Source of the DNA: Gerris lacustris | Lineage: Eukaryota > Arthropoda > Insecta > Hemiptera > Gerridae | Reading direction: 5' to 3' | DNA length: 64,000 bases | Assembly (NCBI GenBank): GCA_951217055.1 | Contig: OX578286.1 | Coordinates: 15,773,050 to 15,837,049, forward strand | Part shown: positions 1 to 64,000 of the stretch, piece after piece | Layout of the letters: every line of letters begins with the position of its first letter | How positions within the stretch are numbered: position 1 is the stretch's first letter | Notes under the pieces: model-generated | What the model saw: the letters and a program-made list of their open reading frames with translations, nothing else | Database searches by the model: none | What the model was told of the DNA's origin: nothing | Program-made: the position numbers and the translations under genes

Positions 1-182
1 TTTATTATGTATAATCGTGATCTTCGGCTCATAAGTCCTACATCCGTGTCAAAGTCGTGATCTTGAAACCCCAGGTGATCTGATACGAATCACGACGATT
101 TTGGAACCCCCCTTTTACACTGCCCGAACAAAAAAAAACAACCTTTCTCTTTTGTAATTCTTTCAGGGATGATCTTATGTTT

Positions 183-247
<65 letters not shown>

Positions 248-574
248 GTAAGATTAATCAAGAGAGGATGTCACGATCTTATACTGTATACTAAACAGAA
301 AAAGAAGTCGTCTTGTTTTTTATACATTTAAATTATATTTGGTATCTTTCGCCAAAAAACATGATAATTTGTACAACAAAATTTAAATACATTGTTTTAA
401 AAGATAAATCTAAGAGAGTTGAATTATTGATTGTATTTAATGATGAAAAGATTTATAATATGTAGATTGCATCTAAAAAAAAATTATTATAATATTATTT
501 TTCCGTTCAGGTTTTTTTTTTTAAATAAAAAAATATAAATTATTTTTGTTGCTTATTCTTATACTTTAAGAGAC
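1..574. other. Unassigned AT-rich DNA with a TA microsatellite
   Basis: No gene, tRNA or recognisable mobile element is visible. A pure (AT)n run occupies about 187-245. The rest is AT-rich with short A and T runs. Confidence 0.6.
187..245. repeat. (AT)n microsatellite
   Basis: About 29 uninterrupted AT dinucleotides. Copy number in an assembly is unreliable for runs of this kind. Confidence 0.95.
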
Positions 575-582
575 TTATTTTA
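575..582. repeat. Left target-site duplication TTATTTTA
   Basis: Exact 8-bp match to 4463-4470 on the other side of the transposon, immediately abutting the CAGT terminus. Confidence 0.85.
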
Positions 583-804
583 CAGTAGCGTACACAGAAA
601 ATTTTTTCGGGGGGGGCCCGACCTAATTTAACTTATATGCGGGTTTAGCATACCCCATAATTTATTATAATTGTAATTTCTCCCCCTTTTCAACACTCTA
701 ATTTCAATTTCTAACCTCATATTTAATTAAATAGAGGTAACACATATTTAATCATATTTAAATAAATCATATTTAAATAAATAAGAGGTAACACCTCACT
801 ATGT

Positions 805-1228
805 GATGTGATCGTTCTAAAGAACGATTATGTCTCCGATTCCAATAATTCCAAGACAGAAATCTGTTCCAGTTATCAAACATTTTTGATCCCGTTTCTG
901 GCTGTTAGTCTGTCTCTCGCTCAATCATGGTGAACAATTCTTAAAAACTACTCTTTCGATTTTAATGAAATTTGGATGGCAGTTAATTAGCATATAAAAA
1001 GTCCATTGTTGGCCCTATATAAGGTCCAATCTTCTAGTCCCATTTCCCTCCACCACATTTCTCCACCTGCCACCATTTCTCTTCCACATGAGCACACACA
1101 TAGATTTATTTACACCTTATCTTCAAAAATATTTATCTGATTTAATAAAACATATCTGATAGAAGCTCACAGATTAATTTTAACTGTCTGCGCTGTTTAA
1201 ATTTTGGTAAATTGATACTTTAAACTAG
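805..1228 (+). repeat. Family A fragment inside the hAT element
   Basis: Shares with other family A copies the order: GATCGTTCTAAAGAACGA, 'ccaagacagaaatctgttcc', a GTCTGTCTCTCGC stretch, 'aatgaaatttggatggcag', 'cacatgagcacacacatag', 'atttatttacacc' and 'gtctgcgctgttt'. About 70-75% alike by eye to the copy at 52915-53990. No protein is encoded. It is either an insertion into the transposon or sequence captured by it. Confidence 0.65.
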
Positions 1229-1372
1229 TCCGACCTGAGTCAGCAAGAGGGGAATGCCGCATAGACAAGAGGACCCACGTAGCGTTCTACACACAATCCT
1301 GGTCCAAAACAAAAATTTGCTACTGAAATCCACAACCCTCATTTTCCCGTTTAAGCCAGTCTAGTGTGCATA

Positions 1373-2181
1373 TTTTAATTCAGTTAATTTAATTTCATCG
1401 GCAAAAGTTCGAGTTGACTCGGGCCTCATTTAATTTAATGTGCTTAACACCTAGGCCGAGCCGGCAATCGGGTCTATTATTGAACGCATCCCAATTTATT
1501 TTGATGTATAATTTCCATCGACAAAATCGGACCTACTAGCAATCAGGCCGATTCATTGTACTCATCCTAATCGTTCGTAAGTTCAATGCACTTAATTCTA
1601 TAGCAAAAAAACCGGGCCTAGCTGTCAATCGCGCAGTCTATTTTTACGAATCCAAATTCAATTCATTGCATTAGGATTCGTAATGAATTGAAGCTGTCCT
1701 ATAATGCAACCTATGAACCTATGCTATTGAACTGGACTAAAACCACAAAAAAATCATTGAATTCAATTCGCGAAAAATCGGGCCCAGCCGAAATCGGGTC
1801 GATCAAGTTTAATGTTTTTAATTCCACTGCCAAAAATCAAGGCCTTGTCGGCAAATGAGCCGATTTATTTCATGCATCCTAATTTAATTCAATGAATCTA
1901 ATTCCATCAGCAAAAATCTCGGTCCAGCCAAAATCGGGCCGCTATAGTGTTTAATAGTTTTAGTTTCATCAACAAAAATCCGGGCCCAGCCAACAGTCGG
2001 GCCGTTATAGTGTTTAATAGTTTTAGTTTCATCAACAAAAATCCGGGCCCAGCCAACAGTCGGGCCGTTATAGTATTTAATAGTTTTAGTTTCATCAACA
2101 AAAATCCGGGCCCAGCCAACAGTCGGGCCGTTATAGTGTTTAATAGTTTTAGTTTCAGTGTTTAACAAACACTGAAATTGT
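1373..2181. repeat. Degenerate edge of the 62-bp satellite
   Basis: Diverged, irregularly spaced copies of the satellite monomer ('tttaattccatcggcaaaa...cgggcc') with many substitutions and length changes. Three cleaner 63-bp copies of a distinct subtype ('agttttagtttcatcaac', 'cgggccgttatagtg') sit at about 1945-2155. The gradient from decayed edge to homogeneous centre is what unequal exchange produces. Frames of 66-94 codons across this stretch simply repeat the monomer and are not genes. Confidence 0.75.
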
Positions 2182-4265
2182 TGATTAATAAATTCAATTC
2201 CATCAGCAAAATCCGGGCCCAGCCGACAATCGGGCCGGTATAGTGTTTAACAAATTCAATTCCATTGGCAAAATCCGGGCCCAGCCGACAGTCGGGCCGG
2301 TATAGTGTTTAATAAATTTAATTCCGTCGGCAAAATCCGGGCCCAGCCGACAGCCGGGCCGGTATAGTGTTTAATAAATTTAATTCCATCGGCAAAATCC
2401 GGGCTTAGCCGACAGTCGGGCCGGTATAGTGTTTAATAAATTCAATTCCATCGGCAAAATCCGGGCCCAGCCAACAATCGGGCCGGTATAGTGTTTAACA
2501 AATTTAATTCCATCGGCAAAATCCGGGCCCAGCCGACAGTCGGGCCGGTATAGTGTTTAATAAATTTAATTCCATCGGCAAAATCCGGGCCCAGCCGACA
2601 GTCGGGCCGGTATAGTGTTTAATAAATTTAATTCCATCGGCAAAATCCGGGCCAGCCGACAGTCGGGCCGGTATAGTGTTTAATAAATTCAATTCCATCG
2701 GCAAAATCCGGGCCCAGCCAACAATCGGGCCGGTATAGTGTTTAACAAATTTAATTCCATCGGCAAAATCCGGGCCCAGCCGACAGTCGGGCCGGTATAG
2801 TGTTTAATAAATTTAATTCCATCGGCAAAATCCGGGCCAAGCCGACAGTCGGGCCGGTATAGTGTTTAACAAATTTAATTCCATCGGCAAAATCCGGGCC
2901 CAACCGACAGTCGGGCCGGTATAGTGTTTAATAAATTTAATTCCATCGGCAAAATCCGGGCCAAGCCGACAGTCGGGCCGGTATAGTGTTTAACAAATTT
3001 AATTCCATCGGCAAAATCCGGGCCCAGCCGACAGTCGGGCCGGTATAGTGTTTAACAAATTTAATTCCATCGGCAAAATCCGGGCCAAGCCGACAGTCGG
3101 GCCGGTATAGTGTTTAACAAATTTAATTCCATCGGCAAAATCCGGGCCCAGCCGACAGTCGGGCCGGTATAGTGTTTAATAAATTTAATTCCGTCGGCAA
3201 AATCCGGGCCCAGCCGACAGCCGGGCCGGTATAGTGTTTAATAAATTTAATTCCATCGGCAAAATCCGGGCTTAGCCGACAGTCGGGCCGGTATAGTGTT
3301 TAATAAATTCAATTCCATCGGCAAAATCCGGGCCCAGCCAACAATCGGGCCGGTATAGTGTTTAACAAATTTAATTCCATCGGCAAAATCCGGGCCCAGC
3401 CGACAGTCGGGCCGGTATAGTGTTTAATAAATTTAATTCCATCGGCAAAATCCGGGCCCAGCCGACAGTCGGGCCGGTATAGTGTTTAATAAATTTAATT
3501 CCATCGGCAAAATCCGGGCCAGCCGACAGTCGGGCCGGTATAGTGTTTAATAAATTCAATTCCATCGGCAAAATCCGGGCCCAGCCAACAATCGGGCCGG
3601 TATAGTGTTTAACAAATTTAATTCCATCGGCAAAATCCGGGCCCAGCCGACAGTCGGGCCGGTATAGTGTTTAATAAATTTAATTCCATCGGCAAAATCC
3701 GGGCCAAGCCGACAGTCGGGCCGGTATAGTGTTTAACAAATTTAATTCCATCGGCAAAATCCGGGCCCAGCCGACAGTCGGGCCGGTATAGTGTTTAATA
3801 AATTTAATTCCATCGGCAAAATCCGGGCCAAGCCGACAGTCGGGCCGGTATAGTGTTTAATAAATTTAATTCCATCGGCAAAATCCGGGCCCAGCCGACA
3901 GTCGGGCCGGTATAGTGTTTAACAAATTTAATTCCATCGGCAAAATCCGGGCCAAGCCGACAGTCGGGCCGGTATAGTGTTTAACAAATTTAATTCCATC
4001 GGCAAAATCCGGGCCAAGCCGACAGTCGGGCCGGTATAGTGTTTAACAAATTTAATTCTATCGGCAAAATCCGGGCCAAGCCGACAGTCGGGCCGGTATA
4101 GTGTTTAACAAATTTAATTCCATCGGCAAAATCCGGCCCAGCCGACAGTCGGGCCGGTATAGTGTTTAATAAATTCAATTCCATCGGCAAAATCCGGGCC
4201 CAGCCGACAATCGGGCCGGTATAGTGTTGAATGAATTTAATTCTATCGGCAAATCCGGGCCGAGC
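2182..4265. repeat. 62-bp satellite array with 14-monomer higher-order repeat
   Basis: About 33 tandem copies of a 62-bp monomer containing 'attccatcggcaaaatccgg', 'cccagccgacagtcgggccg' and 'gtatagtgtttaataaattt'. Monomers carry diagnostic variants (ccgtcgg, cagccggg, gggcttagcc, ccaacaatc, a 61-bp form lacking one c). The same variant order starts at 2321 and again at 3188, an offset of 867 bp (14 monomers, one of 61 bp). The second unit departs from the first after about nine monomers. Monomers contain the self-complementary core CGGGCCCAGCC...GTCGGGCCGG, which may fold. The array is internal to the hAT-type element; its right edge is about 200 bp from that element's end. Confidence 0.93.
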
Positions 4266-4462
4266 ATATTTGGGGTTAATTATTGTATACACACCATAAG
4301 ATAATACTTAATTAATTCCTTTTATTGGAAAATATTTACAGCCAATTCGAATGCATCTGTCATTACCTTGTTTTTTGGTTTTAAGTGTATGGCGGGTCTT
4401 AGGTATGTAATCATTTCGGGGGGGGCCAGGGCCCCTTGGGCCCCCCCCTGTGTACGCCACTG

Positions 4463-4470
4463 TTATTTTA
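4463..4470. repeat. Right target-site duplication TTATTTTA
   Basis: Exact 8-bp match to 575-582; abuts the CACTG right terminus of the hAT-type element. Confidence 0.85.
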
Positions 4471-6215
4471 CATTTATTTATTACAGTTTTAAACCAAAGC
4501 ATGTATTTATTTATTATTATTAATAAATTATTATTTATTTATAAATTATTATCAACAGAAATTCTTGAATTGAATTGTACATTAAAAATGCATTGGGGAA
4601 GTTTATTTTGGAAAAAAAAATCGGTCCGAAACAATAGAATAAAACTTTATCCTATACTATACATACAGGAATATAGCTGGATGTATTTAATACTAAATCA
4701 TATATACATGTACTGTACAGTTATATATACATTACATTAATTTATCTTCTCGTAAATTGTCCTAAGCCGTGGAGTTTCATAGAGATACTGAATTTTAATC
4801 TCATTAGCTAAATTAATTAATCATTTATTACTGTTCAACAGGTTGGTTGTTTATTTTCGGATTTGATTTTTAACAGAAATAAATTTATTTTAATTAATAA
4901 TCTCTGAGTTTTATCCCATAAAAACAAGTTATACAGTTAAATTAGTACCTTCAAGAATTTTTATATTTAGACTTTTTAGAGAATACCAAAATTTGAAAGG
5001 TATTAAATTAGAGACTCGAAGGTATGAGTTAAGTAAAGACGTAGGTACGCCAAATTCTTTTAAAATCGGACAAGCAGTTCAAGCTCAACTCGGTTATCGA
5101 TGGAGGAGAGTAACGAATCTCAATTCAAGTTATGGGTTTCTTTAGAGAAGTAAGAAGTAGTTTTAATGGTCGCATTTGTTAAGGCTTTGCAAAGCATCCC
5201 AACCCCAGGCTTTTATTTTTAGTGACATGCCCACACCCACAAAAAACAACTGACACAAACTACTTTTGTAAAACTTATCAGTGGTTATTGTATTGTCATG
5301 GAAATTACATAATCTGTGCAAGTCTCAGCTTTCTAGGTAGTCGGGAAGTGGGTCAAATATAGATTACAAGATACGTCCCTTTACCAAAAGATGTCCATGG
5401 CAGACAATTAAAGCTAATATGGAAGAGTCTAAAAGACTAATTTTGTAAATTTAAGTTGGCGTTTTCATTAGTTATTTAAAATGTTTCTATAATGTCGGTA
5501 AATCATCGATGTTTATGTCTTTTTATTTATAATTATAGTCATTTTCTCAGGAATAACTGAAAATGCGAAAAAATCGTTAAAATGGTTCCAGATTTGACCA
5601 GTAAAAGAAAGAAGACCACTTCATTACATTGAGGATGTTCCTTTTTACCAAAACGGAAATTGAGCTCCGAAGTCGTTTTAAAACAGAGTCATGGACTTAT
5701 GACTTTCACCTGTAGGGTAAACATCCCCTACAGTAAGTTCACACGAACTCACCGGATTTTTAAAAACGAGAGGTCATCGAGCCTTAAATCCTTTCGTTCT
5801 GAAGAGAGGGTGGTAACATAGAGAATCAGTTGGGAACAAGGGAAGTACAGCAGGTGAGGAGGATCCCCGTACAACACGGATCGCTAACTAAGGGGAAACA
5901 TAACTATCAAACTAGGAATATATTAAACATATGAGTGAATACGACAGCTGCCACGCCCGCAGTTAACTTAACTTAATCGTACCATTCAAGTTATGGAAAA
6001 TGCTAAAATGAAAACGAAAAATTAAAACACCCTATGAATTCGTGGGAGAAAGTGAAACACCCCGTTTATTTTTATTTTATAATTTGTTTACTCTAATTAT
6101 ATTCAATATATTACAATTTAAAATGAGCGTAAATATTTTCATAAATAAAGCCTAAATTAGACGAGACAAAATTACAATAATTTCAAATATTATTTATGAA
6201 GAAATTGAAATAGTT
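4471..6215. other. Unassigned AT-rich DNA
   Basis: No gene recognised. The 96-codon frame at 4450-4740 starts inside the transposon terminus and is low-complexity. A 'tcggtccgaaacaatagaa' fragment at 4620-4640 matches the start of family B. About 5325-5380 resembles the tail of family E ('gtcgggaagtgggtcaaa'). 5040-5960 is slightly richer in GC but shows no coding pattern. Confidence 0.5.
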
Positions 6216-6217
6216 TA

Positions 6218-6830
6218 AAAATACTCTGCCAATTAGTGGTACATAGCTTCCTCATTAATTTTTTCGTAAAATTTAATGATTTTTATGCATTTATAACCAG
6301 TTATTATCCAATTTATTTCATTTTCTCCCGTTTTTATAAATCTGTCGAAATTGTTTTAATTTTTTACACAAATTAAATTATCACTTTAGCAAAAGTTAAA
6401 GAACACAGACGGTTCAAATTAATCCGGGGCTATCTGCGGGTTACTTTCGATAAACTATAAAAGTTTATACAAATCAGATGAGTACATTTGAAGATACAGG
6501 TGTAAATAAATGTATGTTTGTGTGCTTGTGGAAGAGACAAAAATAAGCGCAGAAGGTTGAAACTTATATGCACCCAACAAAATGCTAATTATGACCTACC
6601 ATCCAAATTTCAATACAATCGGACGTGTAGTTTTTAAGAAATGTTGGTTCGCATTAAATTTAGCGACAGACTGACAGACCGACACGGAACCAAAAATGTT
6701 CCCTGATGTCTGAAACGGATTTCTGTCTTAGAATTTTTGAAATCGGAGACCTAAAATGTTTTCCATCTTTAGAACGATCACACAGCTTTTACTACCTTCT
6801 AAGCTCGGAAGAAAAAATACCTACAAACTC
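6218..6830 (-). repeat. Family A copy
   Basis: Runs from 'actctgccaattagtggtac' / 'acatagcttcctc' to 'gaacgatcacacagctttta' and 'ctaagctcgg'. The order of motifs is the reverse complement of the copy in the hAT element. It is nearly full length for this family (about 610 bp). No coding capacity and no clear target duplication found by eye. Confidence 0.75.
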
Positions 6831-7399
6831 GAACAGAAGTTACCTAAATTATTAGAAGTTAACTAAATCCCATAATTTCTAACAAATTTAATAATATTAG
6901 TTACAATATGAAGCGTTAGTGGAGGCCATCATTAAATGGTGTTGAATAGACTCACCACGTATTTGAACAACAAAAAAGGCCGGAGAGGTTCAAGATGATA
7001 TCCTCCGGCAATATTCCTTCAATTTCCTGATATAAGATACATCTTCCACATAAATACATCCTTAAACGTTACTTTACTGATTCTTCTGTCCATAATTCAT
7101 TAAACTTTATCCAGAAATCAATTTTAAAATTTAATAAGGTTAAAACCATTTAAAAAATCATGGTAGTGGTAGTTTGTTTTGTTTTTGTTTTTTAATTTTT
7201 TTTTTGCTAAGAATCAATGAATAAGATTTGCTTCAAAAATGAAAGTTTAAAGGGAAACTGGATTTATTTGACACTTTGCTGTTCATCGATTATTTTAGAG
7301 TATGTTTTAAAATATTTTTACGCCCTCTAGAAGGATATGTAATTAAGCCTAATTACGTGGCAAGTGTGGGTAGTTTTTCTTGTAATCTGCATTCAAAAA
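6831..7399. other. Unassigned AT-rich DNA
   Basis: Nothing recognised; one T-rich stretch near 7175-7205. Confidence 0.5.
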
Positions 7400-8443
7400 T
7401 TAACCATCTCTATAAGAAGTTACTATGAAAAAAAGATCGACTTTAATGTAATAAATACTCTAATTTCATAAATGCTATATATAAGAAGTTACTAAGAGAT
7501 GTTTGATTTAAACCATCTTTATAAGAAGTTACTAAGAAATACAGTTTGACTTTAATGTGATAAATTCTCTAATTTAATAAATGCTATATATAAGAAGTTA
7601 CTATGGAATACAGTTTGACTTCAACCATCTTTATAAGAAGTTACTAAGAAATAAGTTTGACTTCAACTACCTTTATAAGAAGTTACTAAGAAATAAGTTT
7701 GACTTCAACTATCTTTATAAGAAGTTACTAAGAGATACAGTTTGACTTCAACTATCTTTATAAGAAGTTACTAAGAAATAAGTTTGACTTCAACTATCTT
7801 TATAAGAAGTTACTAAGAAATAAGTTTGACTTCAACTATCTTTATAAGAAGTTACTAAGAAATAAGTTTGACTTCAACTATCTTTATAAGAAGTTACTAA
7901 GAGATACAGTTTGACTTCAACTATCTTTATAAGAAGTTACTAAGAAATAAGTTTGACTTCAACTATCTTTATAAGAAGTTACTAAGAAATAAGTTTGACT
8001 TCAACTATCTTTATAAGAAGTTACTAAGAGATACAGTTTGACTTCAACTATCTTTATAAGAAGTTACTAAGAGATACAGTTTGACTTCAACTATCTTTAT
8101 AAGAAGTTACTAAGAAATAAGTTTGACTTCAACTATCTTTATAAGAAGTTACTAAGAGATACAGTTTGACTTCAACTATCTTTATAAGAAGTTACTAAGA
8201 GATACAGTTTGACTTCAACTATATTTATAAGAAGTTACTAAGAGATACAGTTTGACTTCAACTATCTTTATAAGAAGTTACTAAGAAATAAGTTTGACTT
8301 CAACTATCTTTATAAGAAGTTACTAAGAAATAAGTTTGACTTCAACTATCTTTATAAGAAGTTACTAAGAAATAAGTTTGACTTCAACTATCTTTATAAG
8401 AAGTTACTAAGAGATACAGTTTGACTTCAACTATCTTTATAAG
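7400..8443. repeat. 42/43-bp satellite array
   Basis: About 24 tandem units built on 'tttataagaagttactaaga'. Two alternating variants occur: a 42-bp form with 'aataagtttgacttcaac' and a 43-bp form with 'gatacagtttgacttcaac'. The first few units (7400-7630) are diverged and longer ('aatgctatatataagaag'); the remainder is nearly uniform. The array stops at 'ctttataag' (8443). A single decayed unit reappears at 9310-9345 beyond mariner-like sequence. Confidence 0.93.
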
Positions 8444-8721
8444 CTCATGTTCTATAGTAGATAGAGATATGGGGTTGGCGAGGTGAAAACTACATTCTTC
8501 TACTTTAAATTTCATATTTATAACTTAACAAACTATTGGGTGAAAGCCATGCAATGACGGTTTGAATTAATTAGGGTCTTAAAAAAAGTCATTGTCCGGG
8601 CAGTTTTGATAAAATAAACGTATTTTAAAATGAATATTTCACAAAATTAAAACAAAAACAAAGAAGTTAATACATATTTTTACAGATTTACTTGTTGTAT
8701 GGTTCAATTTTTGTTCATTTA

Positions 8722-9000
8722 TGACAGCCTGCACTCTTCTTCTCCAGTGGGATATGGCCACAGGAATAGTATTCACGCATATCATCCCAAGAACGAGGAA
8801 GTTAGAAGATCCTTTATTCTGATTTTCTTTTAGATTTTTTTATTGGGCCTCTGGACTGTTGGGTGGCCACTCGTCTAGCTGAAATAAGTCCGGGCAATTC
8901 TCTTGCCAGTATTGAATTGTTTTTACAAGGAGCGATGGGACGGGGCACTATCTTGCGTAAAAGTGTAATTTGGCATTTGATTTTCAATTTTCAGGCAACA
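8722..9000 (-). pseudogene. Decayed mariner-type transposase fragment
   Basis: On the minus strand, bases about 8969-8931 read TFTQDSAPSHRSL, the second catalytic Asp context of Tc1/mariner transposases. After a frame change, about 8930-8852 read on through a Trp-Gln-Glu-Asn-Cys-Pro-Asp segment to DEWPPNSPE, the third catalytic block. In active relatives the block is SPDLNP, so the third catalytic Asp is replaced here, with 33-34 residues between the two positions (DD34D/DD37D class). A stop follows shortly after, and upstream sequence is full of stops. The gene is dead. It lies between the 42/43-bp array and an isolated unit of the same satellite. Confidence 0.75.
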
Positions 9001-9275
9001 TTGTGCTTAACATATCTTCAATGTTCGTTATAACACTGAGGTCCCACTTACCAACAAAGAACCCCGCTCCACCATTTGGTTATTTATTCTATCAAAACTG
9101 ATAATACCAGACAACGATTAATACTGGGACAACGAATTTGTTGTTTTAAGACCCTAATTCAGACCGCCATTGCATGGCTTTCACCAAATATGGATATGAA
9201 ATTTAAAGTAGAAGAATGTAATTTTCAAAACCCGCAAACCCTATCTCAATCTATTACAGAAGCTGAGCCGTAAGT

Positions 9276-9312
9276 GTTCAAAAAAATTCGGTATTTTTTG
9301 CACACCCTGTAT
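9276..9312. mobile_element. Probable mariner terminus
   Basis: The sequence ending 'ttttttgcacaccctgta' just before the isolated satellite unit at 9310 resembles the inverted termini of mariner elements. A matching left terminus was not found at the 8443 junction, so the boundary is one-sided evidence only. Confidence 0.35.
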
Positions 9313-9349
9313 ATAAGAAGTAACTAATAAAGACAGTTTGACTTAACTA

Positions 9350-9815
9350 TAAACGTCAACCATTGATTTAAATGCTTACATATATATTATTAGATTTTGA
9401 TATAATTAAAAAAAATCTAATCTCTTGAGTTGGTTGCAGTTAGATGAATTGTTAATTGGGTGTAACTATCTATGAGCAGGTGCGTAGCGTCAAATCAACC
9501 CCTATAGTTAGTTCTGTGAAGGTAGCGTCGCTGAAACGCAAGACTTGCTGCCTGTAGTGATTCCCTAAGGATTGATCCACCTGACCGGAATCATGGCTTC
9601 AGGAGTTTTTCTTTACCCAACCTTAGCTTCTAGTATCTTGCTACGAGTTACAGTTGACGAAGAAGAACTGCTAACACTATACTATCACCTGGCGCATCCT
9701 AACTATAGTTCATTTCAACGGAACAATCATATAATTATTTCATAAAACCGATTTTAATGGAAAACAGTGCATAACCTTTTAATGTTTGCCTTTTTTATAT
9801 CCTTTAGTATAAATA
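9350..9815. other. Unassigned DNA, moderately GC-richer
   Basis: 9480-9720 is less AT-rich than its surroundings. 'ctatagttagttctg' at about 9505 and 'cctaactatagttcatt' at about 9700 are loosely inverted, so a decayed inverted-repeat element is possible. No gene seen. Confidence 0.35.
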
Positions 9816-9817
9816 GA

Positions 9818-10012
9818 TGAAGTATTGTGATTGCGGAATATTTTCGTTTTTTGGATAATTTAATAGATTTTCACGTTTTAACGTCCAAAAAGTGGTTTTT
9901 CAAAAATGGCTGTATGTCGTCTGAGTAAAAACATAGAGCCTAAAATAATATGGGCCGATTTATATAAAATGTGACATACATGTTCAACTAAATCAAAAAA
10001 TGAATTTTTGTT
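9818..10012 (-). repeat. Family B fragment
   Basis: Reads 'agtattgtgattgcgg', 'tccaaaaagtggtttttcaa' and 'gacatacatgttcaac', the terminal 200 bp of family B in reverse orientation relative to the copy at 51567-52175. Confidence 0.6.
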
Positions 10013-10356
10013 CTAAAGGGATTGCTGCCATCCAGAAAATCGAAGAACAAATTTTTCGACAATTTTTAATTTTAAAAAAATAGTCTAAAATTTAATCCAT
10101 TTCCATACAAATTTAACATATAACTAGTTTTCCTGGGGAAAAATCAAGTAACAATAATATTGGTAAATAAATTTATCCCTGAAAAGAATGTGAACAACCA
10201 CACTTTGAACGTTTTATAATTAAGTGCAATAATTAGTTTGTATTTGATAGTATGAAATTTAAATTCTGTATAATCGATGTATATGAGAGAAAGTTTAATT
10301 TTTTTAACCGATTTATTTCTTTAAATACCCAATCAATACATTATTAAATCGAAACA
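10013..10356. other. Unassigned AT-rich DNA
   Basis: About 340 bp between a family B fragment and the TA-flanked inverted-repeat element. Nothing recognised. Confidence 0.5.
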
Positions 10357-10358
10357 TA

Positions 10359-10848
10359 GTCCAGGAGGTAGCGTGCAAAATAGATGTTTGACTAACATCA
10401 AGCCAGAATTTTATTTATACAAGTTAATATTTTAGTGCCATTTAAGAATATGTGGTCGGCTAAGTTCGTTTACGGGACATAGCTTAGCAATAGGCATTTA
10501 AAAAAAAACAAAAAACAAGTTAGTGGGTTTTGTCCCTTGATAGGTGACCACTTAAATATGGAGTAATATTTGAATAACTAACCAATCAAGGGGCAAACTA
10601 ACATCAACTTGATTTTCGGACTACAAACTAATTTTGTACTCAGGATCATGAAAATCACATTGTCCACCATAATTAGTAGGACATGGCCGCTCTAAACCGG
10701 TTTTTTTTTTTATTTTCAAATGCCAAGCTATGTCCCGCAGACGAACTTAGCCGACCACATATTCTTAAAAGGCACTGAAAGATTAACTTTTACACAAAAT
10801 TCTAACTTGATGTTAGCAAGACCTTTTTTTGCACGCTATCTCCTGGAC
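10359..10848. mobile_element. TA-flanked MITE with about 150-bp inverted repeats
   Basis: Left end GTCCAGGAGGTAGCGTGCAA; right end, reverse-complemented, GTCCAGGAGATAGCGTGCAA. The arms continue to pair for about 150 bp (10359-10505 against 10700-10848), including 'aagaatatgtggtcggctaa' on one side and its complement on the other. A TA dinucleotide flanks each end (10357-10358, 10849-10850), as in Tc1/mariner-type insertions. There is no transposase. A second, more decayed copy lies at 50785-51275. Confidence 0.8.
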
Positions 10849-10850
10849 TA

Positions 10851-12175
10851 ACAGGATTTTTATTTATATTTTTATAAGAGTGATATGTTGCATTTAGAAC
10901 TCACGTATTTCCGATGCACGCGGGACAACAATAATTATCATTACCTACTCAAAAAGACCTACAATACATAACTTACCATTTGATACATATCATACCAAAT
11001 ACATTAAATTTATTTTTGCATTTTAAAAAAGATAGGATAAGTATAGTGAGGGGACTTTGTTCAAATACATAAGTGCCCGCTAAGTTAAATCAAAATGACC
11101 GATTTGAAAATTTTTTAAAAAAATTTGTTTACACCATAAGAAATCTATTAAGGAATCGATCAGCAATTTATACAAATTTCAAGGTTCTATTACAGTAATT
11201 GGTTCCGGAGATAACCAAATGCTAACTTCTGCATATAATGGCCGTCATCTTGATTAAATAAAGTGGATTTTTAAAGAAAAAACCCTGAAAGGGCACCTAG
11301 GGGTAAGATGAACCTACCAGCAAAATATCTTGGTCATAGGGTCAGCGGTTCCAGCAATATCGTGATGAGGAAGTGAGTCAGTTAATGGTATTTTGATTTG
11401 CATAGATTAATAATGGTATTAAATAATTATATTACTTCAGTTATTAAATTAGATTACGTTTGTTAAATCCAATTATAAATTTCATCCTGAGTTCCAAGTC
11501 ACACGAGAAGACATTAGACCAGAAGGTCACAGGTGATAAACAAAACCGTTGCGTCTAAGACATATGGTCCGATCTTAGAAGACTATTCCCGTAACCGATC
11601 TTCCTTATAAAAATTACTTCTTATAATAATTGTTACGATTCATATTTGAATAATGTCGGTCTCACGAATTAAGGGGTGCGTAATTAGGAAGTGCGTTTAC
11701 AAAAGGTGTATGCGTTTACGTTATGTCGTCAGTTGGCTTGAAACCATCTTTAAGGAAGTCGGTAGGATGTTGAATTGTTAATAAGAAATTTAAGGGAAAG
11801 AAACGTAACAGGTGTTAATGAACGTAGCACAGGTGTACAATGTGAATAGCAGGTGCTTCTCCAACAGAGAGAATCTTCATCGCTTTGATGATTTCTGTAT
11901 TTTTAATTCGTTTTGACACGGTTTGATTGTTTTGACTGTTGGATTGAATTTTATGCCGAGCTTTAGTTGGTGTGGATAAATGATATACTATAACCACAAT
12001 TATGCAACTCGACATAATCTCATTTTAAAAATATGTATTAAAAGATTATTCCTCTTAAAATAAGTACTATGGCAATATTTGACAAAAATGTGAACAACTA
12101 ATTAAATGTAGTTAGAGGTGGTTTTCACCAATTTAAGGTATCTTAAGACTAATAAAGTTTTTGTTTACAAATCTA
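10851..12175. other. Unassigned AT-rich DNA
   Basis: No gene or repeat family identified. 11120-11330 reads like the body of an old interspersed repeat ('aaggttctattacag', 'ccgtcatcttgattaaat') but I find no second copy in this window. The 66-codon minus frame at 11815-12015 is unrecognised. Confidence 0.4.
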
Positions 12176-12177
12176 TC

Positions 12178-12530
12178 TACAGCCCTTGGAGTCTCATTAT
12201 TTTGTTTACATGATGCCACGATGGACTTTGGATTATCCAAAGCCCTTTAAATGACACTATTTTGTATACATAAAACTTCTATGAATTATATCCAAAGCCC
12301 TTTGAGTGACACTATTTTGTATACGTAAAGCTTCTATGAATTATATCCAAAGCCCTTTGGGTCAGATCATTTTGTTTACATGACGCTACAATGGATTATC
12401 CGAAGTCCTTTGAGTGAATTACTTTTGTATACATGATGCAAATATGGATTATCCAAAGCCCTTTGAGTCACAACATTTTGTTTACACGATGCTACAATGG
12501 ATTATCCAAAGCCCTTCAAGTCACAACAAG
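12178..12530. repeat. 53-55-bp tandem repeat
   Basis: Six to seven units beginning 'ccaaagccctttgagtcaca' and continuing 'cattttgtttacacgatg', 'ctacaatggattat'. Two subtypes alternate: one with 'gatgctacaatggattatcc' and one with 'acttctatgaattatatcc'. Divergence between units is around 15-25% by eye. Confidence 0.88.
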
Positions 12531-12922
12531 GTGATATAAAACCATTTTCTGACAGAGAGAAAGTGTGACTTCACTAACGGCGCATACAAATTCCTAAAAT
12601 GGACTATAAAAGTAAATTTTAGTTTTAAAATATACGAACGCTGCCACAAATAAAAAAAAAAGTATTTTTGGTTAATTTCCAAAACAGTTCCAACGATATG
12701 GATGTACAAATGATTGATTATAATTCGTAGATAATTTAAATTACACTTAAAAACCATTTATGTAAGTTCCTTTCCTTGAAATAAAAATAAAAGATTTAAT
12801 AATTAAAATAAGAGGATATACATATCAACACAATATTTTCTATAAGGTATAGTTTATGTGACTTGTAAAAGAATAATATTTGTGTCCTTTTGTAAACAAA
12901 CTAAAATTTTTGGATGATATAA
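12531..12922. other. Unassigned AT-rich DNA
   Basis: Contains a 78-codon minus frame (12521-12757) that overlaps the tandem repeat and is unrecognised. Nothing else seen. Confidence 0.45.
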
Positions 12923-12924
12923 CT

Positions 12925-13345
12925 GCACAGTAATCAATAGTCTGCCAATCAGTTAACTTCCTCCTATTAGGCAAATGGCCAAATAGGAATTTAAAGTGTG
13001 TTTGTTTAAACGTGTTTCGATTCCCAGAGGGGTCAATCTTATTTTAATTCGATATTAAATGTACACACACGGTTAATAATTATTGAGGGACGAACAGTGA
13101 GTTAATTATGACAGACCACACAATTTTATAATATTCGGAAAATTAGTTTTTAAAATATAATTGGTCACAAACATTTTGAACGACAAAATCTTTTTTTCAA
13201 TTTGAAATTTCTGTTTCAGGAAAAAAAACAAGATACAGATTTCTGTTTAGGAATTTTTGAATTCGTAGATACAGAAAACTTTCGTTCTTCAAAATCAATC
13301 CTTCCTTTACCTTTAGTAAGTTCAGAAGCAAAAAAAAGCTAATTC
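12925..13345 (-). repeat. Family A copy, divergent subtype
   Basis: Shares 'tctgccaatcagttaacttc', 'gatacagatttctgttta', 'ggaatttttgaatt' and 'tttacctttagtaagttc' with family A. Its middle ('taggaatttaaagtgtgttt', 'gaggggtcaatcttatttt') matches instead the copy split by the hAT element at 25960-26955, defining a subfamily. Confidence 0.6.
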
Positions 13346-14378
13346 GGCTAGAAACTAATCATTTTCAAATCAAAATAGCTCTGGTTTCTAAAATCATTTT
13401 TAAAGTACGGATTTTTCCCCATTATCGTCAATCATCAATCTTCTCTTAGAAATTGAAAAAAATCTATTTAATTAAAACCTAGTTTAACCCGATTATGTTT
13501 CCTGTAGAAAGCGTTTCTTGTTTTATAAATCGTGAATAATGTCTTTGCTTTATGACTAATAAATATATATAAGTTGTTGCTTCTAATACTGCAGATTATT
13601 TCCTACAGAACAAGTTCTCGTAAAAAAATTATTTTTTTAATTAATTTTTATTTTCTTGTTCGAAATCGTCAAGTTAAATAGATCAAGACGATCCGATTTT
13701 CTCCCCTCCCCCCGCTGAAATTAATGTTATCATTTTTTTTTGGTATCAAAAGTTTGGGATTTTGAAAAAGGCATGATTCAATTCTGTATTCGGTATCATT
13801 ATAAAACGAATCTTCTCTCCATTATGTTAGACCCAATTATAGAAGGATTTCTAATTTATCTATCTATTAGTGCATCTCGTGTTTTGATAAACTTTTTTCC
13901 TTCTTCATTATCTCTTTAAATCCTTATCAAATAAAAGTGTTATCACACATTCTTATCAGTAAACATTCGGTTCCTTAACAAGCTAACATAAGATAAAATA
14001 TGTTCTCAAATAAATCACAGTTGATTGGAATCTTTTTTTCCTTTTAGTTATCAGATTAAAGATATTTTTTTTAATACTTTTTTTTTGGGAGATTTCTTCA
14101 TTATTGTGTTCTTTTTCTTATGACTTTTTTTTTCCAAATATTAGATAACCTTAGTTATCTCACCTCTTTTGTTTTTGTTTAGTTTTTATCTTGTCGAGAC
14201 AGGACGATTCATAGTTTATGATGATATCTTTTACACAATCATATAAGGCAAGCATAAGTCAAAGAGTAAATAGGATGTTGATTGTTCTTACCATTATATC
14301 TTTTATATAATATACTCACTGATGGTGAATGGTAAACATAAAAAGTAATCGAAAACGGTTAATTGACTTAATAGAAGC
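13346..14378. other. Unassigned AT-rich DNA
   Basis: Very AT-rich with repeated T runs; no gene or known repeat recognised. Confidence 0.5.
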
Positions 14379-15085
14379 CACTGATTTGCTTACGAGCTTT
14401 CCGAAGGTGACGGAAGCTTTGTGGTCATTATAAGAAAAAAAAGTTTTTCTCCCATTCAAAAAATACAAAGGATACAACACCGTTTCAAACATTAGAGAAC
14501 ATGATAGACGTCCGATTTTAATGAAACTTGTATGGTAGGTCATAATTAGCCTATTGTTGGTCCCATATAAGTTTCAACCTTATCCGGATCTGTTTCTCTT
14601 CAACATGCGCACAAACATTCATTTATTTATACCTATATCTTCTTAAAGTACTCATGTGAACTTTATGAAATTTTTTATGGTTTGTTGAAAGTAGAGCGCA
14701 GATAGCCCCAGACTAATTTCAACAGTCTGCGCTCTTTAACATTTGCATAATTGGTACTATAAATATAATTGATGGATCTTTAGGTGTGAAAATTAAAACA
14801 TTACTCCATAATTGTTTTAAGATTTTTTTAATGTTTTAATTTTCACACCTAAAGATCCATCAACTATATTTATATTATAATTACAAAGGTGCTGACTTCA
14901 ACATATTCAATAATTGGTACTTTAATTCATGTAAAAAATCAGAACAATTTTGACAGATTAAAAAAATGGGGGAAACAATTAAACAAATTAGACAATAATG
15001 GCTTGTAAAAGCATAAAATCAAAAAGTACGTGATAGGGTGGAAGGGAGCTACGTGCCACACCAATTGGCAGTCTATTTTTCTAGT
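14379..15085 (+). repeat. Family A copy interrupted by a hairpin insertion
   Basis: Starts 'cttacgagctttccgaaggt' and ends 'gccacaccaattggcagtct'. All family landmarks are present. It is split at 14759-14909 by a 151-bp insertion that duplicated 12 bases of the family A sequence. Confidence 0.8.
14747..14921. mobile_element. Hairpin insertion with 12-bp target duplication
   Basis: ATAATTGGTACT occurs at 14747-14758 and again, exactly, at 14910-14921; uninterrupted family A copies have the motif once ('aattgatactt'). Between them is a 151-bp insert dominated by a near-perfect palindrome: 14762-14803 pairs with 14829-14870 ('gatggatctttaggtgtgaa' against its complement), with a loop of about 25 bases. 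A duplication of 12 bp is longer than for most cut-and-paste elements and is more typical of L1-type retroposition. Class therefore unclear. Confidence 0.8.
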
Positions 15086-15357
15086 TTTATCAGAGTTTTT
15101 GGAGGGTAGAGCCCCCTAAATTTGGAGCTAAAATTCATTTCTCGATTTCGCTACAGGGTGTATAATTTTTCTAAAAATGTATGCCAAATGTCGTCAAAAT
15201 CGGCCCAGTAGTTTATTTCTGCACAGATAGACGACAAACGACAGACAGACATTTTTTTAAAAACCACTTTTTGGACTCAGGGGACCTCAAAACGTTTTGA
15301 TCAAAATGTTTTGATTTGATTCATCACACAACCCTTTCTCTATATTATGAGGAAGTA
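15086..15357 (+). repeat. Family B fragment (3' part of the plus orientation)
   Basis: Contains 'tttttggagggtagagccc', 'tttggagctaaaattcattt', 'ctcgatttcgctacaggg', 'gtcaaaatcggcccagtagt', the 'gacagacatttt' run and 'ggactcaggggacctcaaaa'. Abuts a family A copy directly. Confidence 0.8.
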
Positions 15358-16654
15358 AAAATACTACCCAGTGAGGATTGAACATCTACCATTATGAAAT
15401 TTATAATTATTTTTGTTTTATTCTCAAAAACTGTATTTATCCTGAAAGAACTACTTATATGTAAAGGTATTTTCAAGAAAAAAAAGTCGGAACTGTTTTA
15501 TGTGTTTTTTAGAAACAGCGATGCAAAGGTAAAAGCAAAGCTAATTGAGTTGTACTTAAAAAAGGAACATTATCAAATAAATACTATCGACGTTTCATCC
15601 CATTAGTAGATTCATCTCCAGGTTGGTTAATAAACTAATTTTTTTTGTATTTTTCTTATACCCACGAGTCACTGGGATATAATTTAGAAATGAAACCGGC
15701 ACATCTAATCGTAAATATGTCAATATTGTGTCACACACAAAAAAATAAAACTTAATCATTTCAACACAAAAAAATGCAATACGCCAAGTGTCAAACATAA
15801 TATTTTACATTTAGAATGGGTCCATATTTTTTTTAAGGATGGACCCCATTTTGACATGGGTCTTCAAACTTCTCATCCATAAGTCAAATCATAAAAACCC
15901 GTTTTTGACAAAGTCCTGTCATACCTTTATGATTTTTTCTTTTTCCTCGTTCCATTTTGGGTTCAGGTGGGTAAACACCTGTTCATTGGTTGGTACCTTT
16001 ACAACCCTTTTTTTTACTTATTAAAGGTACAATATTTGACTTTCTTTGGAAAAAAGTACCATTTTTAGGTACCTGAAAATGAAAAAAAGGTGTTTATCCT
16101 TTAAAACCGAACATTTTTAATAAAACGGTTCATTTTACCTGGATTTTTATTTTTTGTATCTATATGGCGGGAAAAAAAATTATTTTCATAGTATACTAAA
16201 AATATTTAAGTATACACCTAAACACATTCGAAAAAAAGGTATTTTCACAGCTTAATGAAAAATTTAGGCAGTTTGTGTACACTTCTTAGTTCGAAATTTG
16301 TATTGGGTCGATTTATAAAAATGAGAAAATATTATGCCAGATCAGAAGTTTACACAAGTCACGTCTGTATACCTGAACAAATATAAGATGGAACTAACTT
16401 GAACTTTAGGAGTGATGTTGGTCCAAGGTTTCATAAAAATCTACAAACAAATACAAATAAAGAAGGACAAACGATAAGTCACGTTCTGCACTTAAGTGTT
16501 TGGATTTTTGGTTTTTATCTCTGTCTTTATCTCTAATTGTAGATATATATTCTTACAATTAGTTGTATGATCTCTAATTGTTGAGAGACTTTTACAATAA
16601 AATCTTACCCAAAATATTCTTATTATATATCTGATATATAAAGGAATTAAATTC
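15358..16654. other. Unassigned AT-rich DNA with small hairpins
   Basis: Short inverted repeats such as 'aatgggtccat' (15813) with 'atggaccccatt' (15839) recur; no second copy identified. Frames of 61-70 codons here are low-complexity. No gene recognised. Confidence 0.4.
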
Positions 16655-17180
16655 TGCTTTTACTTTTACTTTTTAGCTTAGAATTATTTAGCTTTTACTT
16701 AATAATCTAAAACTATTACTTAATAATCTAAAACTATTACTTAATAATCTAAAGCTATTACTTAATAAGATTAAGAGCGCTAGTTGAAACAAGTAAGGCG
16801 CGTTTCACGTAAGTATACGAGAGGCGATAATCGCCGGTTTCTGTACGATTAAGCTAAAATTATTAAGTGTAAAATTTGAATAGTTGCGTAGTCGTTTTCT
16901 ACACTTCAAGGCCTTTAAATTGATGTATAACATATCATGGTGACTAAAAACCTTTTTTTTAGTCACCCACCATATTTGACCGCCATCTTGGAAATATTAA
17001 TTGTGAAAACTCCAAAAAGAGTACAGTTGTCACAAATGCCGAGATGCACCTGTGTGCCGAATTTCATGTTCCTAGCTTTAGTAGTTTATGAATTGAAACA
17101 TGCCTACGGACAGACGCCAACGAACAGACAGACAGAGCCGTTATATAAGGTTTCTTTTCGTACATCGTACAGAAACCTAA
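16655..17180 (+). repeat. Family D copy
   Basis: Begins with four 21-bp tandem units around 'cttaataatctaaaactatt' (16690-16770), then 'gcgctagttgaaacaagtaa', 'gatgtataacatatcatgg', 'gccgagatgcacctgtgtgc', 'atgaattgaaacatgcctac' and the gacagacagacagagcc terminus. The 160-codon frame at 16937-17419 runs through it and out the other side; it is a repeat read-through, not a gene. Other copies: 22297-22905 and 46385-46735, both inverted relative to this one. Confidence 0.85.
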
Positions 17181-18160
17181 AAAACACCCCAACATCAAAC
17201 AGCCGTATCTCGAAGGCTATTTACAATCGAAACCCTATAATTGTAGCAAATTATTGGACAATAATACCACTTAAAAATAGGTACTTATTCATTTATGCTG
17301 AAAACCCAAGGCTTCAGGGTGAAAAATGGACAAAACCAACTAAAAACAAGTCCTTAAGAATTTGTTCTTTAAATTTACTCTTCTTCAATTGGAAGGGCTG
17401 TAACTTAGGAATCAAATAAGTGATGTACTCGAAGAAAACATGTGTCATTTTTAACACCTAGTGTATCTCCTTGTATCGCCAGTGTCCTTGTCACCAATGT
17501 ATCTCCTTTTTGTGGCCTACATAAGACCTAAACCTTGTTTATTCTATCCAAATCCATGTCTTCCTTTGAATTAGACACGCTTGCTTTAGACAGTCTAATT
17601 GAAGGTGGTTGACCGTATTACGAACAGCTGTGACTATGTAAAGGGGGCAAAGAGTGATACCCAATGCTTTGGTTCCGGTGGAGATAAAGGAAGGAAGAAG
17701 CCATCTAACTAAATGACAATCAAAGCGGCTAGTTTGGAGTTTCGGTTGTGTGATTGTGAACACACCTGTGCCTTTACCGTGCTGGTCCTGGTTTAGCAAT
17801 GCGTAACCTCCCACGGCTCTAGAGTTGGAAATATAGAGACTACACAACACACCTGTCCCTGCCTCTCATCACTGCTTACACTTGTCCAAATCTGTCAGCC
17901 TTAAATCACAGTTTGAAATACAATAACAGGTTTCAACTAACTACATCAAAACTAGCTATATCTAGAACTTTCTGGTAGACTCAACAGAAATACCAACTAA
18001 CTTCTAAAGCAGTTATATTAGTCATTATGTATTCATATTGATTTAGTCTGCACTGCTTAGTGGGGTCTGCATAAGTACATAAAATTTAAACATTTTCTAG
18101 AAAAATTAAATTAAAGTTATAATAATTTGTCTTTTTTAATACAGCAATGATGAAAAATTG
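17181..18160. other. Unassigned DNA with a GC-richer patch
   Basis: 17440-17890 is less AT-rich than its surroundings and has a 103-codon minus frame (17539-17850) of mixed, protein-like composition. I do not recognise the product, and no start context or splice signals compel a gene call. An exon or an old retroelement piece are both possible. Confidence 0.3.
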
Positions 18161-18164
18161 ATAA

Positions 18165-18582
18165 TAGTCCGCCAATTATAGAGTGGCAAATAGCTTCCTC
18201 GCGTCCTATGGTGCATACATTAATACTCACCATGATTATACAACCTATTATTGCCAAATTTATTTATTATTCAAATTTTAATATTCTTTGTCAAAATACT
18301 CTGCCAATTTGTGTGGCACATAGCTTCCTCACGTTCTATTTTGTATATTTTAATGATTTTATATTATTAAAACCTATTAATGTCAAATTTATTTAATTTT
18401 ACCCCGTTATTTAAACCAGTCAAAATTGTTTTGATTGTTTACATTAATTAAAGTATTAATTTAGCAAAATTTAAGGAGCGCAGACGGTTGAAAATAATCT
18501 GGGGCTACATTCGACAAACCATCCTAATTCCATAAAAGTGAAATAAGTGCTTTTGATGATATAGATATAGGTATAAATAATT
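18165..18582 (-). repeat. Family A copy, left portion
   Basis: Carries two nearby copies of the junction motif ('gccaattatagagtggcaaa' and 'gccaatttgtgtggcacata'), then 'gcgcagacggttgaaaataa' and 'gatatagatataggt', where it is interrupted by family E. Confidence 0.75.
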
Positions 18583-18932
18583 ACAAGATAAAAAGAACTT
18601 TTTATATACTACGTTTTTAAATTTTCTGTCATAAATCATAAATTTGAAACACGTCAAAATGAAAATTGTAAATATGGGATATGTCAAAACAAATCAAATA
18701 ACTTGCGGATTTTTTCCGAACTAACTTTCCATACAGCAAAATTTGCTGAAAACAAATTAAATTCTAAAAAAGAGAGCTAAAAGAGATGGCTAAAAGTATT
18801 AAAATAATGAGCTATTCTGAAAGTTTCTAATGTCTAGCTACTCGGGAAGTTAGTTAAAAATCGATTGCAAGATTTGTACTGGACAAAAAAACAAACAAGA
18901 CAAGAAAGCAAGCTAATAAAAACGTAGTAAAA
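18583..18932 (+). repeat. Family E element inserted in family A
   Basis: From 'acaagataaaaagaactttt' to 'gctaataaaaacgtagtaaa'. All three copies in the window share both ends, which suggests a defined short element rather than random 5' truncation. The last 60 bases ('gattgcaagatttgtactgg', CAAACAAAC run, 'caagctaataaaaacgta') look like the 3' tail of an RTE-type LINE. No coding capacity and no tRNA or 5S head. Confidence 0.65.
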
Positions 18933-19530
18933 TTGCATGTTCTTGCACATGTGGAAAAGAAACAAATATAGGGACAGAAGGTTGAAACTTATGCGACAGG
19001 CAGAAACAAAACCAAAAATGTCTGGAAAGAATTTCTGTATAGGAATTTAGGAAATTGAAGACCTAAAAAAATTTCGATTTTCGGGACGATCACATAGCTT
19101 CCGTTACCATCGGTAAGCTCGTGTCACAACTAACCGTCATCAAAACACATACACCAGAAACACGTAGTTACAAGCTATCACACAACAAATAGTTTTCGAA
19201 TCTGATACGAGATGTCTCGACTGCCCATTTTCTATAGGAAAGATTTTTTTTCAATTTCGAGGTCTCGCATGTACCTGCAGACAAGCCTTCCAAGGCCAAT
19301 AAAATGAAAACCTCAAAATCACCATTTTGGTAGTTACGAGGTATTAGACATCGATATGTTGGTTCACAAAAAATTGAACAACAGACAGACAAACAAAATG
19401 AGAGACAGACACTGGCCTAAAAATGTTCACTGATGACTCAAACGTGGGATTTCTTAATTCGGAGATATAATTATTTTTTCCTTTTTCATAACAATTACAT
19501 AGCTTTCGTTACCTTCAGTAAACTGAAATA
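18933..19530 (-). repeat. Family A right portion plus a second partial copy
   Basis: 18935-19125 resumes family A after family E ('cacatgtggaaaagaaacaa' to 'ttaccatcggtaagctcg'). 19375-19530 repeats the same end ('aatgttcactgatgactc' to 'ttaccttcagtaaact'). The 250 bp between them is unassigned and holds an unrecognised 74-codon minus frame. Confidence 0.6.
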
Positions 19531-19946
19531 ATAGTCATATAGCTCAGAAAAAAAGCATTTCTGATTGCATATCTATTAGACATTAATAATAAAAAAAAGA
19601 AACCTCATTTGACACATATAAGTGAAGACACACACACTAAAGTGTATGAAATCATCAATAATTTTCTCACATCCGCTAAGCAATTTCTCTTTAAAATTGG
19701 TCAGTTATTTTCTCTCTTTCTAAATTGCCTCTCGTTTATGACGGCTATTTATATAAAATATAAAACAAATAACATAGACTCCATCTAAACGCCTACAACT
19801 CGAGAAAAGTTACAAATTCGTATAATCTTCCACTACATTTCCAATAAAAGATAATTTAGTTTAATATCACAGCAGATAAAAATCACGGACTATATTATAG
19901 TAATAAAACTCGCCAGTATCCATTATAACATCCTATTTAATAACGT

Positions 19947-19949
<3 letters not shown>
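19531..19949. other. Unassigned AT-rich DNA
   Basis: Nothing recognised. Confidence 0.5.

Positions 19950-20037
<88 letters not shown>
19950..20037. repeat. (AT)n microsatellite
   Basis: About 44 uninterrupted TA units, ending in 'atgatgtatataataaat'. Confidence 0.95.
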
Positions 20038-20041
<4 letters not shown>

Positions 20042-20523
20042 TATATAATAAATTCCTAATTTGATTAGCGGAATTGAGAATTGTTGTAACGGATGCTGGT
20101 ATTTATCCCAAGCATATTATAAAGTAAATTTGATTTTTATTTAATTATACATGGTATACATCATTTTCGCACAGATCTCTATCCATTTAGAAATCTTCAA
20201 GATAATCTACAAGATTAACTATTAGTTGTTCAAGCATAGGATCCTAAGGATTGATTCCTCCACTTATAGCACCGCCTCAACTAATATCATATATTTATTA
20301 TTTTTTTAAAATTTTATTTCCAATTTAAATGAGATTGAATAAGGGGTGAAACTTCAATTTAACGCTTTTGAAGATGATCGAAATATACAAGTTACCACGC
20401 CTTAAAATTCCAATATTTATTAAAAATTGTTATTAGAAAAATAAAAATCGAGCAACAACTTTGAAAATTCAATAGACCTTATTTTTTATGTTTTAGACTT
20501 TAGACATTGGAGAAGTAATAGAT

Positions 20524-20529
<6 letters not shown>
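20038..20529. other. Unassigned AT-rich DNA
   Basis: Between two TA microsatellites. No gene or repeat recognised. Confidence 0.5.

Positions 20530-20593
<64 letters not shown>
20530..20593. repeat. (TA)n microsatellite at the left edge of the ribozyme repeats
   Basis: About 32 TA units running directly into the first base of the 309-bp repeat at 20594. Confidence 0.95.
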
Positions 20594-20596
<3 letters not shown>

Positions 20597-20753
20597 CAAT
20601 GTAATACCGTGTTTTTGCACACTGCAATAAGGTACACAATTTGTGTTAGTGAGAGACACCAAGGGATGTGCCACGCAAGCGTGACACATAGGAACTGTTC
20701 CAACATTAGACTATACGTCACAAAGCTGTTGGCTCGGCATTACGCCATGTCCC

Positions 20754-20796
20754 GCATCGTTTCGTCGCGTCCGACTCATCAGGGGCCCGACGATGC
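20754..20796 (-). ncRNA. Hammerhead ribozyme, minus strand copy
   Basis: Read on the minus strand: stem III GCAUCGU, cleavage-site C after GU, the six bases GGGCCC, conserved core CUGAUGA, stem II GUCG with loop GACG and CGAC, then GAA and the second stem III strand ACGAUGC. Stem III pairs over all 7 bp and stem II over all 4 bp. Every invariant core base is present. Stem I is reduced to GGGCCC with no loop. Identical in sequence to the copy at 21492-21534. Confidence 0.85.
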
Positions 20797-21182
20797 CCAC
20801 CCAACTCTGGACCTATACTAAATCAAGAAGATCAGATATAGGGCTTTACCAGAGACGAGCGTGCTCTCACACCGCCATTCTTGCTTGGCTGGCAAAACAA
20901 ATCAGCAATGTAATACCGTGTTTTTGCACACTGCAATAAGGTACACAATTTGTGTTAGTGAGAGACACCAAGGGATGTGCCACGCAAGCGTGACACATAG
21001 GAACTGTTCCAGAGACGAGCGTGCTCTCACACCGCCATTCTTGCTTGGCTGGCAAAAACACGGTATTACATTGCTGATTTGTTTTGCCAGCCAAGCAAGA
21101 ATGGCGGTGTGAGAGCACGCTCGTCTCTGGTAAAGCCCTATATCTGATCTTCTTGATTTAGTATAGGTCCAGAGTTGGGTGG

Positions 21183-21225
21183 TCATCGTCGGGCCCCTGA
21201 TGAGTCGGACGCGACGAAACGATGC
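21183..21225 (+). ncRNA. Hammerhead ribozyme, plus strand copy 1
   Basis: Same core as the other copies (CUGAUGA at 21197-21203, GAA at 21216-21218, cleavage C at 21190). One base differs: T at 21183 replaces G, losing the outermost pair of stem III and leaving 6 bp. Sits 309 bp before the next copy. Confidence 0.83.
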
Positions 21226-21491
21226 GGGACATGGCGTAATGCCGAGCCAACAGCTTTGTGACGTATAGTCTAATGTTGGAACAGTTCCTATGTGTCACGC
21301 TTGCGTGGCACATCCCTTGGTGTCTCTCACTAACACAAATTGTGTACCTTATTGCAGTGTGCAAAAACACGGTATTACATTGCTGATTTGTTTTGCCAGC
21401 CAAGCAAGAATGGCGGTGTGAGAGCACGCTCGTCTCTGGTAAAGCCCTATATCTGATCTTCTTGATTTAGTATAGGTCCAGAGTTGGGTGG

Positions 21492-21534
21492 GCATCGTCG
21501 GGCCCCTGATGAGTCGGACGCGACGAAACGATGC
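21492..21534 (+). ncRNA. Hammerhead ribozyme, plus strand copy 2
   Basis: Stem III GCAUCGU (21492-21498) pairs perfectly with ACGAUGC (21528-21534). Predicted cleavage follows C at 21499, a GUC triplet, the commonest hammerhead site. GGGCCC is 21500-21505, CUGAUGA 21506-21512, stem II 21513-21524 with a 4-base loop, GAA 21525-21527. By strand order stem III is the open stem (type III layout). Self-cleavage at this and the upstream copy would release a 309-nt RNA. Activity is inferred from the motif. Confidence 0.87.
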
Positions 21535-21649
21535 GGGACATGGCGTAATGCCGAGCCAACAGCTTTGTGACGTATAGTCTAATGTTGGAACAGTTCCTAT
21601 GTGTCACGCTTGCGTGGCACATCCCTTGGTGTCTCTCACTAACACAAAT

Positions 21650-21653
<4 letters not shown>

Positions 21654-21715
<62 letters not shown>
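21654..21715. repeat. (AT)n followed by a 30-base T run
   Basis: TA units to about 21686, then an unbroken T run to 21715. Forms the right edge of the ribozyme repeat tract; the 105-codon minus frame across it is a microsatellite artefact. Confidence 0.93.
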
Positions 21716-21717
<2 letters not shown>

Positions 21718-22296
21718 TTAAATAAATAAGGTTGTTTTCTTGCATTTGTATGATATATTTAAATCGAAGAGGGATCTCATTCATCTGTATGTGCCAATAA
21801 ATATTAGGTCAATATAGGACGGACCTATATTATTATAGACCATAAATTTATCTAATCGATTAATAATAATATTTAGTCAATAATATGCTTATGGTTTTGT
21901 AACGGATTACCTACCTTTAAATATAATAATAATAATAATTAAACAAAATAATTAGATTAAACAAAAGTTAAAAGATAACTAAGATTTGTATATCTTTTAT
22001 TTTTTAACTATTTTATGACTTTAAGATACAATCCATTTGCTTTTGCTTAATTTTTATAGTTGTTAATTTATTCTATCATTTTTATCTCCTTTCATTAATT
22101 AATTAATTAATTTTAATCTTATTTATTTTGTCACTTTTGTTTAATTGTATTATTCTGATTAGTTATTATCCCCCCCCCCCCCCCCACATTTACATTTGCT
22201 CATTATTTTTATTATTATCCTCTAATCCTATTGTTAAACCTAAATTTATTTTTTTAACTTTTTGGAATAATTATTGTACTAATTTGCTTGTTTTAG
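21716..22296. other. Unassigned AT-rich DNA with a C16 run
   Basis: 16 consecutive C at 22170-22185 and an (ATA)n patch near 21920-21940. No gene recognised. Confidence 0.6.
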
Positions 22297-22905
22297 TTTT
22301 CTGTAGGAAGTACGAATAGAAACCTTATATAACGGCTTTGTCTGTCTGTCAATCTGTCTTTTTGTCTGTCTGTCTGCGCCTGTCCGTTGGCGTCTATCCG
22401 TTGGCATGTTTCAATTCATAAGCTACTATAGGTAGGAACAAGAAATTCGGCACAAAGGTGCATCTCGGCATTAGAGAGAACGGGAACTGTATACTTTTTG
22501 GAGTTTTCCCACTCAATATTTTCAAGATGGCGGCCAAATGGCGGGCGACTAAAAAACAGGTTTTTAATCACCATGACATGTTATACATCAATTTAAAGGT
22601 CTTGAAGTGTAGAAAAAGACTATGCAACTATTAATAGTTTACACTTAATAATTTTAACTTAATCGTACAGACACCGACGACTATCGCCTCAAGTACTTAC
22701 GTGAAGTGCGCCTTACTTGTTTCAACTAGCGCTCTTAATCTTATTAAGTAATAGCTTTAGATTATTAAGTAATAGTTTTAGATTATTAAGTAAAAGCTTA
22801 TTTTTCAAGCAATTATAGCTTAAGTTATTAAGTAATAGCTTAGGTTATTAAGTCATAGCTTAACTTATTAAGATATAGCTTAACTTATTAAGCCATGTTG
22901 TTTTA
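22297..22905 (-). repeat. Family D copy, inverted
   Basis: Reverse complement of the copy at 16655-17180: starts 'tagttttctgtaggaagtac', holds the GTCTGTCTGTCT stretch, 'catctcggcattagagagaa', 'gaccatgacatgttatac'-like block and ends in 'cttaggttattaagtcatag' tandem units (22745-22900), more numerous than in the other copy. Confidence 0.85.
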
Positions 22906-23009
22906 TAAATGTTTTTCTTTCATAAGAAACATTAAAGTTCTATTTCCTACAACGAAGTAGATTCAAACAACACGTTCAAATAGCAATGAACTTAGAAGAA
23001 TTTGTAAGA

Positions 23010-24176
23010 AAAAAGGGGTAGTGACCTTTTTCCGTTTAAGTTTCATGACCGCACTGTGAATTCATGCGGGTACAATAAAAGAAATCAAATTTCCTATATT
23101 TCAATCTCGTTTCTTTTCAAAAGGACGATCACCTTTAGATAAAAGAAAGATGAGATGGTTCAATTTTTGAACCATGAGGATGGTTGGTTCAGAAGATATC
23201 GCGAATTTTGACTCGGGTAACACTCAGTTAAGATTTGCGATTCAATTCATTTTGACAGGATGTATAAAACATGCGGGTAGGAAATAAAGGCGAAGAAAAA
23301 AATCTAATAAATTTCGCACAAAGTTATTCAGATAAAGGACAATCACCTCTAGGAATATTTGAAAGTAAAATACATTATGTAGTTTAATACTTATAAATAT
23401 ATTCATCCATTTATTATCTGTTCGACAAATTTAAATAATGAAGAAACAACATTTAATCGAAAAAAACAACAATTTAGTTGTAAAAAAATTAACTAAATAA
23501 GTTATCTGGTGTTAAAAATGGAACTAAAAGAGATCTGCTGAGTTTAGCGCCTTTGATCAGATTCATCATGCGGGTATCAAAATAAACATTAGTTATATAC
23601 TTATAAATATATTCATAAATATTTATAGGTTCAAAAAATTAAAATAAATAAGAACAACATTGAATCGAAAAAACAAAACAAAAACGAAATACGTTATCTG
23701 GTGTTAAAAAACTGAACTAAAAGCGATCTGCTGAGGTTAGCGCCTTTGACCATCATGCGGGTATCACATTAAAAAAAAAAATTCTCAAATTTTCGTACTG
23801 TTAATGTTGCTATATTACCAAAGTACAATCACCCCATCCTTTTAAAGGGTCAAAGACATTCGATATTTTTCTTAAATCTTATGAAAATGAGAATATTTTT
23901 TAAATATAATAGATCTTAACGATTGCTTCATACTTTCTCATTTAACGTAGTATATAATAGATCTTTACTATTACTTCATACTTTTTCATTTATTGTAGTA
24001 TATGTAATAGATCTTAACGATAGCTTCATACTTTTTCATTTATTGTAGTATATGTAATAGATCTTAACGATTTCTTCATACTTTTTCATTTATTGTAGTA
24101 TATAATGAGACAAAAGTATTTTAATAGCGCGAAAATGCGGTTTTCAGATGTCGTTGAATTTCCTTTAAGTTAAAAA
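23010..24176. repeat. Diverged 190-300-bp repeat array, left part
   Basis: The block ATGCGGGTA recurs at 23064, 23271, 23568 and 23755, usually followed 50-70 bp later by a GGACGATCACCT-like block (23123, 23337, 23824). 'agatctgctgag...ttagcgcctttga' recurs at 23531 and 23725. The same block order continues at 25540-25925 beyond a 5S-headed element, so the array was split by that insertion. Confidence 0.7.
23907..24108. repeat. 48-50-bp tandem repeat, four units
   Basis: Units read 'taatagatcttaacgatagc', 'ttcatactttttcatttatt', 'gtagtatatg'. The first unit is most diverged. Confidence 0.88.
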
Positions 24177-24213
24177 AATCGGATACGGGGGTACTTCGAA
24201 ACTTTTCTTCACA

Positions 24214-24270
24214 GCAGGAGGAAGCAGCATTGGGCGTGGTCAGTACTTGGATGGGTGACTGTTTTGAACT
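24214..24270 (+). pseudogene. 5S rRNA-derived promoter head, copy 1
   Basis: Contains AAGCAGCATTGGGCGTGGTC (24222-24241) continuing AGTACTTGGATGGGTGAC (24243-24260), matching the 3' half of animal 5S rRNA and covering box A, the intermediate element and box C of the type 1 Pol III promoter. The 5' half of the 5S gene is missing. Confidence 0.85.
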
Positions 24271-24489
24271 AACTGATATTTTTATTACCATTTTTAAAAA
24301 AAAAAATATTCACTGTTTTTATTTATTTTATTTAATTATTTGAATTTTTGCGGGATTTTGACAGATGTAAACAAACATTGACGTATAATAAAAGTATCGC
24401 ACTAATTAATAATTATGTTCGCTTATAACTTTTAAAGTAATTAATGAAATTTCAACGTTTTTTTTTTTTTTTTTTTTTTATATTTGATC

Positions 24490-24863
24490 AGCGATCATAG
24501 AATCCTTAAACGGAAAGATTTCCAACTCCCCTCTTTATCTACATGTGTTAGACTACTAGCGCTCCACGGGAATTTCGGTAACTAAATCTTTTACACCATT
24601 CAAAAGATATAGAGCTTCTTAATTCAAAGAAATATATTAATAAATTAATTTGTCAATTTACTAGATTCGAACCCGGGAACTTTCTCATTGTGAGCTATCG
24701 CGCAACTCATTCGGCCACCGAGGCTGTTTATTTTATTGTATTGTTTATTTACAAAATAGTACAAATGTCAAAAGATCATAAGTAGTTTACAATTTTAACC
24801 ACCATATTCTCGTGGAGCGCTAGTGCTCTTACACCTCTAGAATACTGGAGTTGGATACCCCTG
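24490..24863 (-). mobile_element. Nested element with 9-bp target duplication and tRNA-like segment
   Basis: TATTTGATC at 24481-24489 is repeated exactly at 24864-24872, and removing 24490-24863 plus one repeat restores the 5S-element body. Near each end is an inverted block: 'ccaactcccctctttatcta' to 'actagcgctccacgggaat' on the left, and its diverged complement ending 'actggagttgg' on the right. On the minus strand 24727-24663 is tRNA-like, with TGGCCGAATGAG (A box) and GGTTCGAATCT (B box). A 9-bp duplication with subterminal inverted repeats is compatible with Mutator-type MITEs; a tRNA-derived SINE is the alternative. Confidence 0.7.
24663..24727 (-). pseudogene. tRNA-like Pol III promoter segment
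   Basis: Minus strand: GCCTCGGTGGCCGAATGAG then, 30 bases on, CCCGGGTTCGAATCT. A and B boxes are well placed but the acceptor stem does not close, so this is not a functional tRNA gene. Confidence 0.6.
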
Positions 24864-25353
24864 TATTTGATCCTCATTTTTTACCGGTTCCAATGATATG
24901 CTATGTGTCAAAAACGTATTTATACTTTCGGCATTATTAACTGTCTAAGTTTCAAAATTAAAAAATCGATAACTTCAAAATGGCGACCAAAATCAAAATT
25001 AAATTTGGTGAATTTGTTTGTCATACAGAGAGGTACATTCATGCTAAATTCCAACTTGATCGGACCACTTATCGATGTTTTAAATTTTTGCTGACTCAGC
25101 AAACTGGGTTCAAGATGGCGGGAAATGTTGATTTTCCCGGTGGCACAACTAGAAGTAAGGACAGATTTTTCTGCCACGTTTTAACTCTCTATAGGTTAAA
25201 TACCCTGGGCTACGATGATAACACACATACAGACGTCATGCTGAAAACCACTCCGGAGGTCTTAAAAACACCCAAAACGGATAATTCAGTTAAAATCTCG
25301 AAACAATTTTTTTGGGTGAAATAAATACTCTTCCTACCATAGGTGAGGAAAAG

Positions 25354-25925
25354 AAAAAAGGTAATTTACAAAACTTCAATTAGCAAAATAGGGGATAATA
25401 ACATTGCGTATACATATTCGGGGTTCTAAGGTATTTATTTGTAACCTGTTACTGGGAGCTTAGTTATTCTTCAATTATAATTTGTAATTCAACTCTAATA
25501 CGGTTAACTCCTAAATACAGATAAGAACATAAAAATGTACTCAGGTTCTTAAAAAAAGTAAAATCTTCTAAGGTTAGTGGCTTTCATCTTCCATGGACCG
25601 GATGTGACATGATGCGGGTACCAAAAATAAAAGAAGGCAAAGATAATTTCGTACTTCGTTAGTATTTAAAGGACGATCACCTCCCAAAAGAAACATTTGG
25701 GTATACATAATTTATAAAAGTTAAAAAGAATTATTTTCGGTGGTGTCATGTTTAAAAATATTAGACCAAAAGAGGTTTAATCTAGCTGAGGGTTAGTGGC
25801 CCTACAAATCCTTGACCGGAGAACCGAAAGATGCGGGTACAAGGTACAAAATAAAAGTGAAAAAAAGATACATTCGATATTTCGCAACATGATTGTTATT
25901 TTATCAAAGGTGAATCACCTTTGGA
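25354..25925. repeat. Diverged repeat array, right part
   Basis: ATGCGGGTA at 25612 and 25831, each followed by ATCACCT (25677, about 25914) and preceded by 'ggttagtgg' blocks (25572, 25792). Continuation of the array at 23010-24176. Confidence 0.65.
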
Positions 25926-25959
25926 ATCAAAACATTTGAAACTATATATGAAGACTGGT

Positions 25960-26955
25960 AAACAACTTATTACGCAAAATAGTGTGGCACATAGCTTCCT
26001 CGCAATCTATTATTGGATAAATGGTTAAATGGAAATTAAAGTGTGATTATTTGGACCTGATTCGATCTAAATGGGGATCAAACTTATTTTTATTCAATAT
26101 TAATCTGTGAAGACGCGCTTGTAATTAATATGGGACTATGAAATGGAATGATATTCAGGGCCGTTTCTACTAATAGGCAAGACTAGGCGGACGCCTATAG
26201 GGCGGCAAAATTTTAGGGGCGGCAAAAGGAAGAGGGAAATATGAATGTTTAATCAAAAAATGAAAAAAATCGAGCAAATTAGAAGAGAAAAAATAAATAT
26301 AGGAAAATTTTTATTGATTTCAAAAGCATATACCAAACAATTACTTTTATATGTGTTTACTTTGACTAAATAAACTCAAGTGGAGTTAAATTAAGAACTC
26401 TTTTGGGTGTAAATGGGCCAAAACAAGTGAGATAAAAATTCAGTTTTGATAAGAAACTCAAATTAATAGAAACCTATCTGCGCAGTTCCATAAGCCAATA
26501 AAGACTTGTGAGACTAGCCACTATTTTATTAGAAAAAGACATTACTTACAAGCTGTACATTACAGATCTTAAAAGACTTTTCATAAAATATAGGTAAGGA
26601 AGGTACTAAACAGCCAAAGAAAGTTAAAAGAAAGAACCTAAAATACCAATAAAGTTATATGAGATATTTGAAATTAAATAATGTGTAACAGTCCTTATTT
26701 AAGTATTTAATTTTTGATGGGATTTAAGTTAAATACAAGTTCTTTTGTATCTAATACATTAATTTCTTCTAGCCTGGATGACAAAGGGAATAAGCCGTTG
26801 ATAGTAAAAGGGAGGGGGGGGGGGCGGAAATTTTTAATTTTCGCCTAGGGCGGCAAAACACCTAGAAACGGCCCTGATATTAGAATAGGTAGACAAAAAA
26901 AGAAATTGAAAGAATGATCACAATGCTTTCATTCCATTTGATAAGCTCGGAAACA
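25960..26955 (-). repeat. Family A copy split by a hAT element
   Basis: 25960-26155 starts 'cgcaaaatagtgtggcacat', 'agcttcctcgc' and runs through 'cgatctaaatggggatcaaa'; 26877-26955 resumes with 'gaatgatcacaatgctttc' and 'gataagctcgg'. The middle matches the 12925-13345 subtype. Confidence 0.7.
26156..26876. mobile_element. hAT-type non-autonomous transposon, 721 bp
   Basis: Left end CAGGGCCGTTTCTACTAATA; right end, reverse-complemented, CAGGGCCGTTTCTAGGTGTT. Both ends continue into 'gcctatagggcggcaaaa' / 'cgcctagggcggcaaaac'. TGATATT lies at 26149-26155 and 26875-26881, overlapping the terminal TG, so the duplication is probably 7-8 bp. On the minus strand about 26795-26700 is a 30-codon open stretch ending in a stop that could be transposase debris; I do not recognise it. 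A G9-10 run sits at 26815-26824. Confidence 0.8.
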
Positions 26956-27027
26956 ATTTAAGAAAATATATAATAAAAAAAGTAGTTTTATCATTTAAAT
27001 ACTCAGTTAGAATAAAATGGATTCAAA

Positions 27028-27848
27028 ATTATTATAAAAAAATCGGGTACGGGGTACCTCGGAACTTTTCCTCACTTCAGAGGCCTCTCCTGCTGCTTCG
27101 CAGCAGAAGGAAGCAGAATTGGACGTGGTCAGTACTTGGATGGGTGACCGTTCTGAACTAACTGATTTATTATCATTCTTAAAAAAAAACACCTATATTT
27201 TATTTAATTATTCGAAGTTTGGCGGTATTTTGAAAGATGTAAACAAACTTTGACGTCATCAAAATTATCCCACTAATAAATAATCATATTCGTAAATAAC
27301 TTTTAAACTAATTTATGGAATTTCATCGAGTTTTTTTTATATTTGTTCCTCAATTTTTTCCGGTTCCAACGATATGGTATATGTCAAAAACCTATTTATA
27401 CTTTCGGTATTATTAACCGTCAAAGTTTAAAAATTCAAAAATTGATAACTTCAAAAGGGCGGCCAATATCAAAATGAAATTTGGTGGGTTTGTTTGTCAT
27501 ACAGAGAGGTATATTCGTGCCAAATTTCAACTCGATCAGGACCATTGTCAATTTATTACGATTTTTTAAAATTATTGCTGACTCAGCAAACTAGGTTTAA
27601 GATGGCGGAAAAAGTTGATTTTCCGGGCGGCACCACTACAGGTAAGGTCTGATTTTTCTGCCAAGATTCAACTCTCTAGGTTAAATACCTTAGGTGCTAC
27701 GATGATAACACACACACATACATACAGACGTAATGCTGAAAATACTCAGGTCTTAAAAACACCTAAAACGGATAATTCCGTTGAAACCTCAAAAACAATT
27801 ATTTGGTGAAAACAATACTTTTCCTACTATAGGTAATGAGGAAAAGTA
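27028..27848 (+). mobile_element. 5S-rRNA-headed SINE-like element, copy 2
   Basis: Begins 'aaaaaatcgggtacggggta' and ends at the inverted repeat 'acttttcctactataggtaa'. Uninterrupted, so it gives the family's natural length of about 820 bp. Shares the full body with copies 1 and 3. The stretch 'aaaaatcgg' immediately before the head is common to all three. Confidence 0.82.
27105..27160 (+). pseudogene. 5S rRNA-derived promoter head, copy 2
   Basis: GGAAGCAGAATTGGACGTGG followed by TCAGTACTTGGATGGGTGAC, then CGTTCTGAAC. Box A, intermediate element and box C of 5S are recognisable. Just upstream CTGCTGCTTCGCAGCAG (27090-27106) forms a tight hairpin. Confidence 0.87.
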
Positions 27849-27931
27849 CAAAACGTTTAAAATAAATAACCCTTATGTCCCAAACTAGAGACGAAACATT
27901 GCATTAAAATTAGTTAGTATTTTCTCATGTA

Positions 27932-28172
27932 AAGAGAATGTATTGTGATGGTGCGGAAATTAGATTTTGATGGATTTACACGATTTCAGGTCCTCTAAGC
28001 CAAAAAAATTGGCATTTAAAAAAGCCTGTCTTTCCGACTGAGCAGACGCATGGAGCCTAAACTACTGGGCCGCAATTTTGACGACATTTGGTATACATGT
28101 AAAGAAAAATCATAGCCCGATCCAAAATCAAGAAATAAATTTCGGGGCGCTACCCCTCAAAAAGTCTGAAAA
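27932..28172 (-). repeat. Family B fragment
   Basis: Reads 'gtattgtgatggtgcgg', 'gattttgatggatttacacg', 'actactgggccgcaattttg', 'ggtatacatgtaaag' and 'ggggcgctacccctcaaaaa', the terminal part of family B in reverse orientation. Confidence 0.75.
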
Positions 28173-28384
28173 AACGTCTACTGAAGATCGACGTAAGACT
28201 CACGTCTCCGACATGAAGTCGACTCGCCACTCACTAAATTATTTTTATTAATGTAACTTTTTTTTCTTTCGCAATAGGCGCACTGATGATGGCCTTTTGA
28301 AGGCTGAAAGCTGCTTTGGCAATAATAATTTTCTTTCAATTTTTGGGAGAGACAGTGTGTGTTATTCCATTACTCTTATAGACA
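28173..28384 (+). repeat. Penelope-like or retrozyme-like tail with hammerhead core
   Basis: 28283-28289 is CTGATGA; stem II GGCCTT/AAGGCT (one G-U) follows, then GAAA at 28306-28309 and 'gctgctttggc'. Stems I and III do not close convincingly. The same module recurs at 50171-50290, and both run to 'gttattccat'. Hammerhead motifs of this form occur in terminal repeats of Penelope-like elements; no reverse transcriptase is present here. Confidence 0.45.
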
Positions 28385-28965
28385 TAGGAACAACTAAAAA
28401 TCGATAATGTTCTTGTAGAGTTACACCTTTTCAAAAATTCTCACACAACTTGATCACGAACTCCTACTCGATAATACTAAAGAATAAGTACCTATATCAT
28501 ATTCATGAATAGAAAACGACGACAAAACAAAAAACAGCACTAGAGGCGGTAACTTGAAGGCGGTACCGAGTTTCTAATCGGGGGCCGTAGAAACACCTTG
28601 CGCAGAATACCCGGGGGCGGGAACCCCACAAGGGAATCATTCCCATGACACCATGGTTAGTCCAGTCATCCATATGGGACATATGTTCATTATCCCCTTA
28701 ATACTAAGGGTTGGGTGCCGGTCACCCTTCTCAGTCAGATCTGAGCCACGTGCATCCTGTATTACACAGAGAGGGGTTCTCATGCAATCCTTGGCTAGAG
28801 ACGCGTGCCACCGTCTAATTGACTTAGAACTTGATAAGGCTTTAACACTAGAAGAATATACCCGGATAACTACTATATCCAACTTTAATGAACCACTATC
28901 CTTCTTTTGAACAAAACCAACATAGGTTTCAAAACCTAGCATTACGCCAATATCTGTCAAAGAGT
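28385..28965. other. Unexplained GC-richer patch with overlapping frames
   Basis: 28540-28870 is markedly GC-richer than its flanks ('gcgcagaatacccgggggcg', 'gggttgggtgccggtcaccc'). Plus frame 28653-28910 (85 codons) ends in a stretch with a plausible amphipathic helix (ARDACHRLIDLELDKALTLE); minus frame 28637-28960 (107 codons) overlaps it. I recognise neither. It could be an exon, a retroelement piece or simple GC-rich DNA. Confidence 0.3.
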
Positions 28966-29394
28966 TCGTTCTTTATTCATTACAATTGCTATTGTATTAT
29001 GATGTCATATTCTAGGTCTGTAGTCTGTAGCCAAAGCAAATCGCTGATTTGATCTGGTGTATAAATTTAAATCTACAATATTCTTATGTATATTATCTTA
29101 AGTAGCTTATAATTGTTCTGTATTCATAATTATGTCCGTAGAGAAGTTTATAAAAAGTAACACAGCAATATTGTCATCATAATTTCATATTAAATATGTA
29201 CAATTGCGTTTCGACATTTTATAATCATCCTCCGTGTTAAGTGTTTGCATAGTTAGGTATAAAATGTCGAAACACGTTTGTTAATAATTAATACAAAATT
29301 GTTAATACAAGATTGTTACTTTCTTCTATCATAATAACCAGTCATTTATTCTGGAATTTTTAAATTGTTAACATAGATCAGTAAGTGGCAGATC
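28966..29394. other. Unassigned AT-rich DNA
   Basis: Contains 'tttcgacattttataatcat' (29211) and 'ataaaatgtcgaaacacg' (29260), a short inverted repeat. Nothing else recognised. Confidence 0.45.
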
Positions 29395-29590
29395 CTTATA
29401 GCATATTACAGCGTCTGGAGCCCGGGAGTGAATCCGAAAAAAACTACCGTCACACCACCTACCGTTGACCGAAATCGACCGATGACGATAACTTGAGTGA
29501 AAGTTGACCGATTTGGTTTTGGTACACACGTTCATTTTACCATTGTCCAAGAAGAGTTCGATGGACAATGTTATCCGCCCAAGCGTTCGC
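29395..29590. repeat. Family G copy 1
   Basis: From 'gcgtctggagcccgggagtg' to 'gatggacaatgttatccgcc', through 'gatgacgataacttgagtga' and 'ggtacacacgttcattttac'. About 80% like the second copy at 56842-57035. The 66-codon minus frame is shared with that copy but unrecognised. Confidence 0.8.
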
Positions 29591-30341
29591 GCGCAACGCT
29601 AGCGTATACTTAAGGTTCAAATGTAAAATTGGAAATCCAGGACGGAAAACAAATTTATTATGAATTACCGACACCGTTAACACCTCATGGTTAACACCAT
29701 AGTTAACACTTCATGTTAACTATGGCTAAAACTATGGCAAGGGACCTAAACGTTTAAAATAGAGAAAACAACTTTTTTACCAATATCTTACAATCTTACG
29801 TTCTAACGTAACGATTTTAATAAAACTTCACATACATCGTGTGGAGTACAATGGAACAGTCAAATATGATTTTAACCTGATACAAACATTAGTTTTTGTG
29901 TAGTGAAATGATATATTTTATAATATTTTAAGTGGAGTAGGCCGAGACGTGAGGATTAAGGAATAGTCCTGTTTTCTCACTACTCGGTTCTTCACTACAA
30001 TCATCCTCTTTAACTATCAACTCATCATGATTAACTATTATCTCAATAATCATTACACATTTATTGCAAGACGCTCCGCTTCAATAATAAAAAAAATATT
30101 TTCTTTTAATTTTGCCTTAACTTCGCTAAGTATAAATAGTTAGTTACTTTTTTTACTTTTGTCGTTGTTGTTAGAAGTAGGCATGTTTAATCAGATTCAT
30201 GCGTTACTTACCACGAGTAAAACCTATCTAAGACCTTACCTAAATGATAACCTTGATTTTGAAGGGTTCTGGTTAATTACGTGTCCTAAAGGTAAAAAAT
30301 CACCACCAGATAACTACCTCAACTTTAATGGTGAGGATGGT
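29591..30341. other. Unassigned AT-rich DNA
   Basis: Includes a short imperfect repeat around 'ggttaacaccatagttaacac' near 29690. The 61-codon plus frame at 30159-30344 is unrecognised. Confidence 0.4.
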
Positions 30342-30395
30342 TAGGGTTGGTTAGAGGTGGTTAGAGGTGGTTAGAGGTGGTTAGAGGTGGTTAGC
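30342..30395. repeat. 10-bp tandem repeat GGTTAGAGGT
   Basis: Five units after a 'ggttagggttggttag' lead. It resembles but is not the arthropod telomere repeat TTAGG. Confidence 0.85.
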
Positions 30396-30931
30396 TAGGT
30401 AATTTGACCAAGAGGACACGTAAATTAATCAGTAACTTTTCATGGTAATATTTGAGAAAATCAATTTTTTCGAAACCTATTTAAATTTTGAAACTCTTTC
30501 GAATCTCTTAAGATATGATTATTCATATTGATACGTTAGGTTAAAGGGCTCTAAAAAAATATATAAATATATTTTATTTACCACAAGTAAAACCTATCTA
30601 AGAACTTACCTAAATTCTATTTTTAAAAACAGCGCTATAATAACCATTAACAATTCTATTAATACTTTCAATTTTCACGTCTATCATTATTACATAATCT
30701 AACCTTTTAGTAACTAAAAAGGTCATGAAAAAGAAAAGAAAAAAAAAAGTAAGAAAAATATTAAAATTAAAAACTTTTAAAAAATAATCATCTCACATCA
30801 AATGCATTTCTGGGCGGAGTTTTCGAAAAAAAGTTGTGAAATATCTTCGATAGAGCGCAGCTGCATCTATTCTTACACCTGAATTCACTCCTCAACCACG
30901 ATCTGTCTTCAGTACTGAAATAAATTAAACC

Positions 30932-30935
<4 letters not shown>
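30396..30935. other. Unassigned AT-rich DNA
   Basis: 'taccacaagtaaaacctatct' at about 30582 repeats 'taccacgagtaaaacctatc' at 30208, so two diverged copies of a short segment are present. No gene. Confidence 0.4.
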
Positions 30936-31242
<307 letters not shown>

Positions 31243-32112
31243 TTCTAAAACTAGCTTTCATGACAAACTTATTACATAATAATTGATTCAGTTAAACAAT
31301 TAATACATTATGAATGAACAACAGTTTTATTATAGCTACAGTTATATTTATTGTTTATGCGTAATAAATAAGGTATAATGAAAGAGAAACAAATGTATTA
31401 AGTTCTGAATTAAAATAATAATGAAACATTCATCATATTATTTAATTAGGTTGTCAGGTAATGATAAAGGATATACATTTTGGAATAAAACCAGCAAAAA
31501 CTAACTAAAAAGTTTTAAGAAAAAAATTGAAAGTAAACATGAAATAAGAATTTTTATGCAATACAATGTAATAAATCCCCAAAAATGGTTACATAGGTAA
31601 ATGGGTACTAGATAACTTTTTCAAAATAGATTTTATTAACATTTTTCAGATGTCAGAAATAAAACTGAAAAAACTGCGCTAGCACCACAGTTTGCTTCAT
31701 CAAATAAAATTTGATGAAGCAAAAATTAGGTATCAAAAGTTCAGATACTGTATCAGATATTACATTTCTAAGAACCTCATTGTACGTAATCTAGCATTTA
31801 TTTGCTTGATTTTGAATGAAATCATGATAATTTAAACCAACCTAAAATTTGGAACTTATGCTTATCTTATGGAACTTATTGTTAAAAAGTGGATAACTTA
31901 TTAATTAGCCTTCATCAAAGAAAAACGGTTTACACAATAAATGCATTATTAATACTACCTCGTCATTGAGAACAGACATAATTATTGACAAAAAATTATC
32001 TACAATTTTTATAAACAGAAACCAAAAAATATTAACTGATGTCAATTAAATAAAAACATGGAGCCAACATTAGAGAAAAGTTCGAACATTTTAGTAAAAG
32101 TATACAATGTAT
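31243..32112. other. Unassigned AT-rich DNA with one perfect hairpin
   Basis: TTGCTTCATCAAAT (31692-31705) and its exact complement (31709-31722) are separated by 3 bases. No transcript or terminator context is visible. Nothing else recognised. Confidence 0.5.
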
Positions 32113-32594
32113 CATTGGTTCCCAAAGTGGGGGGCGCGCCCCTCAAGGGAGGCGTAAAGACAAGTCAAGGGGGGCGTGGGACCTCGAGATCGAGATAGCT
32201 TTGACGACCGAACGCCTAATGTGAAAAATCTTTTTCAGCACTTGTTGCAATAAAAACAAAGTATCAGGGCAAACTTGATGTTGCTAATGATTTTTGCTGT
32301 GCACTTTCTAATGCTCATTCAAGAATAGGGAATCTTGCAAAAAAAAAAATGCAAGCTCATCCATCTCACTGATATATTTTGTCTCTTAGTTGTTCAGTTT
32401 AAATTGCAACTTGTAATGTTATAGAAAATTGTAATAGAAAATTGAAATAAATGCATGGTTATTCAATGTAATACTTGTTTATTTAATTTTTTTCATTACC
32501 ACATAAAATTGTGTAAGAGGGAGGAGGGGGGGGGGGGGCGTGGGAAGTTTTATTTTTGACTAGGGGGTGGTAAAAAATACTTTGGGAACCACTG
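32113..32594 (+). mobile_element. Internally deleted hAT element (buster/ZBED type)
   Basis: Left end CATTGGTTCCCAAAGTGGGG; right end, reverse-complemented, CAGTGGTTCCCAAAGTATTT: the CAGTGGTTCCCAAA terminus typical of hAT elements. It retains the last 49 codons of a transposase. A clean 8-bp target duplication is not seen, although GTATAC occurs close to both ends (32100-32105, 32595-32600). A G run of about 16 lies at 32524-32539. Length 482 bp, against several kilobases for an autonomous relative. Confidence 0.8.
32223..32372 (+). pseudogene. hAT transposase C-terminal remnant
   Basis: 49 open codons and a stop, including LVAIKTKYQGKLDVANDF and ending MQAHPSH. The C-terminal hAT dimerisation region of ZBED5/FAM200-like transposases typically ends in such a '...KQAHPSH' or similar. 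There is no start codon or upstream catalytic domain, so this is a fossil. Confidence 0.75.
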
Positions 32595-32602
32595 GTATAC
32601 AT

Positions 32603-33780
32603 CATTTATACGGTTTACGTTAACTCGCTTTTCCGGGGTAATACAATTCAAGTAATGACGGGGGGGGGGGGGGGGAGTAGAGATAATCTTTAAAACTTTC
32701 AGTTTATTTTTAATTCAATAAAGGTGTAGTCTATTATGTTTGTTTTTAAAAAATAATTAATCTTTTTTAATAGTTAGATAATTATGTTTTAAATTTGACT
32801 GTTTGTCTGAGTGAATAAACTTCCAAACCCGTTGTCTTTACGAAGACAGGCTTTGTTTGAAGAAACTAATGTTGTCTTTATACCCATGACGCAATGGTGT
32901 TTCATCACCTCCCAGAATATAATACATGAGAAAACAGACAGACTGACAGTGTATAATTACTTGTGCAAATATATGTTTTAGTGACAATGAAGATAGGAAA
33001 GGCGCCCCATTGTTAATTTACTGCCTTAAAGAGATTTACTTCAAAAACTTTTTGTCTTTATATTTAACTCTTGATGATTTCTATTAAATTCCCTCTATTA
33101 GACAATACAGTCTGATGTCATCTTTGAAATAGAGAAAATACAATAAGCGAATGTATTGTATATGTAAAAGGTGTGATATGAATATAAATCCTAAACCTTT
33201 GGAAGTATAAATATATTTTTATTTAATGATTCACAGCAACATATATAATGAAGTTAGTGTGCGTTGAAAAAGGAAGAAAGTATGTCGTGAGACAGTTAAA
33301 TGCGGGGTTTGTATGCGCTTTAATTCTCACGCAGTGTCAAACTGTCAGATTTAAGTGACATTTTTAAGTACTCTTATAAGCATAAGCAAACTTTACTTAA
33401 CAACTTAAAATATTATCTATGACAAAAATGTCTCTTAGGTTGTGAAACATGTTTCACCTCTTTGGGATTTCCAGTTCACCAGATTTGTTGGTGATTATAC
33501 CTATACCCATGTAATCATAACCCTATGATTAAATTGATAATTTAATTACAAGAGGTAGGATCAAAACTCGGTAGATGACTAAATGTGTTTTGATTTTATC
33601 GTATGTGAAATAATCCAGCGGATAGATCAAAATCTTTAAAACGCTCAGCAAGATGATACAATTTTTTTTTTTGGTTGATTTATCATAAAATAATTTATAA
33701 AATGGAATATAATAAGTAAATTGTTTAAATTTTATTTATTTCAACACGATATGGATTTGAAAGTATGTCGCAAGCCGGTA
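32603..33780. other. Unassigned AT-rich DNA
   Basis: A G16-17 run at about 32660-32676 and 'tttgtctga...' fragments; no gene. 32820-33180 has slightly more complex sequence without coding signal. Confidence 0.45.
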
Positions 33781-33782
33781 TA

Positions 33783-34148
33783 TACACATGGGAACCTCGT
33801 TCGCCAATCTCGGTTTGGCAAACCAAGTACCAACCAGATGGAATGCCAAGTTCTTCACGAATTTGGCTAGTTAAAGTCCACACAAAGACTAAATTGGTTC
33901 TTGCGAACCGAAATCGGCAAACCAGGTTCCCATGACAATAGCCCGCTTTATCTAACATGGGAACTTGGTTCGTAACTCAGAACTTCGAGGAACCAGGTTC
34001 TCTTGTAAATACCCCACTTAATTTAACTTAGGAACTTGGTTCGTAACTTAGAACTTCGAGGAACCAGGTTCTCTTGTAAATACCCCACTTAATTTAACTT
34101 AGGAACTTGGTTCGTAACTCAGAACTTCGAGGAACAAGGTTCTCTTGT
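33783..34148. repeat. Inverted-repeat element followed by a 71-bp tandem repeat
   Basis: 'catgggaacctcgttcgcca' plus 'tctcggtttggcaaacc' (33787-33830) pairs imperfectly with 'gcgaaccgaaatcggcaaac' plus 'caggttcccatg' (33903-33935). From 33957 follow 2.7 units of a 71-bp repeat containing 'gaacttggttcgtaactcag' and 'gaaccaggttctcttgtaaa', whose GAACTTGGTTCG / GAACCAGGTTC motifs resemble the inverted-repeat ends. The tandem therefore probably grew from the element's terminus. Confidence 0.65.
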
Positions 34149-34459
34149 ATACAGGGGGCATTATTACTTTTGGGGTACAATTAATAATGAGCCAATCATT
34201 TCAAACGTCAACTTAAATAATATTTTGAATAGATTTTTTTTTTTTATCTCCCTTCAGAACATACTTCCAAATTTTACATTGACGTTTCTTTCATCAACTC
34301 AGCAGAAAATCAAAGTGTCCACAGTTTACCTCAAACCTCAATACGCAAAACATGTAACATGTGACCATTATTGAGACGCCACATAATAAAGAGTCTAAGA
34401 AATTATATTGAGGTAAACGGGGGAGGGGGACACTTTTAAACCTGTTTAAGTAAATTTAA
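34149..34459. other. Unassigned DNA
   Basis: Nothing recognised. Confidence 0.45.
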
Positions 34460-34778
34460 AAAATTGTCTCCCAATTAATATGTCACATAGCTTTCTCAAG
34501 TCCTAATTCGTATACTTTAATGAATTTTATGCTTTTACAAATTATTTTTTTCAAATTTATTTAATTTTCCCCCGTTTATTAAACCTGTCAAATTGTTTTG
34601 ATTTTGATTCCGACCTTACCGAAGGTAGCGGAAGCTATGTGATCGATTCTGAAGAACAAAAACTTTTCATGTCTCCAATTACTAAAATTCCAAGACAATA
34701 ATCCGTTTCAGATAACAGGGAACATTTTTAGTTCTGTGCCTGTCTGTCGGTAGTTTTACTTTCAAAAACGAATATATC
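34460..34778 (+). repeat. Family A copy, partial
   Basis: 'aatatgtcacatagctttct' through 'ccgaccttaccgaaggtagc', 'ggaagctatgtgatcgattc' and a GCCTGTCTGTCGG stretch, ending within the family. Confidence 0.75.
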
Positions 34779-36112
34779 GCAAACGGCCTAGGATATCGAT
34801 ATTGACCAAGAATAATTTTTTTTACGTGAAAGAAATGAATTTTATAGTTTGAAGTTAAACAAATTCCCAGTTTACAGGGTAAAAAAAATATGTAGGATTT
34901 AATTCATCACAAAGTACATAGCAAGCGCCCTCCAGGAACTAGGTTCAAACTAGTACCGAATTCGGAATTCTCACCATTGAAAACTGAACTATGTGCTTCA
35001 ATTTTAAATTTCATTTCTTCAACTGTTTTAAAAGTATTGAAATTTTCCAAAAATTAAGTTTCACTTTTAACACCCTGTATCTTTTTAATGACATACATTT
35101 GTCAACATATCTATTGACATAATCTTCATATTTTTATCAATAGTATAGCCTCTTGCTCTATGGCTGACCTGATAAGTTATGAGACACCCTGTGTGTAGTG
35201 TTTATGTATATGTATATAAACATACATAATAATTAGAGAAATTGAGAAAGTAATAAAAAACACGATCTTAGTATATTTGAAAAAGATCTATGCGGATTAT
35301 CTTATTTCTCTTTTTAGCTTACATCTGCTTAAAACAAGTTATAATTTAAACCTACGGCAAAGAACTCAGAAATTACAAGAAATAAAATAACAAGCCAACG
35401 CATTTTTTTTTTCCATTAAGTCTGGCGCCAGTCAGACTTACAAATTTACTTACAAGACAAAATTTAACAAACTCATGAGAATATGTTCATATAGGGCATT
35501 GCCTTCAGGCAACAGATTTACAATCAAACGTAAACAGTATTAAAAAACACATCGTGAGAAAATGTCAATAAATTGATGATACAAACAAATTGTCTTTAAT
35601 AAAACTTAAATTTCGCTTCCCAAACAGTTTCTTTTTTAAAAAAAAGAAACAATTAGATATTAAATTACAAAAAGAGCTCTGTTATATATTTAGAAATGGA
35701 CCCATTCATAAAAAATATTTTTTTTGAATGTATTAATTCATTACTGCTTTTTCAAATGTGACGATTTCAAAGAAATTAAATAATTTTGGCTAAACAATAC
35801 CAAGTCCTAGAACAATACCAAAAGTTGATTTTTTATTTTTTAATTCATTTTCTTTTACGATTCGTAGATTTATTATTTTACATGTTTCATGATTTTTTAA
35901 TTCATTAATTGTTTTGGAAGAGTTGCTTAATGGCAATTTTGGTAAATAGTTTTTACAAGTACAAAATAGACACAATTATTGCAGAAGACAGAAAATATTT
36001 AAATGTCTTAAGGTCAAAAAGTATTAGGTATATTTTAAAAATGGTTATCCTAATAGCTATTGTATAAACGTACTGTCATAAAAACATTTTGTTTTATTTA
36101 GACTTTCTTCCA
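34779..36112. other. Unassigned AT-rich DNA
   Basis: 'cgcaagcgccctccaggaac'-type block near 34922 and 'aacaccctgtatcttttta' at 35079 hint at old transposon pieces. The 61-codon minus frame at 35790-35975 is unrecognised. Confidence 0.4.
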
Positions 36113-36352
36113 TGCGTGTAGTATTAATAAATAGGTAAGTATTGTGATGACATAAAAATTATAATTTTTTAGATTTATAAATCTATTTATATATATTTTG
36201 ATAAATATACACGTTTTAGGGTCTACGCATTCCAAAAAAGTGGTTTTTAAAAAATGTCTGTTTGTCTTCTACATTTGGATTCTAAACTTCTTAACCGATT
36301 TCGATAAAATATTACATTCATTTACAAAAAAATCATACCGCGGAGCAAGAAT
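36113..36352 (-). repeat. Family B fragment, diverged
   Basis: 'gtattgtgatgacataaaaa', 'acgttttagggtctacgc', 'ccaaaaaagtggtttttaaa', 'aatgtctgtttgtctt', 'accgatttcgataaaat', then 'aaatcatacc'. Terminal portion of family B. Confidence 0.65.
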
Positions 36353-38925
36353 TCATTTAATTGTAATTTGACTATAGGTATTACAAGATTTTTATAAGCT
36401 ACTGAAAATCCACTTCAACAATGTATGCTGATGTTTTAATTTGATTTGAATTTTTATAGTAATATGACCAAATGACTGGATATCGTTTATTGTTATTTAT
36501 GCACCTATAGGGAGTAAAGTAAATCATTATTCCCTGAGCGAATAAGTTGGTTCTTGAGGCGAAGCTGAAGGAACCTCGGTCCCTAAATCCCTTAGACCTA
36601 AGAAGGAATTAAACTTTTAAATTATTAGCACTTTTAATATCAGATATAAGAGATTCAATATTAAAAACAAATAAGAATTGCAATTAAACTCAAATAGAAG
36701 GTTATTTAGATGCAGGTTTTAACAATGATAAACAAGGTCGAAAAAGCAGTGTCGCCAACCTGATTTCAACAACATTAGCCATTCATTCTCTACTATTTTT
36801 AAAATAATTAAGTTGGCTTCTTTCTCTCCCTGGTTTTATTTTTTCTCTCTACTTTTTTGAGTTCAGGGAAAAAGGACTGACTATCGTCCCTTTGAACTAA
36901 TCCAAAGTCATATCTTTTTCTCACTACTGGAGATGAATAAACTATGAGCCATTAGATATTAATAAGGTTTTAAGAAAACAACCTCTAACATCCGGAGAAA
37001 GGAACTTCCTCCAGGAAAAAAATGCATAAATGAAAACGTTTTATGTAACTCAAAAGGGTCATGAAAAGAAAACACAAGGGCCTACTTTTGTTCGTACCGC
37101 ATAAAAACATGTGTTGAAAAACATATGAAGGGCCGTAAAGCACCGGACAGAAATCAAAAAATGTTTCCTTCTAACTGTCCTACCAAAAACCACACACATG
37201 TTGTCACCCGAAAAAACAAACAGAGATGTGACATTCATCGTGTCAATGAGCTACAAGCCTGAAAAAATCTGCTTGGACTCAAGAAAGTGGAGCCAGACTT
37301 CCCCCAAAACCCCTCGTATATCACAGATCTTGTCCAAACTAGTCTTAAGGGCTGTATATTTCTCCTTCTTTTTTTTAAACTTTAAAAAAAAATGTAGGGT
37401 GGATATTTCAGTTTCGTGTTGCATCCCTTTAGTTAAAAAAATATAGTGGAGGGTGGTCTCTCTTATCATATAGTGTTAAGTAGATAAGAAATGTCCAAAT
37501 GAATGTAGTGACATCGGACATCTGTGAGCATTGGATTGCGATGGGTGCGGCTGAAAAAGGGTCTAAAAATAGACTTTAGTGCGATAACAAGGGCTTTCCA
37601 AGGGTAGGACAGATGTCTGTGAACCTATCAATATCTGGAGTTGGACAACTTGATGGTTGTTTAAGGGGTTTTATGCGTGGAAGATCCCTTTCAGACGCAC
37701 CCTTAGATACCTCGAAGTTTCTTAAGGGTGGTCTTTTCTTATCAGGATTTTTAAAGGCGGAGTTGATAACAAGGGATGGGAAGTAACATCTGTAAAGGGT
37801 TAGATCGCAGCTTTAGGGTGACAAAGACAGTGGACACCCGTAAACTCTTTGTAAATATGTAAACTCAGATCCTATTTCAATATTCACTTACCTGGTGAAG
37901 TTTGGATACAATAATCTTTTTGAAAAGGTAGTGTTATCACTTCCATTTAGAGGATAGTGATAAGGATTTTGAATTCTTTTATACCTGACTTTAGAAAAGA
38001 GTAAAAACATTTTTGACCTAGTTGATTGAAAATATAATAAAGACACAAAAAGAACAAGAAAAATATTAACCTAAGGTCATGAGAGATTTTTGAATTGGTC
38101 AGGTATTATTAGCATATTTGTTTACTTCTACTTTCAATATTTTATTTAATACCAATAAAGGAGAATAAACTTTGCGACAATACAATAGTTATTTATGTAA
38201 CTAGGCAGGTAATTATAAGGTAATTTACCTAATTGACTGCCAAGGCAGGCAATGAATTGTTTCTATAGCTGCCTTGTTGAATATAATATTTTATCCACGA
38301 GCGGGCGAAAAATGAAACTGCTAAAATACCATCTTTAATTATTAACCATGTTATATTAATAAGATAATAACATAGTGCCTAAATTAATTGTTTACCTATT
38401 AAAAAATAATCAAATAAGAAGCTTTGGTATAATAACATTAAGTGAAAACTGAATCTATGACAACAATGAATCAACAACAGTGTACAAAACACTTATATAT
38501 AACCAACAAATCTTCTGAATGAATAATGTAAATTACTAAAACTATTGAAGATATCTTGCAAATGTTTTAATAAATTAAGAAAAGAAATAATAAGGATAAA
38601 TCAAGAAAAGCAGCTGGTATAATCAAGAATGACTTCAATAACAATATGCATGTTTGCATGAAGCTGCAGTTAGCCAATTACTCCGCTTTTATTTTTTTTA
38701 ATTAAAGATCTACAAATCATTGATAACTTATTAAACAGTATTAACAAATTATTTTATAAATAAATTTATTAAAGATTATTTATTAAACTGTAATACATAA
38801 TAATATAAACTATTATTGTTGCTCCTAGGCATTTTAATATTGATTTTACTATCTAGGCAGTAAAATTAGATTTTGCAGCCCGAAATCAGTTCAATAATCC
38901 CTCCTTTTGCTGCCACAAGTAGTTT
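36353..38925. other. Unassigned DNA, no gene recognised
   Basis: 36530-36610 has a small hairpin-rich segment ('gttggttcttgaggcgaagc'). 37130-37470 is less AT-rich and holds an 82-codon plus frame (37198-37446) of unknown nature with a poly-F/K stretch, probably not coding. 'gggtggtct...cttatca' at 37449 and 37727, and 'gataacaaggg' at 37581 and 37766, suggest diverged duplication. 38030-38925 is very AT-rich. Confidence 0.4.
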
Positions 38926-38928
38926 TAA

Positions 38929-39201
38929 TCACATAGTTTTATTACTGAGTAAATAAAATAAACACCATATCAAAGGATTAATCAGTTTATAGTCCGACCA
39001 CAAGAATAAATACAATTACATATACAATTGAATATATACAATCATTGGCTGATTATTTTACACTGCTTATGTTGTCGTTACTAAGTTATTACTAAAGTCG
39101 AAACCAATATTGCATAATTGATATTCTTGTGGTCATACAATAAACTTATTAATCCTTAGATGTGTGTTTATTAATTTACTTATTAGTAATAAAACCATGA
39201 T
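38929..39201. mobile_element. Foldback element with about 95-bp arms
   Basis: 'acatagttttattactgagt' (38931) through 'cgaccacaagaataaat' pairs with 'atattcttgtggtcataca' through 'tagtaataaaaccatg' (39199). Small indels interrupt the arms. No target duplication identified by eye and no coding sequence. Confidence 0.7.
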
Positions 39202-39618
39202 ATTAACAAAATACCACAAAAATCTAAAACGGAGATTTAACCGAGGTAGATCTCTGTCAAAACTACTAATGAGTTATAATCTTATTACAATTACAAGTAT
39301 TTAAGTCAGAGGCATCAAATAAAAACCAGGTACTTTTATAATTATACATTCTAGACTCAAACTACAACGACAGATTATTTAATAGAAGAAAGATCGTTTT
39401 TGAAAGGGTATCAATCGAATAGGAAAGCCGTCATCAAGTCTAGTGCCCAAGTTGGTTGAACGACAGGTACAAGATAGTCGGCATTTCTTACAAGAACCTC
39501 TGTCATGAGCCAGAAGATGGAAGTAAAGCTCTTTTAATTTAACCTGCCATGGCACTGTTAAGATACGTTCAAATTTTTATCTTGGCCTGGTGTTAGGCTC
39601 CAGAACTGTTCCATTCTA
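39202..39618. other. Unassigned DNA
   Basis: Nothing recognised. Confidence 0.45.
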
Positions 39619-39619
39619 A

Positions 39620-39840
39620 TTTTTACTTTCTCCTGTAAAGAGAAAGTATTGTAATGGCGTGAAAATTCAATTTTGAGATTTTGATGGATTTGCACGTTTT
39701 GAGGTCCCCTAAGCCCAAAAAAAGTGTTTTTTAAAAAATGTCTGTCTGACTGTCGTCTGTCGTCTGTGCAGATGCCTAGAGCCAAAAGTACTGGGCCGAT
39801 TTTGACGAAATGAGTACCGTATATCACGTTGGCAGGATCA
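39620..39840 (-). repeat. Family B fragment
   Basis: 'tgtaaagagaaagtattgta', 'attttgagattttgatgg', 'gcacgttttgaggtccccta', 'gtctgactgtcgtctgtcg', 'gtactgggccgattttgacg'. Terminal about 200 bp. The 140-codon minus frame at 39558-39980 passes through it and is not a gene. Confidence 0.8.
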
Positions 39841-40885
39841 CAGAGACCGTTGCTGACGGCTATCCCTTTAAAGTTAATTTTGTCCTTTTCGAATATAGAC
39901 ATAATTACAAACGTCTTTAAATCGTATTCATAAATAATAATTAGATCATATAATATGAAATTGACATGAAATAAAAACATTTAGTAAAATGTCATCTTAT
40001 TTAATATTAAGGGTGTAAAAATCCGCAGAATGTTTTCTTCCCAAAAAAAAAAAAAAAAAAATCTTATAAAATTATAAGAGGTGATGCTGAAAAGCTAACC
40101 GATTTTGCTTACCTGATGTAATTAGCTAATGGACAAAAGGGCTATACATTGTTAAGAGCAAAAGGAAGAGACATAAGAAGGAAATAGAATTCGTGATAAA
40201 AGTATATAAAGTTCTCAAGTTGGTGGGGGTGAGATGGAAGGACTGGTAGACGTGTAATGGGAATGAAGACATGGTACCCGTGAGAAACATGCATCCCGAC
40301 CCAAGGATTCAACAACAAGACTCTCGGTCCATGAATAAAACAAAGTAATGCCAGTGATTGGCCCATTGTCTTTCAGCAGAGGATGAGGTACCTGCTTAGC
40401 CACTCCAACTCTTTGTCATTCATGAAATGAAATCCTTATTCTCTATTCAATTGATCGTTCAATAAAAAAAAAGACCAGAGAAAAATAACGAAGTATGAAC
40501 AAGTTCATGGGAAAACGACTTACAAAATTCTACCCGCACCTGTTTGCATTTAAAGAGAGTTCTCGTTTGATCCAAAAGGCGCAGCAACAACTTGTATTGT
40601 CTTTAAGTTCAGTGTTTAACTGTCGTGTAAGTCTTTGATTAAGGACATGACTTAACTTAAACCCTTCAGGATCTCAATAAAAACATAATGGTATTACTGC
40701 TTCTGAAGATATTATAATGCTGCACTACGACCGCAATTTGCAGTGAAATGTTTTAGAAGTAACATTACTTTTACAAAGAATAATATTACACATTAAAAAA
40801 TAGAAACAGGCTTTTATAAAACATGGGCTAAGAAGGAGAAAATATTTGTTTTTAACAGTTACAGTATCACAAGGGATCACTGTAA
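39841..40885. other. Unassigned DNA
   Basis: Overlapping minus frames at 40142-40403 (62-74 codons) are unrecognised. An A18 run lies at about 40044-40061. Confidence 0.4.
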
Positions 40886-40886
40886 G

Positions 40887-41010
40887 CCAGCGCATGGGTA
40901 TGTCAGCGCATGGATCCGAATGTCAGCGCATGAATCCATATGTCAGCGCATGAATCCGTATGTCAGCGCATGGATCAATATGTCAGCGATTGGATCCATT
41001 GCCAGCGCAG
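40887..41010. repeat. 20-bp tandem repeat, six units
   Basis: Units read 'atgtcagcgcatgaatccgt' with small changes; bounded by 'gtaagccagcgcatggg' and 'ccattgccagcgcag'. Confidence 0.92.
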
Positions 41011-41448
41011 ATAAAAGAAGCCTAATTTGTTAGAATTCGGATTTAGAGCATTCACATTTAATATTTTAGAGAAGTAAGTCTTAGCATCGAGTAAAAGATG
41101 TAGACTTAATGCATTAATTCTTCAGGGTTTATTTGAGAAGGTGGCATGTTTTTCTGGTATTTCCCAGCGTAAAATAGCAGAGATAAGGCTTCTTTGATTC
41201 TTCGACTGCAAGAATGTCCTGGGTTTCCATCTATATATGGATTAATTCAGCACCACGGTTCATTTTATTTAGATTTTGAGTTGAATTTGATAAAACGGAA
41301 AGATTATTGGTTCGAGGTATTTCACGATATTGTATAGACACACCTGTTGGCTCTGGATATAGCTTTATAGATGGTGATAGTGGATATCGAATCGACGAAC
41401 TCTGTGTAGGCGAACACCTCTTCACTTATATAAATCAGTTTTACCTTT
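41011..41448. other. Unassigned DNA
   Basis: No gene recognised; short frames of 63-80 codons overlap on both strands and extend into the following minisatellite. Confidence 0.4.
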
Positions 41449-41449
41449 T

Positions 41450-41634
41450 TCCAGAACCAGTAAGCATCAGTCAGATTGCCAATTACCTTGTTTCCAGAAC
41501 CAGTAAGCATCAATCAAATTGCCAATCGCCTTGTTTCCAGAACCAGTAAGCATCAATCAAATTGCCAATCGCCTTGTTTCCAGAACCAGTAAGCATCAAT
41601 CAAATAGCCAATTGCCTTGTTTCCAGAACCAGTA
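41450..41634. repeat. 43-bp tandem repeat, 4.3 units
   Basis: Units start 'ccagaaccagtaagcatcaa' and continue 'tcaaattgccaatcgccttg', 'ttt'. Because 43 is not a multiple of 3, the repeat is read in all frames and generates several spurious 60-86-codon frames. Confidence 0.93.
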
Positions 41635-42415
41635 CCGATGTAAATTTGCAGCTTCTCTTGGCCATATCACATATCATCCACACAAGGAATCTTACTTCGA
41701 CCTTAAAAATTGACGTCTATCAGCGGTTGGAGGAAGTCACCTCTAGTTCTTCTTTCCGCCACCACTTGGACGCTGTTCGCTACTTTCACTCTGTACTCTT
41801 GTTTCCATGTATTTCAAAATAAACTTTTTAAAATAAATGTTTGGAGTCTGGAGGAAGGTTATATGTCTGGTTATGTCTTCGGTCGAGTCGAGTCGCCTGC
41901 CGTGTACATTATATATATATATATATATGAATGGTTAATTAGTGCCCACAATGTATTTGTTTACACACAGGGTTTATTAGATGGAAAAAAAAGTTATGAA
42001 TTGAAAGATCTGGCGGGAGTTGGTCGAGTTCATTCATAAGAGTAAGATAATTATGAATGAGTAAGCCCCTAGAATGACTATACTACAAAAGGAGGTAAAT
42101 TGAATCTAATGATGGGAATTAGTCCAGTTCCCACTATAGAACACAAAAGCGAAGCGGGATAATGGCCAGAATTAAACTACAACCTCTCGCCATTTTACAA
42201 TAAGCTTTAAAAACAAATAAAAAAGAAGAATATCACACATTCACAAAAGAGAGGAAAAAAACACGACCCTACTTGAAATAAAGCCGGCGCCAGGTTGTAA
42301 AACACATGCTCGAGGCAAAATAATTTTGCAGGCTCCTCGTATTTCGAAAAGGAAAGAGAACTTCTCCAGGTATTGTTAAATGTCGATATATTTCTTAACA
42401 TAATTATATCTAAAT
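41635..42415. other. Unassigned DNA
   Basis: Includes an (AT)9-10 tract at about 41910-41928. The 109-codon plus frame (41710-42039) runs through it and is unrecognised. Confidence 0.4.
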
Positions 42416-43055
42416 AATTTCAAGATAAAAAGAACTTTTTATATACTACGTATTTAAATTTTCTGTTCAACCGTATATAATGTTGATAATATAATTGTTA
42501 TTGTTACATAATATATAATGTTAGTGAAAAAAAAATAGTTCCCAATTTATTTACTTCACATAAATGACAGCCATCTAGAGAGCTGATCTTAAACCTATAA
42601 AAGGACAAATCTTTGTACAACGGATCTCCCCAACACCAAATCTAAACCGTGCCATCGTTATATTTGAAATAATATAAATAATATATTAAATAATATTAGA
42701 CTATTCCTGTTTTGCTGTCATTCAATGTTTATCTCTTATTTATAAAAATCACAAATTTGAAACACGTCAAAATGAAGATTGTAAATATGGGACATGTCAA
42801 AACAAATAAAATAACTTGCGGATTTTTTCCGAACTAACTTTCCATACAGCAAAATTTGCTGAAAATCAATTAAATTCTGCTGAAAGATGGCTAAAAGTAT
42901 TAAAATAATGCATTGTCATCGTGTTCTGAGCTATTCTAAAAGTTTCAAATGACTAGCTATTCGGGAAGTTAGTTAAAAATCGATTGCAAGATTTGCACTG
43001 GACAAACAAACAAACAAACAAGAAAGCAAGCTAATAAAAACGTAGTAAAATAGTC
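42416..43055 (+). repeat. Family E copy with internal insertion
   Basis: Starts 'caagataaaaagaacttttt' and ends 'taataaaaacgtagtaaaat'. Compared with the copy at 18583-18932, about 280 bp (42466-42745) are inserted after 'ttaaattttctgt'. The tail holds four CAAA-type units. Confidence 0.75.
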
Positions 43056-43470
43056 TGCTACATACTGTGGACTGTAGCACGTAGATCCTCACACATGGGA
43101 GGAACCTTGAGAACAAATGTTGGTCCCATATAAGTTTCAACCTTATAATGCTCCCATTTGTTTCTCTTTCGCACATACGCACAAACATACATTTATTTAC
43201 ACCTATATCTTCAAAAGCATTCATCTAATCTTTATGAAATTTGGAAGGTTTGTCAAAAGTAGCCTGAAGATAGATCAATTGATACTTTAATTAATGTAAA
43301 AATTCAAAAATATTTTGACCGTTTAAAATATTTTTTAAAACAATTTGGAGTGAAAATTAAATAAATTTGAGAATAATGGGCTGTAAAAAGCATTAACTAA
43401 TTAAAGTATATTAAATAGGACACAATGAACTTTGTGCTACACTAATTGTCAGAGTATTTTTCGATAACTC
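43056..43470 (+). repeat. Family A copy, partial
   Basis: 'aatgttggtcccatataagt', 'ttcaaccttataatgctccc', 'cacaaacatacatttattta', 'acctatatcttcaaaagca' and 'tgctacactaattgtcagag'. Left end missing. Confidence 0.75.
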
Positions 43471-43765
43471 AAGAATAGGTCCGAAAAAACACATCACCTA
43501 CAGCATCTTTTTGAATGCTTTTTAAATGCAGTATCCCCCTTTAAGTATTGATACAGAACACTCTGTATATAATACATATATAATAATAATTGAGACGCTG
43601 GTATAGAAACTCAATTTAAGGCGAGAATGGGTTAAAACAACACATTCAATACCAACTTTTTTGGGTGCCTTGTAGGTGCAGTATCCAGTATCACCTCCTA
43701 AAGTATTGATATCTAAGTGCAGAACACTCTATATATAATACATATTAATAATTGATACCTTTCTG
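43471..43765. repeat. Diverged tandem duplication of about 150 bp
   Basis: 'gcagtatccccctttaagta', 'acagaacactctgtatataa' (43530-43570) recur as 'gcagtatccagtatcacc', 'gcagaacactctatatataa' (43677-43740). Confidence 0.6.
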
Positions 43766-44417
43766 AAAATAAACCAAGTTATTCTCAAAATGAAACAATA
43801 AAATCACATCTTTCATACAAGCATGATAATAAATATGTTTACTTCCTAATCAATTCCCACGTTAAAAGCAGTTAAAAGCATATGTTTAGATGTTCTATGT
43901 ATCCATATGTACATTGTTTCCTAGACTGAATGATAGAAGTTAACACCCTTCCTTCCACTGGGTACATATGCCCTCACAGCAGCTGCGATATTAGTTTGCT
44001 CGCGATGGTGGTAACTGTTAACCTCCCTTTAGTCTCATGTGAACCCTGATGTTGGCGTTTAATTCAATGGAGCCGTCAATTTAGTGTTAAGACCGTTTAA
44101 AAAGCGAAATAAACAATGATCGATCAACATGAAAATTGCATCTGTTGTAGAAGTCAATTGACTCTATTTTTTATATTAATGTCATTTTAATTAATAAGAT
44201 GAAAGAAGTGTTCCACAAACTTTAATGATTATAAATTAGAAGACTTGATTTTAAGTAATTTATGGCATTTTTGATAAAAAATTATAGCTGATTAGAACAC
44301 CCTGTTTTTGTTGGATGATTAGTACTATCTGAAGAAGCTAAATTATTTATTCAAAGGTTTAAATGCAACTCATTGGGTCTAGAGTATCGTCATGACAAAG
44401 TTGGCAGGAAAGGTTGT
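43766..44417. other. Unassigned DNA
   Basis: Nothing recognised. 'gaacaccctgtttttgttgg' at 44296 may be an old mariner terminus. Confidence 0.4.
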
Positions 44418-44425
44418 CCCTAGGA

Positions 44426-45202
44426 CAAGGGATCCCAACTTTTTTGGGTTATGGGCCGGATTTAGATAGGATGGTTTAAGGAAGGCCGTCACCAACGTTT
44501 TAATTAAACCATATAGCCTAGTAATATAATGATTTATGACCGAAACTTGGTACGACCTAGTTCTAATAAAAAAGAGTCTAGCAAAATACATACAGCAGTT
44601 AGGATTATTGGAATTGCTTGGTGCTCAAAATGTCTTCCCACTTATGTTCAAATTTAGATGTACCAATCATTAGTAAGGATTTTAAGTGTTCATTAATCAG
44701 AGAAGCTCAAATTTTTGACTCCACACAGTACTTGGAACATGCCTTGCTAACAAAGATAAGTAGAGCCAAAAATGGAAAGCGCATTTTAAAATCACCGTTT
44801 TTGTCGAATTTCTGGAAATTTTTCTGGTAGTTTTCATTGGGTATGATGTCAATAATTTCTAGTAGTAGGCGTGATTCACAGCATCAATATCACTTCAAAA
44901 TAAACTGATCCTATCACTTTCAAGATCAAAAACTTAAAATCTTTTAAAAACAGCTGGCTCAATTGAATGACTTCCCTTACTATGTCCAGTACTTTACGTT
45001 GAATGGGCTCCAGCCAGTTCCTCGGTGAACTTTTATTTAAACTTCACTGGTAACTCCTCTAATAAACAATAGCATTTGAATAGTATTAGAAATATCTGTG
45101 AATCCATCCAAAGTAATAGTAAAATACCTCAAATTTTACATTGTTTAAGTATATTTAATGAATTCTTTTGCATCACGGTGGGCCAAAGCTTAAAGACCTC
45201 TG
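44426..45202. mobile_element. hAT-type transposon remnant, 777 bp
   Basis: Left end CAAGGGATCCCAACTTTTTT with downstream 'ggttatgggccgga'; right end, reverse-complemented, CAGAGGTCTTTAAGCTTTGG with 'cccaccgtgatgc'. Flanks CCCTAGGA (44418-44425) and ACCTAGGA (45203-45210) match at 7 of 8 bases. The 70-codon frames at 44379-44830 do not show a recognisable hAT domain, so only the termini and duplication support the call. Confidence 0.7.
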
Positions 45203-45210
45203 ACCTAGGA

Positions 45211-46035
45211 GATGAAAAAATCCTTCATACGAAATTTCATGGTCATAGCATCAGTGATTTTAGCGAAATCGTGATTGTTATATTGGTATAAGAATTTTAT
45301 CCATAGATTTACAAACATTTTAACCAAGATGTATTTTAGGACAAACTCATAAAACATAAGACAAATTATACGTATCTATACGGGTTATTCTTCAATTTTT
45401 TTAACTATAATTAATTATTTTTCTTTTTTATATGACTGACTTCTAACCTATTCACTAAATAACAAAAAATCAGTTAATATAAACTGTTGACAAAAACATA
45501 AAATGTTAAAATGTTATACCTACTCGTAATAAAATCAGATATGAAGTGCGAACGGATCACTTAATAAAGAAGGGCAGAAGGGTGAAGATAAAATGAATGG
45601 ATGTTGTCAACCCTCCAAAATCAGCCTCTCTAAATGATTCCCATACACAAGTTTACCTGGAAGACCCTTTTCTATTGTTTGAACACGTGGTTAGTATTAA
45701 CAATACAAACTTTAAATTATTTTGTAAGCTCTCGTCTGCACGCTTCTTTTTATTGTAAAATTTGGACAATCAAGAAAAAGAATCAATAAAAAAGTGGCGA
45801 ATAGACAGTCTGATCGACTTTAACTGAACCAAAATATATAATCTAAATGATTAATAAAATAAACTTTATACACAAAATTACGTAAAATGCTCTTGCATCT
45901 TACGTAAAATGCTCTTGCATCTTAAAGGAATTAATTATATAATTAAAATAAATGTTTCACAAAAGAATTGGAACAAACTTTACTCATTAAAAAAAAGTGA
46001 TACTAAATTAAATCCAAAATTTTATAATAAAAATA
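45211..46035. other. Unassigned AT-rich DNA, includes family K copy and a 22-bp duplication
   Basis: 45606-45720 shares 'aaatgattcc', 'gtttacctggaa' and 'ttgtttgaacacgtggttag' with 63810-63915 (family K). 'tacgtaaaatgctcttgcat' is duplicated exactly in tandem at 45879-45922. Confidence 0.65.
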
Positions 46036-46039
46036 GTCG

Positions 46040-46198
46040 GTTCTTCTTTAGATTGTTACTCCCCTATATGGTTTTAGAATATAAATGACTTTAACTGAAT
46101 AACTATAAGGACAAAGCGATGTTTAGTCCAATGTACTTTGGGACAAAGGAATACCACACTTCTGTTTTTATAAGAGGAGTAGCAGCCTAAAGAAGAAC
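46040..46198. mobile_element. Hairpin MITE 1
   Basis: GTTCTTCTTTAGATTGTTAC plus TCCCCT (46040-46065) pairs with AGGAGTAGCAGCCTAAAGAA plus GAAC (46175-46198). Length 159 bp, no coding sequence. Confidence 0.75.
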
Positions 46199-46209
46199 AC
46201 TACAAACAC

Positions 46210-46269
46210 CTTCTTTAGATTGTTACTCCCCTCTGAGTTGTCTATGAGGGGAGCAACAATCTAAAGAAG
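46210..46269. mobile_element. Hairpin MITE 2
   Basis: CTTCTTTAGATTGTTACTCC plus CCT (46210-46232) pairs over 23 bp, with one or two mismatches, to 46247-46269; the loop is 14 bases. It has the same terminus as the neighbouring 46040-46198 hairpin, 11 bp away. Confidence 0.8.
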
Positions 46270-46384
46270 TGCCAAAAAATCGACTAGCTCTATGATAATG
46301 ATAATGTTGATTGACTCCTCAAGAAGAAGCAAATTATAAGAAACCTATGACGTACCCAGGCTTTAATGACATAAATAATAAGTT

Positions 46385-46735
46385 TTAGGTTTCTGAACGA
46401 AGTACGAAAAGAAACCATATAACGGCTGTCTGTCTGTACGGTGGCATGTTTCAATTCATATAAACTACAAGAGCTAGGAACATTAAATTCGGCACACAGG
46501 TGCATCTCGGAATCTGTGACAATTGTACACTTTTTGGAGTTTTCACATTTAATATTTCCAAGATGGCGGGCGACTAAAAAAATATTTTAGTCACCATGAC
46601 ATGTTATACATCAATTTGAAGGTTTTCTAGTGTAGAAAAAGAATATGAAACTATTAAAATTTTACTCTTAATAATTTTAACTTAATCGTACAGAAACAGA
46701 AACGTGAAGCGCGCCTTACTTGTTTTTAAGTTAAG
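46385..46735 (-). repeat. Family D copy, partial, inverted
   Basis: 'aggtttctgaacgaagtacg', 'accatataacggctgtctgt', 'ggtggcatgtttcaattcat', 'gtgcatctcggaatctgtga', 'gtcaccatgacatgttatac' and 'cagaaacgtgaagcgcgcct'. Lacks the tandem 'ttattaagtaatag' part. Confidence 0.82.
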
Positions 46736-47514
46736 ATACGGATTATATTGAAGTAGAGATTACAAAGGTACCGCGATCGCTAACCCAGATTATAGTCGGC
46801 TAAGTCCAGCTGTCCAAAACTAGAACAAACAGGGCTTACTGGTTCCCAACTGGGTATATAAGGGCCCGCATCGCTTCCTACTCTAACCCTATACAATCCA
46901 CGTTCTAACACACTTCCACCTAGTATGCTTTCCCTTTTCACAACTGTGTGACCTTTTTTTTTTCAAAACACTCTAACCCCATGAAAAGGCGGTAGTTGCA
47001 TGAACTCCTTTATGTAAATGGTTTTCCCACGCGTGTACTATCTACACCTGTTCATTATGAGACCTTTCACCATTAACAACTTGCTACTTCAGTTCTGATC
47101 GTGTGTGGAGCGCGCGTTCTGTACAAACGTAATCGCTTTGTTTTTTGTTGAGAATACATACCCTACCTAACTACAGCCATTAGACTGATAAAACTATGTT
47201 TTGATAAACTATCTTTTTAAAAAAATAATATTAATTATAAGTTAGACAAGTGCAGGGGTTTGTTTAGTAGCTTTTATTGCTTATAATTTTCGCTTATTTT
47301 GTATTTTCTAGTCGCTTTTAATGTTGAAAATTACATGAGTTTTATAAATTAAATGACAAAATATTTAATATGTAAGTATGTATATACATAGGCTATGTTC
47401 ATTGAAATGTAACCATGTTATTTGTTTTTTACTGAGATATTGTAAAAAGTAATCATTGCCGAATAAGGTTATCATCAGAATACTGAAGACCATAAAATAT
47501 TAAATATACATCAC
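46736..47514. other. Unassigned DNA with a TATA-like box
   Basis: 46740-47110 is less AT-rich. 'gggtatataagggcccgc' at 46852-46869 is a good TATA-box match in front of pyrimidine-rich sequence, but no open frame or LTR follows. 47120-47514 is AT-rich; nothing recognised. Confidence 0.35.
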
Positions 47515-47875
47515 ACGACGGGAAAAAGAGCCGGATAGAGCATACTTCGACGATTTTATGCTATTAAAACCCAATATTGGCAAATTTATTTAATCCTTAC
47601 CTCATTTTTTACTCTTGCACCAAAAATTTAATTTTGAGGGATTTAAACGTTTTGAGGTCCCCTGAATCCAAAAAAGGTGTTTTAAAAATTGTCTGTCTGT
47701 TGTCTATGCAGAACCGTGAAACCTAAACTATTGGACCGATTTTTAAGAAATTTTGCAAACATGTTCAGAAAACTCATACCTCGAGGCGAAATTTAGAAAT
47801 AAGCATTAGCTCCAAATTTGAGGGCACTACCCTCACCCTAAAAACTCTGAAAAAACGTGAAACAAATTATCTCAG
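47515..47875. repeat. Family A scrap and family B fragment
   Basis: 47545-47610 ('gacgattttatgctattaaa', 'ggcaaatttatttaatcctt') is a scrap of family A. 47635-47870 ('gggatttaaacgttttgagg', 'tccaaaaaaggtgttttaaa', 'ctaaactattggaccgattt', 'gagggcactaccctc') is family B in reverse orientation. Confidence 0.65.
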
Positions 47876-48720
47876 AAACAGTTGCGACGATTATGATTAA
47901 AAATTTATAAAATGAAGTCCATTTAAATACGATTAAAATGTTTGTTTTTTACTTTCTAATATACGTATTACAAGATACATATAAAGAGAAAGTATTGTGA
48001 AGGCACAATAATTAGATTTTTATCAATTACTAATTAACTCTCTGAATCGACAAGACGAATTTAAGAAGCGACAGATGTCTAGTTATATACTATAAAATAA
48101 TGGCAAGGACGTGCAGAAGATGTTAACTGACTTTAGAGAATTGTAGTTTAAGCAATTAATGTAGCATCGTTAAATTATCATTCAGAGATGTGCTTAATAG
48201 AATAGGCGAGGACTAGAATGTAGGATGAGTGTCCGTCCGTCTGTCTGTCCAGAACTGACATACAGCCTGACATTCGACACTCCGAGGTCAACAGTCACAA
48301 TGTATTGTTTTACAGTTTGGTATCATTGTTACCGGCACGTCGCATTCAGATTGCACATCCTGCCATTGTGTCAAGGCAGACACACTAACAAATCTAAAAT
48401 ACCCTCTTCTTTTATAATCTTATTGTAACCAATATATACAAGACTTTAAGCACATCTAATTCTTTCAGCGATAACAACCGTGTTTTTCTTTTGAACTTGC
48501 AAAACAACTGGTAAATCTTCAACACTTCCAGATATCTTGTGATCTTATTAACCAGGTGGTTATTAAGACAATAGCGCTAAAAGAAGATCCAAACTTAGAT
48601 CTAGATAAGATGGATGTCATGAGGGCCTCTCTTTATTCAACACTTAAAGATGTCTCTTATACATTTTTAAAGATTTCATTTTTTAATGAATGCGATGCCT
48701 AATCAGACACCTGCTTTCTA
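47876..48720. other. Unassigned DNA
   Basis: 'catataaagagaaagtattg' at 47979 is another family B terminus. The 67-codon plus frame at 48225-48428 begins with a GTCTGTCTGTC repeat and is unrecognised. Confidence 0.4.
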
Positions 48721-48722
48721 AT

Positions 48723-49580
48723 TAAAAAAATCGGATACAGGGTACCTCGGAACTTTTCCTCACTTCAGTGGCTTCTCCTACTGCTTCGCAGCAGGAGGAA
48801 GCAGCATTGGACGTGGTCAGTACCTGGATGGGTGGCGGTTCTGAACAAACTGATTTATTATCATTTCTCAAAAAAACCTTATTTTTAATACCTACATTTT
48901 ATTTAATTATTTGAAGTTTGGCGGTATTTTGACAGATGTAAACAAACTTTGACGTCATAAAAATTATCGCAATAATATAAATAATTATATTCCCTTATAA
49001 CTTTTAAACTAATTAATGGAATTTCATCGGTTTTTTTTATATTTGTTCCTTAATTTTTCCCGGTTCCAACGATATGCTATACGTCAAAAACCTATATATA
49101 CTTTCAGTATTATTAACCGTCAAAGTTTAAAAATTCAAAAATTGATAACTTCAAAATGGCGGCCAATATCAAAATGAAATTTAGTGGGCTGTTTGTCATA
49201 CAGAGGGGGGGGGGGGGGGGGGTGTCATATATTCGAGCCAAATTTCAACTCAATCAGGACGATTATCGAATTTATTACGATTTGTTTTAAATTTTTGCTG
49301 ACTCAACAAACTGGGTTCAAGATTGTGGAAAAATTTGATTTTCCGGGCGGCACCACTACGGGTAAGTACTGATTTTCCTGCCGTTTCAACTCTCTAGGTT
49401 AAATACATTGAGCACTACGATGATAACACACACACACATACATACATACATACAGACGTCATGCTGAAAACCACTCAGTAGGTCTTAAAAACACCCAAAA
49501 CGCATAATTCCGTTGAAAACTCGAAAACAAATTTTTTGGTGAAGACAGTACTTTTCCTACTATAGGTAGTGACGAAAAGT
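48723..49580 (+). mobile_element. 5S-rRNA-headed SINE-like element, copy 3
   Basis: Starts 'taaaaaaatcggatacaggg', ends at the inverted repeat 'acttttcctactataggtag'. Full body present. A G18 run at about 49205-49222 interrupts the block that reads 'catacagagaggtatattc' in copy 2. 'cacacacatacatacatac' microsatellite near 49430-49455 is expanded relative to copy 1. Confidence 0.83.
48790..48846 (+). pseudogene. 5S rRNA-derived promoter head, copy 3
   Basis: GGAAGCAGCATTGGACGTGG followed by TCAGTACCTGGATGGGTGGC. One box C change (ACTTGG to ACCTGG) and GACC to GGCG compared with copy 2. Confidence 0.85.
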
Positions 49581-49692
49581 AAAAAAGCAAATCGCACTTT
49601 AATGATATTCCATAACAATTATCAAAGTGAATTTCCCTAATTTTAAGTTATTCGTGTATAAGTGTATTAAATTAGGGGAATTATTGAATAGA

Positions 49693-50118
49693 CATTAGTA
49701 GTAGTAGTAAGTAGTAGCAGTATAGTAAGGTGCTAGTACTAGAACTAGACGGGTAGGACGAACCACTTGTTGGAACCTAGCAATTAGGCCATCACTTAGG
49801 CCCTTTTTACTACACCCGCGGAAGAGAGTTCCAGCAACTTCACACATCATACCTCTGTACATTGTGACGAAGCGAGTATGACGTGATCAATAGTGAGCCA
49901 TATAAATCAGAGCGTCACGGCGAGGAATCGAACCTACTATCTCGTACCGCTCATGATTCAGTGATGGACGAGCAGACGTAGTAAATAATTTAACTCACAC
50001 GGCCACGCCTGGCTCTTCATGCGTTCAGCCTTCATATGGCCATCATCAGTATCCTGATCTGTAACACTCATTGAAGCTCGACTTGCCCAGTATATATAAT
50101 AGATATATGGAGGTCATC
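49693..50118 (-). mobile_element. tRNA-derived SINE with CTA tail, inverted copy
   Basis: On the minus strand: 'atatatactgggcaagtcga' (5' side), the CTGATGATGGCC...GGCTGAAC core, the tRNA-like A box TGGCCGTGTGAG and B box GGTTCGATTCC, a body with 'acgctctgatttatatggct', and a 3' tail of CTACTA units (seen as 'tagtagtagtaagtagtagc' on the plus strand). The same order as the complete copy at 59727-60157; its first about 30 bp are replaced. No flanking duplication found by eye. Confidence 0.85.
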
Positions 50119-50170
50119 TTACAGGATTAACATAAATCCATGTAAATCGTTCCTTTATCTTAAATATTCT

Positions 50171-50290
50171 TGGCAAGTCCAGCCTCAATGAGTGTTAGGC
50201 ACTGTGCAGGCACTGATGATGGCTGAAAGCTGCTTTGTTTATTAAGCCAGTTTCAATTTACGTTATTCCATCAATCTTTAAAGTTCAGAT
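50171..50290 (+). repeat. Penelope-like or retrozyme-like tail, second copy
   Basis: 'ggcaagtccagcctcaatga', 'gtgttaggcactg', CTGATGA (50213-50219), GGCTGAAAGCTGCTTTG and 'acgttattccatc'. The first part matches the SINE's 5' region; the second matches 28283-28360. Stem II is deleted (CTGATGATGGCTGAAAG), so the ribozyme fold is broken here. Confidence 0.5.
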
Positions 50291-50784
50291 TCCTAGGAAA
50301 GTTCGAAGGGAAAACAATTTGAAAAAGATCGTGGAAAGCATTAACGGTTTGTTTAGAAAAAAACAGTAAAACTTTATACTAAACAAATTTAATCTCTAGG
50401 GAAAAAGGTCCGGGATTAGTGCATATTTCAATAAAAGGATGGACGTATTTATAAAAGATGGGTAGAATTATTCAATATACATTAAGAATGATGCTTTTTT
50501 ATAGGTTAAAAAAAGGATTAAAAAAAACATTAGTTATGGAAAGCAAATAATCCTGGTTGGCTTATAAACCAGTCATGGGATTAAGTTAAGATTATAAGTA
50601 TATAAGTAGGGGTTTGTTTAATGTGAATGACATTTTAAGAGCAAATTTGAAGAATGTGGATTTCAAAAACAGTGAAAATATTAATATTTGTATCTTAGCT
50701 TACTTTTGACGCATGAGAATATTACATTTCTCTAATATAGTACAAAGATAGCAGGCTAAAAATTGTCTAAACTCAAGCTATAAA
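50291..50784. other. Unassigned AT-rich DNA
   Basis: Nothing recognised. Confidence 0.45.
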
Positions 50785-51275
50785 TCAAGCTAGAATTTTG
50801 TGTCTAAGTTAATCTTTTAGTGCCTTTTAAGAATATTTTTTCGGCTAAGTTCTTCTGCGGAACATACCTTGGCAATAAGTTTTTGTAAAAAGCAACCCTT
50901 TGAAGAAACGACCCATTTCCATGTCCCGCCCATTTTTATGGACAATATGAATTTCACGATTCCTAATAATAAATTAGTTAGTAGACCAAAAATCAAGTTA
51001 ATGTTAATATGTCACTTAATAGGTTAATTATTCAAATATTACTCAAAATTAAAAATGGTAATTTTTATCAATTGACAAACACCCATCAAATTGATGTTTG
51101 GTCAACTAACTAATTTTGTACTTATGATCAAGAAAATTACATTGTCCACCAAAATGGGCAGGACATGGCCACTATCCACTTATTTTTTAATTGCCTATAA
51201 CGCAAGCTATGTCCCGCAGAGGAACTTGGGCTGACCACATGTTCTTACAAAGCAAGTCACTAACAGATTGGGCTA
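50785..51275. mobile_element. Second copy of the TA-type inverted-repeat MITE
   Basis: Left arm 'aagttaatcttttagtgcct', 'aagaatattttttcggctaa', 'gttcttctgcggaacatacc'; right arm 'gctatgtcccgcagaggaac', 'gctgaccacatgttctta'. The interior ('ctaactaattttgtacttat', 'acattgtccaccaaaatggg') also matches 10359-10848. Terminal sequence is decayed and the ends are approximate. Confidence 0.72.
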
Positions 51276-51566
51276 AGTAATTATGAACTCGTATTTGAGA
51301 AAGTTTGTCTGAGTAGTCTCGGACCTCGGACCGATTTAGTATAGTAGTTAGTGTTAATTATTTTGAGAGATTTTTTTTTACACAATTAACCATATTAAGT
51401 TTTTTTTCTAGAGCTATAGGTATTATATTTGAATGAATTCGGTTAATAAAAATTATTGTAACAACAATTAACATATTATTTTGTTTCATAATGTTCATTT
51501 GTAGTTTATTTTCATTTAAGTTTAATAGAGGCAATATTTTATGTACTTTAATACATAAAAAAAAAT
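51276..51566. other. Unassigned AT-rich DNA
   Basis: Nothing recognised. Confidence 0.45.
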
Positions 51567-52175
51567 CGGTCCGAGACAACTCAGACAAACTTTCTCATAT
51601 ACGAGTTTATAATTACTTAGCCCAGTGTTTTCCATTTATTATGTTTTCGTATGTAAATTTAATTATTATTGAACATTTCATCAAAATGTATCATAAAAAT
51701 AACATCTCCTGGGCGGGGAATCGAACCCGGGCTCTCTCCGTCCGCGTTTTAAGCTTATTTCTCAGGAACTAGATTTTTCCCGGGAAAACGGCTTTTATCG
51801 TTGGATCCGTATTTAAATGGACTACATTTTAGAATTTTTTAATCAAAATCGTCGGAACCGTTTTCGAGAAATATTTTTTTTTCACGTTTTTTCAGGGTTT
51901 TTGGGGGGTAGCGCCCCCAAATTTGGAGCTAAAATTCATTTCTCGATTTCGCCTCGGGGTATGATTTTTCTGAACATGTATGCCGAATTTTGTCAAAATC
52001 AGCCCAGTAGTGTAGGCTCCAGGCGTCTGCACAGACAGACGACAGACGACAGACGACGGACAGACATTTTTTAAAAACCACTTTTTTGGACTCAGGGGAC
52101 CTCAAAACGTGTAAATCCATCAAAATCGAATTTTCGCGCCATCACAATACTTTCTCTTTATATGAGAAAGTAATA
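51567..52175 (-). repeat. Family B, complete copy 1
   Basis: Plus-strand order: 'atcggtccgagacaactcag', an AT-rich spacer, the tRNA-like segment (51709-51768), 'gggggtagcgcccccaaatt', 'gtcaaaatcagcccagtagt', a GACAGACGACAGACGAC run, 'ggactcaggggacctcaaaa', and a terminal hairpin 'tactttctctttatatgag' plus 'aaagta'. The Pol III promoter points along the minus strand. About 80% like the copies at 55806 and 57995. Frames of 64-93 codons are shared but unrecognised. Confidence 0.87.
51709..51768 (-). pseudogene. tRNA-like segment of family B, copy 1
   Basis: Minus strand begins TCCTGAG and ends CCCAGGA, pairing at 6 of 7 positions like an acceptor stem. GGGTTCGATTCCCC forms a T-arm with a perfect B box; TAAGCTTAAAAC stands at the A box. 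About 60 nt, shorter than a true tRNA, with no proper anticodon arm. Confidence 0.7.
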
Positions 52176-52610
52176 AACAAAACAATTGCTCCAACATTTA
52201 TTATTCGCTTATGGTGCCAATAAAAATTTTACCAGCCTTAAGAAGTCCTAGATGAAGTTAAATAATGCAGTTTGTAAAAAAAATAGAGAAAAAAGAAATA
52301 ATTTTTATTTGAATTTAATCGTGGTTTTTTCACACAAAATACTTGTAAACTCTGACCAAGAGTTAGCAGAAGATCAATATTACTCCGTGATATAATATTA
52401 ATGTAGCTGAGAGTAAAATATACAGCAATATATATTTGAATGTATTCTAGTCTAGAGATAAATAAATCGGGAATAAATAAGAGTTTATATTATAGGGGAA
52501 ACGAAACAGAACATGCGAGCTCCTATGGAAGTCTGAATTCTTGATAGCTAACCGTCAGTTGCGTCGACTCTGCTTCTTTCGACCTTCGATCCCACAAACT
52601 AACGAATTTC
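52176..52610. other. Unassigned DNA
   Basis: Nothing recognised; 52500-52610 is GC-richer and leads into a MITE. Confidence 0.45.
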
Positions 52611-52612
52611 TA

Positions 52613-52876
52613 AGGCGCATCTGCTCATTCGCACATCAATAGCGAGGCGAATAGTAAGACGAGTGGCGAGGCGAATGTAAAATCGGTTCGTCATTCGACT
52701 CGTCGCTCGTGGAGCTCGTGGAAGGGGCTGTTTTATGAGACGAGTCAAAGATTCGCTTCGCCGAAGCGAACACTTGGCGAGTATTTAGACAAATGGTCGG
52801 TTCGTGGTTTGTGTAATGAGGACGAACGCGAATGCGAGGGCCGTAGAGTCACGATCGCGAATGTGTAAATGCGCTT
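52613..52876. mobile_element. TA-flanked MITE, 264 bp
   Basis: Left end AGGCGCATCTGCTCATTCGC; right end, reverse-complemented, AAGCGCATTTACACATTCGC; TA flanks both ends (52611-52612, 52877-52878). GC-rich interior with many GCGAATG/CGAGGCGAA motifs and a palindrome GATTCGCTTCGCCGAAGCGAA (near 52750-52770). Confidence 0.72.
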
Positions 52877-52914
52877 TACGACTGTATTAGTGAAATCCTC
52901 TAATAAATGCACGC

Positions 52915-53990
52915 TAAGTGCGGCACATAGCTTTCCTTGCGTCTTATTTCGTATACTTTAATAATTAGTATCCTTTTATAACATATTATTGCCAAATTCA
53001 TTTAATTTTCACTTTGTTACAAATCTGTCAAAATTGTTTTGATTTTGTTACGAGCTTACCGAAGGTAACGGACCTATATGATCGTTCTAAAGAACGAAAA
53101 TATTTATTAGTTCCGTGTCTGTCTGTCGCTCTATTTTTGCGAACCAATATAACTTAAAAACTACACATCTGATTTCAATGAAATTTGGATGGTAGATCAT
53201 AATTAGTTCATTGTTGGTCACATATAAGTTTGAACCTTCTACGCCTATTTGTTTCTCTTCCACATGCGCACAAACATACATTTATTTACAGCTATAGCTC
53301 CAAAAGTACTCATCTTATTTTTAAACATTTTTGATGATTTATCGAAAGTAATCTTCAGATAGCCCCAGATTAATTTGAACCGTTTACGCTCTTTAACTTT
53401 TGCTAAATTGATACTTAAGTACATGTAAAAAATCAAAACAATTTTTATAAGATTAAAAAACGAGGAAACAACTAAACAAATTAGACAATAATGGCTTGTA
53501 AAAGCATAAAATACGTGATAGCATGCGAGGAAGCTATATGCCACACCAATTGGCAGTCTATTTTTACAAGAATTAAAGTATCTATTTAGGAAAATTTAAA
53601 GTGCGCAGGTGGTTGACATTTTTCTGGGGCCATATGCGCACTTTCGACAAACCATTGAAATTTCTTAAAAATTAAATAAGTATACTTTTGAATATATAGG
53701 TGTAAATATATGTGTATGTTTGTGGGATGTGGAAGATAAACAAATGGAAGATTGAAACTTATATTACATGGGACAACAATGGGCTAATTTATGAACGACC
53801 ATCTAAATTGCATTAAAATTGGGCGTGTAGTTTAGATATATTGTTTCGCAAAAGGTGAGCGAAAGACACCTGACCAAACATGTTCCCTGATATCTGAAAC
53901 AGATTTCTGTCTATGAATTTTTAAAATCGGAGACATCAAAAATGTGTGATTTTTAGAACGATTACCTTCGGTAAACTCGTAAGCAAAATA
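52915..53990. repeat. Family A foldback copy
   Basis: 53047-53420 (from 'acgagcttaccgaaggtaac') is inversely repeated by 53575-53985 (to 'ccttcggtaaactcgta'), giving a stem of about 370-400 bp with many mismatches. The loop region 53425-53560 ('acaataatggcttgtaaaag', 'gaggaagctatatgccacac') is itself repeated in inverse at 52920-53045. This shows family A is a long-inverted-repeat (foldback) element, and that most other copies in the window are single arms. Confidence 0.75.
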
Positions 53991-54542
53991 GTAAATAAAT
54001 AATAAAAAAAAATACATCATAAATTTGTAAGTTATATCAAATTTATAGTTAACTATAATATGTATAACAAAACGTATGTAAAAAAGAAGTATCACTCCAT
54101 ATAAAGAAAGAGTAACGTAGTGTCTAGTTTTAACAAGATAATTAAGTAGATAATACGTTTAAAAGGATGGGCTAGGGGGAAAAAAAGATAAAAGAGGGCG
54201 TATAAGTGTAGACAGATAATACTTAGGTATCGACCTAGTGTGAGAGGGGTTGTTTCTAGTGATTCTCTCTCTCTATTGCTTGTAGCTAACTCACTCTGTT
54301 CACAGATTGTTCAGTCGAGCTCCTACTCACTGCTGAATCCCTGGTCGTATTCTGTCAGAAAAACTCAGAATATGCAAGAACTCTGACAACAATGACAAGA
54401 ATTTTCTCCCCTCTCTAATTTTATACGTTCCTACTTCTAGAGCGCTAGTTCCTCTACTCCAGCGCAACGCGAGTTTAAAGCCTCTACATTAGTATCTCCT
54501 TGTATATTTTCTAATAAGGATAATTCTTGAATTCTTCCATAA
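53991..54542. other. Unassigned DNA
   Basis: 54160-54500 is GC-richer ('gattctctctctctattgct', 'gcgcaacgcgagtttaaag') with no coding frame. Nothing recognised. Confidence 0.4.

Positions 54543-54574
<32 letters not shown>
54543..54574. repeat. T32 run
   Basis: Unbroken T run. Confidence 0.95.
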
Positions 54575-54580
<6 letters not shown>

Positions 54581-55012
54581 TATTATTAAAGAAAAAATAA
54601 TTTCTTATTAGAAAAACATATTTTTACAGGGGCATGTGGACTTTTTCCATTAGCATATGATTTTTAATTTTAATTTTCTTTGGGATACGAGTGAAGTAAC
54701 TTCAGATTACATAAAATATATGAATTAGAGGGAAATAGCGTTGTAAGGTTTAATAAAAACAAAATAAAACAGTTTCGTAAATTGTATGTACATCGTCATG
54801 TTATGTACTATAAATAAATAAACCATTTACAACTGCACTATGTTAAGATAGTAAATTTTATGTATTAGTCTATTTGTAAAATATACCCTAATGATGTAAA
54901 TAAATTTTACGAAACTAGTTGGCTTAACTGTTGTTTTTATTAAACCGTATGTTCATTAATTATTTTAACGGGTTTAAATTCAAATCTTTTAGTAAAATAT
55001 ATGTATAGATCA
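54575..55012. other. Unassigned AT-rich DNA
   Basis: Nothing recognised. Confidence 0.45.
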
Positions 55013-55135
55013 GGGGTGGGGCATGAATGCGGTCAATGTGAGCCGCATTATGGTTTTTCATGAATTATAAAGAGCCACACAATAATTTCATACTAAAATA
55101 CAGAAAATAATTATTTTAAAAAATTCATTAATAAA
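55013..55135. mobile_element. hAT-like terminus, one end only
   Basis: CAGGGGTGGGGCATGAATGC followed by 'gtgagccgcattatgg' and 'agagccacac' resembles hAT termini of the CAGGGGTGGGC type. The other end is absent; family E begins at 55138. Confidence 0.5.
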
Positions 55136-55137
55136 TA

Positions 55138-55503
55138 ATTTACAAGATAAAAAGAACTTTTTATATATTACGTTTTTAAATTTTCTGTCATAAATAATAA
55201 ATTTGAAGATCATAAAATGAAGATCGTAAATATAGGATATGTCAAAACAAATAATAACGTGCGGATTTTTTTCGAACTAACTTTCCATACAGCAAAATTT
55301 GCTGAAAACGAATTAAATTCTGCTGAAAGATGGCTAAAAGGATTATTAAAATAATGTATTGGGTATTGGCATCGTGTTCTGAGCTATTCTAAAAGTTTCA
55401 AATGTCTAGCTACTCGGGAAGTTAGTTAAAAATCGATTGCAAGATTTGTACTGGACAAACAAACAAACAAACAAGAAAGCAAGCTAATAAAAACGTAATA
55501 AAA
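55138..55503 (+). repeat. Family E copy 3
   Basis: 'tttacaagataaaaagaact' to 'gctaataaaaacgtaataaa', with three CAAA-type units before the end. Full length and uninterrupted. Confidence 0.8.
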
Positions 55504-55805
55504 TAAAATAAATTATGAGCGAAGAGCTTTAGAAAAATCTTGCAAATATTATGTCAAATTTGTTAAATACGGCAATAGCAATTCTATAAGATTGGTCAAC
55601 TAAGAACGATACTTTGACTTCACGAACTTTATTGTGGAGTACAAAGATTCATAGTAACATTTTGTTCCAAATGAAATTTGTACAGAACTGCAAGCAGTTT
55701 CGTTAAGTCAGACTTAAAAATGAAGAATAATATAAAATTATAAATAGGAATACGAAAAAAATCATCGATATAAAATACCAATAAAACAATTTTAGGGTCT
55801 GTATG
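55504..55805. other. Unassigned AT-rich DNA
   Basis: Nothing recognised. Confidence 0.45.
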
Positions 55806-56400
55806 AAAAAATCGGTCCGAGACAACTCAGACAAACTTTCTCATATACGCTTTCATAATTACTTAGCCCAATATTTTCTATTTATTAGTTTTCTTATGTA
55901 CATTTAATTATTATTAAACATTTCATCAAAATGTATCACAAAAATATCTTCTCCTGGCCTGGGAATCGAACCTGGGCTTTCTCCGTCCGCGTTTTAAGCT
56001 ATTTTCTCAGGAAATAGATTCTTCCCGGGAAAACGGCTTATATCGTTAGATTCGTATTTAAATGGACTATATTTTAGAATTATTTAATCAAAATCGTCAG
56101 AACCGTTTTTGAGAAATAATTTTTTTTTCAGAGTTTTTGGGGGTAGCGCCCCTAAATTTGGAGATTAAATTCATTTCTCGATTTCACCTCGGGGTATGAT
56201 TTTTCTGAACATGTATGCCCAATGTCATCAAAATCGGCCCTGTAGAGGGCTCCAGGCGTGTGCACAGACAACAGAACGACATTTTTTAAAAACCACTTTT
56301 TTGAACTCAGGGGACCTCAAAACGTGTAAATCAATCAAAATCTCAAAATAGAACTTTCGCGCCATCACAATTCCTTCTCTTTATATGAGAAAGTAATAAG
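55806..56400 (-). repeat. Family B, complete copy 2
   Basis: Same order as copy 1, from 'aaatcggtccgagacaactc' to the terminal hairpin 'ctctttatatgagaaagtaa'. tRNA-like segment at about 55952-56010 ('cctgggaatcgaacctgggc' on the plus strand). The GACAGACGAC run is shortened. Confidence 0.87.
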
Positions 56401-56841
56401 TAATATGACATTAAAAATTGCCTAAATACAACAACCTATAGGTTGATGTAATTTGATTGTCTTGTCAAAATATTGTACTTAAAATAAGGAGATTAAAAAA
56501 AAAAATGTTATAGTATAGAGCTGTATCATTTCAGATTAAATGAATGACAAGAAGGAATTTATCAGTGCAGGTGTCATTATGTAGCCTTTTCTGCCTAAAT
56601 GAACTGATAAGGACTGGGCAAGTCATGCAGGTATCTCTAAACCTGTAGATTAATACCCTTGTGATAAATGTAAGAGTCTAGAGTTATAATCTTCTCATCT
56701 GATATATTTATTGTAATATGAATAGTGAATAGTGTCTGCTTTATTATCTCGTAACAAAGTATTCCACTATATCTATTTAGCTTCATGTTTCTTGAAGTAT
56801 TGTCCTCTTCAGTGGATTTATTGGAACGAAGTTCCTTATGG
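56401..56841. other. Unassigned AT-rich DNA
   Basis: Nothing recognised. Confidence 0.45.
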
Positions 56842-57035
56842 TACGTTCTGGAGCCCGGGAGTGAATCCGAAAAAAACGGCCGTCACAAAATCAACTTCAT
56901 AAAACCAAGCGTCACGAAATCTACCGATGACGATAACTTGAATTAAAGATGACCGAATTAGTTGAAATTTAGTACACACGTTCATTTTACCAATGCCCAG
57001 GCTGAGTTCGTTGGACAACATTATCCCAACACGTA
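56842..57035. repeat. Family G copy 2
   Basis: From 'acgttctggagcccgggagt' to 'gttggacaacattatcccaa'. Same strand as copy 1 at 29395-29590. Confidence 0.82.
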
Positions 57036-57994
57036 TTTTTTTTAATATTAAGAGACGCTAAGGGTTCAAATTATTATGAGACTTATTTGAGGCTTTGAAC
57101 AAAGAATTCATTTTTTTTTTAAATTGGATAAGAATAAGTACTTAATTTTAGAGGTTTATATATAGCTGTTTATACAAAGAACTTTGTTTGCAGGAGGAAG
57201 AAATTGGGGGGGCAGAAGGTTGAAATGATTGAAGGATCAATACTGGGCTAATAATGAATTACCATCTCAATATGGACAATTATAGGCTTAAAGATATGGT
57301 GTTTGGTGGTTCGCAAATATGTGTGAAATAGGACAGAAACGAATCCTAAATGTTCACCAAAATTTCATAAAAACTAATCGGTAAAATCGGAAGAAAAAAG
57401 GAAATAAAAATCAAAATTTAGTACCACCATAATACATCTACGTCTACATTATAATATGGTAACAACGAATGTGGTTTAGTTCTATGTCTTTTCTTATAAT
57501 TTTTTTTTTTCTTGAACCGTTTTGTGAACCAGCAGCGCGAGGAGACATTGTGAGTCCAAGGAAGCCACATATTTTGATGCGAGAGATCAAGGAGTTAGAA
57601 CCACATAGGAGGTAGTTCCATCTCTAACTCCAACAAAGACACCGCAATATAACAGACCCAACTAATTAATACCGAAGCCTCATCCAGTGTCAATAATTAC
57701 ATATAATCACATATCAACAGAGCTATTATAATGTGAATATAGGCCATTTCGCCTACGCCTTTTGTACCAATAATTATATCAACAAATATCTTTTTCAAAA
57801 CGTTAATTTAAATTTATTGAAAAAGTACATTTAAAAAATTAATAATTAATACCATAAATATTTAGTATTGTTTTAAATCACCTGACAAAATATAAATTTG
57901 GGATAATAATGTGTTCATTGAATCCATTTTTATAAATAATTAGTTTATTTTTAAATGGTTTTATCCTTTATAGAATTTTCATTTTTAGATTAAA
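57036..57994. other. Unassigned DNA
   Basis: 57170-57370 has scraps resembling family A ('ggaggaagaaattggggggg', 'gcagaaggttgaaatgattg'). 57540-57660 is GC-richer; unrecognised. Confidence 0.4.
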
Positions 57995-58585
57995 AAATAT
58001 CGGTCCGAGACAACTCAGACAAACTTTCTCATTTACGAGTTCATAATAATTACTGAGCACAGTGTTTTCCATTTATTAGTTTTCGTAGGTAAATTTAATT
58101 ATTATTAAACATTTAATCAAAATTTATCATAAAAATACTTCTCCTCAGCGGGGAATCGAACCCGGCCTGTCTACGTCCACGTATAAAGCTATTTTATCAG
58201 GAACTAGATTTTTCCCGGGAACACGGCTTATATCGTTGGATTTGCATTTTAATGGACTACATTTTAGAATTTCTTGTTTATCAAAATCATCGGATCCGTT
58301 TTCAAAAAATAGTTTTTTGTCACGGTTATTCAAAGTTTTTGGGGGTTAGCGGCCTCAAATTTGGAGCTAATAAAAATTTCTCAATTTCGTCTGAGGGTAT
58401 GATTTTTCTGAACATGCATGCCAAATTCGACAAAATCGACCCAGTAGTTTAGGCTCTCGTCTACACAGACGACAAAAAGACATTATTTAAAAACCACTTT
58501 TTTGACTCAGGAAACCTTAAATCCTGTAAATCAATCGAATTTTCGCGCCGTCACAATACTTTCTCTATACATAAGAAAGTTAAAA
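57995..58585 (-). repeat. Family B, complete copy 3
   Basis: 'tatcggtccgagacaactca' to 'ctttctctatacataagaaa'. tRNA-like segment at about 58140-58200 ('cagcggggaatcgaacccgg' on the plus strand) with more substitutions than in copies 1 and 2. Confidence 0.85.
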
Positions 58586-58609
58586 TAGGCCCTCTATGAA
58601 TAGGCCGAG

Positions 58610-59130
58610 GGGCGCCTCAGGACTTATTCTTGCGAAATATTTTCAAAATGGTGGGAGATAATAATTTGAAATACAGAGGATTTATTTATCTTATCGAAAG
58701 TTATAATTGGTGCGATTTTCTGCTCAATAGGCGACCGTTAAATATGCGCAAACTTCTAAAGTCTATATTTTCAAACTGGTGGCAGATATCAAAACGAAAT
58801 TCAGTGGAAATAAGTATAATGAAAATTATGTATAATTGGTGCAAATTTCAACACAATCGAAAAAGTTTTCGACTTGTTTACGAATTTTTGACATTTATGA
58901 TTTTCCGGGCAGCAGGTCAACATTTAAGGACTGATTTTTGTACCAAGTTTTAACTGTGTTGCTTAAAAACTGTGGGAGTTATGCGTGACACAGACCGGCA
59001 GACAGAAATCCAACTGAAAACCACTCAAATTGTCTTAAAAAAAACTAAAACGGATAACTCCATTGAAATCTCAGTGTCAGAATTTTTGGGTGAAGACAAT
59101 ATTTTTTCCTTATGTGAGGATAAGTATAAA
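58610..59130 (+). mobile_element. 5S-headed family, headless body, copy 4
   Basis: 'cagtggaaataagtataatg', 'ggtgcaaatttcaacacaat', 'gaaaaccactcaaattgtct', 'aaaacggataactccattga', 'tttttgggtgaagacaatat' and 'ccttatgtgaggataag' match the body and end of copies 1-3. The 5S head is missing, as expected of 5' truncation during reverse transcription, or from decay. Confidence 0.6.
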
Positions 59131-59717
59131 TACCATTTACTTTATAAGTTCATAACCATTTATTAGTAATGAAAATTAAAATTATTCTAGCTTTTGCTTT
59201 ATAAAATAGTTTTTATTTTTTAAAGATTGTTATCTTTATTAAAAAAGTAAACTTGTTTTATTTTAAACCAAAACAAATATAACATTTTTTTTTTAACTAT
59301 TACATAAAGTTAGATACACAAAATAGGCCTAGACCCTCTCTCTAAAAGTTTCCTGGACAGGAAAGTAAAGTGTAGTGAACATAAAAAACTTAAATAAAGA
59401 AAGAAAAAAAGACTTTGAGTTGACAGAATAGATGAAAGGAAAGGAAGAAGCGGAAGGATGTGGCAACAGATAAGAGATCTTTTTCTTGGATTTCAAAGCA
59501 ACCAAGAGATGTGTTCAAATAGGAGTACAAGCACTGTGGTTACACAACCTAACAATAAAAAGACAATTCAACCAACTAAAACTATATTTCCCTTTCAAAC
59601 CTAAAAACTAATCATTTGTAATAATTAGATGGTTTTTACTTTTAAAATTGATCCTGTGTTTTGTTAGGTCAAATATCTCAACTTACATCAAACGTAAAAT
59701 AGTTTTGATAACTTAGA
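59131..59717. other. Unassigned AT-rich DNA
   Basis: Nothing recognised. Confidence 0.45.
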
Positions 59718-59726
59718 TCGTTACGT
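59718..59726. repeat. Left SINE target duplication TCGTTACGT
   Basis: Exact match to 60158-60166. Confidence 0.88.
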
Positions 59727-60157
59727 GAGAGCCAGCGTGGCCGTGTGGGTCCATATATCTATTATATATACTGGGCAAGTCGAGCCTCAATGAGTGTTAC
59801 ATAGATGATACTGATGATGGCCTTATGAAGGCTGAACGCATGAAGAGCCAGGCGTGGCCGTGTGAGTTAAATTATTTACTACCTCTGCTCGGCCATCACT
59901 GAATCATGAGTGGAACGAGACGGGGTTCGATTCCTCGCCGTGACGCTCTGATTTATATGGCTCACTGGCTCACTATTGATCACATCATACTCGCTTCGGC
60001 GGTACTATGTACAGAGGTAAGATGTGTGAAGTGGCTGGAACTCTCTACCGCGGGGCGTAAAAAGGGCCTAAGTGATGGCCTAATTACAAGGTTCGAACAA
60101 GTGGTTCGTCCTACCAGTTCTAGTAGAAATTACTAGACTACTACTACTACTACTAGG
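59727..60157 (+). mobile_element. Complete tRNA-derived SINE with hammerhead-like core
   Basis: Flanked by an exact 9-bp duplication, TCGTTACGT at 59718-59726 and 60158-60166. Order: a short tRNA-like start ('gagccagcgtggccgtgtgg'), 'ggcaagtcgagcctcaatga', CTGATGA (59811-59817) with stem II GGCCTT/AAGGCT then GAAC, a second, fuller tRNA-like unit (A box TGGCCGTGTGAG at 59855-59866, B box GGTTCGATTCC at 59924-59934), a unique body, and a (CTA)6-7 tail. Length 431 bp. The repeated 'gagccagg(c)gtggccgtgtg' implies a dimeric head. GAAC replaces the GAAA needed by a hammerhead. Confidence 0.9.
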
Positions 60158-60166
60158 TCGTTACGT
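60158..60166. repeat. Right SINE target duplication TCGTTACGT
   Basis: Exact match to 59718-59726; directly follows the CTA tail. Confidence 0.88.
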
Positions 60167-60348
60167 ATATCATAAAGCTAGAGCCTTTTTTACTTTACAT
60201 TACATTATTACATCTATCATAAAGCTAGTGACTTTTTACTTTACGTATATCATAAAGCTAGTGCCTTTTTTACTTTACGTATATCATAAAGCTACTGCCT
60301 TTCTTACTTTACGTATATCACAAAGCCACTGCCTTTTTAGGGTTTCGT
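60160..60348. repeat. 34-bp tandem repeat
   Basis: Units read 'acgtatatcataaagctagt' 'gccttttttacttt'. About five units, the second expanded by 'acattacattattac'. Confidence 0.88.
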
Positions 60349-60724
60349 TGGTAAAACCAAAAAAAGAAACCCTTATGCCCTTATAGTTTCGTTCCTGTGT
60401 CTGTCTATCAGTCACTCTGTACGGTTCCAATAACTTTTGAAACAAAAGAGATAGAAACGTGAAACTTTTCAGTATTTAAGATCGTTTTGACGGGCACACG
60501 CAGGTAAAATATAACGAACTCAAAATGATCAGCTGTACAAATCCAAAATGGCGGATAATTCACGTCACGCATACAAATATTTTTAAAAAAAATGTTGAGT
60601 GGAGTATCAAATGAAAGGTATTGAAGAGTAGATTACAAAAATATATAACACTTGTGGAAAGTGTTTAATTTTCCATTTTGTCAAAAAAACATTGCAATTT
60701 TGCGGCAAACAATCCTGTTTTTTA
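60349..60724. repeat. Family H copy
   Basis: GGGTTTCGTTGGTAAAACC followed by 'aaaaaaagaaacccttat' forms a terminal hairpin. Then 'ctgtgtctgtctatcag', 'aatccaaaatggcggataat' and 'gagtatcaaatgaaaggta'. Same family as 61897-62940. A widespread style of insect repeat; class unknown to me. Confidence 0.65.
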
Positions 60725-61050
60725 AAAACTTAAATGAGCATTTTCAAAGATATAGGTGTAAATAAAATGTATGTTTGTGCGCATGTGGAAGAGAAACAAA
60801 TGGGCGCAGAAGGTTGAAGCTTATATGGAAACATATGACCTATACTATCCAAATTCCATTAAAAGTAGAAGAAAATTAGTTTTTAAGATATTAATGTTGA
60901 TTTGCTATAATCAGCAATAAACGGCAGACAGACGCGTAACTAAAAATGTTCCCTGATGTCAGTCTTGGAATTTTTGAAATCGGAGACATAAATATTTCGG
61001 TCTTCGGGAAGGATCACGTAGCTTCCGTTATCTTCGGCAAACTTTGAAGC
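60725..61050 (-). repeat. Family A copy, one arm
   Basis: 'gatataggtgtaaataaaat', 'gtgcgcatgtggaagagaaa', 'gcgcagaaggttgaagctta', 'aatgttccctgatgtcagtc', 'cttccgttatcttcggcaaa'. Confidence 0.8.
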
Positions 61051-61094
61051 AAATAATCAATTCTCACTCCATACTCAGAATTCAGTATTCGTAT

Positions 61095-61170
61095 CAGAGC
61101 TAATCAAGATGGCACTGATGATGACCTAAAAATAGATCGAAAGCGCTTTGAGGAAATATAAATAACTATT
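61095..61170 (+). ncRNA. Hammerhead-like core, incomplete
   Basis: CTGATGA at 61115-61121, a stem II GACCTA/TAGATC with one mismatch and an AAAA loop, GAAA at 61139-61142 and 'gcgctttgag'. Matches the pattern of Penelope-like-element hammerheads, but no cleavage triplet with closing stem III and stem I could be placed by eye. Confidence 0.4.
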
Positions 61171-61896
61171 CCTAGGGGATTTATGTAAATTTTTTTTTAA
61201 CATTGTCGAGTCTAAAATATGTACTTGATTGTGCGATAAGGTAGTCAAATTGATACTGCAGCGGATACTATTCTTTCAAGAAATACAATTCTATAGAACA
61301 CTTTTACACTTTGAATAATATTTAAAAGAAAAAGTGTACTTGTAAGTACTCTTTTAAGATTGGATTTGTAAAGAAGGTATAGAATATAGAAACTTGTGTA
61401 CTAAGACTCGGTCATATGAGGGAACGGTATCGAAATGAGAACTCAAGCTCTCTAACGGGAAACTTAAGAACTATAGCTGTCTCCTAGGTCAACACACCGT
61501 CACCCATCAGTCCTACATACTCACTAAGCCTATGACATCATTCCTTAGAAAGGCTAATCCTATATATCTACCATTCTTGTTTAATCCTAACTCCACTTAA
61601 TCTAACTCTAGTTCGTACAAATGGTTAATCCTATTTACCAGATATTCTTTTACGAGATATATTATCTAAAAAAAAAAATAGTCAAATTAGGTTATGAATC
61701 ATTGTAAAAAATACCTTTATTTCTGTAATCATAAAAACTTTATTTCCAGGATTGGAACCATCTTTCACCAAGTATTGTGTATTTTGAACTACAAATACTA
61801 AAATGTTCAACGATAAAGTGGTCGGAACATTTATTTATCAAATACAAGCTGATTCTCGTTTTTCGGTACAGATTGTGTTGACTATAATTATTTTTA
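61171..61896. other. Unassigned DNA
   Basis: 61425-61560 is somewhat GC-richer. Nothing recognised. Confidence 0.45.
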
Positions 61897-61947
61897 GGGT
61901 CCGCAGGCAAAACCAAGGACCCTTATATTTTCCTGCGTATACTATAT

Positions 61948-62636
61948 GAGGAGCTTAGTATCAAAGACGGACAAGAGCACATTTCAAAGTTTTACAGGAG
62001 AGCCGAAAAACTGTAGCTCTAATTCTACAGGTGCTAGAGCAATGATTTTTTCCTGTAGTTTCTTAATAGACTCAAAACTAGTTAGGAGTACTGAAAACGT
62101 GTATTTCTTTGATATTTTAGCTGCTAAATGGAGTTAAAAAGTGCAGTTGTCTGCTTTTGCAACAAAAACAAGGTTTTGTCCGTTTTTGAAGCAAAATGAC
62201 GTTGAAAATAATGGTTAGAATAATAATATTGGAGAAATAATTTTTCAGAGTTCTTAGGGGGTAGTGACCCCAAATTTAGAGCTAAAATTGATATCTAGAT
62301 TTCCCCTCGGGGTATCATTTTTCTAAACATGTATGACAAAATGGTAGCAGTAGGTATTCAGATGCTAAAGCCCGCAGTGTATCATAGGAACGAGTTAGTA
62401 AAATGCAGCCTCCTGATTAGCTGTTTCGATTATGTCCACTTTTGAAGCAAAACGTGTGTTGACTTGTCCGTATTTGAAACAAAACTACAAATATTATTGC
62501 ATTTTTGCCCCTTTTCTGTTCGTTTTTGATGCAAATGGATAGCAGAATCTGATGCAGCAGTTAAAAATCTATAAGAAATCGATATCTGAAATTCGGAAAA
62601 AATGTCGAATGTCCGTCTTTGATACTAGGCTCCTCA
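61948..62636. mobile_element. TA-flanked MITE with repeated subterminal motif
   Basis: Left end TGAGGAGCTTAGTATCAAAG (then ACGGACA); right end, reverse-complemented, TGAGGAGCCTAGTATCAAAG (then ACGGACA): 26 of 27 match. TA at 61946-61947 and 62637-62638. The terminal block GTCCGTCTTTGATAC recurs inside as GTCCGTTTTTGAAGCAAAA (62173), GTCCACTTTTGAAGCAAAA (62436), GTCCGTATTTGAAACAAAA (62466) and GTTCGTTTTTGATGCAAA (62518). A family B scrap lies at 62225-62345. The 63-codon frame 61946-62137 begins in the terminus and is not a gene. Confidence 0.82.
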
Positions 62637-62822
62637 TATGTCTGTCCGTCTATCACCTGCTCTCACGGCTACACCTTTTGTCCGATCTCTTTGAAATTTG
62701 GCATATATGTGTATAATAGTACCAACTCACACATTTTAAAAATGTTGCAACTTTAAAAAAAAAAATTCAAAAAACTAAGAAAAATATGAAAAACTAAGAG
62801 TAAAAACCTTAAGGGTTTAACC

Positions 62823-62844
62823 TTTTTTTTTTTTTTTTTTTTTC
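62823..62844. repeat. T22 run within family H
   Basis: Simple T run. Confidence 0.9.
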
Positions 62845-62940
62845 GACACTGTGTGGGGTATCATATGAAAGGGTACGTCGAACTGATTACAAAAATATGT
62901 AATTGCCTGATTATAAGCTTTGATAGGGCGAGCGTAGGAG

Positions 62941-63355
62941 TTTGAAGTTGGTGTGAAAAGTGTCTCTCCCCTCCTCTTTCTCGGTTAAGGTAAAGTGCAA
63001 AATCTGAAAAATTCCTGAACATTCTTAGACCAAAAGTAAAGATACCAATTTTTAGAAATGTCGAAAAAAAAAAATGTTTTATTGACGGTTCTTTTCGATG
63101 TATTTATAGGTTTATAGTCCAGTAAGAAACACTTTATCAGAAGTTTGTTTATGTGTTTTGAGAATTTCAGACCCATAGTTCAAAGTAAAAGTAGGCTTTT
63201 TTACATTTTAAAAATAACGCGTACCAGATATTCTTTTAAGACATGCATTATCAAATTTTTAAGTTTTAAGTAGTATTCTTACTAAGGAAAGATTAAATTT
63301 TAATTTAAATCAAATTATAATTATCATTAACCACGGGAGACATACAGAGAAAAAT
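62941..63355. other. Unassigned AT-rich DNA
   Basis: The 63-codon minus frame at 62985-63176 is unrecognised. Nothing else seen. Confidence 0.45.
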
Positions 63356-63358
63356 AGA

Positions 63359-63431
63359 CCCCAGCACCGGTACTTGAACACCAGGCCTCCTATATATCCG
63401 TAACAGGCGCTCTTACCAACTGAGCTGTACT
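63359..63431 (-). pseudogene. tRNA-like pseudogene or SINE head
   Basis: Minus strand: AGCTCAGTTGGTAAGAGCGC is a near-perfect tRNA D-arm and A box; GGTGTTCAAGTACC about 30 bases on is a B box carrying extra bases. The anticodon arm and acceptor stem do not close. Consistent with a decayed tRNA gene or tRNA-derived SINE head; only one copy seen here. Confidence 0.7.
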
Positions 63432-63557
63432 AGAGAATGATTTTCTCTGTCGTCTCTGTATCTAAAGAATAGACTCAAATTAGGTTATAAAGAAGGCGTT
63501 AAGTTAAGTTAGTTAAAACTTATAACGTTAAGAAGGCGTTAAGTCGTTAAGTTAAGT

Positions 63558-63598
63558 AATAACGCGTTGTACGCGCGTTCCACCTACAACGCGTTATT
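63558..63598. repeat. Perfect 14-bp hairpin
   Basis: AATAACGCGTTGTA (63558-63571) and its exact complement TACAACGCGTTATT (63585-63598), loop 13 bases. Preceded by 'aagaaggcgttaag' repeats at about 63492 and 63530. Could be a MITE terminus pair. Confidence 0.75.
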
Positions 63599-64000
63599 TT
63601 TAGTATTAAAAGTCCAACTTATTCAGGCATCCCAGCTTCCTTTCCTCATCACAATTGTTGTTGGAACATTTTAGTTACTTATTGATAATAATATTGTAGA
63701 TGTAGAAAAATTTCAGCGATTAAAATGTCAAAGATTTAATAAGCGTAAAAAAGAAGTAGATAAGATAATCTAAGTGGATATTGCCAAACTCGAAGCATAT
63801 CTCCAAATGATTCCTTTCCTCCATCCAGTCTAGTTTACCTGGAATTTCCCAAATACCCCGTAAGTTGTTGGTCTTTTGTTTGAACACGTGGTTAGTATTA
63901 ACAATACTAACTTAAAGCCCTACTTTTTTCTTCCTTCTATGCTAGAATCTTAAACTTTAGAAAAATTTCAAACCCTCTAAAAAAAAACATTTTCAAAATA
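63599..64000. other. Unassigned DNA with family K copy
   Basis: 63805-63920 matches 45630-45720: 'aaatgattcc', 'gtttacctggaa' and 'ttgtttgaacacgtggttag' then 'tattaacaatac'. No gene. Confidence 0.55.

What the first reader, a model, noticed from the sequence alone, without database searches (positions are those of the whole stretch)
20594..21654. 309-bp repeats encoding hammerhead ribozymes
Seen: near-identical 309-bp units with three copies of a full hammerhead core (CUGAUGA, 4-bp stem II, GAA, 7-bp stem III, GUC cleavage triplet), one on the minus and two on the plus strand, spaced exactly one unit apart on the plus strand. Known: tandem repeats of about 300 bp with hammerheads are found in newt, schistosome and cave-cricket satellites and in animal retrozymes, where cleavage yields circular RNAs. 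Inference: this is a young member of such a system in this genome, with a unit-length 309-nt RNA product.
Basis: partly seen in the sequence, partly recalled or inferred. Interest (0 to 1): 0.92.

Follow-up and report, generated by a model that had tools for sequence, protein, structure and literature searches.

The report
Ribozyme repeats copied from RNA circles
A family of small non-coding repeats, with 2,871 matches to an intact hammerhead ribozyme core in this genome, shows the two-ended insertion scars of Penelope-type retrotransposons, and likely spreads by cutting its own RNA into small circles that such an enzyme would copy round and round into broken DNA.

Summary
Window 20592-21655 is one insertion of a 309-bp unit carrying a hammerhead: three cores, E 1.4e-7 to 6.4e-7, 6 to 8 bits under Rfam's cut-off. 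The genome holds 2,871 matches to the core; the reversed pattern none. Helix I is a GGGCCC palindrome that cannot close on itself; in tandem RNA it is predicted to pair between neighbouring units, in a monomer circle it cannot. That would cut multimers and spare circles.

Insertions are head-to-head, and the two outer ends fall on two fixed positions 41 nt apart, one per arm: 25 against 1, 8 against 0, and 22 against 1 in three partly overlapping samples. GIY-YIG (Penelope-like) elements of the same genome do the same in 4 of 4 insertions read at both ends, and published work shows a Penelope enzyme starting at two adjacent sites (PMC11167929). Private variants recur in every unit of both arms of several loci, as expected from one RNA circle.

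So: a retrozyme of new build, very probably moved by Penelope machinery. Untested: cleavage, the circle itself, and which element helps.

The parts
20531..20593 (.). left flanking (TA)n microsatellite, probable target
20592..21011 (-). minus arm, first stretch: unit positions u87 through u309 to u197; outer end u197 at the left flank (20592-20593 shared with the TA repeat)
21009..21057 (-). minus arm, second stretch: u201-u249; joined to the first stretch across an internal deletion that removed the hammerhead, 3-bp overlap
21052..21655 (+). plus arm: u171 through two joints to u156, 1.95 units; outer end u156 at the right flank
21191..21499 (+). one full 309-bp unit, numbered u1-u309 from the predicted cleavage site
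20754..20796 (-). hammerhead core; predicted cleavage between 20789 and 20788 on the minus strand
21183..21225 (+). hammerhead core; predicted cleavage after 21190; outer stem III pair broken by G302T
21492..21534 (+). hammerhead core; predicted cleavage after 21499
21191..21196 (+). GGGCCC palindrome (u1-u6), loopless helix I, predicted to pair with the same six bases of the next unit
21331..21346 (+). u141-u156, predicted ACACA...UGUGU hairpin ending at the first inferred reverse-transcription start site
21347..21387 (+). u157-u197, the 41-nt 'tail' between the two inferred start sites
21654..21686 (.). right flanking (TA)n microsatellite

Best explanation
The repeat carries hammerhead cores and shows the two-ended, head-to-head insertion pattern of Penelope-like retrotransposons, and it is likely a non-autonomous retrozyme whose tandem transcripts would cut themselves into 309-nt units that would be ligated into circles and copied by a Penelope-type reverse transcriptase. 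Shown: the core sequences, the copy number, the fixed outer ends u156 and u197 used once each in nearly every insertion with both ends on a site, repeats of 8-14 bp abutting the insert at 8 of 28 clusters without a TA flank, the same one-short-one-tailed rule in a GIY-YIG element family of the same genome, and private variants shared by all units of both arms at several loci. Inferred: helix I forms between neighbouring units, so multimers are cut and the closed circle is spared; a Penelope protein, probably a dimer, cuts AT-rich DNA on both strands, and each DNA end primes one cDNA on the same RNA circle, one at u156 and one at u197; the two cDNAs run round the circle a variable distance and are joined in the middle. 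Untested: cleavage, ligation, the circle, and the identity of the helper.
For: Ends: head-to-head clusters with both outer ends on a site are opposite 25 of 26 in the 40-place sample and 8 of 8 in the separately chosen 35-hit sample; from coordinates alone 22 of 23 (partly the same loci). Helper signature: GIY-YIG hits within 10 kb of each other are '-+' 16, '--' 3, '++' 1, '+-' 0 (149 of the 150 rows, themselves the best of 1,680 candidates); in one such family, PLE-A, 4 of 4 insertions read at both ends have one arm with and one without a tail of about 33-38 nt. Published: a PLE protein cuts both strands of AT-rich DNA and starts cDNA at two adjacent internal sites bounding the tail (PMC11167929); PLE inserts have inverted pLTRs, a 31-bp tail optionally on one of them, 8-10 bp duplications (PMC3846280, passages). 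Circle: private variants with at least 2 covering units sit in all units (8) or one unit (53), in between 1; where both arms cover the site, 6 in all units of both arms, 31 in one unit, 0 between; the window alone has G at u36, in 3 of 3 units of both arms, 39 of 39 other loci have A; unit spacing differs between loci (301 to 314) and is constant within 4 of 4 loci that offer two or more spacings in the listed rows. 61 of 77 aligned segments cross the cleavage joint. Mini-inserts: in 3 of 4 read, the u197 cDNA stopped at u159-u160, just before the other start site.
Against: No RNA data and no cleavage assay. No hammerhead hit at the gathering score. No loop I, hence no loop I-loop II contact, so cleavage could be slow. 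Folding is not one-sided: for the family's usual A36 unit the minimum-energy fold of unit plus 6 to 60 nt has helix I but not helices II and III (ensemble 0.79-0.82 and 0.65-0.74), and in a full two-unit RNA helix I between units falls to 0.23 (window unit) or 0.13 (A36), because other pairings compete. The helper is not identified: PLE-A's 3' flank gave no real similarity to the repeat and its tail looks unlike the repeat's by eye; its RT domain was not tested. One insertion has the same site at both ends in each of two samples (L101; C1:94019339). In the older sample 19 of 27 two-arm clusters have an end elsewhere, and 7 of 33 in the young sample. Of variants seen at 2 or more loci, 15 are in all units but 13 only in some. 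A few loci have one unit of another length (L069, L072). A homogeneous multimer could mimic a circle. Inner ends near the cleavage site are slightly in excess in one sample (9 of 66, about 3 expected; 3 of 54 in the other), so some templates may have been linear.
Confidence: 0.8

Rival explanations
1. Linear multimers, not circles: uncut tandem transcripts of a homogeneous array are the template, with the same Penelope-type priming; the ribozyme is incidental.
For: Aligned segments of up to 5.7 units run across the joint; in the anole PLE, ribozyme mutants still insert in vitro (PMC11167929).
Against: Arrays gain single-unit mutations (34 of 40 private variants with 3 or more covering units); a multimer template would pass these on as partial patterns, seen once of 40. 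Unit length differs between loci but not within the 4 loci testable.
Confidence: 0.15
2. Ordinary satellite DNA: tandem repeats grown by unequal crossing-over or replication slippage, with a hammerhead by descent only.
For: Tandem units, near identity.
Against: Dispersed loci on C1-C11, fixed outer ends, head-to-head arms, repeats of 8-14 bp abutting the insert at 8 of 28 clusters without a TA flank.
Confidence: 0.02
3. Self-primed hairpin transposition (a cDNA folding back on itself), as once proposed for Penelope, rather than two primings.
For: Inner junctions overlap by 6-7 bp at 5 of 28 loci; PMC3846280 proposed self-priming to explain head-to-head palindromes.
Against: A fold-back would not by itself place one arm at u156 and the other at u197, and inner junctions also show gaps up to 31 bp.
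Confidence: 0.08
4. Helped by a LINE or other non-LTR enzyme rather than a Penelope-like one.
For: Other reverse transcriptases are present (RVT_1 in L035); L1 twin priming also inverts (recalled).
Against: Two internal start sites with one tail per insertion are described for Penelope-like elements (PMC11167929, PMC3846280) and seen here in the GIY-YIG family PLE-A; no poly-A stands out at the outer ends, by eye, though the (TA)n flanks could hide a simple tail.
Confidence: 0.07

Closest known systems
Animal non-LTR retrozymes (Cervera and de la Pena 2020, PMC7229834, passages)
   Same: Tandem units of about 300 bp with a hammerhead, no coding capacity found, many dispersed copies, target duplications longer than 4 bp, proposed circle template and Penelope helper.
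   Different: Contiguous hammerhead order is type III with a loopless palindromic helix I, not type I; here the insertion scars bear on the helper directly, which the passages I saw offer as a strong candidate.
Penelope-like elements (PMC3846280 passages, PMC11167929 main text)
   Same: Head-to-head arms, two RT start sites about 30-40 nt apart giving a tail on one arm, AT-rich targets, target duplications near 10 bp, a hammerhead upstream of the start sites.
   Different: No reverse transcriptase or endonuclease gene; unit of 309 bp only; different hammerhead build.
Plant LTR retrozymes (PMC4918200, listing and start of abstract; described in PMC7761336 passages)
   Same: Type III order of the hammerhead, 4-bp helix II with 4-nt loop.
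   Different: No LTRs of ~350 bp, unit 309 not ~700 bp, apparent target duplications 8-14 bp not 4, helix I loopless.
Newt and PLE dimeric hammerheads (PMC6155905, PMC7761336 passages; Lunse et al. 2017, recalled, not held)
   Same: Activity expected mainly from two tandem copies.
   Different: Those lengthen or lack helix III; this one shares helix I.
Type III hammerheads of toad and termite HDV-like RNAs and of dipteran genomes (PMC7936874 passages)
   Same: Type III order in animals.
   Different: Those have long helices I and II with a pseudoknot; here helix I is six bases with no loop.

Membership tests
Animal non-LTR retrozyme (as defined in PMC7229834) | tandem repeats of 150-450 bp each with a hammerhead | tested here: met
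   309-bp units, 40 loci of 1.0 to 10.3 units
Animal non-LTR retrozyme (as defined in PMC7229834) | type I hammerhead | tested here: not met
   contiguous motif opens at helix III (RF00008 order) with helix I loopless; only across two units would the open helix be I. The genome search with RF00163 did not complete
Animal non-LTR retrozyme (as defined in PMC7229834) | GC under 50% | tested here: met
   49.2%; the paper also says under 45% in one place
Animal non-LTR retrozyme (as defined in PMC7229834) | target duplications longer than 4 bp when present | tested here: met
   repeats of 8-14 bp abut the insert at 8 of 28 clusters without a TA flank; up to 4 bases at each end may be element or target; no shuffled control was run
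Animal non-LTR retrozyme (as defined in PMC7229834) | accumulates as circular RNA | not testable with these tools
   no RNA data; only the indirect unit-homogeneity test
Plant LTR retrozyme | 4-bp target duplication and LTRs of about 350 bp | tested here: not met
   longest abutting repeats 8-14 bp; whole unit 309 bp
Penelope-like element | encodes telomerase-like RT and GIY-YIG endonuclease | tested here: not met
   only short stop-to-stop frames over the element, none longer than 130 aa; 309-bp unit
Penelope-like element | head-to-head arms with a tail of about 30-40 nt on one of them | tested here: met
   41-nt tail; 25 of 26, 8 of 8, 22 of 23 with both ends on a site
Hammerhead RF00008 | score at or above the gathering cut-off | tested here: not met
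   42.6 and 40.2 against 48.5 bits
Hammerhead RF00008 | conserved core CUGAUGA, helix II, GAAA, helix III, GUC | tested here: met
Hammerhead RF00008 | cleaves itself | not testable with these tools
   needs transcription in vitro

The most novel reading that the evidence does not exclude
Each insertion is the record of a single RNA circle read by two reverse transcriptases at once: a Penelope-type dimer holds both ends of a DNA break on two start sites 41 nt apart in one 309-nt circle, and rolls two cDNAs round the same circle, so a tandem, head-to-head array is born in one event. The hammerhead, split across a palindromic helix I that needs two units, is the switch that cuts multimers but leaves the circle whole.
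Probability: 0.6. Interest if true: 0.88.

Novelty: new variant of a known kind. Interest (0 to 1): 0.78.

Why it matters
Which enzyme moves animal retrozymes, and whether the circle is the template, were open in what I saw: PMC7229834 names Penelope-like elements as a strong candidate. Here the genome itself bears on both: a start-site pair that marks the Penelope mechanism, and unit-wide private variants that fit a one-circle template. It also reads the optional 'tail' of Penelope elements as one of two start sites, each used by one arm. It makes the whole cycle testable with one 309-nt RNA and one purified protein.

Tried and rejected
Satellite by unequal crossing-over: disfavoured by fixed ends at dispersed loci. 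miRNA-like Rfam matches (mir-3119, MIR156 and others): the strongest fall on the head-to-head palindrome at about 21008-21131 and all are below their cut-offs; read as a by-product of the inverted junction. Coding: none found; the longest frame over the element is 130 aa and crosses the head-to-head junction. Exact core in viral contigs: 0. A helper by sequence: L105, the 3' flank of a PLE-A copy, gave only a 14-base match at E 5.4 to the unit. Conservation: the majority base of 50 old segments differs from the window unit at 16 positions, none in u1-u35 or u286-u309, but 40 of these 50 come from loci picked for a good hammerhead score, so this is weak evidence. Host: the organism was not identified; Pfam on two window frames gave nothing. 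Papers: no held paper has Penelope, head-to-head and hammerhead together, or Penelope, hammerhead, circular RNA and target-primed reverse transcription since 2021; twin priming with Penelope gives 3 listings that I did not open.

Full report
What is there. Window 20592-21655 is one insertion between two (TA)n stretches (20531-20593 and 21654-21686). I number the 309-bp unit from the predicted cleavage site (u1 = 21191). The left arm is on the minus strand: it ends at the left flank on u197, holds one full core, and has lost the next core by an internal deletion between u249 and u87. The right arm is on the plus strand, 1.95 units, and ends at the right flank on u156. The arms meet head to head at 21052-21057.

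The ribozyme. Each core reads GCAUC-GUC / GGGCCC / CUGAUGA / GUCG-GACG-CGAC / GAAA / CGAUGC; the first plus copy has U for the first G. Rfam's Hammerhead_3 model finds the three at E 1.4e-7 to 6.4e-7, yet under its gathering score (42.6, 42.6, 40.2 against 48.5 bits). Helix I is GGGCCC with no loop, and loop II is four bases shorter than the model's. Six self-complementary bases cannot fold on themselves, but in a tandem transcript u1-u6 of one unit can pair with u1-u6 of the next while helix III closes the whole unit. ViennaRNA, for the window's unit plus 6 to 60 nt of the next: helix I 0.94-0.99, II 0.92-0.94, III 0.89-0.92, all three in the minimum-energy fold. For the family's usual A36 unit: 0.85-0.99, 0.79-0.82, 0.65-0.74, but the minimum-energy fold lacks II and III. 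In a full two-unit RNA helix I falls to 0.23 and 0.13 as other pairings compete. So the fold is plausible as the joint is transcribed, not certain in a finished dimer. In a circular monomer helix I cannot form. The motif is type III in contiguous order but would work between two units; it predicts that multimers cut and circles do not. Newt and viroid dimeric hammerheads do this through a lengthened helix III (PMC6155905 passages). Of the 100 cores that one search listed, 88 keep GGGCCC exactly (counted by eye, noted). Cleavage itself is not shown.

Copy number. GTC-N6-CTGATGAGTC-N6-GACGAAAC occurs 1,416 + 1,455 = 2,871 times in the 937-Mb assembly; the reversed control 0. A search with 284 bp of the unit scored 40 of 1,535 candidates and gave 143 rows, nearly all 97-100% identical, on C1 to C11. 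The family is young and dispersed, with older copies at about 79-94%.

Ends. I fetched the 39 other places and the 35 places. In the first sample 33 clusters are head-to-head; both outer ends lie within 5 bp of u156 or u197 in 26, and they are opposite in 25 and the same in 1 (binomial p 4e-7); 7 have an end elsewhere; besides these, 10 clusters have one arm, 1 is irregular, and 3 were dropped as old or short. In the second sample 27 are head-to-head, 8 opposite, 0 same, 19 with an end elsewhere. From coordinates alone, exact u156 and u197 ends running into (TA)n number 259 and 413 genome-wide, controls 0 and 0. Pairing the listed ones on C1 and on C2 to 104.99 Mb within 4 kb gives 22 opposite and 1 same among facing pairs, p 1.8e-6, and 4 other pairs; some loci are in more than one sample. 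Of 81 clusters with enough flank, 53 have a (TA)n flank; of the other 28, eight have a repeat of 8-14 bp abutting the insert, allowing up to 4 bases at each end to be element or target.

The smallest inserts are telling. Four of the facing pairs lie 42-59 bp apart. Read out, they are a u197 cDNA of 32-39 nt joined to a u156 cDNA of 14-16 nt. In 3 of 4 the u197 cDNA ends at u159-u160, just short of the second start site, and in all four the u156 cDNA ends at u141-u143, the foot of the ACACA hairpin. That is what two enzymes on one RNA would leave if both stalled at once; this is inference.

The same scar in Penelope-like elements here. GIY-YIG domains are common in this genome: 150 rows, the best of 1,680 candidates, many in long open frames, eight of 845-900 aa. 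I read them as Penelope-like from the domain, the frames and the layout; the RT domain was not tested. Neighbours within 10 kb are '-+' 16, '--' 3, '++' 1, '+-' 0. For one family, PLE-A, a search with its 3' end (40 of 1,622 candidates scored) gave 16 two-arm insertions by eye: 13 have one end at query position 793 and one at 785-791, 3 have 793 and a larger value, none has 793 at both outer ends; at C1:97.92 Mb the two inner copies both read 793, which I take as inside a tandem. I read both ends of four: in 4 of 4 one arm is short and the other carries a tail of about 33-38 nt, with a repeated target of about 7-12 bp by eye. PMC3846280 (passages) describes this anatomy, a 31-bp tail optionally on one of the inverted pLTRs. 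PMC11167929 (main text read) shows that a purified PLE protein cuts both strands of AT-rich DNA and starts cDNA at two adjacent internal sites that bound the tail; it saw no difference in start site between the strands. PLE-A's tail does not resemble the repeat's, so PLE-A is not shown to be the helper.

One unit sequence per insertion. In the 40 loci, 62 variants private to a locus have two or more covering units: 8 are in all units, 53 in one, 1 in between. Where both arms cover the position: 6 in all units of both arms, 31 in one unit, 0 in between. The window itself has G at u36 in 3 of 3 units across both arms, while all 39 other loci have A. Unit length also varies by locus (301, 302, 307, 308, 309, 314 among eight loci in the listed rows) and is constant in the 4 of 4 loci with two or more spacings, two of them in both arms; single units of other length do occur (L069, L072). 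So loci look copied from one unit sequence, with single-unit changes added later. Against this: of variants shared by two or more loci, 13 of 28 with enough cover are partial; several are at L077, L078 and L101, where older copies are mixed in, which I did not resolve. A transcript of a perfectly homogeneous array could look the same, but arrays pick up single-unit changes, and a multimer would pass these on as partial patterns, seen once in 40 private variants with three or more units.

How it likely works. Tandem copies are transcribed; neighbouring units form hammerheads and cut; units are ligated into circles that no longer cut. A Penelope-type protein binds the hairpin region about u141-u205, cuts AT-rich DNA on both strands, and each 3' end starts a cDNA, one at u156 and one at u197, on the same circle. 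Each runs from a dozen bases to 5.7 turns; the two cDNAs are joined; fill-in leaves the short duplication. Shown are the end pair, the arms, some duplications and the one-unit source; the rest is inferred.

What is new. Retrozymes are known, and Penelope-like elements have been named as a strong candidate helper (PMC7229834, passages) on which retrozymes may rely (PMC8969392, passages). The word 'inverted' does not occur in the main text of PMC7229834, and the held library showed no paper joining these features (listings only). The loopless shared helix I, the start-site pair in a retrozyme and the one-circle evidence are, as far as these searches go, new. I do not file it as a type I retrozyme, since that feature failed.

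Limits. Counts are from the best 40 candidates only. The RF00163 genome search did not complete.

Noticed in passing
window 2185-4265: 33.6 copies of a 62-bp tandem repeat, 95% matches, whose unit holds GGGCCC; a 63-bp array with a similar stretch lies at 1905-2157.
   Followed up: no
window 7589-8443: 20 copies of a 42-bp tandem repeat, 96% matches, also read as 85- and 127-bp periods.
   Followed up: no
window 39558-39980 (-): 140-aa open frame with a stretch that looks to me like a serine carboxypeptidase exon (recalled); Pfam gives no hit.
   Followed up: partly
L113-L116 (C2:43669765-43669880, C2:67366450-67366570, C1:68038875-68039000, C1:143789155-143789285): Tiny double-ended inserts of about 50 bp: a u197 cDNA stopping near u159 in 3 of 4, joined to a u156 cDNA of 14-16 nt; look like aborted double priming.
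   Followed up: yes
G000 C1:64738304/64743193, C3:73935283/73938061, C5:26242704/26243869 and others: GIY-YIG (Penelope-like) hits in head-to-head pairs; 16 of 20 neighbour pairs within 10 kb are '-+'.
   Followed up: partly
L094: A279G, in all its units, turns the antisense stop of the unit into a sense codon, giving antisense frames of 311 and 267 aa; other loci have units not divisible by three, so this looks like coincidence.
   Followed up: partly
L077, L078, L083 and L101: Some segments carry bases of the older subfamily (A82G, G249A, a deletion near 251-253, A279G) beside young ones; nested insertion or conversion, not resolved.
   Followed up: partly
L009 1-864 (-), L035 3-947 (-): Copia-type gag (Retrotran_gag_2) and a reverse transcriptase fragment (RVT_1) beside repeat copies.
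   Followed up: no
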